A stretch of 64,000 nucleotides of DNA from the NCBI GenBank assembly GCA_000467715.1, contig AJFK01000646.1:1-64000 (forward strand), written 5' to 3'. Source of the stretch: Hysterium pulicare CBS 123377. Its lineage: Eukaryota > Ascomycota > Dothideomycetes > Hysteriales > Hysteriaceae. Positions 1-64,000 of the stretch are shown one piece after another (position 1 is the first letter of the stretch; every line of letters starts with the position of its first letter). Made by a program: the position numbers and the translations under genes. The notes under the pieces were generated by a model. The model saw only the letters and a program-made list of their open reading frames with translations. It was not told the DNA's origin and searched no databases.

Positions 1-799
1 TTCTTGCCTCCGTCCTCTACATCTTGCTTGCTTTTACCACTTGGATGGAATGTGGGGGTTTTTCCTCCAACCACCGCACTGACTTATATGCTCTACCTTC
101 ATCGTCGTTCCCCTTAGAGGGTGTACATATACATGTTGCTCAATGGCTTGCTGTCCTTGCTCCTTGACTTGTCGGTCTCCTCTTCAGCCTGATAGTCCTG
201 CACATTAGCCTGATGGTTTAGATTGCTTGTCCTGATACGTTTCCACATATCTTTTAGCTTAGACCGTAAAAATAAAGAAGTGCACAAGTGTCATAACTCC
301 TCCGGTAAAGAGTAATGTAGCGAGTTCTGCTCCAGCTTCTACGTGTGAGCATTGGGTATCAAAATGCGGCCGAGAACGTACCGGGCATTCCTTCAACATG
401 CTTAGAGTAGTAGAATCTGTTGTCGCTTTCATTATTGCTGTCTGTGCCGAAGGTCCACAAAATGGTCGACGGGCAGTGCCATGAGACTGATCATCAAGCT
501 CAGAGGCGTGAAGATAATTGTGATGTTCGACTCGGATTGAGCATATATCGAAGTCTTTGCATCAGCGACAAGAGGATGGATAGCCAGTGGGCCGCGATTT
601 CCAGTAGACTTGGTGGGTTCCCTGGCGGTCTTGCTGAATCCCTGACTGTGCGCCTGCAGGTGTTGTTGCTGAGTTTGAAGGCTTAGTTTTGTGGCTAAAA
701 TAAGAGGCATTAAAGTCATTAGTTTATGCTAGAATTGATACTGGTATCTACCTAGGTACGATCAACAGCATTTCGGCCTACCTATCTAATCTAGGGATT
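1..799. other. Intergenic left edge, no gene recognised
   Basis: No open frame here has convincing codon content or family similarity; the longest are two overlapping frames of about 90 codons on opposite strands at 420-719. The right part should hold the 3' UTR of the minus-strand gene that ends at 800. A perfect 10-bp palindrome TACCTAGGTA lies at 749-758. A gene off the left edge may have its untranslated end here, but nothing proves it. Confidence 0.5.
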
Positions 800-3464
800 T
801 CATATGCTCGGAGCTCCCGGGATGGTCAATGAACCTCCACTCTCATTGCCCGCAACTTGTACCTTTTCCTTTTCCTTTTCCTTCCCCTTCCCATTGTCGC
901 TTGGCCCCGCCTCCCCACTTGTCTCATCCCGCTCGTTCTGATCCCGCTCCTCCTGCTCTCTTCTCGCCTCTTCTTCAGCCACCCTTCTGTCCTCTTCTGC
1001 CCTCTCCGCCCTCGTTCTCTCTTCTCGCGCCTGAACCATTCTCTCGCCCAAGCCGGGCCACAGACTGGCTACAAAAAGTGCTACGGCGCGTTCGACAACC
1101 CTAAGTCGCGCTCTCACCCACGCAAAACCCTGCTCGTGACGTTCACGCACCAGCCTGTTTGCGACCTGTTGAGGCGTAGTATTACGTGCCAAGGCTCCCT
1201 GCGTCTGATTGCCAGTAGCGGGGCGGCCTTCATCTCCAGGTGGGTGATTTTGATTTTGATTATGCCTATCTCGGTCCGCAAGTGGAAGGAGTGCCTCGAA
1301 ATGTCTCCGTATCCTCTCAAACTGATTCTCGAAGAGCCCTAGTTGCGCGAGATAAACTAATCCGCCTGCGATGCCCAGCATGATGGGCCTGCGCCAACCC
1401 CCGCCTCCTGCAAAAATGTAGATGAAGCAAAGAAGCTTGAAGATGAGCCATAGGTGGCCGGCCACTGCAACTAAGCGATCGTTCTGAGCCTGAGCCTGAG
1501 CCTGAGCTGGCTCTGGTGCTGCCGGTTGTGGACCTTGCTGAGGTGCAGCAGCACCAGGGAGGTTGGCGTTCTGCGCATGCTCAACGAGAGGGGCGTTTAT
1601 GATCTGTGGGTTCGGCTGCTGATGACGTTGTGCCATCTGTTGACCGAGCGTTGCAAGGACTTGCCGGTTGGCATTGAATTGATGATTGAAAGTCTCGAAA
1701 GATAGTGTCGATTGGAAAGGGGCGGTGGTGTAGGTTCCTCTTTGATCGAAAAGCACCCCGACGGGACCCTGGGGACCAGCAAGGAGGAATAATTCAGGTC
1801 CGGATGCAAATGAAGATTGAAGACCGTTGGCTTCTTGGCGATTCTGAGTGCCAGGGGCGGTAGATGATGGAGGCGTGGCTGAGATTGGCGCCTCATTAGA
1901 TGGCGCACTACCGGGTGCACTTGCGTTCGATGTATCTCCAGGGCGCAAGCGATCAATACTCTCAGCTAGCCCTCCAGCTTGAGACCTGAGATTGTTGTTT
2001 AGCATTTGCAATGAGAGGACATCCCGATTGCGTGCCAGGTTTGGATCAGCCACCAATAAATCCAGATTCATCTGTAGCTGGTCGAGGTGTTGCACTAGAC
2101 TCTGTACATGTCGTCGGATCTCGTCTTGACGCCAGGTCGGGGGTGTAGATCCGGTTGCGACATCGTTCGGTCCCACCTCACCACTTGGCCCCTGAACTAA
2201 TAACCTGACGTTCTCCATTTCTCGTTGGGCGCCTTGCAGTCCCATGCGAATCCGAGCCAAGCCCTGATCAACGGTAGACGGAGCGTGAAGAGGCAGTCTG
2301 TTGGGCCCATTGTTGAACAACGGTGATGGAAGTCCAATTGGTGGAGGCCCTGTCCGAGCAAAGGTGTTATGAAAATGTGGGGGTTGAGAAGGGGGGAATA
2401 GTCTAGGCATTCCTGGAGGCTGCTGGCCACCCGCTTGCTGTGCGGGTATAGAGAAGTTTGTGGTATTGATTGTCATAGTCAAGCGCTCACCGTTGGGGCC
2501 GATGGTCTCGTGCCGAACAGTGTTTGAGGAATTTGGCGGTAAATTAGAGGTACCTCCTGCCCGTAGTCGGCCTGGAGTAGATGTTTGTCCATCGTTGTTT
2601 TCAGATGATGTTGCATCCCCATTCATTCCGTCAGCGAGAGTATTGGCTGCCTCTGTGTGCTGCTGGCCCGACGGATCAAGTGGTGCGTTTCGCATAGTTT
2701 GATGATAAGGTTGTGCTGCAGTCTGTTCGGGCGTGCCTGGCAGTACACCGTTTGCTTGGGATGGTGGTAGATGCATAGGCCGGTGAGCATGGCCGTGAGC
2801 GGCTTGTGCTTGGGCCATGGCTTGTGCGACCTGCTGCTGAAGCAAATTGTTCATCTCGGGGGGAATAGGGAGATTTGCGAACGGGTTCGGTGGCTGATGG
2901 AAATGCGGCAACTGTGGTTGCGAATTTGGTCGAGGTTGAGGGAGGGCTCGGAACGGGTTGGTCTGAGGCGGAGGGGGCGTCCCCGTCACCGGCGATGGCT
3001 GGCCAATTCGAAACGGATTAGGAGGTGCGGTGGATGATCTAGGCGTTGGCAATGCTGCGTGACGAGGGATCGGTGTCGAGGAAGTGCTGCTCGGGTGGGT
3101 GGATGAATGGAGTTCACGCAGGACAAGGTGTAGGCTTTGCTCATTGGATTCTCGAATCTACACGCGTGGTCAGTCCTGATGTAGCAAATTTTCATGAGAA
3201 CCTCTGTACATTTTCACGTCCAAAGACATCGAACATAGTGTCGGTCTCTTTCGCCATTACGCGACCTCTGTAGATGAGTCTCATGCGCTCCACGGCAGGT
3301 TGTGTATGAATCTCATTCTGGATGCGAAGCTTCAGCTCTCGCACCGTGGTTGCAGCCGGAATCCCTGGGAAGAAGAGGTCGCCATTCACTTCGGTGGAGG
3401 GAGAGAGGACTTTGAGATCGATCAGGACGGAAGCGGAGGGCTGACTGCCTGAATTCTCAGCCAT
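800..3464 (-). CDS. Ubiquitin-like domain ER membrane protein (Usa1/HERP-like)
   Basis: Two exons, 3464-3210 and 3157-800, flank a 52-bp intron (3158-3209, GTACAG..GTGTAG, CTGAC branch) and encode about 870 aa. The start is the ATG at 3464. Residues about 12-100 form a ubiquitin-like fold (hydrophobic start, LKLRIQNEI, RLIYRGRVM, then LHLVLREL after the splice). A long proline/glutamine-rich disordered region follows, with AQ dipeptide runs. Near residues 650-692 is a hydrophobic hairpin (LWLIFKLLCFIYIF, then IMLGIAGGLVYLAQLG). The tail is charged and E/R/K-rich, consistent with coiled coil. N-terminal UBL plus a two-span membrane hairpin is the architecture of Usa1/HERPUD, scaffolds of the Hrd1 ER-associated degradation complex. 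The exact orthologue is inferred. It is divergent from the PSD gene across 355 bp. Confidence 0.75.
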
Positions 3465-3819
3465 GATTGAAGGGCGTATGTTATGTAGATGGCCACGTCA
3501 ACGGAGCGACAGTGATGGGGCTAATAGCATCAGCCAGGTCGCACGAGGATAACGGGCATGACTCTCCCGTCCAAGAGTCGAAGTTGAGGAAGTTGAAAAG
3601 TGTTTGGTGGTGAAGGGTGCATGGGGTTCGTGTCTGCACACGTTGCGTTCTCCGGAGCAACCCCAGCCAACAACTGCACACCCCTGCTCGCCAGAAGCGC
3701 CTGGCGTCATCTTTAAGTACTTTCTTATCACCCATGGCAGCGCCGTATAAGTTTCTGATGCCTTTCCTGATAGACTGTAGATGGTCTTATATTAAGTGCA
3801 CCATTCCAATGCTCTAGTC
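3465..3819. promoter_or_regulatory. Divergent promoter region (UBL protein / PSD)
   Basis: 355 bp separate the two start codons. Open frames here on both strands are short and lack family features. I see no clear TATA box; the region probably carries both 5' leaders. Confidence 0.5.
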
Positions 3820-5522
3820 ATGTCCCCCCTCAATTCTCATCGGCTTCAGTGGTTTGCTCAGAATACCGTTCGCCACTCCCGTCCTCCGCAATGTCGACTC
3901 GCACCGCCCCGGCTCCCGCCCTCTTCACGACCCTTTTCCTCCTCGAGGTCTTTACATGAACAGCGAGATACCCATAAGAAGGATTCCTTTCGGTCACGCC
4001 TAGCCTCCGCTCTTAAAAATACAAAGATTGAATGGAAACCGATCCCAGTCGGTCTCGGAGTTGGCTTCCTTGGCCTTTTACAGTTCTATCGCGTCCAGCA
4101 AAGGGAACAGCCGAACCAGAAATTCGACAATGGCTCACACGAGACTGGAGACAGTGGTGGGGAGCCCGGTGGACGCCCGAAGAAACGCGAAAGAATACGG
4201 CCAAGTGGTCCATGGCAGGTGCAAATAATGTCTACATTGCCATTGAAGGCGCTCTCGCGCCTGTGGGGGCGTTTCAATGAATTGGTGATACCCTACTACC
4301 TTCGCGTCCCTGGATTCAAGCTCTACTCCTTCATATTCGGAGTCAAGTATGATCCCCCTTCACATTTTCACGGCCACGTCCATTAACGTGTCGTAGTCTC
4401 ACTGAAGTCTCAGAAGAGGATCTTCATGTCTACCCCAATTTAGCTTCCTTCTTTTACCGTACCTTGAAGCCCGGAGTCCGCCCGCTTGACCCCAATCTGA
4501 ACGCCGTTCTCTCCCCTGCTGATGGTAAAATAATCCAATACGGTGTGATCGAACACGGCGAAGTAGAGCAAGTTAAAGGCGTTACGTACAGCCTGGATGC
4601 GCTCCTCGGTTCCATCCGCCCAAAGTCTTCAGATACACCCAAAGGTATATCACAATCACCATCGCCTCAGCCGAGCTCTTCCCGTGATCGAGTCGGCGAT
4701 GAGGAAATCATTCGTGCCGACGAGGAGTTTGCACATGTCAACGGAATATCGTATACACTTCCAAATCTCTTTTCCGGCCCACAATCAAAGGACGGGTTAC
4801 CAACCGAAATGCCTACAGACCAGTCAACTACATCAAAGGCATCTTCAGAAGCAGAAGTGCGAGCCGACTTGGCCCTGAGTGACGCATCGCGGCCATGGTG
4901 GGCGCCGGCCTCGACCCCTCAAGCACCTACGGCGTTGTATTACTGCGTTATATATCTAGCACCTGGGGATTATCACCGCTTCCACTCTCCTGTTTCATGG
5001 GTTGTGGAAAGTAGAAGACATTTTGCCGGGGAATTGTTTAGTGTGAGTCCATATCTTCAGCGAACACTTCCAGGGCTATTTACTTTAAATGAAAGAGTCG
5101 TACTACTGGGTCGCTGGCGCTGGGGTTTCTTCTCGTACACACCTGTCGGGGCGACTAATGTCGGATCCATCAAGATCAATTTCGATCGGGAACTGAGAAC
5201 GAATTCGTTGACGACGGATACTGCAGCTGATCGAGCAGCTGAAGAAGCATCTTCCAGAGGCGAACCGTATTCTGGCTTCGCGGAGGCCACGTATGAGGGC
5301 GCCAGTAGACTATTGGGCGGCCATGCTCTGAAGAGGGGCGAGGAGATGGGAGGATTTCAGTTGGGTAGTACAATCGTGCTTGTTTTCGAGGCGCCCAAAG
5401 GGAAACGGCCAAGTTTGGATCAAGGATACATCGAAGGGCAGAGGTCTGGTGGTTATAAGTGGATGATAAGCCAAGGGCAAAAGGTCAAGGTTGGGGAGGC
5501 TTTGGGATATGTGGATGAATGA
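3820..5522 (+). CDS. PSD1: Phosphatidylserine decarboxylase, mitochondrial type I
   Basis: It converts phosphatidylserine to phosphatidylethanolamine at the inner mitochondrial membrane. Exons 3820-4346 and 4397-5522 flank a 50-bp intron (4347-4396) and give about 550 aa. The ATG at 3820 is the first in frame. The arginine- and serine-rich N terminus (RHSRPP.., RLPPSSRPFSSSRSL) resembles a mitochondrial presequence, and a hydrophobic stretch near residue 80 (VGLGVGFLGLLQFY) fits a membrane anchor. Splicing restores FGVN-LTEVSEEDLHVYPNL, a family hallmark. LSPADGKI and YHRFHSP hold the conserved Asp and His. LGST (about residues 498-501) is the self-cleavage site that makes the pyruvoyl group. 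An acidic insertion of about 100 residues interrupts the fold after LDALLGS, as in other fungal PSD1. Confidence 0.93.
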
Positions 5523-5773
5523 GGCTCTCAGCCAAACATTTGGGCGTCCAAGTGAAGATTGTTTACGCCCTAGTTGAACCTTTGTAATATATGCCTCAAT
5601 CGAGCTCCTCTCGTGATATCCGGGAATGTTCACAATACCTATACAGTACTATGTAATACGTATGGACACATCGAACAGGGACAAAAATTCTGCTGGTTTA
5701 TCAATGACGATCAAACCATATTCGATCAAAATCAATCTCCTTCCTGGGGGTTGTCTGCATCCAGGGGCAGGAC

Positions 5774-8700
5774 TTAAACTTCCCCATGATCACTAGTCCC
5801 TTCGAGCTTCCGCGCCCGTTCGATATTCTCGAAAGATTCCTCCAAGTTGACATATACCCTCAACTCTTTTTCGATCATAATGTAGTAAACCCGTCTCAAC
5901 TCCTCAAACGTCATTGCATGCCTCAAATGACTGAAAGCCAACATCATATATTCCTTAGACCAAGGAAGTTGCGTCACTCCTCGGAAAAATACCTGTTTCA
6001 CTCTCTGGAAATCGTTTGTTTTCTTCGCCTGCTCCAGTTCAAACAGTACATACGATGTCCAGAGTGCTGCACTCCTCTTCCCGCCCTCCGAATCTTCCGC
6101 GCTTTTGAACATCGCACGGACGGCATGTGCTGTTGACCCCGCAGCTGCATTGCGGCTCAATTCCATATAGATACCGAAATAGGAGCCAACGATAGTAGAC
6201 TTGCGTCCACGCGAATTCCGAAGAACTTCGTTGTACATGATGGAACGGACACGGTCATCGATGCGAAAACGAGACTCGTTTGCTGCGTAGACCGAGAGTA
6301 GAATGCTGTTATTCGGAAACTTCAATATGCTGTCTTCGAGTTTGTGGCGGAGTATTGAAGGTTTGAACAGGCGTGCGTGGGTGGCATAGAGGGCAATTAT
6401 GCGGGCTTGGAATTGGGCGTTGATCTCTGCAGCGACACTCGGGACGGGTTTCTTTCTCTCTAAAGATACTTGCATATGTTGATGGACTGCAATCGCAGCG
6501 TCGATATCCGAGTTGTTCGAGAGATATGATAAAAGGGCGAGGCAGGAAGTGTACAGCACAGTCGGGATATACTGGCTCGTGGACAGAGCTTGGTCTCGGC
6601 CTTTCATTAAGGCCTATTGTCTATCAGTACATCACTTCGGAAATTCTGATTGAGTACGCACAGTTCTGGCTTTTAGGATTATGGCAGGCGCGATGTCGGA
6701 TAATTCTAGTTCTGGTCGATAAGGTGCAACCGGATTTTCAGAGGCCATAGATAAGAGGTGGTGGAGAGCCTTCTTCTTATCGTCAAGCCGGAGCGCTTCC
6801 CAAACCCAGCTATGCCATAGGAGTATGTTGTCTCGATGAGAGGACTCAGGGAGGCTCTTGCTCATGCTAAGAGCGGTGCTAAAGACATGGTCCGACTTGG
6901 TCGAATTTCCATTTCGTGCTTCCATGAGAGCATATGCATTGTAGAGGCGGAGGCTTGATGGACGAATCTTGATAAATTGCTTTGCAGTTTTTAGTGCACT
7001 TAAGAAAGACCGTCAGCTCGAATTTTAACGGCGAAAGTATCGAAAGGTCTCACTCAGCTGGAAAGTACTTGAACTCAAAAGCAAAGAAGTATTCGGCGAC
7101 TATATCATCTACTACGTTTGATGCAAGTTGCCTCAGTGCACAGCGTAGGAAATTCACGTCCATCAATTCCGGTGATTTTGTGAATCCTCGGTCGAATAAA
7201 AGCTCTGTAGTCATATGGAACTGTGCCATTGGACAATCCAAGAAATGGTTTAGGCACTCTGAGAAGCACTTCATGGTTTGTCTGTCTTGTTCTGCTTTTT
7301 GGATTTGCAGCAGCTCATCGCGAATGAACGGATCCTGCCACCACAAATGCTGTATGGGAGTACCCACCCAAGGAAGTGGTGGTAAATGATTATAACAGAG
7401 AAATGCCTGGACGAGGAGAGTGGGAGGCAGGTTCTGAGGTAGTTGCGATAGGTAGTCTTTAACATCGGAGAAGAGTATCAGATGAAAGGGATCATCGTCC
7501 CCACATTCGTCTGCGGTACGTCCAGGATGCTTTAGCATTCTCATGTGCTTAGTTTCAAGAGTAGAGAAGTCTTCGAAGAGTGCGTTGAGCTGGACATCCT
7601 GTGAGATTTTGGTAACTACTGGCACCGGAGCAGAATCACCATCGCGAGAGAACTGTTTCCATCCTTTCGCACCTACATCACCAATGCGGGGTACCTCGCT
7701 CTCCCAGAATTCTTCAAAAAGGGACAATTTTCCTTCCCTCCCATGAATTTTGGTTTGTAGGTCTGGGGGGAATAGATGATATTCAAGGACTGCTTGAAAT
7801 ATCGCCAAGGCTAATTCTTGGTATCCAGACTCTTTCATCATGGACGTTATTCGAACTAAAACATAGACCTGAAGCTGTGAGAGAGGGTCATCAGCATCGT
7901 CTTTCGACTTTTCAGCTGCAGCAAGTACTTTCAGACAGGTACTGAAATTTGCTCGAGCACTTTCGAATTTGAAATCAATGAAATGTGTCTGTTTGAAATC
8001 AAGATATCTGGTCCAGACTTCGATGCTTTCGGGATATTTATTGAGAACATTTTCCCATTTCGTAGCGAGCCGTTTAGAATCCCAGCATTTGGATGCCTCG
8101 GCCAGTAGTCCAAGTGTTAAATGTATTTGGACTTCTTTTTGGGATTTGAAATGCTGCAGTGCTTGCTCATAAATCGAAATTCTGATATCCGATAGATTCC
8201 TCTGATCCGAGCTGCTAAGCTTTTGTAAGTAGTCAGAGCGACCTAACCATACCATTGCCTCTTGGTGGTCAATGAGATCGGACCAAGCGTGAAAGTCATG
8301 CGGATTCTCTCGAGTCTTGCGTGATAAACGGGCGTTTGTCTGTCTGGCTTCAGCTTCGAAATCGTTGGCCCCGGTGTCAGCCAGTTCGCCGGACTCCTCC
8401 GAAGCGTATCTTGTATCTGAGTCCTCTGGTTCGTCGTTAGGTTGGGCTTTCCCATCGATCGAGCGATATTCAACGTTGCGTTCATTATAAAGGAATGAAG
8501 TCTCCGTCTCGCGCTTCCGTTTCCGACTCGCAGGGATAGGGATGAAATCAGCGTTCAATTCCGACAGCGCATCGGTGCCGCTGGCTCCCTTCATAAACCG
8601 CACTAACTGATCATTGTTTTTCATTCCATGTTTTGATGTGAGAAGCCGCTCGGGCTGTATCCGAGACCTTTCGGTACTGATGTAGGTATCTTTCTCTGTG

Positions 8701-9137
8701 GTTAAGCTTCTGTCAATCCTTCTGTGTGTAGGAATGCCCAATACGCAACCACTTCCATAACGTCGATAAGGCGGAATGCGATATCGATTTAGACTGCCGT
8801 AGGTTATGTTGGCCGGATCACCTTTCCTGTCAATCATAAAATATCCCTTCTGATCGTTTGGAGAGTTCGATGGGTCCTCTACCAGTGCATTACTTTTGGT
8901 CTGAGTTTGTAGGCCTGTATCCCGGGTCGGGCCTGGGCTGCGACGGTGTCGTGAGCTGTGATATCGAGAACGAGAAGAATTCCCATGTGTGTCTCCGCGA
9001 CCATTCTCTTTCTGATATACTTGACGCCGCACTTGCTCAGATGTGGGCGGTTCGCCACTGTTCGATTTGGGTGCGGAAGCGGGTTTAGGCCGAAAGCTTG
9101 CAAACTTGGGGACCGTGGGGACTTTTGAGCTGTCCAT
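5774..9137 (-). CDS. NRDE2: NRDE-2 family nuclear RNA regulator
   Basis: Three exons, 9137-7054, 6998-6662 and 6613-5774, with introns of 55 bp (6999-7053) and 48 bp (6614-6661, GTGCGT donor), encode about 1,086 aa. The basic N terminus (PKFASFRPKPASAP) is followed by the family signature around YGSLNRYRIPPYRRYG. The NRDE-2 core begins near ARLSRKTRENPHDFHAW and leads into HAT/TPR-like helical repeats that fill the rest (e.g. ESIEVWTRYLDFKQTHF, SSLRLYNAYALMEA). NRDE-2 proteins act in the nucleus with the Mtr4 exosome helicase and in co-transcriptional silencing and splicing; that role is family knowledge. The length is normal for the family. It shares a 370-bp divergent promoter with UTP10. 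Confidence 0.85.
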
Positions 9138-9507
9138 GGTGGAGCGCTCTTTTCATCATCGATAACTTATGCTGGAGAGCTGAGTTAGTGTATATAAGAC
9201 ACGTTGTTGCAACTGTTCCAAATATGTTGCTTCCGCGAAGACATTGCTGGAGCTGGATGCACAAATCCCGCCCTAGCACGGTATGCGCGCGGCGTAGATA
9301 TATATCTTGGCAATATATCTTGGCATTTACTTATGCATGATTAGCGTCGAAATAATTTTGTGGGGTTCGCGATAACTTTTCTATACATTCACTCTTTCAC
9401 CCTTCATCCTTCGTCCTTCGGCACCGTAATTTAAATTTCTGGAGATTCGCTACAAGCTCCATGGAATACCTCATATCAAGGCCACTTCTTATCCACCCCA
9501 GGTTAGC
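9138..9507. promoter_or_regulatory. Divergent promoter region (NRDE2 / UTP10)
   Basis: 370 bp between two start codons. It contains AT-rich repeats around 9296-9330 (tatatatc and two caatatatcttgg-like copies) and a pyrimidine-rich run near 9390-9420 (repeated ccttc), a common setting for fungal transcription starts. It probably serves both RNA-metabolism genes. Confidence 0.5.
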
Positions 9508-12500
9508 ATGACTTCCCTACAGAAGCAGCTTGCGGCCATCGCCGCTTCATCCACGCATCAAGTGGACCTGAAGGCGCAAAAGACTGCTCATGCGAAATCA
9601 CTGCTATTCGAACCCAAGGTCGCTGCCTCGCAGTCTTTTGACGCAATCTATCAGATATGCCATGAAGGATTCTTCGATTTATGCGCCCTAGATGGCCGAT
9701 TCGTCTCATTCTCTTCGACTTTGTTCAGTGAGCAAAGCAAGTCGGAAGACCGGACGCAAATGACACAGAAGGAAAACGAAGAACTTGACTCTGTGCTAGA
9801 AAAATTTCTTATCCTTGTAGGACCTCGCCTACTCTTGAAGCCTGCTTACAAAGCTTTGGAGTGGTTACTCCGACGGTTTCGGTATGTCGGAATTCCAATA
9901 CGTATGCAAGCTTCTGACAGTTTGAAATAGTGTTCACGAGTATAACACCGAGTGTCTGATTTTAACATTCCTACCGTACCATGCGACGCCGCTTTTTCCG
10001 ACCCTCCTCTCAGTCCTACCTGCCCACATATCCCCAACATATCGCTTCTTGGTTCCGTATATCAGTTCAGCGGCAAATCCGCCACGGCAGACAATCATAT
10101 TTACTGCGGCAAATACCCCAGCATTTTTCTCGGCTCTCCAGCGATACACCTTGAAGACCCTAAACAATGGCCATTATGCATCGATCTTCATATCATTTTG
10201 GGCAAGCATAACAACACAAGCAATTGACTCCATGTTGGAGTCCGCACACTCTGGGAGGAAACAGATCCAACAGCAGCGCGAAGAAGAGTTGATTCTTCGT
10301 ATTCTACCTGTCCTGAATGAATGCTTGAGGTTCCGAGCTGTCTCAGAGGCTATCTTGGGTTGCTACATGATTATCACCGTTCTCGTCGCCAAAGCAACTT
10401 TCGAAGATAAGGTTCTCAATGCCCTAATGGAAGCTGTCCTTAGTAGCCATTCTTCTGAGACTTTGGATGGATGCTTAGCTTGTTTGGCTGTGATAGCAGA
10501 GGAGAGGATGGCTGTTGGACTTACTAGTTCGGTAACAAAGCGCATTATGAAAATCGAGAACCTGTCGCAGAGATTGATATCGCTATATCGAGAGTGCCGG
10601 GTTGAACGCCTCGCTCTAGGGTGCGCTTTAGGAGCAATGGAACGTATCGGCGCTGCATCCGATGGCGGGAATGTTCATCTAATTGAGCAGATCCTGACCT
10701 CTGATCTCCTAGGCGACTCCCAGGTCGCACTCACCTTAGAGACCTTGCTGCAGGTCGTCGAGCGTCCTGACACTCACTCAGGCCAAAGTTCAAGAGCTGT
10801 AAGGCAACTTGGTGACCTGCTCTTGCGTTTGAACAAGGTTCCGAGCATGTCACAAAAACTGGAAATGGCGGTCAAAACACACGGTACGAACGTTGAAGAA
10901 CTTGAAGCGAGGCTCGGGACAGATTTTCGCCCTACTGAAGTTCTGAACGGTGTTACAGCGAACGAAGAAGTTATGGAAATAGATGAACCTATGAACACAA
11001 CCGCACAGTCAGGAGATATTCCCTGCTCGGCTGCCATTCCAGCAGTCAATGCCCTTTCGTTCTTAGGAACGGCAGAAGTTGCATTCGAAGAGATCGCTCA
11101 ACGCTTTGCTGAAACGATCATCTCAAGAAGGAACGTGGCTGACTTCTTAAACAACCCAAGATTAGGCAGGACTAGTGCTCTCAGCAAACCACTTTTCCTT
11201 AGCTTTCTTATGCGCATATGGTGTAGTCCGTATCCTACCGTGGTTCGCAATGTGGCCCTGAAATCAGCGACGAAGGTCATTAGAGAGTTTGATAGCCCCC
11301 TTGACCTTCAGGCCTTGATTCCTTATCTCCTATATGCTCTTTCCGATACGCCTCTTGCCATCCGCCGGTCTGCAGCCGAGTGTATAGTCACAATTGCTAG
11401 GATAGCCAAAGAAGACCAACAACCTCACACTGCATCCTGGGGCTCGTCTGCCCTGTATGGGGAGGATTCATCTCAAATCTCTTGGCTCCCTCCCACAGAG
11501 GCTTCAAAATTCTTCTCGTCCATGCTCAATCCTATCCTTGAAGAATGCATCTTGGATTCAAACCACATGGCCCAAGCTATTCGAGAGCTCCTTGACGGTT
11601 CGTCTCCGTCAAGAAGGCACAGTGCCCAATCCACTTCCGCAGGTTTGAAATCCTCGCTGCGGAACTCCTTTATTTCCTTCCTTAGCAAACATGCCACCCT
11701 TACGCCTGTTCTTGGGGTTCGCTTGCGCTTGCTATCAATCCTGAGTGCTCTGGGCAAGGCTGGTATTACTGCTCGCACTGGTATATTATTACCCACGGTC
11801 AGCCAGTGGTGTTCCTTTTCCGAAGAAGATGTTATTGAGAGATGCGAGGCTGAGAGGTTAGACCCGATTCAGACCGACAATCAACATCTCGCGGTGATAC
11901 TGCCCCGTGAGACTGAAGGAATCAGTCTTCTCCAAGCAATTGTCTGCGGCAAAGTTAACCAAAAAAGATGGGCAATCCAGGAACTCGCATTTGAACGGAT
12001 AAATGCAATCTGGCCTTCCTTAAAATCCGACGGAAGATTAACTCTCGCTACTTCACTACTGGACATTGCCCTTGACGAAGACAATATAGACGATAAATTC
12101 CGCCAATTCCGCCGCATAAGTTCGTTAGAAACATTACGTTCTGTAAAGCTATCAACCCCGATTCTGGAATCGTTCATCGACAGCATTCCAAAAGCAATCA
12201 GCTTGGCTGAAAAGGCTCCCCCTGCTAAGCGAAGGAGGATTAGTCAATCTGAGATCTCTCGAATTGAAATCCAATCGCCCGAATATAGTGCCAAAGTTCT
12301 TCGCAGATTGACACTGGTCCTTGAGTTGGTTGAAGCTTCACATCCAGAGCAGCATCCGTCACTGCTCAGAGGCCTCTTTAACATTCTTGGAGACTTACAG
12401 CAATTTAAGCAGCAGTCTGGGTCCAGTCTAGTATACCTTCAAAGCCTCGTCCTTGGCTCGCTTTTACCTATTGTGGACAAATTGAGGGTGAGTTCACCGC

Positions 12501-15249
12501 GCCATGTGATCGACCAACGTGGCACTAATACTGCATAGGAAACAAATGAATGGACCGTGGATAAAGTCGCCATTCGCGCCGATCTACTCGTTGAATGCAT
12601 CCGGCATACATCGAGCCCACAAGTTCAAAATACAGCGCTGCTCTTAATATCTAGCATGGCATCCTGGGTACCGGAGCTTGTTCTGCATAATCTCATGCCT
12701 GTCTTCACATTCATGGGCTCCACACTGCTACGACAAAATGATGATTATTCCGCACATGTCGTGGACCAGGTATGTTGTCCATGTTTACGGATTTTCAATG
12801 ACGAGAGCTGTTCTCACTGCTTTGCAGACAATTTCACGAGTGGTTCCGCAGTTAGCTACATCCCTGAGACGCCGTAACAAGGATTTCCTAACTGGAATTG
12901 CCGACTTACTACTTAGTTTTACGGCTGCTTTCGAGCATATTCCGCTCCATCGCAGACTAAATCTATTCAGCCAATTATGTAGAACGCTTGGGCCGGAAGA
13001 TGCCCTTCCCGCTATTCTATCTCTTTTGATAGACAGGTATCCATCGATGACCGAGCAACAGAAGTTTGTATCTGACTTGTTGTCCGAGTTCGATCCGTTG
13101 GTAGCTTTACAGGTAATTCACTAGCCGAACGTCTCATTTGAACATATATATCCCTAACAGACCTAGACTATGAAGAACTATCTCGATCTCATTGCAGATG
13201 CCCTAAAACCGAAACGCACCATTTCAGACGTTCTTTTCAGTTTCAATGAAAAACCTGTTGGCCAAGTAGGACTTTCAATAGGGAACCTATTGTCATCATT
13301 GGCCGATTTGATCAACGATCAAAAGCTTCGTCACCGAATAGGCAGAGCACTTCGACATGAAGATGAAGCCACAAAATTGCAAATCCTATTTACGGAGACC
13401 GTGGAGAAGACAGTCGATATTTTGCAGCATACTGAAAGCCACACCCAGCAGCACGAAGCTTGCAGTCGCGTCCTAACGAATTCTCTTAATCTCTTGCCCA
13501 CGACCAATCTCATTAAATCGGCTGAAATGCTCCTAGAAAGCCCTAACGATTATGTACGACTTGCAGCCTTGAAGTCTATTGGAATCAAGGTAGCATCTAT
13601 TCAGCATAACGACGTCATCTCCATTTCTGCCCTTCTGGCATTCCTCACCAAGATAGAGAACATCCTGGCAACCTCACGGGACATGAACTTGCGACTTGTG
13701 GCAGTGAGCAGCGTGGACCAAATCACCGAACGATTTGGCAAAAGGGATCCGCTCGCCGTAATGTCTGTAGCCCGAGCCATTTCGGGAGCACTATCTCCTG
13801 AAGTCGATGATGACCGATTCTGCGTCATGTCTCTCCTTTGCCTTGCTTCCGTCGTGGACGTTGTGCGGGATGAGTTCATTTCTCTTCTTCCCGATGTTTT
13901 ACCCAAAGCGTTCCAGTACCTTAACCGAAGCATTGCTCTCGAACAGAAGAACTATGACTTGCACAATGCCGTTTATGCCCTTCTTTGCGCAATCATCCAG
14001 CGGTTGCCATTCGTGTTTTCTGGCGAATATCTAGAGGAAGCCTTGGCGCTCTCCCATCGGTCAGCTGCAGCGCAGCTCAGTCAGGATTGTGCCCATAGCC
14101 GAAGACAATTCAACCAGGCTGTTGCAAGGCATATTGATGCGAAAGAAACATTCGCTTCTGTCAGAACGGATTGGCCTGCAGCTATTCGCCACGGTTACAG
14201 AGTAAGTACACTGTTTCTAGATCCTGTCTGCGACCCTAATTCTTGTTTAGGCTCTGAACGAACATCTCGAATTGCTCTCCCTTGCAATAGAGAGCCGGTC
14301 GAAGTCAGCAGTACTAAATTCCAGTCAAATTCTGTTCAGTTTGTTCCTGACTGTTTTTGATCTTCGAAATACCGCAAGTCAAGACGGTTATGGAATGAAA
14401 TTAGGAGATGTGGAGATCGAACAATTGGAAATGAAAATGAACGAGGCAGCAATTTCGATGATATTGAAACTCAACGATGCAACTTTCCGGCCTTTCTTCG
14501 TACGACTAGTTGAGTGGGCCTCAGAATCAACGTCGAAACACACTAGAAGTAGCAAGACACGCCGTGCTACGACATTATTCCTTTTTCTGTCGGAATTTTT
14601 CGAACGATTCAAAGTATGTATCTGAGTTTGTAGCTAAGGCAACGTACTGACAATTCTAGTCAATCGTGACCAACTATTCCAGCTATGTTGTCGAACAGGG
14701 GGCACAGATTCTCATAAATGTGTCGCCAACGGATGAAGAAGGCGAAAGGCTCTGCAGAGCTGTGTTGAAAGCTTTGCGCTCAAGCTTTCAGCATGATCAG
14801 GATGGTACGTATACTGTGATTTCATTGCCATACGGTCTAACGTGTGTTTAGGGTTCTGGCAAGCACCTGCACACTTTGGTGTGATCATGCCTCCGCTCTC
14901 AAACCAACTAACACTATCCTCGCCTCCAAGTGTCAATGAGGAAGTGATACCCACCATCACTGAACTTGCAGCATCGACATCCTCGGTGGACAATCTTAGA
15001 GGATTGAATGCAGTGCTTCTCAAATACATGCGTGCCGAGGAGGCATCCACACGAGTGGCTGCGATTAAGTGTGAGCAGAGCCTCACAAAAAGGCTGGGAG
15101 AAGACTGGTTGGGACTGTTGGCAGAGATGCTCCCTATCATAAGCGAACTAAGGGAGGATGATGATGAGACGGTGGAGAGAGAAACCAACCGGTGGATCAT
15201 CATGATGGAAGAGATATTGGGAGAAAGCTTAGATCCCATGCTACAGTAA
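9508..15249 (+). CDS. UTP10: U3 snoRNP component UTP10 (HEAT-repeat protein, BP28 family)
   Basis: Eight exons: 9508-9881, 9931-12487, 12539-12769, 12828-13112, 13167-14201, 14251-14613, 14660-14804 and 14852-15249. Seven introns of 46-58 bp are all GT..AG, and the joined frame gives about 1,795 aa, the usual length for UTP10. The N terminus MTSLQKQLAAIAASSTHQVD and the following KAQKTAHAKSLLFEPKVAASQ are highly typical. Helical HEAT repeats fill the protein, with the BP28 C-terminal region in the last four exons (e.g. FRPFFVRLVEWA). UTP10 belongs to the t-UTP subcomplex of the nucleolar small-subunit processome, linking rDNA transcription to 18S rRNA maturation. The start is the first ATG in frame. 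Confidence 0.93.
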
Positions 15250-15446
15250 TAGGGATCGGACAAAAGATAGTGAATATCGGAGGAGACCTAACTACCAACC
15301 GTGGAACTCTTAATATACTCCTCTTGTGATTATATGCTTAGTCATCCACTCACGTGCGCTCGGACTTAGTACCCAGGTAACTGCCGTCGCATTCCGACAA
15401 CCTACCTACCTAAGTAACAGCTGCCTGCATGCCATGTCTCCCCGCC

Positions 15447-17432
15447 ATGTCTGCAACGAGCGATTCTAGCACGGTTGATGTGGATTCTACTCCGAACGAT
15501 TCCAATAAGCCGCCCTTGGTGTCGGCCCTCTTCTTGATCAAATTCGACCAGAAGATTGGGTTAGTATTCTTTTCACAGTTTACCTAGGCTGGCCTCCATT
15601 CGCAATCCAGACTGCTAACACTTCTTAAAGGTATACTATCGCCTGGAAGCACTCTGTCACGGATAGTAAGAAGGCCGAATCATGGTACTCGCCCCAAACC
15701 AAAGCTGACAAGATACCCAGTCCTGCTGGACGGCAGCGTTGAGTTCAAGTCACTACCCTCCGGTTTGCACTCTGTAAAGAACGATATCGTGTACGCACCT
15801 CGAGGATAATGAATACTCTGGCGTGTATCTCACTCTTAGTAGATACTTTGTGCACGAAGACTATGCCGGACTGAGCGCATTTGTCAACGGTCCGGCAGGT
15901 GAGGCGGAACGGAACGCGCATCTTGTTGCTGTGGGGATATTAGTGCCACTGAGCTATGGAAGGCTTGGGAGGAGCTGGCTTCATGCCCAAAGTCTTCTAC
16001 AAATGGCAACGTAAGCAAGTCTGAAACTTCCCTGCAAACTCTAGAGACTGATCTGCCGATACAGGGTGCTAGCAGATAACACCGCGCTCACTACGCCATT
16101 AGATGAATTTTGGGAACAGTATCGGGCAGATCAGAACAAACACACTCCGATTCCTGAGTCACCCACGTCATCCTCTAGCTCAGCCAAACAGAAGCTGTCT
16201 TGGACAGCACATAGCAGGAGCCGGGCTCTGTCAAGTGTTACTACTGCGTTACCCTCGGAGCAGTCTCTGTCCTCATGGCATCCTGCGTTATCCATTCTGA
16301 AATATATTGATATATTTGGGCCGCTCATATTTCCCTTATATCGAGCCGCTCTGCTTCGAAAGCGCATTTTGTTCTTGACCCCTGTACCTGTCCGTCAAAC
16401 TTGTGAATTTGGTATGTTTGCCTTTACCCGCAATCTAGTACCTACAAGCTATTGCTATGAGCTAATTGAAATCATTCAGTCTATGATCTGTCAATCCTTT
16501 CAGGTATTCCGGGCTCGGTTTTGGATCTTCTAGCTCCCGGAACCGATGCTAGTATCCGCCTTCGCTCGCTTTTCACTATTGGAGTACACGATATTCCTCT
16601 TCTTGAAAAAGTGACAGGTGGCTGGATAGCATGTACAACGGATGAGATCATTGGAACCAAGACCAGTCTCTATGACATCATTATTAAGATGCCACAACAG
16701 CAAGAACAGCCGCCTTTAACCCGACAGTGGCCTGTTATCACCACTTCGCAGGGTGGGCAAGTAAAAGCATCCCAGAGAGATTTAAGACGTTTCAAATTAT
16801 TGCACCACGAACTCTGGAAGATCCGTAGCTGTACTTCTGAATACATAGAATCAGGAGACGAGGCAGACGACAATACGGCTCTCCTTACACCTTCTCACGC
16901 CGCTGATGATGACGATGATAATGATGATGATGAGCAAAGCGATGACGGCTATGACGATAAATCTGTTGAGCCCATGACATGGTCACAACTTGCCTATACA
17001 GGTTTCATGTGGTGGGCATCCGCCGGCGAAAAAGATGCATTTTTGCAGGAAGAGCAAGACCTTGATAGAGAACTACTAGGAGATTTTTCGGATTTCCTCC
17101 CTGCACATTCAAGAACGCACAGAGACGAGGCCTCCTCTCATGAACTTGTTCAGGCAGGGTTGCATACTGCTATCATAGCCTATTTCCACCGCCTGACATC
17201 GACAATGATCACAGTTTTGTCCGGGATAATCGAAGCTGCTGACGATGATCCGGATGGCGAGGGTGATGAAGAGATGGTAGTTGTGGATAGAGATGATATC
17301 ACAAGGCTAGGACTGGACGCCTGGAATGAATCGGACAAGGCGTACATAAGCGACTTCTTGTCCATGTACTATGGCAGGCAGTGTGAAGTCCATGGAGCGA
17401 GCCTTGAATGCTGCGGTGTCAAATTATGTTAG
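15447..17432 (+). CDS. DENN-domain protein (Anr2/DENND11-like)
   Basis: Six exons: 15447-15559, 15631-15665, 15721-15790, 15843-16010, 16065-16411 and 16480-17432 (introns 52-71 bp), about 561 aa. The early ATG at 15434 is closed by a stop after 11 codons, so 15447 is chosen. Splicing restores ALFLIKFDQKIGYTIAWKHS, the start of the u-DENN module. VAVGILVPLSYGRLGRSW, CEFVYDLSILSGIPGSV and the later YDIIIKMP follow as the d/c-DENN core. An acidic low-complexity run (alternating D/N/E, encoded near 16905-16950) separates modules. DENN proteins are usually Rab GTPase exchange factors; this family matches yeast Anr2 and animal DENND11/LCHN, whose function is poorly known. Exon 2 is only 35 nt, so automated prediction may miss it. 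Confidence 0.78.
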
Positions 17433-17800
17433 AGACTTGAAGTTATTACATTAGAGGCCTGGATTTATTTTGTAGATAAGAACAAGCCGCTCTTCTAGCG
17501 GCGGTCAACGTGGCACTTTGTGAAAATCCTGTCTTACTGTAACGCCGTACTTTTGAAAGGAGGGTTTGCATTACGAAATCAGATTTCACCGAGCTACCAA
17601 TTCCAGCATTCAGTTCTTGAGAGCACTCTCTATCTGTTGCTTTAAAGAACGCGTTGATGACTACCCAGGTAGGTAGGGTTGAGCCTTCATCACGTGATTG
17701 CCCGTCTTAGCCGTTTCGTCGCGTGTCTCGCGTCGCTACAGATACGATACCCACGTCCTCCCATTGCGCTTCGCAAGTATATACTTCCCCCTTTCCAGCC
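17433..17800. other. Intergenic region, promoter of RDH54
   Basis: 368 bp between the DENN gene stop and the RDH54 start. A TACCCAGGTA motif lies at 17662-17671, immediately followed by GGTAGGG. No gene is seen. The open frame of RDH54 extends upstream without an ATG to about 17723. Confidence 0.5.
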
Positions 17801-20755
17801 ATGATACGAAAGCCATTCCGGCCGCCGACTCTCATTCGTAAGTCTGGTGAAATACAGCCTTCTCAGGATAAGAATGACTGCATCGAGGAACCGCCACCAA
17901 AGAAACGAAGAATCTTCGACAAAGACAATGTCGAACTCGGCAGTGCTCTACGAGTTCCAGCGAAAACAATGCCATCCATGAAGACGGCACGGAGACCGCT
18001 GACTCCCATCCAAAATCGTTCAGTTTTAGAAAGCCCTCAGTTGCCATTTGGGGGCGAGGCCGAACGATATTACACGGTTCTTTGGCAAGTAACAAAATCA
18101 ACCCTACGACCTTATCAGAAGTTAACTGGCCCTTGTAGGCGCAAATATTCTACCAAGAAGCATAAGACTTGGGATGGCGATGGCATGCTCTCAGTCATCG
18201 CTGGCTACGCTCACCTCCTGGACATGTCAGGTCGAGAACTTGGCAAGGCGGCATGTACGAAGCCGTTACTGCCAGGTTCAACGTTGTCTGTAGGTAGTAA
18301 AGAGGTAGAAGTTGACTGTATGATCAGTGAGCAAGACTTCAAGGCTGGCAAACCCTTTTTGGCCCAAATTTCGGAACCCACGGTGGAGGAGGCGACGTCC
18401 TTCCCAGCCCAAAATGTCGACGCGAAGAATAAGCCAACTACAGCGGCTCGCTCAGCCATCTCAGTGAGGTTGTCTTCAAAAGAACAGATTCCCTTGGAAG
18501 CCCGCGCACTCGCGCTGTCGAAAACTATGGCAAAATCTCAGTCTAGAGATGCGAGAATTGCTGCTAAACAAGTTGAACCTTGCACGCCCGTGACCCAGAG
18601 TAAGGCTACGAACAGACAATTCAAGAATCCACTTCTATCTAAAGAGCCGTTACGGCGAAAGATTACCGACAATCTGGTTCCTCAAGCACGTCACGATCCC
18701 GATCAGCCGAATGCTCTGGTCATGAAAAGGCCCGATTCTTGTCCCAGAGGGAGGCAGATAGTTGACGTCGTAGTTGATCCCATCCTTGGAAAACATCTCC
18801 GCGACCATCAGCGAGAAGGTGTCAAGTTCTTGTATGAATGCGTAATGGGGATGCGATCGGGAGGCGAAGGTGCTATTCTGGCCGACGAGATGGGCCTTGG
18901 AAAGACTCTGCAGACCATCACACTATTGTGGACTCTGTTGAAGCAGAACCCTGTTTACCAAGCGGTGCCAGTGGTGAAGAAAGCTTTGATTGTCTGCCCT
19001 GCAGGCCTCACCGCTAACTGGCATCGAGAGTTTCGCAAGTGGCTGGGAAACGAAAGAATTGGAATTTTTGTCGCGGATAACAAGAAGAAGCGTCTCACCG
19101 ATTTCACCATGGGCAAGAGCTACAATGTCATGATCATCGGTTACGAGATGTTGCGTACCGTGCAAGAGGAACTGAAAAAGGGCAATGGAATAGACATCGT
19201 AATTGCCGATGAAGGTCATAGACTAAAGACGGCAAACAACAAAGCGATGTTGGCGATACAGTCTCTAAACACGGAAAGAAGAATAATTCTCTCTGGAACT
19301 CCCTTACAAAACGACCTAAGCGAATTTTTTACTGCCATCGATTTCGTCAACCCTGGACTCCTTGGGAAACGGGCAGCTTTCAAGCGCGAATTTGAAGGTC
19401 CCATTGTGAGAAGCAGACAGCCTGAGGCGAGTGAAAAGGAGCTGGAGAAGGGCGAGGCTCGGTGGCAAGAGCTTGTTTCTTTGACAAGTCAGTTCATGAT
19501 CAGGCGAACTGCCGATGTTCTAGCAAAGTATCTCCCCCCAAAGACGGAGCACATCTTACTCTGCAAGCCTACCGAAGCTCAAGCTCTGATATATCGAAAT
19601 ATTATTTCTTCGCCGATATTCACCGCTGCCCTTGGCAATACAGAAACCGCTCTACAGCTCATCAGCGTGCTTAAGAAAGTTTGCAATAGTCCATCATTGT
19701 TAAGCTCCAAGACTACAGAAGAGACGCCTTCCGACATGCTCAAGACCATGCTCGCATTAATACCTCGGACGATCCTTTCTTCTCATGCGTCTAGTGCTAA
19801 GATCAGGGTCCTTGACTCTTTGCTCCACCGAATTCATACCTCCACCTCAGAGAAGGTCGTCCTGGTCTCCAACTACACCTCAACTCTCGACATGATTGAG
19901 CGTCTACTCATCTCCGTCTCTTATTCCTTCTTGCGTATGGACGGCTCAACGCCGACATCCAAACGTCAGTCTCTAGTCGAGCGCTTCAACAAAACCGACG
20001 CTAAGACCTCCTTCGCCTTCCTCTTATCCGCAAAAGCCGGTGGTGTTGGCTTGAATCTGATCGGGGCGTCTCGCCTCATACTCTTCGATATCGACTGGAA
20101 CCCAGCGACTGATTTGCAAGCCATGGCGCGCATTCATCGCGATGGGCAGAAAATGCCTTGCAAAATCTATAGGTTGTTGATCCAAGGGGCGTTGGATGAG
20201 AAGATTTTTCAGCGCCAGATTACAAAGCAGGGATTGGCAGATGCCGTTGTTGATAACAAGGCTAGTGCGGGAAGCTTTTCAAGGGACGAATTGAAAGATC
20301 TTTTTAGGCTAGATGAAAGCGATCTCTGTCAGACACATGCTTTGCTTGGTTGTTTGTGTGCTGGTAGGGGCGCCATGCCTCTGGCCGACATCGCCACACC
20401 TTCAATAGCCACGGATACCATTGCTGAAGCTGCAGACGATGTTGAAAGTCCGAAAGGGGTGGAGGACGGTCTCCCAGGCTTAGTCAAAGCTTCTCAAGTC
20501 GATATGGAAGAACAAGAGAGACACATCAAGGACAAGACAAGACGATCGGCAGATGATAAGCCCAAGCTGAGAGCATTGATGCAGTTTCATCACTTGGATA
20601 CTAAGTGTCTCGCATCGAATGGTTCTAATAAGAATGAAGGTATTGGGGGAAACGAGACTGGCATCGCCGCACTGTTGGAAGACGATGTTTTGCTTGATGT
20701 GCTGAGAGAGCAAGACCGTCGAGTCAGCTTTGTGTTCACTAGATCGTCGTCTTGA
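17801..20755 (+). CDS. RDH54: RDH54/TID1-like SNF2 family DNA translocase
   Basis: A Rad54 paralogue acting with Rad51/Dmc1 in homologous recombination and meiosis. The start is the ATG at 17801 (MIRKPFRPP). The N-terminal domain typical of Rdh54 carries YYTVLW then KKHKTWDGDG. Between these lie 54 nt (18085-18138) that look like a GC-AG intron (GCAAGT..TGTAG); removing it gives VLWRKYSTKKHKTWDGDG and a protein of about 966 aa instead of 984. The motor follows: Walker A ADEMGLGKT (about residue 340), IADEGHRLK, LSGTPLQND, then DGSTPTSKRQS and GGVGLNLIGASRLILFD, ending in the motif VI region QAMARIHRDGQK. The basic PPPKKRR near the N terminus could be a nuclear signal. RAD54 itself is less likely because the N-terminal module is of Rdh54 type. 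Confidence 0.88.
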   Translation: MIRKPFRPPTLIRKSGEIQPSQDKNDCIEEPPPKKRRIFDKDNVELGSALRVPAKTMPSMKTARRPLTPIQNRSVLESPQLPFGGEAERYYTVLWQVTKSTLRPYQKLTGPCRRKYSTKKHKTWDGDGMLSVIAGYAHLLDMSGRELGKAACTKPLLPGSTLSVGSKEVEVDCMISEQDFKAGKPFLAQISEPTVEEATSFPAQNVDAKNKPTTAARSAISVRLSSKEQIPLEARALALSKTMAKSQSRDARIAAKQVEPCTPVTQSKATNRQFKNPLLSKEPLRRKITDNLVPQARHDPDQPNALVMKRPDSCPRGRQIVDVVVDPILGKHLRDHQREGVKFLYECVMGMRSGGEGAILADEMGLGKTLQTITLLWTLLKQNPVYQAVPVVKKALIVCPAGLTANWHREFRKWLGNERIGIFVADNKKKRLTDFTMGKSYNVMIIGYEMLRTVQEELKKGNGIDIVIADEGHRLKTANNKAMLAIQSLNTERRIILSGTPLQNDLSEFFTAIDFVNPGLLGKRAAFKREFEGPIVRSRQPEASEKELEKGEARWQELVSLTSQFMIRRTADVLAKYLPPKTEHILLCKPTEAQALIYRNIISSPIFTAALGNTETALQLISVLKKVCNSPSLLSSKTTEETPSDMLKTMLALIPRTILSSHASSAKIRVLDSLLHRIHTSTSEKVVLVSNYTSTLDMIERLLISVSYSFLRMDGSTPTSKRQSLVERFNKTDAKTSFAFLLSAKAGGVGLNLIGASRLILFDIDWNPATDLQAMARIHRDGQKMPCKIYRLLIQGALDEKIFQRQITKQGLADAVVDNKASAGSFSRDELKDLFRLDESDLCQTHALLGCLCAGRGAMPLADIATPSIATDTIAEAADDVESPKGVEDGLPGLVKASQVDMEEQERHIKDKTRRSADDKPKLRALMQFHHLDTKCLASNGSNKNEGIGGNETGIAALLEDDVLLDVLREQDRRVSFVFTRSSS
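18085..18138 (+). other. Probable GC-AG intron, 54 bp, in frame and without stops
   Basis: The donor GCAAGT is the exact consensus for rare GC-AG introns and follows TTTG. TTAACT offers a branch site 14-19 nt before the TGTAG acceptor. The length is divisible by three and no stop occurs inside, so the open frame reads through it and adds 18 residues foreign to the family. No GT donor gives the right phase. Confidence 0.7.
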
Positions 20756-22375
20756 CAGGCTATGGAATCGGGGATGTCTCTGGCGTTCAGCAACGCATAT
20801 TTACGACGTCTACATCTTGTTGCTTTAGGTTGTAGTTTAGGCACGCTTAATTGGTCGCAAGGAACGTCACCCCCCACTTTCATACCTCTGCTGTCAATAT
20901 GTTTGCTACGGATCCTGGGCCATAGGAGGTTCCAGTCCTTGGACCACAATCACAATGAGACAATCGATGATCAAAAGCCAAGGTAAGGCTGAAGATGGTC
21001 GACTTCGACGGATGCATTACGGGAAGGCGTATTTATGGGTCATCTATAACGAGCGTGATGATGTGTCGATCTGAAACTTTGTTAGCGATGAAACAGGAGA
21101 GATTCGGAAGGTTTTTGATGCACTAATGGAGCACTACTCGGACGAGAGATACCGTTGGAGTTTAGTAAGGAGATTTCGGAACCTGCCGTGAGGTCGACCA
21201 CCTGCTCGGCAGTTGTATTATTGTAGGGCTAGTTTCGTGACACTGTGTCGGTTCTCAGTCAAAAGGGTGTTTCAGGAACTTGCTCGAAGAGCCAAAGGCA
21301 GCTTTGCTTGTGGATTTGATCCGGTATTATGCCGCACCTCGGAGGCGATTCGTCTTTGTCCAATGATGACTTGCTGTATTATCTTGGTTGGTTACTCCGT
21401 TACTGCAAGTCGAGCCTAATCCCTCTTTGTGCCCATCTTGAGTATAGGCCGATCAGGCACCCATTGAGCTGATAGATGCTGCAGCGAAAGCCGTTGGAGC
21501 GAGACGCTTGAAGCAAAGCAGACCGAAGCATCTTCAGCTGGAGTTGAACTTGCGGATCTCGCAAGCAGTTGCCCCAACGAAAAGTTCTCTGCGTTGGCAC
21601 AGCCTTCTCCTTCGCGCTTGACATGATGTGGTTGGCTTAAATCATCGGCGTCGGCGAGTTCCCCTCCGTGACGTGCACCTTGTGCGTAATCCCTTTCGCC
21701 CATGCCTTGAAGTCCGACTTGGCCTCCCACGGCTGCAGAAGGTGAATGGGTCGAAGTGGGCGACAGAGGCAGTAATAATCACGGCACGTATGGGAGGGAA
21801 GGCCTGGAATGTTCAGAGCGAGTTTGCGTCTGGAATGCGGCCCTGATGAAGCATGAATCCGGCGAAGAATTATCGACCTTCAGGAGCGCCTGAAAGAAGC
21901 AAGCAAGCCGAAGTACCCAGGTAGTGGGTGGGCGGACGGGAGTTATTTTGGGTGATGGCTGCGCCTTTGAAACTAGGTTCCGACAGCCGATACAAAGTAA
22001 AGGGCTTCAAGCAAAGCCTCCCTTCCAGAGGCCAGCTTGATCAATCCAACTTCCTCCCTCCACCGCTCTCTCAACTCTCTTTCCCTACACAACTAAGAAG
22101 TCTTCCCTCTTCGACTTCGCATCCCACCATCGTTATCAAGCAACATCTTGATCGCATTCTCGTAACGAACACGAAGGTCAGTTAAGCACGCTAAGCCACG
22201 GCGGCGGATCAACCGGGAAAACAAAGACGGCTGACGACGACTTTTGCAGCCGCCTTAGAAGTCCTCCTCTCGACTACCCACCCAACCGCAAACGACCCTC
22301 GACACCTTGCGACACCTTTTCCATCACCTACATTTCGACAGTCGCCCCCAGGCATACCTGTAGGCATCCTTTTCG
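20756..22375. other. 1.6-kb intergenic region, long promoter/leader of the bZIP gene
   Basis: No family-like gene is seen on either strand. TACCCAGGTA lies at 21914-21923. An ATG-initiated frame at 21955-22185 (76 codons) could be an upstream ORF only if transcription begins before it. The pyrimidine-rich run at about 22045-22100 is a more likely transcription start area, and I see no ATG between it and the bZIP start. A long regulated promoter is typical of fungal transcription factor genes. Confidence 0.5.
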
Positions 22376-24244
22376 ATGGCAACCGCCATACATTCCATGA
22401 CAATGGCTCCGTCATTCAACAATCAGTGCGTGGACCCCGACACCGATACCTTCTTCGACTTCAGCCAGATTCCCTCTCCTTCGCCGACCGCTTCGAGATT
22501 ACCCTCCAACGCATCGACTATCACAAGCCCAACCAACACCGTAGTGCCCCTCGAGGACGACCTCCAGACTCCTGCGAAACCAAGCCATGAATATGAGCGA
22601 TTCAAGCAACAGACCGGGCTTCCCTCCAACTCACTACCTGGCCTCAATCAGTCATTCAATGGAAGCTACCAGCAGATGTTTTCAAACTCTGGCACAGGTC
22701 TGGACGAACTGAACCTCATGGGCTCCCAGTCCATGCTTGACGCTGGCTGGAACAGTGGCCTCGGAATGGGTTCTGACGTGAACATGGATCTCGACCTCCT
22801 GCCTAGTAACGGACTGCCCGCATACTTCTTTCCCTCCGGCGATGCGTCGCAATCCGATGACTTCGTCGATCCAAGTGCCATTACCCAAGAAGACGTTCCC
22901 AATGTCAGGGTCTGGCCTGGTATGCACCAGCAGCAGGCTGCGTTGGCAGCCAAGGCTCAGGCACAAGCTCAACAACAGCGACAACAGCAGATGGTTCAGC
23001 AGCAACAGAAACAACCTGCTCACCAGCAACAACCACGCATCCAGCCCACAAAAAGACATGGCTCACATCAGAGCACTGATGCCCGTACTGAAGAAACAAT
23101 CGCTCGCGTCGTGAATCAAATCCGCCAGAACAGCCAAAACTCACTATCATCGCAAAACGACTCCCAGCAGGGACTTCTCCCTCACATCGTTCGGATGAAG
23201 AAGGATGAGGAGGACATGGATGAGGATGAGAGACTGCTTGCCAGTGAAGAGGGTAAGAAGCTTAGCAGCAAGGAACGTCGTCAGTTGAGGAATAAAGTTT
23301 CCGCTCGTGCCTTCCGCTCTCGAAGGAAAGGTTAGTCTACTGTAGTACCAACACATGAAGAACCTTGCTAACTCGTCGCAGAATACATTGGCCAGCTTGA
23401 AGGCGAAGTTGCGATGAAAACGAACGAATGCAATGAGCTTCGCTCTCAGAACCGAGCACTGATGGACGAGAATGCTCGCTCTCGTGCATTCATCGAGAGA
23501 CTTCTCCGACACAGAGCTTTCACTCCCTTCCTTGAGGAGCTTTCTCAGGACGAGAGCCTTCAGGCCAAGCCCACTGTGGCTGTGTCGTCTGCTCCTACAC
23601 CAACTCCTGCACCTGCACGCAAGGACGTCAACCCATATCAATCCCAGCAGTTCACGAGTATGCCTCAAAACGAAAACCCACAGATCGGCATGGCACTCAT
23701 CCCTGAGACTCAGCTTGACTTATCTATGCTCAATTTGAACAACAACAGCAACAACTGGGCTATGCAAAGCATGGGCTTCAATTTTCAACAGCCCCAGGTC
23801 TATTCCGTCTTAGAACTCCCAGAGGGTCCATCCACCCCTATTGACACGGATCTATTGTCAGGAAAGGGTGGAGACTCAATCATATCCGAAGTTTCCTCGG
23901 CCGTCAATGATGTCAAGCACGACTATCCCGTCATCGGGCGACCAGTCGAGCTTAACAACTCCGCACCTGTGGAAGTCGAAGAGGATGATGATGACGATGA
24001 ATTGTTCGATCTCTACCGTGCCTCACCTGCACCTTCAAAGTCCACCGTTGTTGTTGCCCCTACCGAGAATTTTGAACCCATCTTCGGTGATGCCGCTCCA
24101 GAGAAGGTCTTCGCACACTTCGAGCTTTTTATATCCGATGAGGTCGAGTCAGAAAGACTGATGGAACGCTTCGAGAAGATGTGTGCTCTTGTTGAACCTG
24201 CTCTGCAAAGGATCCAAGCGTTGACCTCTAACCTGGATTTATGA
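22376..24244 (+). CDS. bZIP transcription factor
   Basis: Exons 22376-23330 and 23382-24244 flank a 51-bp intron (GTTAGT..CGCAG) that lies just inside the DNA-binding domain; about 605 aa. The basic region reads RRQLRNKVSARAFRSRRKEY (N-x7-R type, about residues 298-320), followed by a leucine zipper (YIGQLEGEVAMKTNECNELR, then SQNRALMDENA). Before it lies a Q-rich stretch (about residues 182-225), probably an activation domain; after it are an acidic patch (EEDDDDDELFD) and a conserved helical C terminus. The NKVSARAFRSRRKEYI form matches a group of Pezizomycotina bZIPs sometimes named LziP or MBZ1, but I assign only the family. It would act in the nucleus as a dimer. Confidence 0.9.
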
Positions 24245-25496
24245 TTTGCTTTGTAAAAAGAATCATCATCACGATCGACTAACGCTTCAAGAAAGCTAGT
24301 CATCAGCCCTTCGGGCTCCCAGCTGTATTGGTGGCAGTGGGATATTTTACCACCTCGCTCGGCCTATTCTCATCTTAGGTTTGAAGGAACATTCAGCACT
24401 GTCGCTACCCCTTCTTGGGCAACAATCGCCTCTCTGTGCTGTCATCTGGACAGTCTTTACAAATTGTTTCACATACGATACAACGATTCTCTTTTCTTAT
24501 ACCAAGCTGGCTAGAAGGCTCAAGCGGTCTTGGGAGAGGCGCCTGGAACTATTGGATATAGGGTCATTTTGGTCTTTGTAATTGGAATTTTGGAAGGGGT
24601 GCCTTTTAATCGGCTCGTGGGACAACTTGACCGAACGAAGAGTATTCACAGCGCAGTGTAGCTTCTAAAAATACTGCGAATTTTTCTAGAATTTAGACTT
24701 CGCAGCACCAGTGACTGTTGTAATAATTACAACTCTTAGTCAATGCTTTACCTTGTGGACGAGCATCTCCTTCGCGTTGCTTGTACATTTGTTCCAGGAC
24801 CGTGCACGTAATAGACTATTTTACAGAGTCTACGACTAGCACTTATTCAACATTTATCGTACCTAAATGAATAATTAAGTGTTTAAAACTTAAGAACGTT
24901 ATTGCGCTATAGGTATTAGTTTAGATTATTTATTAAACCTTACATATATACCTATACTAGGTATACCTAGAGATTCTGTGTTGGACTTAGACACGGATTT
25001 TGTTAATTTGGTTAGTAGCGTTCCTTGGCGGTACTTTCCGAGTCGGCTTTCGTCGATGTACAAATGCAACCTTGACCACTTGTGATGCTCATTTTGGCCC
25101 ATCTTCATATTGGCTCTCTCATCGAATGCCCTTGGGCACTTTACGACAATTACGACGAAACTGTACGACTTACGGTCATGCCCTGCTGTGGCTTTTAAGA
25201 CTCGCTTCCTTCAAACCAGAATCTTTTCTGTTGCCTCCGAACGATTCTATGCTCCAACTCTATTTAATCAATACCTCGAGGATCATCGCAACCCACGTAG
25301 TCGTCCGACCTCCTCATCCTACATCTCTCGAGACAGCGAGCACCAAAACCCCTCTTCCATCTCACAGCGGCGTCGCCGCATCGAGCGCAAACGTATCAGC
25401 CGACGGATTTTTCTCGAGCCTCTTCAGCACGAAAGGAATGCTCTTGAAAAGGATAAATCAGCTATTCGACAGGTCGAACCAATCCAGAGACAGCCT
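24245..25496. other. Intergenic region with an AT-rich island; 5' region of tRNase Z
   Basis: No gene is recognised at 24245-25080. From about 24600 to 24990 the sequence becomes markedly AT-rich, unlike its neighbours, and includes a perfect 14-bp palindrome CTAGGTATACCTAG at 24957-24970. It may be a decayed insertion or a mutated repeat. From about 25110 to 25496 the tRNase Z frame is open without an in-frame ATG, and an overlapping frame with its own ATG (25126) ends exactly on the tRNase Z start. Confidence 0.5.
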
Positions 25497-28439
25497 ATGA
25501 AGTCCTACATTCAATTTCTCACCTCTCCGACGGCGGACACACCTGGTACAACACTTATACTTGTCTTTGACAATAAACGATATATTATTGGAAATGTCTG
25601 CGAAGGCACTCAACGTGCGGCGATGCAGATGGGGGCGCGACTGCTTAAGGTGACAGACCTGCTGATAACAGGGAGAACCGAATGGAGCAATCTTGGTGGG
25701 CTAATTGGCATGGTACTCACGCTCGCGGACTCGAATGCCAGCGCTACCGCTGCAATGATGGAGACCTACGAGCAGAAAATTGCGCGTGGACAGAATGCTG
25801 CCAAGCCTGAACCCGTGAGCTTACATATGTATGGCCCGCCGAATCTAAATCATCTACTAGGGACATGCAGAAGATACGTTTTTCGAAAGGGAATGCCTAT
25901 TATAGCGACAGAACACAAGGATCAGAATTCTGTAAAAGATCGGCAGGGGAAAATCTTGCCGACCTGGCAGGATGATTTTATTCGAGTTTGGGCTCTCGCC
26001 GTAGCACCAGCGAAAAGGCATTGTGACGTACAACACGAGTTCGCGCAAGAACTGAAGAAACAGCATTTTGACAGAACGAGCGGCTTCGAAGACCAGGTTG
26101 CTCCAGAAAATGAAAGTGCAGTGGAGAGAGAAGCAAGGTATGATCGAATCCGAAAGTCGGTTGTGCGCCACATGTTTGATTCAGATTGGAGCTTCGATAC
26201 TCTGGTGGAAACACATATTACCAAGGCTGAAATGCCTGCCACACTATACATTAAGAATCCAGAGACAAAGAAGTTGGACTTGTACAAAGGACCTATGCCT
26301 GGTGGAGACCACCCTCTGCCAGATATCACAGTTCTGACTCGAAAACCATGGCCAGGTGCGCTTTTACAAGCTCTCCCACCCACAGAACCCGCTCCAGAAG
26401 CGATATCGTACATATTATGCAACCATCCACAACGTGGGAAGTTCGACGCAAACCGGGCTACGGACCTTGAGGTCCCAAAAGGGCCGAAATGGGGTGCTCT
26501 TACTAGAGGTGAGAGTGTCGAAAACGTCCACGGACAGATTGTTACCCCGGAGATGGTGTTAGGAGAGGCCAGACTAGGCTCAGGAGTTGCCATCATTGAT
26601 TTACCATCCATTGATTATGTCGAACCGCTTGTCAACCGCGAAGAATGGTCTTCTGAGAATGTCATGCAAGGTATCGAAGCTTTTGTCTGGATCCTTGGGC
26701 CTGGAGTGGCGGCACACCCTACCTTACAACAATTCATGCAAAAGACAAATCGCGTAAAGCATATTGTTTCCTCTTTGGATTATTGTGCAAACCGATTATC
26801 GCTCGACTCTGCCGCTGTTTCAGCGATTCGACTTGGCCAAGTTGATTTTGAGAGGTACGGTGTGCCTTTCCACGACAACATTACTTTACCTCAGGCAAGG
26901 TTCAACATCCCCAAAGCACCGAAGATTACAGTGCCTCCAGAGATCATCCCCGCAAAGAGAGGACTCAAAATCAGCCTTGAGCCCACGTTCGAATTACAAA
27001 AAGATAGCATTGTCCCCCCGTTAGACACCGCAGCGGTATTTAAAGGAACACCGCGACAAGTCATCGACCTAGCTAATGCGGCCCGAGCTGCGATTCAAAA
27101 CGATAAAGAGGCACTTAAAGCTTGGAAGCGAAAGATTCCATACCCAGATGCAGAGATAATCACTCTCGGAACTGGTTCTGCTTTGCCATCCAAATACCGC
27201 AATGTCTCTGCCACCTTACTTCGCGTGCCTGGCATTGGATCATATTTATTCGATTGCGGCGAAAACACTCTTGGCCAACTACAGCGGGTTTACAGTCCCA
27301 CAGAACTAACCTCAGTCTTCCGCGACTTACGAGTGATCTGGATCAGCCATTTACATGCTGACCATCACCTTGGCACAACCTCTGTTATCAAAGCATGGCA
27401 TTTGGTAGCTCGCAATAACAACAGCACAACCCTCCCTGGTCCAAATTTATCCCCTACACCAGGATCCAACATTTCTCCTGCTCTTGCTGTCATATCTGAC
27501 GAAGGAATGCTCAAGTGGCTACACGAATACTCCTCTGTGGAAAACTTTGGCTATAGCGACATTCTTCCCCTTTCCATCTCTCCCGCTGTCCCTAAATTCT
27601 CGATTGGCTCGACCCTAGAGGCATTTCCTCATCCCCGAAAACCTACCTACGAGGGAGAATTCTTGATCAACAGAGATAAATATCCTTCCTTCCTTGGCCT
27701 ACAGGATATTCAGGCTGTCAACGTCAGACACTGCTGGGGTGCGAAGGCTGTTACCCTTACATTTCCTCAGTCTACATCTGCTGGAGTCGAAGAAGACCCG
27801 CTCAAGGTATCTTACTCAGGTGACTGTCGTCCAAGCCATGAGTTCGCACATATTGGCCACCGCAGTACGGTGTTAATTCACGAAGCTACATTTGATGACG
27901 AGTTAAAGGGGGATGCGGTAGCCAAAAAGCACTCGACTACTTCTGAGGCTCTGGATGTAGGAGTCAGAATGGGAGCAAAGGCGGTTGTGCTGACACATTT
28001 TAGCCAGCGCTATCAAAAGATACCTGTGCTGGAGACCGTGGATGGAGATGAAAGTAAGGATGAGGTATCCGCAGAGAGTATAAGTGATGATGACATGGAC
28101 GAACCCGTGGATGATATCGTTGAGCCTGGCGATCCCGAAGGTATTGTCAAATCACGCAATGCGGAAGATGGCTCGAAAGCTCAATCCATACACACAAATG
28201 AGCAAGTCATTCGTGTCAGATCGAAGGATATGAAAGTAGCGATTGCTTTCGATTATATGAAGGTTAAGATCGGGGAGATTGCTCAGCTGGAGAAGTTCAA
28301 TCCGGCGCTAAGCAAGTTGTTTGAGGCGGACAAGAAGGAAGAGGGCGATGTCATGGAAGTGGGGAAGGGAAAGAAGAACGGGCACAAGGATGGAGAAGGC
28401 GAAGGTGGAATGAAGAAGAAGGCTAGGAGGCATAATTGA
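25497..28439 (+). CDS. TRZ1: tRNase Z, long form (tRNA 3' endonuclease, ELAC2/TRZ1)
   Basis: It cuts 3' trailers from nuclear and mitochondrial pre-tRNAs. From the ATG at 25497 (MKSYIQFLTSPTADTPGTT, the usual fungal start) it is one exon of 980 aa. The N-terminal half is the inactive metallo-beta-lactamase copy carrying the tRNA-binding exosite. The C-terminal half is catalytic: LGTGSALPSKYRNVS (PxKxRN motif, about residue 555-568), ISHLHADHHLGT (HxHxDH zinc motif, about 616-627), SYSGDCRPS, LIHEATFDDEL and VLTHFSQRYQKIP. The tail is acidic, then lysine-rich. The frame is open upstream for about 129 more codons with presequence-like content (TRFLQTRIFSVASERFY), so a longer mitochondrial isoform is possible. 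Confidence 0.93.
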   Translation: MKSYIQFLTSPTADTPGTTLILVFDNKRYIIGNVCEGTQRAAMQMGARLLKVTDLLITGRTEWSNLGGLIGMVLTLADSNASATAAMMETYEQKIARGQNAAKPEPVSLHMYGPPNLNHLLGTCRRYVFRKGMPIIATEHKDQNSVKDRQGKILPTWQDDFIRVWALAVAPAKRHCDVQHEFAQELKKQHFDRTSGFEDQVAPENESAVEREARYDRIRKSVVRHMFDSDWSFDTLVETHITKAEMPATLYIKNPETKKLDLYKGPMPGGDHPLPDITVLTRKPWPGALLQALPPTEPAPEAISYILCNHPQRGKFDANRATDLEVPKGPKWGALTRGESVENVHGQIVTPEMVLGEARLGSGVAIIDLPSIDYVEPLVNREEWSSENVMQGIEAFVWILGPGVAAHPTLQQFMQKTNRVKHIVSSLDYCANRLSLDSAAVSAIRLGQVDFERYGVPFHDNITLPQARFNIPKAPKITVPPEIIPAKRGLKISLEPTFELQKDSIVPPLDTAAVFKGTPRQVIDLANAARAAIQNDKEALKAWKRKIPYPDAEIITLGTGSALPSKYRNVSATLLRVPGIGSYLFDCGENTLGQLQRVYSPTELTSVFRDLRVIWISHLHADHHLGTTSVIKAWHLVARNNNSTTLPGPNLSPTPGSNISPALAVISDEGMLKWLHEYSSVENFGYSDILPLSISPAVPKFSIGSTLEAFPHPRKPTYEGEFLINRDKYPSFLGLQDIQAVNVRHCWGAKAVTLTFPQSTSAGVEEDPLKVSYSGDCRPSHEFAHIGHRSTVLIHEATFDDELKGDAVAKKHSTTSEALDVGVRMGAKAVVLTHFSQRYQKIPVLETVDGDESKDEVSAESISDDDMDEPVDDIVEPGDPEGIVKSRNAEDGSKAQSIHTNEQVIRVRSKDMKVAIAFDYMKVKIGEIAQLEKFNPALSKLFEADKKEEGDVMEVGKGKKNGHKDGEGEGGMKKKARRHN

Positions 28440-28825
28440 AAGGATGAGTTGTGAATGGACCTCTCCTCGAGTGTATTTCATAGAAGCCCAGCTATTAGAT
28501 GGTTGATTTCTTGTCTGCGAAAGACAGGAATGTACAGTACTTGGTAAACATAAGTTACTATATAGATGACAGTTGCGAGTAGCCTGGTCGAATTTGTGTG
28601 CATAAAAAATACATAGGGCATGACGTTGTAGCGGAGCACCCCGCAGCTCATGATCGAACTGCAGTCATCGCCGACGCCGACTTCCGCGCGCTAAACATTC
28701 ACCCATTCAACTTTCTTTTGCGCCACTCCTTCTACTTATTCCACAGTCTTACTTAACACTCTTTTCTCCGTTTATTGTATGTCACCCTCTACCAATGCCT
28801 ATCGAGGACCCTCCACCTCCTTGTG
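28440..28825. other. Intergenic region, promoter of the MoaA gene
   Basis: 386 bp between tRNase Z and MoaA, both plus strand. A short upstream ORF starts at the ATG at 28779 and closes after 15 codons, just ahead of the MoaA start at 28826. No other feature is seen. Confidence 0.45.
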
Positions 28826-30244
28826 ATGGCACTCATGGTCTTGATTCGGCCAAGGCCAATAGCAGTGCGGTCCGCCACGCGCCGGATTACTGCTCGTACC
28901 AAACATAGCTTTAGGGCCTCGATTCCAGCTACACATACATCCAGAGGCATCACGACGGATGCTACCATTCAGAAGCCTCATGTCCACCTTCAAGGGTCAC
29001 CATTCGGCATTCCCATACTCGAGCCGAATGCTTTGCTGGAGCGCAAAGAAGCTATCAAGCAGGCGAAGCCTTTTTCTGAATTCTTGACCGATACGTTCAA
29101 CAGACAACACGATTATCTTCGAATTAGCATCACAGAACGATGCAATCTGCGATGTCTATACTGCATGCCGGAAGGTATGATTTTTAATCAAAAACCGCTT
29201 ATCAGCTATCCATTAACCAAAATTCACATTGTAGAAGGAGTACCGCTCTCTCCACCTGCCCACCTTCTCACAACCCCTGAGATCTTCTACCTTTCCTCGC
29301 TTTTCGTCTCGCAAGGTGTGACGAAAATCCGACTAACGGGCGGCGAACCCACCGTACGCCGAGACATCATACCGTTGATGCAACAAATTGGTTCTCTGCG
29401 CCCGAAAGGACTACGCGAACTCGCGCTTACCACCAACGGAATCTCTCTCCACCGAAAACTAGATAGTATGGTGGAAGCAGGGCTGACTGGAATTAATCTC
29501 AGCCTAGATACCCTTGACCCTTTCCAATTTCAGATCATGACCCGGCGGAAAGGCTTCGATGCAGTCATGAAAAGCATGGATCGGATCTTGGAGATGAAGA
29601 AACTTGGCGCGAACTTAAAGCTCAAGATTAATTGCGTGGTCATGCGTGGCCTTAATGAACGAGACATCATACCCTTTGTGGAGCTTGGCCGCGAGCAAGA
29701 CATTGAGGTTCGCTTTATCGAGTACATGCCCTTCGACGGGAACAAATGGAGCCAAGGAAAGATGATCTCGTATCAGGAAATGCTTGATATCATCCGTGCT
29801 AAGTTCCCCCGGTTGAGAAGGGTCGGCGGTCATAAGAACGATACGAGTAAATCATGGGAAATACCTGGATTCGTAGGAAAGTTGGGATTCATTACTAGCA
29901 TGACGCATAATTTTTGCGGTACCTGCAATAGACTTCGCATCACAGGCGATGGGAATCTGAAGGTTTGTCTCTTTGGCAATGCAGAGGTTAGCCTAAGAGA
30001 TCTACTTAGGAAAGATAACAGTGGGGAGCCTATAGATGAGGAAGCTTTTGAAAAAATCAAGAAGATGGAAATGGATCGTAGGGAAGGCCTGCTGGGCGAT
30101 GAGACCACGCTCGGGTGGGGCGAACGCGAAAAAGAGCTACTCGGAATAATAGGCGCGGCTGTGAAGCGGAAGAAAGAGAAGCATGCGGGAATGGGAGAGC
30201 TGGAGAATATGAAAAACAGACCTATGATTTTAATTGGTGGGTAA
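28826..30244 (+). CDS. cnxA: GTP 3',8-cyclase MoaA (molybdenum cofactor step 1)
   Basis: A radical-SAM enzyme converting GTP to (8S)-3',8-cyclo-GTP in the mitochondrion. The start is the ATG at 28826; the arginine-rich N terminus (VRSATRRITARTKHSFR) fits a mitochondrial presequence. The first [4Fe-4S] site is CNLRCLYC. An intron at 29175-29234 (60 bp, GTATGA..TTGTAG) is a multiple of three and stop-free; its removal gives CMPEEGVPLSPP. LTGGEPTVRRDI follows, and the C-terminal cluster site is FCGTCNRLRITGDGNLKVC. The frame ends RPMILIGG-stop, the catalytic double-glycine tail of free MoaA, giving about 452 aa. The stop overlaps a good splice donor (GG|GTAAGC at 30241), so splicing could instead join it to the MoaC gene downstream, as in fungal cnxABC fusions. 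Confidence 0.93.
   Translation: MALMVLIRPRPIAVRSATRRITARTKHSFRASIPATHTSRGITTDATIQKPHVHLQGSPFGIPILEPNALLERKEAIKQAKPFSEFLTDTFNRQHDYLRISITERCNLRCLYCMPEGMIFNQKPLISYPLTKIHIVEGVPLSPPAHLLTTPEIFYLSSLFVSQGVTKIRLTGGEPTVRRDIIPLMQQIGSLRPKGLRELALTTNGISLHRKLDSMVEAGLTGINLSLDTLDPFQFQIMTRRKGFDAVMKSMDRILEMKKLGANLKLKINCVVMRGLNERDIIPFVELGREQDIEVRFIEYMPFDGNKWSQGKMISYQEMLDIIRAKFPRLRRVGGHKNDTSKSWEIPGFVGKLGFITSMTHNFCGTCNRLRITGDGNLKVCLFGNAEVSLRDLLRKDNSGEPIDEEAFEKIKKMEMDRREGLLGDETTLGWGEREKELLGIIGAAVKRKKEKHAGMGELENMKNRPMILIGG
29175..29234 (+). other. In-frame stop-free intron in MoaA
   Basis: 60 bp, donor GTATGA, branch TTAAC, acceptor TTGTAG. It would add 20 residues right after the iron-sulphur motif CMPE if retained. 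The family has no insertion here. Confidence 0.75.
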
Positions 30245-30389
30245 GCTTAGATTCTATTCTGTCACCTTTTCTCGGTCCATGAACTCGACATATGATCACG
30301 AGGCCATGCTTTTTAGACATATGCGAAAACTGAATGTTGCTTGATTGGCGTTGGCATCGTTTTGTCCATCAATTTACGGCATAATGTAG
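30241..30389 (+). other. Candidate alternative intron joining MoaA to MoaC
   Basis: The donor GTAAGC sits on the MoaA stop codon (GGT GGG TAA). An acceptor ATGTAG at 30388-30389 has the correct phase and opens into the frame that runs without a stop to the MoaC domain. Splicing would give a fusion of about 1,228 aa; retention would give MoaA ending in Gly-Gly. Other acceptors, such as 30455, are also in phase, so the 3' end is uncertain. Confidence 0.45.
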
Positions 30390-30663
30390 AAGTCTATCAA
30401 CGTCTCCGATTACGTCTTACGTCTGTCCTCTGCCCACAACTGCCTCGCGTGCAAGTCCAGCTGATCCGCATGCAGATGATCCTCCTCTCTTGAGCCTAAA
30501 TCCTCAGTCACCCATACATACAATTCCTTCAACCAACGTCTCATTATCCCGTGTTCTTCACCCCATCCCCCTTGTCCGCCCGTGGCACGTACCTCTCCAA
30601 ACTGCCCTACTCTCCTCGACCTCACATACACATCGGTATCTACAGCCCCTCACTAGCATTCGC

Positions 30664-32721
30664 ATGAAATCATCAAAATACGAGAGTATGCAGTGGACTA
30701 TAAACCGACATCAATACGGCGGCGGAATGGCGGCTGATCACGACAGTGTCGGTTGGCTTTTGCAGGCTCAGACACGAGCTAATGAAATTATGAGACAGCA
30801 GGATGAAGAGGCGACGAGAGCGAAAAGCGCGCATGGGCCGGCGATAAGGAGACTGGAGATTGATCGTGGAGAGGAGGCGATGAGATTCGTTGCCGACGTC
30901 GCGGCGAGACGTGGGAGGAGGAGCAGAGTTCGTCCGGCGTTGGAGGTATTGGGTACGGAAAAACTTGATGGGGCTACGGAGCTCGAAGAGTTGGCTGGCG
31001 CTAGAGTCAGCGATGAAGATACCGAGGCTCGGAAGAGGGAGATCAAGCTGAATCTAGACATTGATTCTGACAACGATGGGGTTCTGATGCCAGTTGAGGC
31101 TGAAGCCGCTGCATCTCCCACATCATCACCGCCTCAATCATTTGGGTTGGAGCAATCAGAGTTCAAACTTGACCTCTCCGCTTCCAAAAGCCAGCTTAAG
31201 CTCCAGCTCCGCCAGCTCCAGGAGAAACTCAAACTTCTCGACCCAGACTGGTATCCTATTCCTGCGGAGGTTTTAAAGTCACATTCGAAGATTGCTCTCA
31301 CAAGATGGCTGTTACGGAGTCACCACAATCTGAAGAAAGTTGAGGAGAGGACGAAGAGGAAAGGTGTTAGAACTTTCCGACCGGACTCGACCTGGGATGG
31401 TATCGATATGTATGAAAGGTCTAGGCCAGTGGAGCTCGAGGGGCAGAGCATGGAGGAAATGCTGGCAGAACATTTGAGTCTGCCGTATCCGTCCTTTCTA
31501 TTTAATAGAGATCTTGCCAAGAGCAAGAGGAAAGTACTGAAAGCGGTGGAAACAATTGAAGTGGAAAGAGGAAGCGAAACAAATGCTTCATCGTCCACGA
31601 CGGTTGTCGTTCCCCCTGGTCAAGCGTCGGTGTCTGGGACTGCTTCCATGTCCAATCTCAATTCGTCCGATTATGATGCCCGACAAGCGCATCTAGATAC
31701 CTCGAAAAAATTAGACCAGCAAATGGAACGCCTTCGAGTGCTTCGAGCTTCGCAAGATGGTCTTTCGGAACCGACTCCGGCCGCTCTCTCACGGCCAGAG
31801 GAATCGAGTGAGCAGAGTGATGGAGCGGGCAAGAAGGAGTCGAGGATTCTCTCCATGAACACGAAGGGAAATCGCGGGCAGAGTGAACCCAAAAGAGTTG
31901 ACCGGGCGGAGGTTACGAAAGAAGTGAAAGCTGGGCGCGAAATGCCACAGTGGAAGCAGAAAATGAAAAAGCGGTTGGCGAAAAAGCAGAGGGGTGCCAG
32001 GGCTTACTCGGCTTGGGCACACCCAACACCATCAACATTATCAACGCTTTCGGACGCTCCGTGCTCGTCGCCGGTAACGGGGTTAGTACTGAGCCACAAG
32101 AGATGTTATTCTACTTCCTCGCGCTCGACGCTGCCGCCCGAGACTTCCGAGACTGATCCCAAAGTCGAAAGGGCTTCCGATCTGAAGACCAACCCGCAGA
32201 CCCCAAATCACTTGCCCCATCTTACACCCTCGGGTTCGGCACATATGGTTTCCATTTCTGAGAAGACATGGACCGTTCGAACGGCCATAGCCGTTGGCCG
32301 AGTCCACTTCTCAAACGCACAGCCGCTCTCCCTCATCCGCTCCAACAGTCTCAAGAAAGGCGATGTGTTAGCTGTGGCACGGATAGCGGGGATTATGGCT
32401 GCGAAGAAATGTCCAGATCTGATACCGCTATGCCATCCGATTACCATCTCGCATGTTGGTGTGGAATTGCGAATGCTAGAGCCAGACTCGGCCGGTTTCG
32501 GCGGTATACAGATTGAGACCAAAGTATCTTGCACTGGTGCCACTGGTGTTGAGATGGAGGCCCTGACTGCCGTCATGGGTGCTGCGCTGACTGTCGTGGA
32601 TATGTGCAAGGCTGTCGATAAGGGCATGAGAATACAAGATGTGAGGGTCGTGCTAAAGCAGGGTGGAAGGAGTGGTCCGTGGAGAGAAGAGGGATGGGAT
32701 GGTTCCAATGGTACCCTTTAA
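30664..32721 (+). CDS. cnxC: MoaC-domain protein (cyclic pyranopterin monophosphate synthase) with long N-terminal extension
   Basis: From the ATG at 30664 the frame encodes 685 aa; the frame itself is open from about 30385. The C-terminal 170 residues (from about 515) are a complete MoaC: HMVSISEKTWTVRTAIAVG, KGDVLAVARIAGIMAAKKC, PLCHPITISHVGVELR, VSCTGATGVEMEALTAVMG and VVDMCKAVDKGM. MoaC makes cyclic pyranopterin monophosphate from the MoaA product. The first 500 residues are not MoaC: they are charged, partly coiled coil (LQLRQLQEKLKLLDPDWYP) and unknown to me. A presequence-like stretch (HKRCYSTSSRSTLPPE) precedes MoaC. In most fungi MoaA and MoaC are one protein (cnxABC) with a shorter linker; here either two proteins or a fusion with an outsized linker is possible. 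Confidence 0.8.
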   Translation: MKSSKYESMQWTINRHQYGGGMAADHDSVGWLLQAQTRANEIMRQQDEEATRAKSAHGPAIRRLEIDRGEEAMRFVADVAARRGRRSRVRPALEVLGTEKLDGATELEELAGARVSDEDTEARKREIKLNLDIDSDNDGVLMPVEAEAAASPTSSPPQSFGLEQSEFKLDLSASKSQLKLQLRQLQEKLKLLDPDWYPIPAEVLKSHSKIALTRWLLRSHHNLKKVEERTKRKGVRTFRPDSTWDGIDMYERSRPVELEGQSMEEMLAEHLSLPYPSFLFNRDLAKSKRKVLKAVETIEVERGSETNASSSTTVVVPPGQASVSGTASMSNLNSSDYDARQAHLDTSKKLDQQMERLRVLRASQDGLSEPTPAALSRPEESSEQSDGAGKKESRILSMNTKGNRGQSEPKRVDRAEVTKEVKAGREMPQWKQKMKKRLAKKQRGARAYSAWAHPTPSTLSTLSDAPCSSPVTGLVLSHKRCYSTSSRSTLPPETSETDPKVERASDLKTNPQTPNHLPHLTPSGSAHMVSISEKTWTVRTAIAVGRVHFSNAQPLSLIRSNSLKKGDVLAVARIAGIMAAKKCPDLIPLCHPITISHVGVELRMLEPDSAGFGGIQIETKVSCTGATGVEMEALTAVMGAALTVVDMCKAVDKGMRIQDVRVVLKQGGRSGPWREEGWDGSNGTL

Positions 32722-33282
32722 AGCCCTCGAACGATGATGTGCCGAGCTGCCGTCGGCTAGATGTTGGTATTTGTAGACTACGGGTGGTTTTATATTGTAC
32801 ATAGACACGGGAGAAAGCGCCCTAGAGGCGTACCGAACCCCCAGATTTGTTGCATGCTATTTGCAGCAAACATCATTTGCAATGTAGTTATTGTAAACGA
32901 GATCCTCAGTTTCCAATTGAGTTCAAAATAAAGATGTAAATTGTTTAGTTACATGCACATAAGCAGTCACCAACAATGCTACTACGATGGTTCAGTGGTG
33001 ATACAGCTAGAAAAAGAGGAAATAAAGAAACTTTGAGCGCGTAAGTTTTTTTTAAAGGAAGGATGTTCAAATAGGGTTTTTGAAAATGACTACGAGGCAC
33101 AAATGAAAGGTAAATCAGGCCGTCCGATTACGGCCTCGAATGCAGGGCTGTAGCAGTCCTAAGAAGTAGGAATGAAACAGCAGGCAAGGGCGCTCAAACG
33201 GCCTCCCACCAGAAACATGCTCCTTAAAGATATCGATCATCTTGAGCCGGAAAAGCCCAGTTTGTAAGTCAGGCAGCTGAAT
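32722..33282. other. Convergent 3' intergenic region
   Basis: 561 bp between the MoaC gene stop (plus) and the membrane protein stop (minus). AT-rich stretches (e.g. around 32930-33080) suit 3' UTRs and polyadenylation on both strands. No gene is seen. Confidence 0.5.
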
Positions 33283-35718
33283 TTAGTGCTTGGCCAAGCT
33301 TGCTTCCGGATCTTCCACGGTTGTCACAAATGTTGATCCTCCTTGGTCCGTTTTCTGGACGTAAATTCTGGTAGTCGGAAGGCCTGCGTTTTCCTTGAAC
33401 AAGCCTCTTTCGCAGTCGACATTTCTTTCCGGGTGTGGCTTCTCGAACATTTCAGCGGCGAGACCGGTACTCGTAAGCCGGGCCTGAAGCTGATCAACGT
33501 CTTTGGAGCATGCCCGGATACCAAGAATGGTTAGCGCGATTGCGAGAATGGCGTATGAGAGGTTTGCTGAAATCAGTGTCCAGAGGGCGGCCTTGGAGAC
33601 TTGCGCAACAAGTATAGTGTTGCGCGATTGAGCTTTGATGGCTGATCGAGCTGAAGCTTGACCTGCGAGCTTTGCAAGAAATGTTTTACTTGCGCCATAT
33701 GCATAAGTGCTGACCATGTTATCGATCGAAGAAGTGACTTGATTTGCATCGAACACCGAGTCCTCCAAATCAGAATCGGATCCGGCCAAGCCAAGAATTG
33801 GTAGTACAGGCATACTGGCTATGCCCGCTGTTGAACCGTTACTCCTTATCGACTTGACGCTTGAAACTCTGCCGGACACAGCACTGTATGTCACATCCCA
33901 CACTGTCGCTCATGTTAGTGAACACTTCCCTGTCAGACCGATAGAGCTTACCTCTTGTATTACATGACAGCAGCAATAGATTAAAAGCGGTGGAGTTTTT
34001 AGTACTCCAAACTAAAGGATCCCCGCGATTTTGAAGAGGGTTGTCGTCGTTTGTGAATAGCAATACAGTCACCCAATGCCAAGGGTTACTAAAAACTTGA
34101 TCCGTAGCATCCTGGGTGAGTTGCGGAGCCGATTTGTGCATAGCTGATTTAAACGCTGTCCATGCATCAGAGTCATTCCCCGCATAGAATGGTCTCGAGT
34201 CGTTGAGATGGCGGTGGAACTCAGTGTAATGAAGTTGTTTAAGCATCACAGACATCTTACCAGCCAAGTCGATCCCGGACCGTTCTTGGGTGCAGTTGAA
34301 ACTCGCGTACATGCTACCATCAGGTGCCATTGGCAGTTCGCTTATGTCGCAAGTGTTGGAGGGGACCGGAGAACATTGCGTGGATACAGCAAAGCTGCTT
34401 GCGCTCCAGTCAACATTTTCGGGAGTATATCCCGGGCCGAGGATCAAATACTCAACTCCTGATCCCTCTTCAGTGAAGTTCAGCGCCCACTGATCAGACG
34501 ATTTTGGTGAGAACAATGCGTAAGACGAAGTCATGTTGGCTGGCGATACCTCGAACGTTTTGTTGTCGTTCAAAAGGTGGCAATCAAGGCCACATCCCCA
34601 GAATGCTTTATTGCATACGTTAGGAAGAGACGGCTTGTTGAGGCACCACGGTGCGAGGCCCCTGCTATACTGGTGCAAAACAATCGGTTCTGGACTGATA
34701 TTCAGCCTTTCCACCATCTCGGTGCTGATGTGAAGCCAAGTATCGGCTGCTTGGACAAATATGCTTATGAGTTTTAGTATACTGCTATAGCCGTTGCGTT
34801 TAAGTGAACAGTACCGTACCTTGAAACGATGCCAAGAAAAAGGACTGTCATGGCTGTGCAAATCAATGCACCCGTAGCCGGAATCGATCTACGTCTCCAC
34901 TGGACTTCTCCTGATCTTTGTTTCCGCCTCCATTGGGATCGCCATAGCCAGCCTTCATATTTGTAGACGATGAAGTCCCACAAGACCAAAATTTCGCCAT
35001 TTAGTGCTTTGATAAGAAGACTCATCTGGTATGGTGTTGGTAGAGCGGACGTAACTGTCGGCAAACTCTCCGAGCGCCTTAGCATTTGGCGTGCGGCAGC
35101 ATAAGAAAACATAGTCGTGAGAACCCCAAGGAAAGATAGGCTGACTGTCGACGACCAAGAAGCTACAAAGACCAAGCTTGTGTCTTTGAAGTGAACATAA
35201 TAATATGCATTTTTGGTCCCATTCGCGGTATTTGCTGGACACAGTTCTGGAAAAGGACAGACTGTTTTCTCAATCCGATATGCAAAGACGAGTCCCAGAA
35301 TAATGCCAGAGAACGCAATCATTGGCAAAGCCGTAAGACAACAGGCCAAAAGAATCTTACGAATTGCAGTTCTGGTTTGGTTATTGGGCAATGAGGATCC
35401 AATATCATAACTGGTTCCAGAGTGCTTGGATACAATGGAGGAGTAATCATCATCGCTTCGAGTCCTAGTGCACAGCCCAGATGTTGATCGGGAAATCTTC
35501 AAATCAGGATCGGAGTTATCATCATCCTGAACTCGGCCATGGCTTGCTTCATCGTCAAGAAGCGGTGCTCCATTTTCGAGGGACGTCGGACTAGGCTGGG
35601 TTATATCATCACTGGGGACGGCAATATCGATACCAAGCGCTTTAGGGGTAGAACAGGTCTCTACCAATGCGTTATTGTCTCGGTGAGTGCTCTTGCCTCC
35701 ATCTGCGTGATCGTCCAT
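33283..35718 (-). CDS. Multi-span membrane protein of unknown function
   Basis: Three exons, 35718-34815, 34746-33952 and 33902-33283, with introns of 68 and 49 bp, give about 772 aa from the ATG at 35718. The N-terminal 110 residues are disordered and acidic. Hydrophobic segments follow: TALPMIAFSGIILGLVFAY, then VFVASWSSTVSLSFLGVLT, then ALICTAMTVLFLGIVS. Splicing restores VSRYADTWLHIST, a motif I have seen in a family of fungal membrane proteins without known function. A large segment with many Cys and N-glycosylation sites (NMTSS, NFTEE, NCTQE, NDSRP, NMSDS lost in the intron) suggests an outward-facing domain. A last span (ALWTLISANLSYAILAIALTI) and a cytosolic tail end the protein. No enzyme motif is visible. 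Confidence 0.7.
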
Positions 35719-37209
35719 GTGATTTTGTCGACACTGGTATTCGAAGTTGTAGATGGCTTGCTGATTTGATTTGGCAAAGTGAAAGGCGGCTTTTTGTCAC
35801 TTGTACTATAGAGTATGGATAGAAAAGAAGAGAACATAGGATGCCACGGGAGTAGAAAGATATTTGACTGATGGAAGCCAAAGTCAAACAGAGAAATGGA
35901 AATGAGACTCTTTTTAACTCCCACAGCCCTGCTTAGGGCATCATGCTCTTCATTATGTATTGATATGGATATCAGAAGCGAATATGCTTCCGCCCGACAA
36001 GATGCATACCCCTGTGTCCACTGCATGGCTTAGTAGTTGCGGGTAGACTTTGCGAAGTAAAAGTTGGTCTGCTATCATTCACTAACACTGTGATACGCCC
36101 GTGCAATTGCCGAGGACTGGAGAAGGCAGTGCTGATGAAAGATATCAGCATTTTGGTCCTTGGTGGTGTAGTAGACATTCGCGCGAAAGGTCCGCACGGC
36201 GCCCCGGAGAACTTGCGACACATTTGGCAAGGCCGTAGGGGCTGAATTTTGCTTAAAAAAAGATATCTGCAGGTTTTCGGCGGAGAGTTTCCCGTATTGA
36301 AGAGATCTACAGGAGTCTTATATTGCCAACATACCTCTCCTACCACGGCAGACGCAGTGTTAGCCTTGTGAAGTCCAGCAAGCAAAGAGGCAGCTAGGAG
36401 GCAACAAGTATGCCCGTACTGATCGGCAGAAGAATCGAACTTCTGATTGATAGTGCTCGTCCGGTCAGCTCTTCGTGGTCGGCTGATTAATGGATGCTTC
36501 AAATCAGCCGGGACGGATCGAACCGCCCCCACATTGTACGATATGGGCAGCATGCACGTCGGGTTCCGATTAGTTCACCTGGATTGAAACAATTAAATGA
36601 TTCGTCGGATGTTTCATTCATGTGAAGATGATGTTTTGCTGGATAGGAATGCCGGGGATGCAGGAGGTAAGCATAAGCAACGGCACGTGGTACGAAAAGG
36701 TCCAGCACCTTGGCGAAACTTTGTTCCCGTCCCTTATCATCGACGGAAGCCAACGACCTCTTCCTGTCTGCGCCATCCGCCAACAAGCTTACAACGCCGA
36801 ACGGTCGCGCCCCTCAGTAAACACCCAGGCCAACATGGGAAGCTGCCACTGTCAACCCCCAACGCCAAGGTTGCGAGGCGAACTCGCGGCGGCATCATGT
36901 CAAGAGCTTTGATGCGCAAGAAGTTGCGGGATTTCTTTGGCCAGCATAGCTGCGGCGAAGCAAGAACAGCTCGTCTAAAAGTGTGCTGGAAGGCCGATAA
37001 GATGTACAATGCTACCTGTCCGCCTTCCTCAAGGCCGCAATTGCGATGGATGGCATCATATCATCTCCCCCAATTGGGCATCATGGGATTTGGTTCAGCT
37101 ATGTTGATACACTGCGTGTAAACCATTATCTCATGTCTCTTTCGAGGCTATTCCCGGCCCTATGCACGCCGAGAGTTTTGATGCCATCGCGTAGTTGAGG
37201 TCAAGATGC
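35719..37209. other. 1.5-kb intergenic region
   Basis: It holds the promoter of the minus-strand membrane protein and the 3' end of the PPR gene. A minus-strand frame at 35972-36553 (about 190 codons) is open but has no supporting structure, apart from one short stretch near 36220 (CQMCRKFSGAPCGPFAR) that resembles the zinc-binding motif of GFA-domain proteins. A plus-strand frame at 36597-37121 also lacks family features. I do not call a gene. Confidence 0.45.
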
Positions 37210-39996
37210 TCAAACCATTGCTCCCAATCTCACCTCCTGTACACTCTTCCCTCCGTAATCCCCCCTAAAGTCCGAAGACGCCTCAGCCCCAGGCTCGTCT
37301 ACAATATCCTGAAAACCGGATTTCCTTGCTGTATCCCAGAATTCCAGCATCCCAAAAGCACCCCGGTTCCTTCTGCCAATACCATTCCTCGCTAATCCCT
37401 CTCCATGCCTGACGTCTTTGACGATGCTTCTCGCTCTATCCATATCTCCAGCATCTACAAGGGCCCTCAATGTGGCTGTGAGCGCGGTCCATCCTGGAGT
37501 CTTCCCGTGCGTTGACATCTTAGCGAGGACGGCCATCGTCTTGCCGACCTCTCCGACACTAGCATAGCCTTCAATCAAGCGGTCAAAGAGGATGGCATCC
37601 GTGGAAGTGCCTGGAGTGCTGGTGATTTGGGTCCAAAGGGAGTCCACGGAGCGAATAGCCGGGGGATCTTGTTGAAAGTAGTGCGTTACCAGGGAAGTAT
37701 AGATATGTGGACCAGCCCTCAAGCCTTTCTCGCTCATATGGTTCAGCACCGCTCTTGTGGCTGCGTAGTTGTTGTGCTGTTTCAGGAGACTGTTGATCGT
37801 TGTTGAATAAGTAACTTCGTTAAACTTCAACCCTCTCGCCTCCAGATCACGTAAGAGCGCTATGACCATCTGGCTCTGCTTGTCCTCATTCATTTGAGCA
37901 TAGCTTGCGCTTTGGAATGTAGAGTTTAGGATCATGGTGAAGGTTGCGATATCTGGCTCGACCTTCTCGGCTTTCATTTGGCGTAGAAGTTTGAAAACCT
38001 CCGAGATGGTATCATCTTTGAGTGCGATCCGGATCAGACTGTTATAAGTTGTAATGTTCGGTTTAATGGTGTAGCTGCCAGCCCATTCCAGGACCTTGCT
38101 GACAAAGGCTCGCTTCTTATCCCACGAAGCGTCAGGCAATCGTCCGATAGCAGTAACGACGCTATTGATAGTCTCGATGCTGGGCTTGGGAGCGGAGACT
38201 TGAATTTGGCTTTGTGGAGTAGTCGACGAAGACACAGCCCCCTTCTTTTTAGACCGGGCAGCTTTTGCGGCTACATGAGCTTCTCTCCAGAGTCGACCCA
38301 TTTCATCCAGTGCTGCAAAGCCCTCGTTGACCTGCCTGAGTATCAAGAGGCCGTGAATTCGAGCAGTCCACGCATGCACATCAGGCTGAATTCCAGATTT
38401 GAGCATTCTCGTCCACATCTGATTGAGAGCTTCCAAATCTCGGCACTTTTCACATCCAACCAGCATTGCTGTCCATGTCTTGACGGTAGGTTTGTTCCCA
38501 CTCGCCACCATGTAATTCCACGTATCGATTGCTCGATCAGATCTTCGGGTCGCCATGAATCCTGTAAGAAAAGCGTCGTATAGTCTAGGAGGAATAGCAG
38601 AGAGTCCAGATAGGCCTTGGGAATATGCAACTCTAACTTCTTCCCATAATGACTCTGCCATTCTTTCGTCCTGCCTGTCAAAAGCTCTTGCAAGGCGCTT
38701 GAGAAAGAACTCTTGCAATTCGTTCGTAGTTTCCGGGTCTCCATATGCTTGGGGATTTGCTTTGGTAAAGTTTTTGGCACCGATCATGATAAGAGCCCTA
38801 GACGGCGTTGACTTCAACTGACCTAAAAGCTCTTCCACAAATGCTGAAGAAATCATACTCAAGTCGTGGGAAGCTTTGGCTTCTTCGATAAGTGGTTGCA
38901 GGTTTGCACCAGGAAGGAGATTGGCGATGAGCTTGACAAATGGTTCATTCTCGGAGCGTAGTGATTGAAAGACGCCGCTGGATTCCTCGTTCTGGGTAAA
39001 AGAATTAAACGCAACAAGCGCAGAGAGAGCGATACTTGTATTAGCAATAAATTTTGGCATGGAGTTTTGCAATCTCTTTTCAAGGTTCCTCGTTAAATGA
39101 AGCGCATTCGGCCCTTCCCCAATCTCATTGTTCGGGGGGAAAGTCCAGGAAGGGATAATTTTGGGTTGCACACTATGGTCCCCATTGCATTGGAAGAACA
39201 GCCGCCACAACTTCATGAGTTCCAAAACCGTTCTTTCCTGATCTCGAATGTCCGGATTCTCAGCAGCCGACCGCAACAAAGTTTGGTATGTCAAAAGCCA
39301 AATGGTTTCAGTCCAAAACTCTACCCGCATTACGCCAGCTTCCTCGAACCTTAGTACAACCTCTGTTGGAGGCGGACCCTTTGTGGTAGCGTCGTTACAC
39401 CATTGAACCGCGAGAGCATTCAGAAGCCTTTGGAACACTCTTCCCCTATTCAACGCACCTAGATCTCTAAAGCTTGGGTTAACTAATGCAGAACTCTCTC
39501 TCGACCCAAAGTGCTCTAGAAAAGTTGCCCAAGCAGTATCCGTCCGGCCCAGATCTAACTCCCGCAGTATATGGGATGCGCGTGCTATGGAGTCAACTCT
39601 GATAATGCTCGGTCCGCCGGGAACAGTAGTTTCTGGAGTGGTTTCTTTTACATCATTCTGCGCCGCAGAAGATGCATCGAGTTCTTTGTGAGAGTGTTTG
39701 GAGTATCGCCCGATAGGGTGGCCAGTCTGCTTCGTAAGCATGGACAACAGCTCGTCATAGGAACGTGCATTTGCATTACGGCTATGTTTGACTTCTGCAG
39801 AGTTTGACTGAGGCGGTGGGGAGGAGGATTCGGGGGAGGACTCGCTTCTAGAAGAGCTTGGGTTGTCGGATGAAGAGGGTTTTGGCGCGGTAAAGGAGAT
39901 GAAAGTTGCTTTGGAATGCCATTGAGGGCCCTGGATTGGATTTGCGCATCGGAGAAGTCGAGTCCTGCAGCTTCTGCAGATATAAGAACATGGCAT
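37210..39996 (-). CDS. Mitochondrial pentatricopeptide repeat protein
   Basis: A single exon of 928 aa from the ATG at 39996 (MPCSYICRSCRTRLLRC); the frame is open further upstream but without ATG. The N terminus is basic and cysteine-rich, suiting mitochondrial import, followed by a serine/proline-rich disordered part. PPR motifs occupy the second half: KTWTAMLVGCEKCRDLEAL, then PDVHAWTARIHGLL, ITTYNSLIRIALKDD, PDIATFTMILNSTF and NEVTYSTTINSLLKQ. Such proteins bind mitochondrial RNA; fungal relatives include CYA-5/Pet309 (COX1 expression) and CIA84, but I cannot say which, if any, is the orthologue. Confidence 0.82.
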   Translation of the reverse strand: MPCSYICRSCRTRLLRCANPIQGPQWHSKATFISFTAPKPSSSDNPSSSRSESSPESSSPPPQSNSAEVKHSRNANARSYDELLSMLTKQTGHPIGRYSKHSHKELDASSAAQNDVKETTPETTVPGGPSIIRVDSIARASHILRELDLGRTDTAWATFLEHFGSRESSALVNPSFRDLGALNRGRVFQRLLNALAVQWCNDATTKGPPPTEVVLRFEEAGVMRVEFWTETIWLLTYQTLLRSAAENPDIRDQERTVLELMKLWRLFFQCNGDHSVQPKIIPSWTFPPNNEIGEGPNALHLTRNLEKRLQNSMPKFIANTSIALSALVAFNSFTQNEESSGVFQSLRSENEPFVKLIANLLPGANLQPLIEEAKASHDLSMISSAFVEELLGQLKSTPSRALIMIGAKNFTKANPQAYGDPETTNELQEFFLKRLARAFDRQDERMAESLWEEVRVAYSQGLSGLSAIPPRLYDAFLTGFMATRRSDRAIDTWNYMVASGNKPTVKTWTAMLVGCEKCRDLEALNQMWTRMLKSGIQPDVHAWTARIHGLLILRQVNEGFAALDEMGRLWREAHVAAKAARSKKKGAVSSSTTPQSQIQVSAPKPSIETINSVVTAIGRLPDASWDKKRAFVSKVLEWAGSYTIKPNITTYNSLIRIALKDDTISEVFKLLRQMKAEKVEPDIATFTMILNSTFQSASYAQMNEDKQSQMVIALLRDLEARGLKFNEVTYSTTINSLLKQHNNYAATRAVLNHMSEKGLRAGPHIYTSLVTHYFQQDPPAIRSVDSLWTQITSTPGTSTDAILFDRLIEGYASVGEVGKTMAVLAKMSTHGKTPGWTALTATLRALVDAGDMDRARSIVKDVRHGEGLARNGIGRRNRGAFGMLEFWDTARKSGFQDIVDEPGAEASSDFRGDYGGKSVQEVRLGAMV

Positions 39997-40212
39997 TACC
40001 CTCGAATGGCTGCGGACGAGTGTCGGGATAGCTGATGGAAGAAAATGGTGGAGGTTCCGGTGGTGATGCGATGCGTGTGGATCTCGGGCTGCTCTTTTCT
40101 CCGACACGCGCTAGTCCGGCACGTGTCTGCACGAGCCGCTGACGCATAGGTACTCAACGATCAGTCAAGGATAAGGACGCGGCAGCTGCAGATACTACAT
40201 GCGCCTCGAATC

Positions 40213-40220
40213 TTTATATA
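40213..40220 (+). promoter_or_regulatory. TATA box of the acid phosphatase gene
   Basis: TTTATATA about 72 bp before the ATG at 40292, followed by pyrimidine- and C-rich sequence. Position and sequence are typical of a fungal TATA promoter. Confidence 0.5.
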
Positions 40221-40291
40221 CCACATCCTCCACTACCCCTACCACTCAATTGCTACTCGAACCCATTCTTGCTGCCCATTGATCAAACATC

Positions 40292-42234
40292 ATGACTACT
40301 TTACAGCCACGAAAACCTTATACTCCAGAAGAGTTGGCTCAGCTGTATCCGAAGGACTTAGAACTCCAATTGGTACAAGTCGTATGTGAGCCCTCTCCAG
40401 CTTGACATCCTTAGTCACCAATTTGGAATTGATGATCCGCTCGACCTTGGAGTTAACGTCATTTATAGCTTCTTCGCCATGGTAAGCTGAGCTCCCGCAT
40501 TGATCGACAGTATATCTAAATCAGTGTAGGGGAACGAAGTCCCGTTTCTCCCCGCTTCCAAAACGTACGTCGTACCCTGCGCTTCTCGCTGAACATAGCT
40601 AATTGTTAGCTCAGACAGGCCTTCGACCATGTAAAACTCCTTTCCGAATAGCAAAGAAGCAACCTCTGATATTGCATAGACTGGCCTTATTGCAACAGCG
40701 CAAGACAACTGACGAGCGTTGTTATGGCGACCACCGACTGGTCTAAATGGGACCAGCTAAAGTATCGACGGAGACTGGAAACATTTGGCATGGACGATGG
40801 GCCGGTAGTTGCTTCCGGCCCAAACGGAGAATTTGACGCGGTGTGGTACGTGAAGTGCTTTGGAAGCTCAGCTGCGGCAAAGGTTGACAGGTTACAACTA
40901 GCCAACCGGGAGAACTAACAGATAAGGGCCGCGAAACGACACTGGCGCTTGGACAACGGCTGAGACATCTTTATGTCGACCAACTCGGCTTCATGCCTGA
41001 GTTGATTGCCGATAGTGACATGATCTATCTTCGTGCTACTCCTCTTTCACGAGCGCTTGAGTCGGTTCAACAAGCTTTCTGGGGTTTCTATCCCCCTAGT
41101 GCTCGGACGGCCGACTTTCCAACCCCAACGATACTAACAAGAACACCAGCAGATGAAACATTGTATCCTAACGATGGAAATTGTAGAAGATTCGCTCAGT
41201 TAAGTCGTGCTTTTGCACAAAGAACTGCCGATCGCTGGAATGATTCTGATGATATGAAATACCTTTCAAAAATCTTCTCAAAATGGATGCCAAACCAATC
41301 CCCGGTGGCAGTGGACTCGCACCCACGGCTGTCGGGTGTTATGGATACAGTTAACAGCACGCTCGCTCACGGCCCGCAAACCCGACTGCCAAAGGAGATG
41401 TACGATCCAAAAGCTCGGGCAATCATTGACAAGATTAGTGTCGAGGAATGGTATTCGGGTTATACTGAATCAACTGAATACCGCATGCTGGGAATTGGCG
41501 CTCTGATGGGTGATATAACCAGCCGTATGACCGGCAGCGTTGAACGGAATGGAAACGACGGATTGGTAGAGATTGGCGGCGAAAATGGTAATCTAGGACG
41601 CGGTCGAGGAGGAGAGAGGGACGTAAAACTTGGTCTTTCAGGCTGCCATGACACAACTCTTGCAGCCGTACTCTCAAGTCTCGGCGCCTTTGACGGAGAG
41701 AAATGGCCGTCTTTCACTAGTCATATCGCCTTTGAGCTGTTGCGGAAAAAGGACTGGACTTCGCCTTCCACAGTCGCTGCAAGAACGTCCTCATCTGATG
41801 CAGAACTCAAAAAGAGAGATGGAGCAAAGTCTCAGAGTTGGTGGGCGTCTTTGTTTGGTAGCAGCAAGGATGTTATCGACGGAGATGTGCCAAGACCCGA
41901 GGGAATGGCCAGAAAGCGCGTGGAAGAACTAAGTGACCAACAGAAGCGGGCGTTGAGAGGCTACTATGTGCGTATAAGATACAATGACAAGATTATGCAA
42001 GTGCCTGGATGTAAAGTCGAAGGCAATCATCTGGAGGGGGACAGTACTCTCTGCACTCTCGTGAGTCCAACCTTCTTCGATGATTATTCATAGGTGCTGA
42101 CAATTGTTCTACGTAAGGAGGCTTTCAAATCGATTGTGGATAAGTATGTGCCAACAAACTGGAAACATGGATGCGCTTCAAATCTTGATGCGCCGTCTTT
42201 CCCGCAGAAGCCAGAACCAGCTGGCTATGTGTGA
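40292..42234 (+). CDS. Histidine acid phosphatase family protein (ACP6-like) with two microexons
   Basis: Seven exons: 40292-40381, 40469-40481 (13 nt), 40530-40564, 40615-40630 (16 nt), 40680-40845, 40902-42060 and 42118-42234; about 531 aa. The two microexons are inferred because only they rebuild the family sequence: LVQVLLRHGERSP (catalytic RHGxRxP, residues 31-39), then RFQN-TGLRPY-WPYCNSARQL, then AVCQPGELTDKGRETTLALG. The second catalytic motif is SGCHDTTLA (His-Asp about residue 355). The family is branch 2 of the histidine phosphatases, related to lysophosphatidic acid phosphatase type 6. No signal peptide is seen, so an intracellular role is likely. A PPADFP-type phosphatase core continues through FAQLSRAFAQRTADRWN. 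The last exon ends PEPAGYV. Confidence 0.85.
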
Positions 42235-42584
42235 AGCTCGGATTCTGAATAGACATTGGTCACAGAGGTACATAGAGTTGGATGGCGTCTTTCAAGGCTG
42301 GGTCTTGTAACCTCACCACTATAGCTTCATTAGATGCAGTTCCTTTCATCCTTTCCATTTGGGAGTCCGCATTCCTCGTACGAGCTTTCAAGGAAGGAAC
42401 ACTGAAAAACAACTGTACTTGCCGCATACTCAACAACACTCCTTCCGTCAAAGGTAGGCTTTGGGGCCTTGTTTTGCCTGTGTTCATTTCCCATTGATCC
42501 AGTAGTCTCGTTCACTCCTCGCGCCCAATGCCGACCTGCTACACCTTGTATACCCGTTGGGTTTCCTCACGTTAACTTGACAAT
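42235..42584. other. Intergenic region before the SRA-YDG gene
   Basis: 350 bp between two plus-strand genes, holding a 3' UTR and a promoter. No gene, TATA box or repeat is evident. Confidence 0.5.
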
Positions 42585-45536
42585 ATGCACGCCATCCCGC
42601 TTCCAAATACCATGGATCTCTCCAGGGCGAGCCTTCGCGACCTAGCAAGCCACATTCGCGATACCCTGGATCCTGTCATCGCTCGTGAAGGGCCGGACGT
42701 AATGCACCCCGACGATGTTTTAGCCTTACACGAAGCCTTCACTGCGTTGCAGCATTCACCTGATGTTGCAGCGAACACGCTGCGAGCCACGGGTATTCAC
42801 AGAGCTATCATGGAAGTGGCTGGCAAGGCCACTAGATGGCCAGGAAGGTTGGCTGATGAATGCGATAAGGTGATTGAGATCTGGAGAGCCAAATTCGGGC
42901 CTTTGGAGAATTTGAGGCCTTTCCTCTACGGCCGGGGTGGGAGACTGGAAGGGATAGCTGACGCGAGAGATTTGACCAAAGGGGTGACTATACCCAGGGC
43001 CTCGCTTGCTCATTGATGGCGATGCTAAAGGATGACTTCTCCATATACAGGATCTGTTGAGGCGGTGGATGAGCAGGCATCCAGATCTGATTGCACCCGA
43101 GAAGTCACGGAGGCATGGGGCTTTGGGCTTCGAACCTGGAAGGTGAGCTTGCATGCTCTACCTAGGATCATCTGACACATTTCTCTCACCACAGCTGGTG
43201 GCTCAATGCTCTCTTTGCCCATCGCGCCGGCATCATCGATCTCGAAACTACTGATGGTGGCATCTGTAACGACGCCAAAGGAGCTTACGCGGTCCTTCTC
43301 AAGGACGAAGATGAGATAGAAGGGCCAACGCCAGCTGCCTTTACCTATCGCTGCCAGCGAAACGATCCAGGAAGATTCAGGCTTGCTGGAGCAAATTACC
43401 AGAGCAGATATCCAATAAGAGTACTGCGCAGCCACAGTCTCAATAGTATATGGTCTCCAAGAGCGGGGGTGAGGTATGATGGCCTGTAAGTCGGTCATTT
43501 TCCTCTTGACAATTTGTCGTGGAGACCATAGAGCACAGCCTTGCAAAAGCCATGTCAAACATCTCTCAAGTAATGTAGTAAGACTGACAGGGTCTAGCTA
43601 CCGCGTTTCAGGGTGGACCATCCGTTTTGCGCGATCTAAAGACTCCGCTGGTTCCAATCAAAACCTCAGCGAGCTGATATTCGAGTTCAAATTTGAGCGA
43701 GAAGACCCCGTATCTATAGAAGAAGTTCTTCGCCATCCTAGCGCCGCCGAAATCGATGACTATACTGAATACAAACGTTTCCGGCGCCTGCAGCGGGAGC
43801 ATGCAAACCAGGGTGGAACTTTACTCCAGACCCAAATGCATGCAGCGTCTACGACTGCACTCTCAAAAGCTCCGCATTCCGTTGCACCACAGATCCATCC
43901 TATTCCGTTCGCTGTACCGAACAGCGCTTTCATTAGTCTTGCGTCCAGCCTCAATCCACGACCTGCGCCAGTAACATTTGCTCCAGGCACTCCGAGAACA
44001 TCTCAGTCATCAACTTTCAACGCGCATATTGAGAAAGCGCCTTCACCGAATTTATCTTCTCTCCACCCTGACACCCCAGTGCCCCTTCTTCCGCAGGACG
44101 ATCATCCACGTTCAAAACTGGCCAAATCAATTCTTGGAGTTCCGGCCCTAGCGCGTACCGTATCAGACTCCAAGTCCCGTAAGAGCAGTGGGACAGGACG
44201 GCCACAACCTGCTGTAACCGGTTTCCCGACAACAACATCAAATCCTCAGCGTACCTTGGACAGCTTTAACAGTTTGAGTGAGGTGGGTACAAGCTCTAGC
44301 ACGTCGAAGTCCCCCGATAGTGTCCTTAGGGAAGTCGCGCCCTGGATCGATTATGAGTTGAGTGGGCCTGTAGCTACTCTTCCCACCATTTCACTCCAGG
44401 GTTCCCACAGTACTGATCCTAATTGTGTAATGAATCCAGATAGGGGATCTGGCAGTCCTCAGGTGCAAAGTGTTGCAGATATGGATGAAGCCCGGCCGAA
44501 GAGCAAAAGTTACAGTATCAGTTCCTCCAAGGGCAGTAAGATTACCAATACTATGCATCTTGAGAAGCGGAAGGCTCGGAAGGCTCGGAATGTCCGGGAG
44601 AAAAAGATGATGATGGACGAGGCGGTTGACCTTTTCAAGAATGAAGAAAGGTATAAGGAGAAGGATAAAAGAATGATGACTGCACACTCCATAAAAGTCA
44701 TGGCGAGGAGCACAAACCCCCTCGCGAAAGTGTTTGATGGAAGTGAGGACCGAGATGCGAGAGAAGTCGAGCAGGATATTTTAGACGGAGGTTATTTCAC
44801 TTACAAAGCGCCCTTCCCTTCTCTGTCTTCTGTCACAGGCGACTCCAAGAGACCGATTGTCAGACGTGCGTCTTCTTCAGACGCAACGGCGAAACCTTTG
44901 AGTCCAATTCCGTTCCTTCCCTTGAACTCGCCAGACAGTTTTCATCGTCGCGGCGCGATACCCTACCCTTCGCTCTCCGCATTCAGTTTCCCGTACGGTT
45001 TCACTCCGCTCCGCACCATCGTCAAGCCTGTTACAGATGAAGAGTGGCAACATTTTTTAGACCAGCAGTATTTGAGCGAATCACCATCTTTCGAAGACCC
45101 TTTTGTGCAGAAATCATCTGAGCAAAAATCCCCAAGCAAGCTACCTAGATCTAGAAGCAGAATCGCTTCCCTTCCTATCAGCCTCAGCGAGTTCATGGTT
45201 GCGCGCCAGGCTGAGGGCTTGGACGCTGAAGAAGTGGATTCTGATACTCACAATCGCCTTGAGGATTTTGTCTTTGGGGTTCAGAAGCAGAATGAGTCTC
45301 CTGCTTGGTCCGAGGAAACGACTGAAGCGTTGATGAGCGGCAGTGGGAAGGGAGATAAAAAGGTTGTATTTAAGGACCCATTTAGGGAACCCAGAGGTGG
45401 GGTTATTGCTACTGAGAGCAGGAATAGGATCTTCGGTTACAGAAGAAGGAGCAGTGAGGGGGTTGAGATCTTAAGTCCTAAGGAGGTGCCGGCTGGAGAA
45501 TCGATCGGAGGGGAAAGGAGTGTTTGGGTTGGGTAG
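42585..45536 (+). CDS. SRA-YDG domain protein (putative methylated-DNA reader)
   Basis: Four exons: 42585-42983, 43051-43142, 43195-43485 and 43598-45536 (introns 67, 52 and 112 bp), about 906 aa. The start is the ATG at 42585, with a second at 42612. After an N-terminal helical region of about 160 residues, the SRA-YDG module spans about 162-330: ALFAHRAGIIDLE, GAYAVLLKDEDE, FRLAGANYQSRYPIRVLR, then GVRYDGLYRVSGWTI after splicing. SRA domains flip and bind 5-methylcytosine in DNA. No RING, PHD or SET domain accompanies it, unlike UHRF1 or plant SUVH. The last 550 residues are disordered and Ser/Pro-rich, with a basic helical patch (KRKARKARNVREKKMMMDEA). It is probably nuclear; involvement in DNA methylation or RIP is inference. 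Confidence 0.82.
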
Positions 45537-46347
45537 TAGGGAATCGTGTGCTGGGGTTTCAAGATGTCCAGAAGCACCCAAAATGGAAGTATGGTGTTTG
45601 AATTGGAAGGTAAGCAATCGATTGGTATGATAAAATCATGAACAACGCTGGACGATTAGTATCGGGGAAGATGTGCACTACCTGTACAGTTTTCGCTTTG
45701 TATGATTATGACGTATTTTAAGAATATGGTGTGTCTTGTAATAATATATCCATTATATGGATCATGAAGCCCTAATTCCGACTGAAATGTGACTATCTTA
45801 GTGACTACTCCTGGACCTTCGATTGTTGGTCCCGAGTACGCCCTTAGCACTCGTCCTACCTCGCGTAGCGTATTCATCCTCTCCTATGTCGTATCACCTC
45901 ATGCACAATTCGGAAAAATTCCAGGCGAATTTGATCATTAAGCACCGGTACCAGGAGATATCAATGCATCTAACCCGGTAATTATCCGCAGACTAATATA
46001 AATCCTCTAATTAAATCTCGGAACATTTTTTGATATAGATTGATAATGTGGGGAACCCTGGTCGACCTGTAACGGCGCCAGACTTTATGGAGAACGCCGC
46101 ACGCAATCGAAACAAACTACCGCTGTTCAAGTTGCTTGTAGGAAAGTTGTTTCGCCCAGATTGAACGCAAGCTGTCGGGGATGTAGGCCGAAATGGCGAA
46201 GGGAGGTCATGGCTTGAATTTTTCCGAACAAAATGACGAGTTTCTTCATGGCTATCCCCTCACTCGCCCCTGATAAATCTAAAGTAAAATGCAGTATAAT
46301 AACTTCTCGTCGGTGTCTTTGCTGGAACCACTAAATCTTCAACCATC
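45537..46347. other. Intergenic region, promoter of the GH12 gene
   Basis: 811 bp without a recognisable gene. The 46255-46345 part, with TATAATAA at 46295, looks like the core promoter of the secreted glucanase. Nutrient control would be expected for such a gene but no specific site is convincing. Confidence 0.5.
46295..46302 (+). promoter_or_regulatory. TATA-like element of the GH12 gene
   Basis: TATAATAA 53 bp upstream of the ATG. It is a short match, but at the right place for a strongly regulated secreted-enzyme gene. Confidence 0.35.
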
Positions 46348-47144
46348 ATGAGATTTGCTCTTCTTCTGGTGGGCACGGCATCTCTCGCCCTCGCTGCACC
46401 AACAGCGACCATCCAAGAACGTGCCTCGGATATTTGTGGGCAATGGGACTCTCAGGTCACTGGGACTTATACACTTTACCAGGTACCCAACCCTATTATC
46501 GATCACAATTGACCTTTCCCTTCTAATATCGTTCCCATTAGGATCTGTGGGGTGAATCGGCAGCTTCATCTGGATCCCAATGCTCTGGCGTGGACGGTCT
46601 GAGTGGCTCGACCTTGAAATGGCACACAAAATGGACCTGGGCCGGAGGCTCCTCCTCCGTAAAATCCTTCGCCAACGCAGTTGTCAAATTGACACCCACG
46701 GCACTCTCATCCCTCTCATCCCTCGCCTCAACTTGGCAGTATAGCTACACCGGCAGCTCCATCATCGCAGACGTAGCATATGACATGTTCACGTCCTCGA
46801 CAGCTTCCGGCTCCGCGCAGTACGAAGTCATGATCTGGCTAGCCGCACTCGGAGGTGCCGGTCCCATCTCTTCTACCGGATCGCCGATTGCGACGCCGAC
46901 GATCGCCGGGAAGAGCTGGAAATTGTTCTATGGGTTGAATGGGAGTATGAAGGTGTATAGCTTTGTTGCTAGCAGCCAGATTACGAGTTTTTCGGGGGAT
47001 TTGTTGGAATTCTTCAAGTATTTGGAGAGTAGTCAGGGTATGAGTAGCAGTCAGATCTTGCAGAGTATTGGCGCAGGGACGGAGCCTTTTACGGGAAGTT
47101 CGGCGGTGTTTACGACGAGTGCTTATAGTGTTGTCGTGAAATAA
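46348..47144 (+). CDS. Secreted GH12 endoglucanase/xyloglucanase
   Basis: Exons 46348-46482 and 46542-47144 flank a 59-bp intron and encode 245 aa. Residues 1-17 are a signal peptide (MRFALLLVGTASLALAA). The mature part is a GH12 beta-jelly roll: CGQWDSQVTGTYTLYQDLWG across the splice, SGVDGLSGSTLKWHTKW, STWQYSYTG and VAYDMFTSS. The nucleophile Glu is in QYEVMIWL and the acid/base Glu in GAGTEPFTG near the C terminus. It would cleave beta-1,4-glucan or xyloglucan in plant cell walls, suggesting a saprotroph or plant-associated host. There is no carbohydrate-binding module or linker; the length is normal for GH12. Confidence 0.93.
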
Positions 47145-47324
47145 AGAACGGTGGATTTTTTTTGGAATTTGGGGTTGGCCTTCGATCGAAAAGCATCATG
47201 CTTAAATACATTTGTTCGATTTAAAGCTTATGTTGAGTTCGATACGGCCTCGTTCCGTGCGTCAAATGATGGGCTTTCTGTCCTTGTGTATGTTTTACTA
47301 AAAGTTAGCTGATCATCAAATTCA

Positions 47325-48380
47325 TCACACTCTTCCGGAACCTTTTGAAGTTAGCATTATTTCAATTCTCCCTTCGGATGGGAATCTCACCTCTCCCATT
47401 CCTTCAGAAGTATGCAAAGTCCCCTTGTTTTTCTCATCCCCAGGCTCAAAAACCTCGAGCCTGTGAAAGAACGTGGCTGATCGTGCCGGCAATGTTGGCT
47501 CGCATGCCCGGACGCGCTTGCTTACACGCTTCAATCTCCTCTCGCTTGATGAACATATTGGCCCATCCAGCCAACCTTGAATGCCTTCGAGTCTGTTGTC
47601 CGGAAGATCCCAGTTCCAGTAGTCTGAGGCGTGTAAAAGCAGCTCGATGGTAACATCCTCGACTAGGGGAAGGTGCTCCATGATGGCATCAAGTACAACA
47701 GTCAAGGGGTCCGTTGCTGTGGGCATAAAGTTCCTTCTTACATTCTCCGGCTCTTGAGGTGCGTCTGGTCGATCCGATGTAGTTCGTTGAAGCAGTTGAG
47801 CTTTGCCTGGTATAGGCCTCCTTACTATAATTTTCTGAGGACCTCGCCACCATTGCCAACCAGCCCAGACTATGAATTTGATGCGTCTGAGTTGGCTTAA
47901 GTAGGGTAGGAAGGCCATGAAGCGAGGCGAAAGAGCTTCTCGTGTCGGAGTGAAGAAGCCCATCTTCCCTCGAGTAGGACGAAGGATCTCTAAAGTTATT
48001 CTCACACTGCCATCGTCTTTGTTCCTCTCCGAAAACTCCTCGATATCGAAGTGAGCAGGCGATGTCCAAACCGTCTGGCTGACAGCCGCTTGGGCTTCAG
48101 CTTGATGTGGAAGTCGAGGACGCGTCGAATTAGTTAAGCATGCGGCAAAATCCAAGCATTCTTCCCGGATCATCTTGCTTGTTGCTAAAAGATTCGTTGG
48201 CGCGCGGCAGGGCAAGTAGATGCGGGTGTCCATGAAGGTAAAGCGATTTCCAATGAGATCAACGGTGGAGGGGTTCGGATGACCAGACGATGGGAATACG
48301 TGGGGAGGGAGAATAAGATATGAATAGACCTCATCGCGAAGCTCGCGTGGAATATCGAGAAGGGGAGAGGAGGCTTGCAT
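47325..48380 (-). CDS. F-box-like (2EXR-type) hypothetical protein
   Basis: A single exon of 351 aa from the ATG at 48380 (MQASSPLLDIPRELRDEVYS). The N-terminal LLDIPRELRDEVYSYLI resembles the short F-box-like motif found in many fungal hypothetical proteins; ATSKMIREECLDF follows, as usual in that group. The middle has a tryptophan-rich stretch (VWAGWQWWRGPQ). No catalytic signature or membrane span is present. Proteins of this kind may bind Skp1 or simply share the motif; the function is unknown. It lies convergent with the GH12 gene, about 180 bp apart. Confidence 0.65.
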   Translation of the reverse strand: MQASSPLLDIPRELRDEVYSYLILPPHVFPSSGHPNPSTVDLIGNRFTFMDTRIYLPCRAPTNLLATSKMIREECLDFAACLTNSTRPRLPHQAEAQAAVSQTVWTSPAHFDIEEFSERNKDDGSVRITLEILRPTRGKMGFFTPTREALSPRFMAFLPYLSQLRRIKFIVWAGWQWWRGPQKIIVRRPIPGKAQLLQRTTSDRPDAPQEPENVRRNFMPTATDPLTVVLDAIMEHLPLVEDVTIELLLHASDYWNWDLPDNRLEGIQGWLDGPICSSSERRLKRVSKRVRACEPTLPARSATFFHRLEVFEPGDEKNKGTLHTSEGMGEVRFPSEGRIEIMLTSKGSGRV

Positions 48381-49233
48381 TGCTAAGAATAGCTTCTGAT
48401 ACACCTCCTTCTTCAAAGGAGATCAGGGTTCTAGCACACGCGAGGACTTCGTAGGATATAATTGTGATATGGAGGTATTTCCTATGAGATGGCTAGGGAG
48501 GCGCGGTGAGATGCTGGACAAGATTGCTGCCTAGGTACGGTACGCGGAGTTTGTTTACCATGTACGTCTCTCGCGGGGTAAGCTTATGTTCACGCTCACA
48601 TGAAGCACGTTTCGTCAGCTCTGCATACACCAGTATATGTAGGTTCAGCCAATCCGAAGGTGCTTCCCTTGGTTCTCTGAGTAACCAGAAAGATGCAGAG
48701 GTAGGAAGATCAATGGCCTGGGAAATGGAGACCTCCAGCTCCAGCTGCGAATAGTTCATCACGTGGCATGTGGTCTATGCGCTTAGGTAAGCTTTCCACC
48801 CTTTCCACGATTTTCGTACATTTTCCAAGACGTGCCGATCGAATGGCAAGTCTATTGTGTTCCATGAGGCATTACTGCTTCTCATGTGTTATACAAAGCC
48901 GATGGCCGTTTGGCCTGTATATGCTCTACGGATGTTTCTTTCATCGCCCACTTCCTCATTAAACTTAGGCTGTCTGTAAGATATGTATCAATGGCTAACA
49001 AGGTCGTTGATCGTTGACTGTATGTGGCTTTGGAGTCGATGCCGAAGACAAAGACCTGACCGTCTTTAGCGATGCAACCGACCAATGCATTATTATCTCT
49101 TTGACAATCCTTTATCCTCAAATTCAGCTTAAGTTCCCTTTCCGTCGCAAGTTTCCTTTTCTCGTTTTGCGTCCTCAGCGTTACTACATTCTGTCGTTCA
49201 TATCTATTCATTCCATCCTCATTACCGGGTATC
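48381..49233. promoter_or_regulatory. Divergent intergenic region
   Basis: 853 bp between the F-box-like gene (minus) and the disordered-protein gene (plus). The element TGCCTAGGTA occurs at 48528-48537. Open frames here are short and unconvincing. Confidence 0.45.
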
Positions 49234-50394
49234 ATGGTGCGAACCCGAAGACAACGAGAAAGGGACGGCAGCTCCCCTCTTCCAACTAACCTGCATCTGA
49301 ATAAATCGCCAATGGCATCCGCCAAGAAAACCGTACGGCAAGGTCATAGGCAAGCATCTAGGCAAACCACGCAGAGCGCAGTTGCACCCCGTTCTCGCAG
49401 ACCGCCAAGAACGCCTAGTGTACACAGTGACGAGGAATATGACCTAGATGCACTCGACGAAGTACTCAATTCACCTACTGCAAACCGTAGCCGCTCATCT
49501 CGAACTGTGCATTTCGAACATCTCGAGGAAGACGTCAACAATGAGGATGAAGATGACACAAACCATGAGGACGAAGATTATCATCCATCGCCTACACAAA
49601 ATCCTCGCTCTCGAACTCCGCCTCCGCCTACCGTTGCCAGCCCGGCAACTCCTAGAATACGTGGTATCAGGCGGGCTCGAAGTGGAACAGTTGGCTCTAA
49701 TACCGGCGAACTACGTGAAGGGCTACCCGACTACACATCCAATGGACCGGAGGAGTACGTACAAACTAGAAATGGTCCCAGTAGGATTGTAACAACAGCA
49801 AATGGAGGCCCTATTAGGACTCCGCCGCATCGAACCGGGAGCAATTCTCCTTATCCTCCCCGGACACCTCCATCGCGGCGTCTTGGAAGAATCTCTCCCC
49901 AGGAACGCGCTCGGATAGTAAAACAGAGCCGTCTTCTGCAGGAAATACTTACACAGACTAGGGTCAGTGATGGAAGAGGTGTTGTGTACCCTACTCCGGA
50001 GGAGGACGATCTCCCCGACTACGAAGATAACGATGAACAGGATGGGCCGCCAACTCACATTTACGGACCTCCAGTACCTGACTATTCCGACAGGCATATA
50101 CGCGAGGGCCCGCCACCGGGTGCGCCCGAGGACCTGCCATGGGAGCGCGCTCCGCTCACGAGTAGCAGCCCCTTAAATCCATCATCGAGTAGTAGAAATG
50201 AACATGGCCGGATAGCCCTAACGGCTGCATGTCGGAAACTAATTGTGAATGAGGTTCGGGATAATCTCATCCTGTTTGGAATATACGGCGTTCTGGACAA
50301 CATCGAGGACCGAATGAACTACGAGAGTAGTACGCACGGATATGATATCCCTCACTGGATTCGTAAAATTCCTACCAGCAGTCCATGGAGTTAG
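49234..50394 (+). CDS. Disordered hypothetical protein
   Basis: A single exon of 386 aa from the ATG at 49234. It starts basic (MVRTRRQRERDG, SRQTTQSAVAPRSRRPP), then has acidic runs (EDVNNEDEDDTNHEDED) and proline/arginine-rich linkers (PRSRTPPPP). One ordered-looking helix lies around ISPQERARIVKQSRLLQEIL, and another near the end (RKLIVNEVRDNLILFGIYG). The mix of basic and acidic low-complexity sequence suggests a nuclear or chromatin-linked protein, but I recognise no family. Codon use looks normal and the ATG context is good, so I think it is a real gene. Confidence 0.55.
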   Translation: MVRTRRQRERDGSSPLPTNLHLNKSPMASAKKTVRQGHRQASRQTTQSAVAPRSRRPPRTPSVHSDEEYDLDALDEVLNSPTANRSRSSRTVHFEHLEEDVNNEDEDDTNHEDEDYHPSPTQNPRSRTPPPPTVASPATPRIRGIRRARSGTVGSNTGELREGLPDYTSNGPEEYVQTRNGPSRIVTTANGGPIRTPPHRTGSNSPYPPRTPPSRRLGRISPQERARIVKQSRLLQEILTQTRVSDGRGVVYPTPEEDDLPDYEDNDEQDGPPTHIYGPPVPDYSDRHIREGPPPGAPEDLPWERAPLTSSSPLNPSSSSRNEHGRIALTAACRKLIVNEVRDNLILFGIYGVLDNIEDRMNYESSTHGYDIPHWIRKIPTSSPWS

Positions 50395-51538
50395 GTGGTT
50401 AGGCTGTTGCTTAGAGATATTGTTTCGAGTCGGAAAGGCTGTCCGCAAGGTTGTTTCTTGCTCGGGACGACTTGGCGTAAGCTTATTCCATGAACAACCC
50501 CTAATCATGGGTCGAGACGCTTAGGAAACCGGGGTCGTATCCTGCATCTTGGTTTTGGGTAGACTTCGAGCGCCGACGATCAATTGGCATGATATGATGC
50601 CCCACGCAAAAATGATGATGGTGATAGATATTGAAGAGGGAAATCGCGGAAATAGTGACAGCTAACTCAGACTTGGCCAATTGAATCACACGATCGACCT
50701 AAACATAATCAAAGAACCTGGTGCGTATGAAAAAGTGAAGCTGACGTCTTGCCCAATATAGTGCACACCTTCTGAATGTTGAAACGTCAGATAATGCATA
50801 AAGGCCTAAGATGGGGGCTGAAAACTAACTCCTCGGCATCCTTACATGCCGAATATAAGAAAACGCGGCATGATCTCTCGCCCGATAGGTGATAAGATGA
50901 TAAAACGCTTCCAAGGTCGCTTACATTGTAAAGCCAATATATTGCTCTGACATCTCTAATCGGTGGGGATCGCCAGCATGGCCCATTTTCTTGGGACATC
51001 CCGTTACGCGGCATGGGCAAGGTAGAAACCCAAATTTGGAGCGAGATATGCAGCTCTCTGCTGACTATTCTCTTATATATGCCCCATCTTCCATTGTACC
51101 TGCATGCTAGAGAAAAGCTCATATTCAATACTACGTACTTGGAGTCCTCACAGATTCTAACAAGGTCCTTAGACGAAATAACAAGCTTATCATATGTTCC
51201 TTTTACCAGAAGCTTCAGACTGCTGCGGTTTAGAGTGATGAAACTTGTTCACCAGATCTGTTAAGTTTGTAGGGTTACGGACATGCTTACTCCTTTGGGT
51301 TGGGCTGATGAATAACCCCTCGCCTTGACGTTGGGGCTGTGCGTGCTTCAACCTCCCATGTCTCTCCTCTCCCTGTTCACCGGGAAAAACCATGAAAGGT
51401 TAGCGCCAGTCCATGAGTAAAGACCCGTTCCAGGCCTCCATCTCCCGCGGCCAGAGCTTTCACGAAAGTAACGAATTCGACCAGAATAAACATCATCCAA
51501 CTAGCATGTAAATAATTTCCAAGTGGAAAGGCATCTGA
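50395..51538. other. 1.1-kb intergenic region upstream of the Zn2Cys6 regulator
   Basis: No gene is recognised on either strand. The minus-strand frame at 50787-51128 and the plus-strand frame at 51013-51264 have no family features. It probably contains the 3' UTR of the preceding gene and the regulator's promoter. Confidence 0.45.
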
Positions 51539-54025
51539 ATGACATCTTCCTCAATGGATATCGCTCCAACACCTACCCAACAGCAAATGCTGTACTGGGA
51601 TGCTCAAGTTCCATCGCAAATCCCGGGACATCATCTATCATTTCCAGCGACAATCCCACCTCAAGGACATCTACAACAATCTCCGCTCCAACAAAAAGAT
51701 TCTCAGAGCACCTTCTTCGTGGCAGACGCGACACCGATCTTTCGTAACGGAAGTAAAAAGAGAAGGGCTTGCAATGAGTGCAAACAACAGAAGTTAAGAT
51801 GCGACTTGTCCACGCTTGGTACTCAATCCACAGAGTCCTGCTCGAGATGTAAACGACTTAGTCTTGAGTGCCGAATCGATCAACGGTTCATGCGAGAACG
51901 GAAGCGCAAAAGATCCAATGAGCTCGAAAAAGAAGTCGAGTCTTTAAGGCATCAACTCTCTACGCGGTCTGACTCTCAGGGTTCTGGCAGAGGGGAGAGC
52001 GTGGATCCCACCATCGCACCTCAACGCAATCCCAGTGGTAGCGATGCTGGGGGGAGCACCAGCTCTCTGGGGACTTTCCGCAGACCTTCTGATTTATTCT
52101 CAACGACGCTACCTAATATGACATCACCTGATTCAACCCAAGCTACGGATCCTCCCGGCATCACGACTAGGCCCATGCCTGAAATACATCCCGAAGAAGT
52201 CGAGAGTGGTGGAAGGCAACCCAATTGCTCCATTTTGGCTCCCAGGACAGCGAGAACTCTGGGGAGTATCAATCTTTCAGCAGAGGACGTTGATGGTTTA
52301 TTTGCAGAGTAAGCATGGCCAATCTATTACTTCTCAGAAGATTCGTCCTCGATGTTGGGGAGGGTCAAATTGAACCGAACGCCTAATTCTCTGCTCGAAA
52401 TCCTTCGTACAAGGTCTTGATGATTCAAGTGCCTCTTAATTTCGATGAAGTGCCTTCTTAGAGTATTTCTCTTGAGATAGCTGGCAAGGAATTTGAGGTC
52501 TTTTGTACTAATTGCAGCAGGTACTTCACATATTATCACCCCTTTCTGCCGATTTTGGACCCGGGAATCAGTCCAAACCAATACTTCAGTGGATCATCCC
52601 TTCTTTTCTGGTCTATCATATCTGTCGCTTCTCGACGTTATGACGAAGATCCCACGCTTCTAGCAAGACTCGCCCGATCAGTCACGAAACTCACTTGGAA
52701 GAACCTGCAGTCGATTCCCCATTCGAAGAATGTTGTTCAGAGTCTTGCGCTATTATGCACCTGGCCATTTCCCACTAGCAGCAGTACGGCAGACGTAACG
52801 TTCATGTGGGCGGGCACAATGATGCAAATAAGCATTCAAATGGGACTACATCGACCTATGAATCCGCAAGATTTCACCAAATTTCGAATTCAGCTGAATG
52901 ATTCGGAGATATCAGAACGAGTTCGAATTTGGGCTGCCTGCAATATCGTTGCTCAGAGGTAAACAGATCCCCTCCCCGCACAACCACTGTTAGGCGAAAG
53001 CTAATGTCGCCCTGCACAGTGTCAGTGTCGGCACTGGTCTTGCAGCTCCTGTTCAGTATGATTGGGCTTTGATCTCAGGTTCTCGATCCGATTCTCTGGC
53101 TATGAGGCTGGATCCTGGACTTGAATTGCATCTCAGGATTGAGATGTTTCGAGATAACGTCTCACGAACAATGGCCTCGAACTCCTTGGATTCTGTCGGT
53201 CTTTTACCAACGCAAGAGAGACTATCGCTGTACAAGTTATTTCTCAAGGAACTGGAAGGCCTTGAGGGATTTGCAGGAGATATATCCGATGTTAACCGAT
53301 TCTATCTCTATGCCGCTCGACTACATCTACAGGCCTTCTTCCTCTTTGACGAACCGTCATCGGACTCTTACACGGAGCGAATCCTTATGCTCTATTTCAC
53401 CGCCGTGACACTGATTCAGCATACGCTTGATACCAATAGACAGTCTCAGAGTCTCCTCCGTCACTGTCCGTTTTTCCTGTATCAGGTCTTTGTTTCTGCC
53501 TCCTTCGTGGTCCTCAAGCTTCTTCGAAACGAGTACTTCTCTGCTTTCATAGACATGGAAGCAGGGAGAAAGCTTTTTAACGCGTCCGTAAACGCTATTA
53601 GGAAGATGTCAGTTGCGAACAATGATCTACCTGGCCGACTTGCAGACGTTCTTGGATACCTTTGGAGCGACGTTACGCCCCATCTCATCAGCGGCTCAGG
53701 AAAGGAGGGTCTACAGCTTAAGATCCGGAGCCGAATGAGTATGAGTGTCGTGTTCGACTCGCTATGGAAATGGCGAGAACAATTTAGAGCTCAGCCAAGT
53801 AACGACAGTGCCATCGATCAGGACAATGAAGGTACGTGACATATACTTTGGCCAGCTTCCCATGCGATACTAATCCAATTAGATGACCCAACAACTTCAG
53901 AGAGCACAGGGCTCAGTACAGACCCTCTGAATCAAAACATGTTTGAGCCGAACCAGATGCTCTTTGACTCCTTTGGTCCCCTCGACTTCGCATTAGATAG
54001 TATTGACTTTAGCCTAATCAGTTGA
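51539..54025 (+). CDS. Zn2Cys6 transcription factor with fungal-specific TF domain
   Basis: Four exons: 51539-52308, 52521-52958, 53020-53831 and 53883-54025; about 720 aa from the ATG at 51539. The binuclear zinc cluster (about residues 79-112) reads CNECKQQKLRC then CSRCKRLSLEC, with a basic linker and a short coiled coil (ELEKEVESLRHQL). Joining exon 1 to 2 restores LFAEYFTYYHPFLPILDPG, the typical start of the middle homology domain, which continues through IQMGLHRPMNPQDF and AACNIVAQ-SVSVGTGL. The acidic, Phe-rich C terminus (FDSFGPLDFALDSIDFSLIS) suits an activation domain. Intron 1 is 212 bp, much longer than the others. The type resembles the WAR1/PrtT group. Its position beside three enzyme genes suggests a pathway-specific regulator, which is inference. 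Confidence 0.85.
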
Positions 54026-54136
54026 TCTTATCAGTCTTCATTGCTTCTAGCTGTTACTTATTTGATCAGCATCGAGAATTGAACTATTGGAATCTAGTTG
54101 CAGGCCAAACACTGTTCTTAAAAACTCTATCCAATA

Positions 54137-55153
54137 TCAAACCTTCGACAGCAATTGACCTCCAGCTGCCGCATCTACAGCCTGCGAATCCTTTAATCCA
54201 ACGGTCTCGAACAATTTCTTCGGAGTGAATTCGCTCTGTAAGCCCGTCTTACCAGTCTCTTTCAACCCAACCAACACCTCTTTCATGGCATAATAAGCCG
54301 GTGCGATAGTCGCGAACGGAAAGATAACAATCCTAAAACCAATATCCTGCGCCTCCTGGGGCGTGATAGTAGGAGTAGCGCCGTGTTCAACCATGTTCAA
54401 CAGCACCGGAGTCGGATGCATAAGTTCACAGATCTTTCTTCCTTCTTCACGCGACGTTAGACCCTCTAGGAATACAACATCCGCACCAGCATCCGCAGCC
54501 GCCTTCAGTCTTTTCGCAGCTTCGTCGAAACCGGAGACTTGGAGGGCGTCAGTTCGGGCGATGATCACGATATCCGAGCCTATTCGTTCTCGAGACTGTG
54601 CTGCTGCTCTTATGCGCGAGCAAAATGTTGGGAGGTCGACGATTTCCTTGCCTCCTAGATGACCGCATCTTTTGGTCTGGATCTGGTCTTCGATATGCAG
54701 GGCGGAGACGCCGGAACGGTGGTAAGCTGCTACGGTCCGAGCGACCATGTTAGGTCCTCCATATCCCGTGTCTGCGTCCGCAATAAGAGGAATTGAAGGA
54801 TCCAGGTTTGCGATCATTTCGGCATGTTCACGCATGTCGTTCAAGGATGCGAATCCCAGATCTGCCTGACCTAGTTTCGAGGCACAGGTTCCGGCTCCTG
54901 TCTTTTTCATTCCAACGCCATTAGCATCTTTCTTTTTTGGGGTTCAAGGAGCACTTTCCCGTACCATGTATAAACAATCAAATCCAACGTCCAACGCTAT
55001 CCTCGCGCTGAACCCATCATATACACCTGGTGCCAACACAATTCTACCACCATTGCTGAAAATCAGATCGCGCAGGCGTCTCTGGGTTGATTGAGGAGTT
55101 GGTAGTGTAGAGCTGCCATCCACGCCGCCGTTTGAGGTCGATAGGAAAGCCAT
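54137..55153 (-). CDS. Isocitrate lyase / PEP mutase superfamily enzyme
   Basis: Exons 55153-54965 and 54901-54137 flank a 63-bp intron and give 317 aa; joining restores CLYMTGAGTCASKLG. The fold is the PEP mutase/isocitrate lyase TIM barrel: IADADTGYGG (metal-binding Asp about 105 and 107), IEDQIQTKRCGHLGGKEI (Cys 142 in the KRCGH loop, the lyase-type catalytic loop) and IIARTDA. KRCGH points to C-C lyases of the methylisocitrate-lyase, dimethylmalate-lyase or oxaloacetate-hydrolase type, or to carboxy-PEP mutase; it is not the NS-type loop of PEP mutase. There is no mitochondrial or peroxisomal signal that I can see. It is convergent with the Zn2Cys6 regulator (111 bp apart). Confidence 0.85.
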
Positions 55154-55951
55154 GAGTAAATTCTCAACACAGGTCTGACGAGTTAATCGTATTCTAAAGA
55201 ATATAGACTGAATATTAGATCTTCAAATATTCTGGTGCTATACCCAAAAATGCTATCTTATATACCCCATATGGTCCCCACTCCAGCCTCCGAAGTCGCA
55301 ATCATCAAGTCGAAGCAGAAAAGCATTCTCATGCTCAACCTTTTTCATCGGATGGAGCTCGTGGCGAAGATGCTCCAGTAGCCCGTGGAACGCCACATCG
55401 GACTTGATTTACTTGCCGAACCGGCCAAAGTACGGAGGCCCATGTGAACCACCGTGTCAAAATCTCTCCTTTACGCATTGAGATATGTGCGATCGGAGTT
55501 TCTCGGAATACTGGCCAGGTCTTCGATGGGGTGCGGGTATTCTGCTTGTATAGTTAAGTCTTTTGTATATCAAACATGCACAGGCTTTGTACACCGAATC
55601 ACTTCCTACATAGTCTTGATTATGGCAATCAGCTTTAATCATTTTTACCGAACCTAAATAATGTCTGTAGAGTCCTGGCACCGAAGTTGATCAGAGTAAA
55701 CAGAGCCAGCAATTATAACTTCTACTTCATCAGGCTTGCAAGGTCAGAAAAAAACATTACGCGCATGGCCTCTTTGGGTGTAAACTTGCATATCAGAAAG
55801 GAAAACTTAAGGCGAAAGCCAGATAGTAGAGGCAAACACGATCACTTACTAAAGTAGAGTAGTGTATAGATGTTAGAATTCGGTGCAGAACCTAACATGG
55901 CCGGAATTAGGTTCCAACAATCAACCAGTCATCCCCGTGTCGGGGTGCCGG
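55154..55951. other. Intergenic region between two cluster genes
   Basis: 798 bp containing the promoter of the lyase-family gene (TATA box at 55257-55264 on the minus strand) and the 3' flank of the three-module gene. No gene is seen. A 23-bp tandem duplication begins at its right end. Confidence 0.5.
55257..55264 (-). promoter_or_regulatory. TATA box of the lyase-family gene
   Basis: TATATAAG on the minus strand about 105 bp upstream of the ATG at 55153. It is a good consensus match at a plausible distance. Confidence 0.5.
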
Positions 55952-55973
55952 TCATCCCCGTGTCGGGGTGCCG
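55928..55973. repeat. Two-copy 23-bp tandem repeat with internal hairpin
   Basis: Perfect head-to-tail copies at 55928-55950 and 55951-55973. Each contains CCCCGTGTCGGGG, a 5-bp inverted repeat with a 3-nt loop. The second copy encodes the last residues and the stop codon of the three-module protein; the first lies just after the stop. Confidence 0.9.
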
Positions 55974-58963
55974 GTGGGCACATCTTCGTCTTCAGTACAT
56001 ATCTTCTCTTCCATCCCCACAAGCCTCAGGATTCGCACAGCGCTCTGCGGAGCAGTCATATTCGTTGTATCGATTTCCCAATAGCTCAAATCAACATCTC
56101 CAGCACACGCTTTCAGATTCAGCAACTCGTGGTCCGCCACAAGGCTCCTCAACACCTCCGGATCCCGCAGTTTCTTCTTCCGTGTTTGATGCCGGTCCGG
56201 ATCCCGAAACCGCGCCAAATGCTGATCCAGGCGACAAGATAGATTGAAACAGAAGAAAGGCACCTTCCTAGCTCTCGCAATCTCCAGATGTTCGGCGAAG
56301 ACAGCAGCATCTTCTTCATTCGCGCCAAGGCATCCGGTCATAATGATTGTGATTGGAGTCGAATCATCTTTAAGTGCATCGAAAGCTGTTTGTCGGAGTT
56401 GGGATCGAAGAGCTTTATTCGATGCTGTCCGGCCTGGGAAAACGGCCTCTGCGAGGTCGATGATGATGTGGTTGTCGATGAGTCGGCTAAGCTCTGGACC
56501 GAGTTTGGAGTGGATGTCTTGGGCTATTGTAAGCTTACCCACTCCAGGGAAGGCATTGAAGAAGATGATGCAGTTCTTCGGTGGTCGCGGTGTCATTTCC
56601 GGTTGACAGGACGCGCTAGTCGGGTCTGTAGAGGGTGTCATAGTGAGGGCAAGATCGGTTTCGCGGAGAGCAATCTGGTGTGTGTGGTGCCAGATGCGTT
56701 GCAAGTGATCCACGACTTCTGGGCGGTTTTTGTAGCCTAAGTAGTCTTCACCAGAATGTTCGCCGTCCGAGAGTGATGATTGTATGAAGTGATGGTAATC
56801 GTTCGCGCTGCTTGCCGAAATACTCCGGATCAACTTCACAAGCGAGGCTGACGCCTGCTCACGTGACTCTACAAGGAGTTCCGAAGAACCGCCGAGATGA
56901 ATATGCGGGACTGTGAGGACATTGAAGACTAGACGCATAAGCATTTCATCCGAGCGCAAGTACTCCTGGCTCTTGACGATAGGGACGACACAGCCGTCTA
57001 CGATGCGTATGCCGCTCCCATCTGCAGCTTGCTCGGCGAAATCCATAGGTACCAGGAGCTTCCGTTCAAAGGGAATTTCTGCATCAATCGCAATACCTTC
57101 CTCTGCCATGATGCGACGGAATGCGCGTTCGAAAATTTCACGACGCTCTGTTGTGACCGCGAAGTCATTGTTGACGAAGACCATGAGGTCGATATCCGAG
57201 AGCAACTTATTATTCTTGCAAATGCAGGAGCCGTATATTACGGCCTGATACTCGGAGTCACCGAAAAAGCGTTGCATAAAGGCCACGAGCTTCTTACTCA
57301 TGGGTAAATCGATCACATCCGTCGATGCATCGCCCAGTACATGATACTTTCGTTCTTGGAGAAGCTGGTTTCCGAGGCTTGTCACTAAATCCAGCAACTG
57401 ATTGACATGAGCCAAAGTTGTCAGCGGATTACCGTTCATCGTGCGTAAAACGTAAACTTGTTGATCATCCCGAAACAGAGCATTTGGGCACCGCTTGAGA
57501 TTGAATCCATGAACATAGCCATTGCCTTCATCAGTGATACGGGTCTTGATGGCATAGTTTATATCATTCAATTTCTCGCAGTCAGCTGCTGACAATCTGG
57601 ATCCAGTATCCGCAACACACTTTTGACACCCCTTAGGAACATACATGAACATGCAAGAGTTGATGTCGGTTTTGTTTAGGAGAACCAAGTCCCCGTTGCT
57701 ACGTATAGCTTCCTGGATTTGCACGGTTAAGTGCAGTCGTTCATCTATCAGGTTCTCGATACCCTCTCGGCCAAACAGTCGAATGGTTGACCAGAGTTTG
57801 AGCGCATCGAAGGCTTTGGATCCGATAAAAGGTGTAACTTGTCCAAGAGACCACTGAGTCTTCAGGATCAAGTCCGAATTTGTTGAAACATTGGCCAGTG
57901 ATTTCGGATCTTTGAACAACACAAAAGAGCACGTATTTGGGATCCAGAGAACTTTGTGGGGGTCGATGGTGACTGAGTCGGCTTTCTCAATACCTTGTAT
58001 TTTGTGTCGATGCGTTCTTGAGAATGCAAGCTGGCTGCCGTGACAAGCATCTACGTGGAACCATACCTGTTTCTGGTGCAGCAGATCGGCAATCGCATCG
58101 AGGTTGTCCACTCGCATTGATCGAGAATCGCCAGCGTACGCTACACAGGCTAAGATGTGTTTACCCTGGGCTCGTTGTTCCTCGATAGTTTGTTCCAAGT
58201 GCGAGAGCTGCATGCAAAATTCTGCATCAACAGGTATCCTCACGACGTTGGCTTCTCCCAGACTGAGCCACGCCATTGCGGAGCGAACCGAATAGTGCTC
58301 AACGACATCTGGTACGAGAACTCGAATGTCTGCTCCACGGAGGGGTAATCCTGTCAGCTTTGACCCAGGAAATGTGTACTCCCGAGCCACCAACAGGGCG
58401 ATTGTATTCGAGAGGCAGCCGCCAAGTGTCAGGATTCCGCCAATCTCTCTTGATGATGAATAGGTCGATTGCCCTTGAAACCCCAACAGTCGACGCAGCC
58501 AATGAACCACCTCCATCTCAATGAATGTAGCCGTTGGCGCACAGATGTCCTGGTTCGCTAGGTTCTGGTTAAGAAAAGGGGTCAAGACCGCAGCACTTAG
58601 CGCAGGCACACTATTACCCGCATCTGGGAAGCCAAGGAAGTTTGGAGAACTCCAGTTTGCGCTTCCGGCAGCAAGTGTCTGGAACTCCTGTAACAGTTTC
58701 TCGTAGGTGATCCCCGAAGAGGGCATATCGTCAAAACTTTTGGTTGTAGGCGTCGGGTCGGCGGTATCTTTGACCTTGGGACGACTCTTGAAGTCTATTC
58801 CTAGCTGGATAACCTGCTCCAGAAAAGACTTCAGCTCCTCCTGAGGAACACCGTTACCAAGAAAATGATGTTCCATGGTTGAATTGAAAGACTGATTGTG
58901 TAGTTGAGTAGACTCACTGAAGCATGGGGGTACGCTACCTTTTATGTTCGGTGAAGCCCTCAT
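55952..58963 (-). CDS. Three-module protein: PLP decarboxylase, nucleotidyltransferase and P-loop kinase
   Basis: One uninterrupted frame of 1,003 aa from the ATG at 58963; the next ATG at 58876 (MEHHFLGNGVP) is an equally likely start. Module 1 (about 35-540) is a complete group II PLP-dependent decarboxylase: LGGCLSNTIALLVARE, His 223 for ring stacking, HVDACHGSQLAFS (Asp 305) and SVTIDPHKVLW with the PLP lysine at 337. Module 2 (about 550-765) is a Pol-beta-type nucleotidyltransferase: VIYGSC (Gly 578, Ser 579), then SDIDLMVF (Asp 590, 592), with a third acidic position near IDAEIPFE. Module 3 (about 797-985) is a P-loop kinase: NAFPGVGKLTIA (Lys 810), LIDNHIIID and IIMTGCLGANEEDAAVF. All catalytic residues look intact. 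The substrate is unknown; amine formation followed by phosphate or nucleotide transfer is inference. No signal peptide is seen. Confidence 0.85.
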   Translation of the reverse strand: MRASPNIKGSVPPCFSESTQLHNQSFNSTMEHHFLGNGVPQEELKSFLEQVIQLGIDFKSRPKVKDTADPTPTTKSFDDMPSSGITYEKLLQEFQTLAAGSANWSSPNFLGFPDAGNSVPALSAAVLTPFLNQNLANQDICAPTATFIEMEVVHWLRRLLGFQGQSTYSSSREIGGILTLGGCLSNTIALLVAREYTFPGSKLTGLPLRGADIRVLVPDVVEHYSVRSAMAWLSLGEANVVRIPVDAEFCMQLSHLEQTIEEQRAQGKHILACVAYAGDSRSMRVDNLDAIADLLHQKQVWFHVDACHGSQLAFSRTHRHKIQGIEKADSVTIDPHKVLWIPNTCSFVLFKDPKSLANVSTNSDLILKTQWSLGQVTPFIGSKAFDALKLWSTIRLFGREGIENLIDERLHLTVQIQEAIRSNGDLVLLNKTDINSCMFMYVPKGCQKCVADTGSRLSAADCEKLNDINYAIKTRITDEGNGYVHGFNLKRCPNALFRDDQQVYVLRTMNGNPLTTLAHVNQLLDLVTSLGNQLLQERKYHVLGDASTDVIDLPMSKKLVAFMQRFFGDSEYQAVIYGSCICKNNKLLSDIDLMVFVNNDFAVTTERREIFERAFRRIMAEEGIAIDAEIPFERKLLVPMDFAEQAADGSGIRIVDGCVVPIVKSQEYLRSDEMLMRLVFNVLTVPHIHLGGSSELLVESREQASASLVKLIRSISASSANDYHHFIQSSLSDGEHSGEDYLGYKNRPEVVDHLQRIWHHTHQIALRETDLALTMTPSTDPTSASCQPEMTPRPPKNCIIFFNAFPGVGKLTIAQDIHSKLGPELSRLIDNHIIIDLAEAVFPGRTASNKALRSQLRQTAFDALKDDSTPITIIMTGCLGANEEDAAVFAEHLEIARARKVPFFCFNLSCRLDQHLARFRDPDRHQTRKKKLRDPEVLRSLVADHELLNLKACAGDVDLSYWEIDTTNMTAPQSAVRILRLVGMEEKICTEDEDVPTGTPTRG

Positions 58964-60927
<1,964 letters not shown>

Positions 60928-62297
60928 TTACGTCTTCCTAGCTATCCAAAATGATGGACGGTAGGTGCTCCTGAGCATACTCTCTGGGTTGGAAATGTAG
61001 CCTGTCTCTATTTTTCCAGTCTCGTGGATCTCAATTGTAAAACCGAAATGCTCGACCAGCTTGATCACCTCTTCATTAGTAAGTTCGACTGATCCGGGTT
61101 CTCCGATCCCAGTATCAGCGGGCCTCGAAGCGCTATCGGACATATCACGATGCTCGTCGCCTGGCTTGCTCCATCTCGAAGCATGGTGCCACAGCAGAGG
61201 GCCTAGATTGACCCAGATGCCTCCAACCGTGAGAGTGTTCCGAACAGCTTCGATATAACGGATCGGGTTTGGTGCCGTGTCGATGAAGAAAACAGTAGCC
61301 ACAGCGTTGAACGATTCGCGGCTTTCCAGAGCTGCGTAAGAAACACAAAAGTCTCCCGAGGACATGCTCATTCGGTCTTCAGCACGGATGTGCGTCATCC
61401 CAGATGCTTTGGCTAGCTCTGTGCCGGGATGTATATCGGGGATGTTGAACGTTTGGAACTGGTCTCTCCTGCTCAGATGATTCGAGCAGTTCAGCGCGAA
61501 TGGAGCGATCTTGAACTCGCCGGTTTGGCTGATGCAGTTCAGAATTAGAGAGCTAGCCATGATCTCATGGTATGAAATCTCATTTCCTTCGACAGAGAAT
61601 CCAGCACGGCAAATGTCAAACACCAGCCGACCTAGGCCTGCGCCCGGTACAAGGACTTTGAAAGTTCCTCTGTCGACTCCACCTGACTGGGAACTGAATG
61701 CAGAGAATTCCAGTTCGAGGGCCTCTAAAATCGGATCGAAACACGCCGCTCGCTCGATGGCACCTTCGGCGCTCCAGTCACGATAGAATTGATTGATACA
61801 GCTTCGTGCTTTTTCGATATCCGTCTGTGTTGTTTCTACTTTCCAGTGGTCGAGAATGGTCGAGTATATTTGGAATTCATCGTGGGCGTACTTCTCGTCT
61901 ATGATTGACGCAACCCATTCACTATCCAGGGTGGGAGCAACAAAAGCTTGGAATCCTACTTTGAAGATGGATTCTGCTAGACGTGCATTTAAATCTATTA
62001 GATCGTCTAGTTCCGAGAGTGAATCGAGGATTGAGAAAGGAGGTTGGGAGAGAAGAGTCCAATGCTCTGATGGGAGAGAGTAGAAGGCTTGACGACGGAC
62101 ATGGGTGGCATTGTAATGTGACAGCCGGCGATACGAACTAATTGCCCCATAACAATGTCAACCGGGATATTGGACAGAATGAAAGAGATTCAGGGGATTG
62201 GTACCGACCGGAAGGACTCTAAGACGGCAAGCAGGTGCTTTTGCTCCTCAGGGTCAGCAAGAGGATCAAAGTCCCCGGTCCGCTCCCCTTCTGCCAT
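60928..62297 (-). CDS. N2227-family methyltransferase (carnosine N-methyltransferase-like)
   Basis: Exons 62297-62209 and 62137-60928 flank a 71-bp intron (62138-62208, unusual GTCGGT donor) and give 432 aa. The start MAEGERTGDFDPLADPEEQK and the joined LESFRSYRRLSHYNATHVRR, then AFYSLPSEHWTLL, are hallmarks of the family. The SAM-binding site is VLVPGAGLGRLVFDICRAGF (about residues 190-210) followed by VEGNEISYHEI. Then come FFIDTAPNPIRYIEA and VGGIWVNLGPLLWH, and the C terminus FWIARK. Animal CARNMT1 methylates the imidazole of carnosine and of histidine in proteins; fungal roles are less clear. It sits 2 kb from the three-module gene on the same strand; functional linkage is possible but this family is also common as a stand-alone gene. 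Much of the frame lacks an internal start codon, so gene finders may truncate it. Confidence 0.88.
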
Positions 62298-62766
62298 CGA
62301 AAGGAACTGAATGATCTTCACAACGAGGCGAGCTGCTCGTCAATTTGAATACCAAGACGAACAGCTTCTTGCCGGCGTGTGCAACGTGAGAAGCACCTGC
62401 AATTTTTTGGGTTGATCTGGTTCCACTTCAAAACATCGTTTTGAAACGCAAACAGTCTATAGGTATGTGTACAGTGGAAGTGAATGGCTTTTGTACAAGA
62501 AGCTATGCCTCGGTAAAACGGACCTTGGCCCAAGCTTCAACATCGAAACTCACTACAGTTCTTATCAGTTTCTGTTGCAATAGCCTTCCCTAAGACAACC
62601 TTACCGCCCTTCGCTCTTCTTGTATTCCGGAGTATCTGACCAAGCGTGGCATTGTGGTAGATCATGGTCAAAGCTCAAAGCCCAAAAGTTCCTGCAAATC
62701 CCCAGTGTTAGGCACCTTACGTCTCACACACATATCTTTCTTTAATTACCAACAAAGACCTCCGAC
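62298..62766. promoter_or_regulatory. Divergent promoter region (methyltransferase / PAC4)
   Basis: 469 bp between two start codons on opposite strands. Short open frames on the minus strand have no family features. No clear TATA box is seen. Confidence 0.5.
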
Positions 62767-63285
62767 ATGGCTTCTGGAGCTCCAAACGGCATAATGCCCA
62801 CCAAACCCACCGAATTAGCCTTTCCTTTGCCGCGTGCCCCTCAAACAAATATTCACCTCCATCTAACAAACAATCGCACCTCACTCCTCCTCTTCCTAAC
62901 CACCACAACCGCCGATTCCGCATCTGCTACCGCGCCTCTAGGATCCTTCGTATACGCAATGCCAAATGTACTTGCTCTTTTCTCTTCCTATCTTTTCCCA
63001 GCCCGCTGACTTGATTTCTGTTAGCGCGCTTCATCCTCCTCGCCACCTCTAAGTACCCCTCTCTACCCACAAAGCGGGACATTAGATTTTGCTACACGCC
63101 TAGCAAAGGCTCTGGCGCGGAAAGTGGGCAAGCCCGTTTATGTTGGCAACTCGATTAGTTTTGCGGGTGCGGGTATGGGAGGAACTGTTGAGGAAGAGAT
63201 GGAGGGGTTTAGAAGATGTGTGGAGGTGGTTGTTGGAGCTTTGAGGAAGGATAGGGAAGAGTTGGGGGAGGTGGATGGCATTTAA
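62767..63285 (+). CDS. PAC4: Proteasome assembly chaperone 4
   Basis: Exons 62767-62967 and 63025-63285 flank a 57-bp intron and give 153 aa. The start is the ATG at 62767 (MASGAPNGIMPTKP). The small beta-sandwich fold shows as NIHLHLTNNRTSLLLFLTT, PLGSFVYAMPN, then after splicing TPLYPQSGTLDFATRLAKAL and GKPVYVGNSISFAGAGMGG. The end helix is EEMEGFRRCVEVVVGALR. With PAC3 it helps assemble the 20S proteasome alpha ring. Automated frames split it at the intron. It is convergent with CON-6 (151 bp between stops). Confidence 0.85.
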
Positions 63286-63436
63286 AACGGAATTCCAGCG
63301 GACCATGGCTAAAGAAGGCCATTACAAACATTCCATTATCCACGAGGTGCACAAAATGCGAACACACAAGGCATCACACCTGAAGCAAGCTGGCACATGG
63401 TGGAATCATAACAGAAGATTTCATTCACCGAAGTAT

Positions 63437-63803
63437 CTAATTCATCTGGTTCAAACGCTCCTTCGCGCTCTCCTTAGCCTCCCCGGAAACATTTGGGTTG
63501 TTCAAGGTAGCCTTCAAGCCGCCGGCACTGTAGTTCGAATGGTCAGCTATGGCAACATCGCTCGACAATACAGCGAACCAAAAACCTACACGTTCCCAGG
63601 ATTCTTGCCTTCGTCAGATTTGCTGCTATAATTTCCTCCATCGAATTCGTGGTCGAGGACGTCACGGGAGTGTTGCTTAGACTCCTCGGAAGTATCTAGT
63701 ACTTCGTTAGTACTTTTATGTCGTGATCATCTTTGGATAATAACGGACTTGGATTGTTGAGGTTGGCCTTGTGGCCACCAACGATGTTTCCGACACTTGA
63801 CAT
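63437..63803 (-). CDS. con-6: Conidiation-specific protein 6
   Basis: Three exons, 63803-63749, 63695-63590 and 63527-63437, with introns of 53 bp (unusual GTCCGT donor) and 62 bp, give 83 aa. The protein is two copies of the CON-6 repeat: NIVGGHKANLNNPNTSEES then GNVAGGLKATLNNPNVSGEA, with a KQHSRDVLDHEFDGGNY spacer. CON-6 is small and hydrophilic, accumulates in conidia and is degraded at germination in Neurospora; its biochemical role is unsettled. Presence of the gene supports a conidiating Pezizomycotina host. A TATA box lies upstream at 63910-63917. Confidence 0.92.
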
Positions 63804-63909
63804 TTTTGGTGGAGTTTTGAGGGGTTTTCTGGATGGGATTGGATGTATGAGAGTTGTAGAACTTTGAAAGTGAGCTGATGATGAGACATTGAGAATCAGG
63901 AATCGAGAG

Positions 63910-63917
63910 TTTATATA
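63910..63917 (-). promoter_or_regulatory. TATA box of con-6
   Basis: TATATAAA on the minus strand, about 107 bp before the ATG: a strong consensus, as expected for a sharply induced developmental gene. Confidence 0.6.
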
Positions 63918-64000
63918 CACCCGTTGACCGCTACTACAGGCCGATTTGACTGCAGAGCTGATGACGGCACTCTAACCTCACATAGATGCCATCTTTCAAT

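What the first reader, a model, noticed from the sequence alone, without database searches (positions are those of the whole stretch)
55952..58963. Decarboxylase, nucleotidyltransferase and kinase fused in one fungal protein
Seen directly: one open frame carries three complete catalytic modules with intact key residues (PLP lysine 337; GS..DxD nucleotidyltransferase motif; Walker A with Lys 810). From family knowledge, group II PLP decarboxylases make amines, MNT-type enzymes transfer NMP and small P-loop kinases transfer phosphate. I know of no standard pathway enzyme with this order. Inference: an amino acid is decarboxylated and the amine or its derivative is then phosphorylated and/or nucleotidylated, formally like a one-protein analogue of the ethanolamine to CDP-ethanolamine route, or the last two modules modify or regulate the first. 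This is the best candidate in the window for an undescribed system.
Basis: partly seen in the sequence, partly recalled or inferred. Interest (0 to 1): 0.82.

Follow-up and report, generated by a model that had tools for sequence, protein, structure and literature searches.

The report
Fungal decarboxylase-nucleotidyltransferase-kinase fusion enzyme
A fungus carries one protein that joins three enzymes, and rare bacteria carry the first two as neighbouring or fused genes, mostly beside an arginyl- or methionyl-tRNA synthetase gene, which suggests an undescribed pathway that makes a small molecule aimed at that part of protein synthesis.

Summary
In detail: 55952-58963 (-) is one 1003-residue frame with a group II PLP-decarboxylase module, an MNT/ANT-like nucleotidyltransferase (NTase) module and a P-loop kinase module. 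Its first two modules belong to a rare bacterial pair. In 22 bacterial loci the same decarboxylase subfamily is encoded upstream of the same NTase on one strand: directly before it in 6, fused to it in the fungal order in 1 (Obscuribacterales), and with a methyltransferase gene between them in 15. All 15 of the last type have an arginyl-tRNA synthetase gene next to them, an extra one in the 12 genomes searched; 2 others have a methionyl-tRNA synthetase gene; 5 Streptomyces-type loci have an APH-type phosphotransferase instead. The decarboxylases have their own active-site signature (AYAGDSR for AGTT; no conserved loop tyrosine), so the chemistry may differ from plain decarboxylation. Best reading: a biosynthetic unit that converts an amino acid and attaches a nucleotide, making a synthetase-directed metabolite; the fungus fused it and added a kinase. 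Target and product are inference; no ArgRS or MetRS was found on the fungal contig. My paper searches found no description.

The parts
55952..58963 (-). whole gene, one open frame, 1003 aa, decarboxylase-NTase-kinase fusion
57356..58858 (-). module 1 (residues 36-536): group II PLP decarboxylase of the Dec-NTase subfamily
   Evidence: Pfam 84-441 E 2.3e-52; 35% over 503 columns to the Streptomyces pair member; 19-row alignment; AF2 model and Foldseek to DfoJ, GAD65, CSAD, E 2e-24 to 1.5e-23 for the best chain of each
58121..58141 (-). AYAGDSR (275-281), subfamily signature where other group II enzymes have AGTT
   Evidence: invariant in 19 of 19; comparison; CYAGDSR in L076
57953..57955 (-). 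K337, PLP-binding lysine (DPHK)
57815..57892 (-). loop residues 358-383, holds no tyrosine; SDLI invariant in 19 of 19; low confidence in the model
56624..57331 (-). module 2 (residues 545-780): MNT/ANT-like nucleotidyltransferase
57188..57232 (-). GS(x9)SDID, residues 578-592, metal/nucleotide motif
57077..57085 (-). D627-A-E629, further acidic residues, D and E invariant in 19 of 19
56732..56752 (-). GEDYLGY (738-744), signature near the C-terminal end of module 2
56003..56578 (-). module 3 (about residues 796-987): P-loop kinase, AAA_18-like
56528..56551 (-). FPGVGKLT, Walker A with K810
60928..62157 (-). neighbour: carnosine N-methyltransferase family gene (PF07942), only match found in the genome; not claimed as part of the system
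54137..55222 (-). neighbour: isocitrate lyase/PEP mutase superfamily gene (two open stretches) with KRCGH and without the mutase motif EDKxxxxxNS; not claimed as part of the system
   Evidence: motif from PMC6697681 passages

Best explanation
The protein is a fused biosynthetic enzyme of a so far undescribed decarboxylase-nucleotidyltransferase (Dec-NTase) kind. Module 1 forms a PLP aldimine with an amino acid and removes its carboxyl group (possibly ending in an aldehyde or other product rather than the plain amine); module 2 transfers an NMP from an NTP to the product or to a partner of it; module 3 adds a phosphate (or recycles the nucleotide). In bacteria the same Dec-NTase unit, unfused or fused, goes with a methyltransferase or an APH-type kinase. 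Most of these loci carry an arginyl- or methionyl-tRNA synthetase gene, so the product is most likely a metabolite that acts on that synthetase (an aminoacyl-adenylate-like antimetabolite), the synthetase in the locus being the producer's insensitive copy. Shown: architecture, homology, gene order, synthetase genes in 17 of 22 loci, a second divergent ArgRS in the 12 genomes searched. Inferred: reaction order, nucleotide, product, target, and that the fungal product is of the same kind.
For: Decarboxylase upstream of the NTase on the same strand, or fused to it, in 18 of the 18 loci with a longer NTase match (L016-L033; the other 3 hits, L034-L036, are 25-residue matches at contig ends), in 3 of 3 plasmid loci and in L076; directly adjacent in 6, fused in 1, methyltransferase between in 15. 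Eight gene junctions printed all show a stop/start overlap (ATGA or GTGA). Same-order fusion of 765 aa in L032. ArgRS in 15 of 15 methyltransferase-bearing loci, the L020 copy passing TIGR00456; the 12 such genomes that could be searched all hold a second, weaker ArgRS match, of which 9 were read as ORFs and are a distinct type, 25-29% identical to the L020 cassette ArgRS. In the family of G013 only 5 of 81 genomes, G013 included, hold the cassette ArgRS type at E 1e-60. MetRS beside L032 and beside the distant L076, both passing TIGR00398. NTase and ArgRS in one open frame in L025. Catalytic NTase residues invariant in 19 of 19. FrbH is a precedent for NMP transfer coupled to decarboxylation (PMC8976061 passages).
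Against: No substrate or activity is known. The fungal locus has no ArgRS or MetRS beside it: the matches of this genome lie on other contigs. Five of 22 bacterial loci (Streptomyces type) have no ArgRS- or MetRS-like frame within the DNA held. Cassette-type ArgRS also occurs where no pair was found (L064, L077 at 71-72% identity; L078, L079 at 56%). The loci are related by descent, so the ArgRS link may be one event; one ancestral MetRS link is not excluded either. A synthetase beside biosynthetic genes can be biosynthetic rather than protective. The G013 genome was not checked for a second MetRS. L076's NTase departs from the C-terminal signatures.
Confidence: 0.5

Rival explanations
1. The synthetase in the locus is part of the synthesis, not of protection: it supplies aminoacyl-AMP or aminoacyl-tRNA (Arg or Met) that the unit converts, as VlmL does in valanimycin synthesis (recalled).
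For: Arg and Met go with different decarboxylase lineages; NTase and ArgRS share one open frame in L025; the cassette ArgRS keeps HVGHLR and KTR[SAT]GG in 15 of 15, so it should be active.
Against: No tRNA-dependent ligase was recognised beside the pair (neighbours were not all scanned); five loci have no ArgRS/MetRS-like frame within the DNA held; the fungal protein has none near; related ArgRS genes stand alone in other genomes.
Confidence: 0.2
2. The unit modifies or guards tRNA (tRNA-Arg or tRNA-Met): the NTase acts on tRNA, and the TadA-like protein and the second synthetase belong to that process.
For: A TadA relative (tRNA-Arg A34 deaminase family, recalled) that lost both cysteines of the zinc site (EP[GN][TI]MSAG) lies upstream, divergent, in 6 loci (the L020 copy matched TadA); synthetases for Arg and Met.
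Against: TadA-like gene recognised in only 6 of 22 loci; a PLP decarboxylase and a fused kinase have no evident place in it. PADLOC gives no strong hit for the pair.
Confidence: 0.12
3. NTase and kinase regulate the decarboxylase by nucleotidylation/phosphorylation of the protein, as MNT antitoxins or GlnE act on proteins.
For: Foldseek places module 2 near AadA, MntA and, further down, GlnE (best E 0.009).
Against: The module carries a conserved C-terminal signature in 19 of 19 (RLxxNxLTxxH, GxDxLGY), whereas the PDB matches to it, short MNTs among them, cover only its N-terminal part; and it sits with a methyltransferase or phosphotransferase gene.
Confidence: 0.12
4. One reading: one-protein analogue of the ethanolamine to CDP-ethanolamine route.
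For: Same formal order of chemistries is possible.
Against: Different NTase and kinase families; decarboxylase subfamily with altered active site; the kinase was found beside none of the 22 bacterial pairs.
Confidence: 0.04

Closest known systems
FrbH (FR-900098 biosynthesis, Streptomyces)
   Same: one protein joins a nucleotidyltransferase and a decarboxylase that work on one small molecule (PMC8976061 and PMC6697681, passages)
   Different: FrbH has the NTase first, of the MobA-like PF12804 kind (PMC6697681), and acts on a phosphonate; here the decarboxylase is first, the NTase is MNT/ANT-like, a kinase follows, and the one PF13714-type neighbour lacks the PEP mutase motif
DfoJ lysine decarboxylase, CSAD/GADL1/GAD65 and diaminobutyrate decarboxylase (group II)
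   Same: fold and PLP site, 22-27% identity in Foldseek alignments
   Different: AYAGDSR replaces AGTT (seen for GAD65, CSAD, GADL1); no conserved loop tyrosine; NCBIfam equivalogs PanP and RhbB score 197 and 165 bits against cut-offs 606 and 900
AadA / MntA nucleotidyltransferases
   Same: GS..DxD core
   Different: own C-terminal half with RLxxNxLTxxH and GxDxLGY; sequence profile match to AadA and MNTs only over about the first 75 positions
Natural-product clusters with a second aminoacyl-tRNA synthetase as self-protection (recalled class)
   Same: divergent second synthetase beside biosynthetic-type genes
   Different: no described ArgRS case came up in my searches

Membership tests
Group II PLP decarboxylase (PF00282) | profile match over the curated cut-off | tested here: met
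   178 bits, cut-off 27
Group II PLP decarboxylase (PF00282) | PLP lysine, HxDA aspartate, stacking histidine (roles recalled) | tested here: met
   K337, D305, H223 invariant in 19 of 19
Group II PLP decarboxylase (PF00282) | AGTT motif and catalytic-loop tyrosine of characterised members (role of the tyrosine recalled) | tested here: not met
   AGDSR in 19 of 19; no Tyr in the fungal loop, and the best loop column has Tyr in 14 of 19
MNT/ANT-like (pol-beta) nucleotidyltransferase | GS(x)nDxD plus further acidic residue | tested here: met
   invariant in 19 of 19
MNT/ANT-like (pol-beta) nucleotidyltransferase | Pfam cut-off / strong fold match | tested here: inconclusive
   under cut-off for the fungal protein; 15 of 19 members match NTP_transf_2 at E 0.01 or better; Foldseek best E 0.009, none under 0.001, the first 26 rows all nucleotidyltransferases
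P-loop kinase, AAA_18 | Walker A and profile match | tested here: inconclusive
   K810 in GVGKLT; 26.4-30.2 bits around a cut-off of 29.4; model of this module not confident
FrbH-type cytidylyltransferase-decarboxylase | MobA-like NTase domain (PF12804) | tested here: not met
   no PF12804 among the listed Pfam matches
Phosphonate biosynthesis cluster | PEP mutase with EDKxxxxxNS next to the gene | tested here: not met
   neighbour at 54.1-55.2 kb matches PF13714 but reads EDQIQTKRCGH
CDP-ethanolamine pathway enzymes | ethanolamine kinase and CTP_transf_like domains | tested here: not met
   no such Pfam match
Biosynthetic cluster protected by a second synthetase | second, divergent synthetase in the same locus (bacterial relatives) | tested here: met
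   ArgRS in 15 and MetRS in 2 of 22 loci; another ArgRS elsewhere in 12 of 12 genomes searched, another MetRS-like gene in the L032 genome, not tested for L076
Biosynthetic cluster protected by a second synthetase | ArgRS or MetRS next to the fungal gene | tested here: not met
   other synthetases not tested
Biosynthetic cluster protected by a second synthetase | second copy insensitive to the product | not testable with these tools
   needs the product

The most novel reading that the evidence does not exclude
A fungus has packed into one polypeptide the synthesis of a nucleotidylated, phosphorylated amino-acid-derived antimetabolite that poisons aminoacyl-tRNA synthetases; bacteria use the same two-enzyme core with ArgRS or MetRS as the matched immune copy, so the synthetase beside each pair tells which amino acid the product imitates.
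Probability: 0.25. Interest if true: 0.9.

Novelty: new variant of a known kind. Interest (0 to 1): 0.7.

Why it matters
It points to an enzyme pair, found here in a fungus, in Actinomycetota and in an Obscuribacterales genome, for which I found no description, with an altered PLP active site, and to a possible class of synthetase inhibitors. I found no described natural-product cluster with an arginyl-tRNA synthetase in my searches. The synthetase gene beside 17 of 22 bacterial pairs makes the target, and the amino acid imitated, directly testable, and the fused fungal protein offers a single polypeptide to assay.

Tried and rejected
Phosphonate cluster: considered because of FrbH and the PEP-mutase-superfamily neighbour; rejected on the missing EDKxxxxxNS motif.

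The carnosine-methyltransferase-family neighbour as the fungal counterpart of the bacterial methyltransferase: left open; it is the only match found in the genome, so more likely an ordinary gene.

Viral contigs: no relative of module 1 or 2. PHROGs: no match for modules 2 and 3. PADLOC: the bacterial methyltransferase matches mad2 at E 8e-11; the other hits are 2e-5 or weaker.

Breadth: NTase profile in 292 genomes of the phylum of L032 gave 2 hits at E 1e-6 (its own genome and one 68-residue match at the limit); in 396 genomes of the phylum of G004, 1 at E 1e-8 (the centre itself). Decarboxylase profile at E 1e-95 in 397 genomes of the order of G013: 1, the centre, with two copies. The tool scored only the best candidates of each genome in these searches (at most 9, 7 and 3), so the pair looks rare but the counts are lower bounds.

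Trees of module 1: fungal, L076 and outgroup rows are long branches. The place of the fungal row is unresolved, so transfer between kingdoms is not claimed. L032 and L076 (the two MetRS loci) do not group in the tree with the fungal row, but one origin of the MetRS link is not ruled out.

AF2: the full-length model has a fair to good decarboxylase and NTase (pTM 0.59, mean pLDDT 67.6) but the kinase is mostly below pLDDT 50; some NTase rows had leaked into the decarboxylase columns of the input alignment. NTase alone: pLDDT 73, pTM 0.76.

An entry in my notebook that the catalytic tyrosine lies in a gap at HYDLSY was wrong; the comparable position is the SYLF tyrosine, aligned to SDLI, and one search shows no conserved tyrosine in the loop.

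One search took the wrong strand for six ArgRS genes; one search corrected it. Arginine-containing cyclodipeptide synthases were looked up because of the third fungal ArgRS-like gene and not followed.
Full report
Observation. The frame at 55952-58963 (-) codes for 1003 residues without a stop. The window lies in a 37.2-Mb assembly of 596 contigs; the neighbours include a carnosine N-methyltransferase family gene whose family gave no hit in 14 prokaryote control genomes. GC by codon position is broadly alike in the three modules. No RNA data were at hand.

Modules. Module 1 is a group II PLP decarboxylase by Pfam (E 2.3e-52) and by fold (Foldseek E 2e-24 to DfoJ; GAD65 and CSAD close behind). 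NCBIfam's nearest equivalogs, PanP and diaminobutyrate decarboxylase, stay far under their cut-offs. Module 2 falls under Pfam's cut-offs, but the profile of 19 relatives finds AadA (E 2.9e-5) and MNT proteins (E 3e-4) among PDB sequences, 15 of 19 members match NTP_transf_2 at E 0.01 or better, and the NTase-only model finds AadA, MntA, AAD(9) and Tam41 first (best E 0.009, none under 0.001). Module 3 is AAA_18-like at the border of the cut-off (26.4 to 30.2 bits against 29.4), has a 30% identical unfused relative in the same genome and relatives on Rhizobium plasmids, with weaker matches on Priestia and Vibrio plasmids; none of the three kinase neighbourhoods with annotation (L014, L066, L067) lists a decarboxylase.

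The bacterial pair. A tblastn search of plasmids with modules 2 and 3 found two Streptomyces plasmids in which a PLP decarboxylase gene ends inside the start of an NTase gene. The two proteins are 35% (503 columns) and 30% (191 columns) identical to modules 1 and 2. A scan of bacterial and archaeal genomes with a three-row NTase alignment gave 21 loci. In all 18 with a longer NTase match (L016-L033) the decarboxylase is encoded upstream on the same strand or fused; L017 holds only its end because the DNA held starts there. L034-L036 are 25-residue matches at contig ends and were left out of the counts. With plasmid loci L012, L013 (same genes) and L015, and with L076 found later, I count 22 bacterial loci: decarboxylase directly before the NTase in 6 (L012, L013, L016, L017, L018, L076), fused in 1 (L032), and a methyltransferase gene between them in 15 (L015, L019-L031, L033). 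They are related by descent, so the count is not one of independent events. The eight gene junctions printed all show a stop/start overlap (decarboxylase/NTase, decarboxylase/methyltransferase or methyltransferase/NTase); some other junctions do not overlap (for example L020, methyltransferase to NTase). L032, from an Obscuribacterales genome assembled from a metagenome, has both modules in one 765-residue protein in the fungal order, without the kinase.

Neighbours of the pair. In the 15 methyltransferase loci an arginyl-tRNA synthetase gene follows the NTase; in L019 it faces the other way and is 61% identical to the L020 copy. The L020 protein passes NCBI's argS model (470 against 262 bits). 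Of the 16 loci whose genomes I asked for, 14 were held. The 12 with the methyltransferase type all have, besides a match at E 2e-106 or better, a weaker second match; of these 12 I read 9 as ORFs, and they are a different ArgRS type (frames of 552-654 codons), 25-29% identical to the L020 cassette copy. As a control, only 5 of 81 genomes in the family of G013 (G013 included) hold the cassette type at E 1e-60, and 1 of 81, G013 itself, holds the decarboxylase at E 1e-100; the sample is drawn evenly from that family and is not matched by genus. In L032 a methionyl-tRNA synthetase gene that passes TIGR00398 (468 against 336 bits) is next to the fusion, and that genome has another MetRS-like gene (C17). 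A second decarboxylase in G013 (L076) turned out to have the NTase overlapping it and, divergent from it, a MetRS gene that passes TIGR00398 (483 bits); this decarboxylase is 33-39% identical to the five others compared, and no methyltransferase hit was found there. The MetRS link thus appears in two distant lineages, though one ancestral origin is not ruled out. Whether G013 has a further MetRS was not tested. The five Streptomyces-type loci (L012, L013, L016-L018) have no ArgRS- or MetRS-like frame in the DNA held, but an APH-type phosphotransferase gene facing the NTase; other synthetase types were not searched in L016-L018. Six loci carry a divergent TadA relative in which both cysteines of the zinc site are replaced, and the histidine in five; the L020 copy was matched to TadA. 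L025 reads from NTase into ArgRS without a stop; this may be one protein or an internal start.

Against this reading. The cassette ArgRS type also occurs where no pair was found in the stretch read: in N. nova (L064, 71%), G356 (L077, 72%, at a contig end), G734 (L078, 56%) and G707 (L079, 56%). G713 also has such a match and was not read. Copies at 53-56% also lie in the Streptomyces anulatus and Streptacidiphilus genomes away from the pair, where they may be ordinary. The fungal contig shows no ArgRS or MetRS match; the genome has three ArgRS-like genes on other contigs.

Active site. All 19 aligned decarboxylases read AYAGDSR where GAD65, CSAD, GADL1 and the Sphaerobacter enzyme read AGTT; L076 has CYAGDSR. 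Another decarboxylase of the same fungus (L002) reads AGTT. In the loop after the PLP lysine the GAD65 SYLF aligns to SDLI; the fungal loop has no tyrosine and the best loop column has Tyr in 14 of 19. From family knowledge (recalled), losing the loop tyrosine turns plain decarboxylation toward oxidative products, so module 1 may make an aldehyde or another product. L076's NTase keeps GS..SDLD but not the C-terminal RLxxNxLT and GxDxLGY signatures.

Mechanism. I hold it likely that module 1 removes the carboxyl group of an amino acid, module 2 transfers an NMP and module 3 phosphorylates, as a chain on one product. The synthetase genes suggest a synthetase-directed metabolite with a protected copy (0.5). 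The alternative that the synthetase supplies an activated amino acid has about 0.2, a tRNA-directed role 0.12, self-regulation 0.12, the CDP-ethanolamine analogy 0.04. For the fungus itself the target is inference by homology.

Known work. FrbH couples cytidylyl transfer and decarboxylation in one protein (PMC8976061 and PMC6697681, passages read); its NTase is of another family and order. Ten paper searches were made; apart from passages of those two papers and one of PMC11055893 I saw listings only. None of the listed papers describes the pair, the fusion or an ArgRS-protected cluster by title or abstract start; one listing (PMC7076788) concerns destruxin A and silkworm ArgRS. One search listed 15 of 30 papers. 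Subscription journals are mostly not held.

Noticed in passing
L076 7490-11602 (Nocardia neocaledoniensis genome G013, C6): A second, distant Dec-NTase pair with a divergent MetRS gene in a genome that also has the ArgRS-type cassette.
   Followed up: partly
L020 6850-7338, also L021, L022, L025, L030, L033: TadA-like gene that lost both zinc-site cysteines (EP[GN][TI]MSAG), divergent upstream of the cassette; reminiscent of inactive ADAT3.
   Followed up: partly
L025 9935-12493: NTase and ArgRS in one open frame (852 aa) in Actinoalloteichus spitiensis.
   Followed up: no
L045 3475-5073 (fungal genome C361): Third ArgRS-like gene of the fungal genome with altered HIGH (FQGKH) and KMSK regions; whether a third copy is usual in fungi was not testable.
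   Followed up: partly
L064 about 10079-12112 (N. nova, C27); L077, L078, L079: ArgRS genes related to the cassette type without the decarboxylase-NTase pair in the stretch read.
   Followed up: partly
L010 1411-2049 (fungal genome C577): Unfused relative of the kinase module, 30% identical, with the same NAFPGxGKLT motif.
   Followed up: partly
L034-L036 (Streptomyces rubellomurinus contig ends); plasmid hits H27-H29: Short matches to the NTase C-terminal part only (25 and 45 residues), at contig ends or within 30 kb of a record end; perhaps a linear-replicon end repeat.
   Followed up: no
window 46542-47144: Glycosyl hydrolase family 12 match (E 6e-49).
   Followed up: no
window 51539-53839: Zn2Cys6-type regulator gene by eye (its C-terminal stretch gave no Pfam match), 2 kb from the fusion gene.
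   Followed up: no
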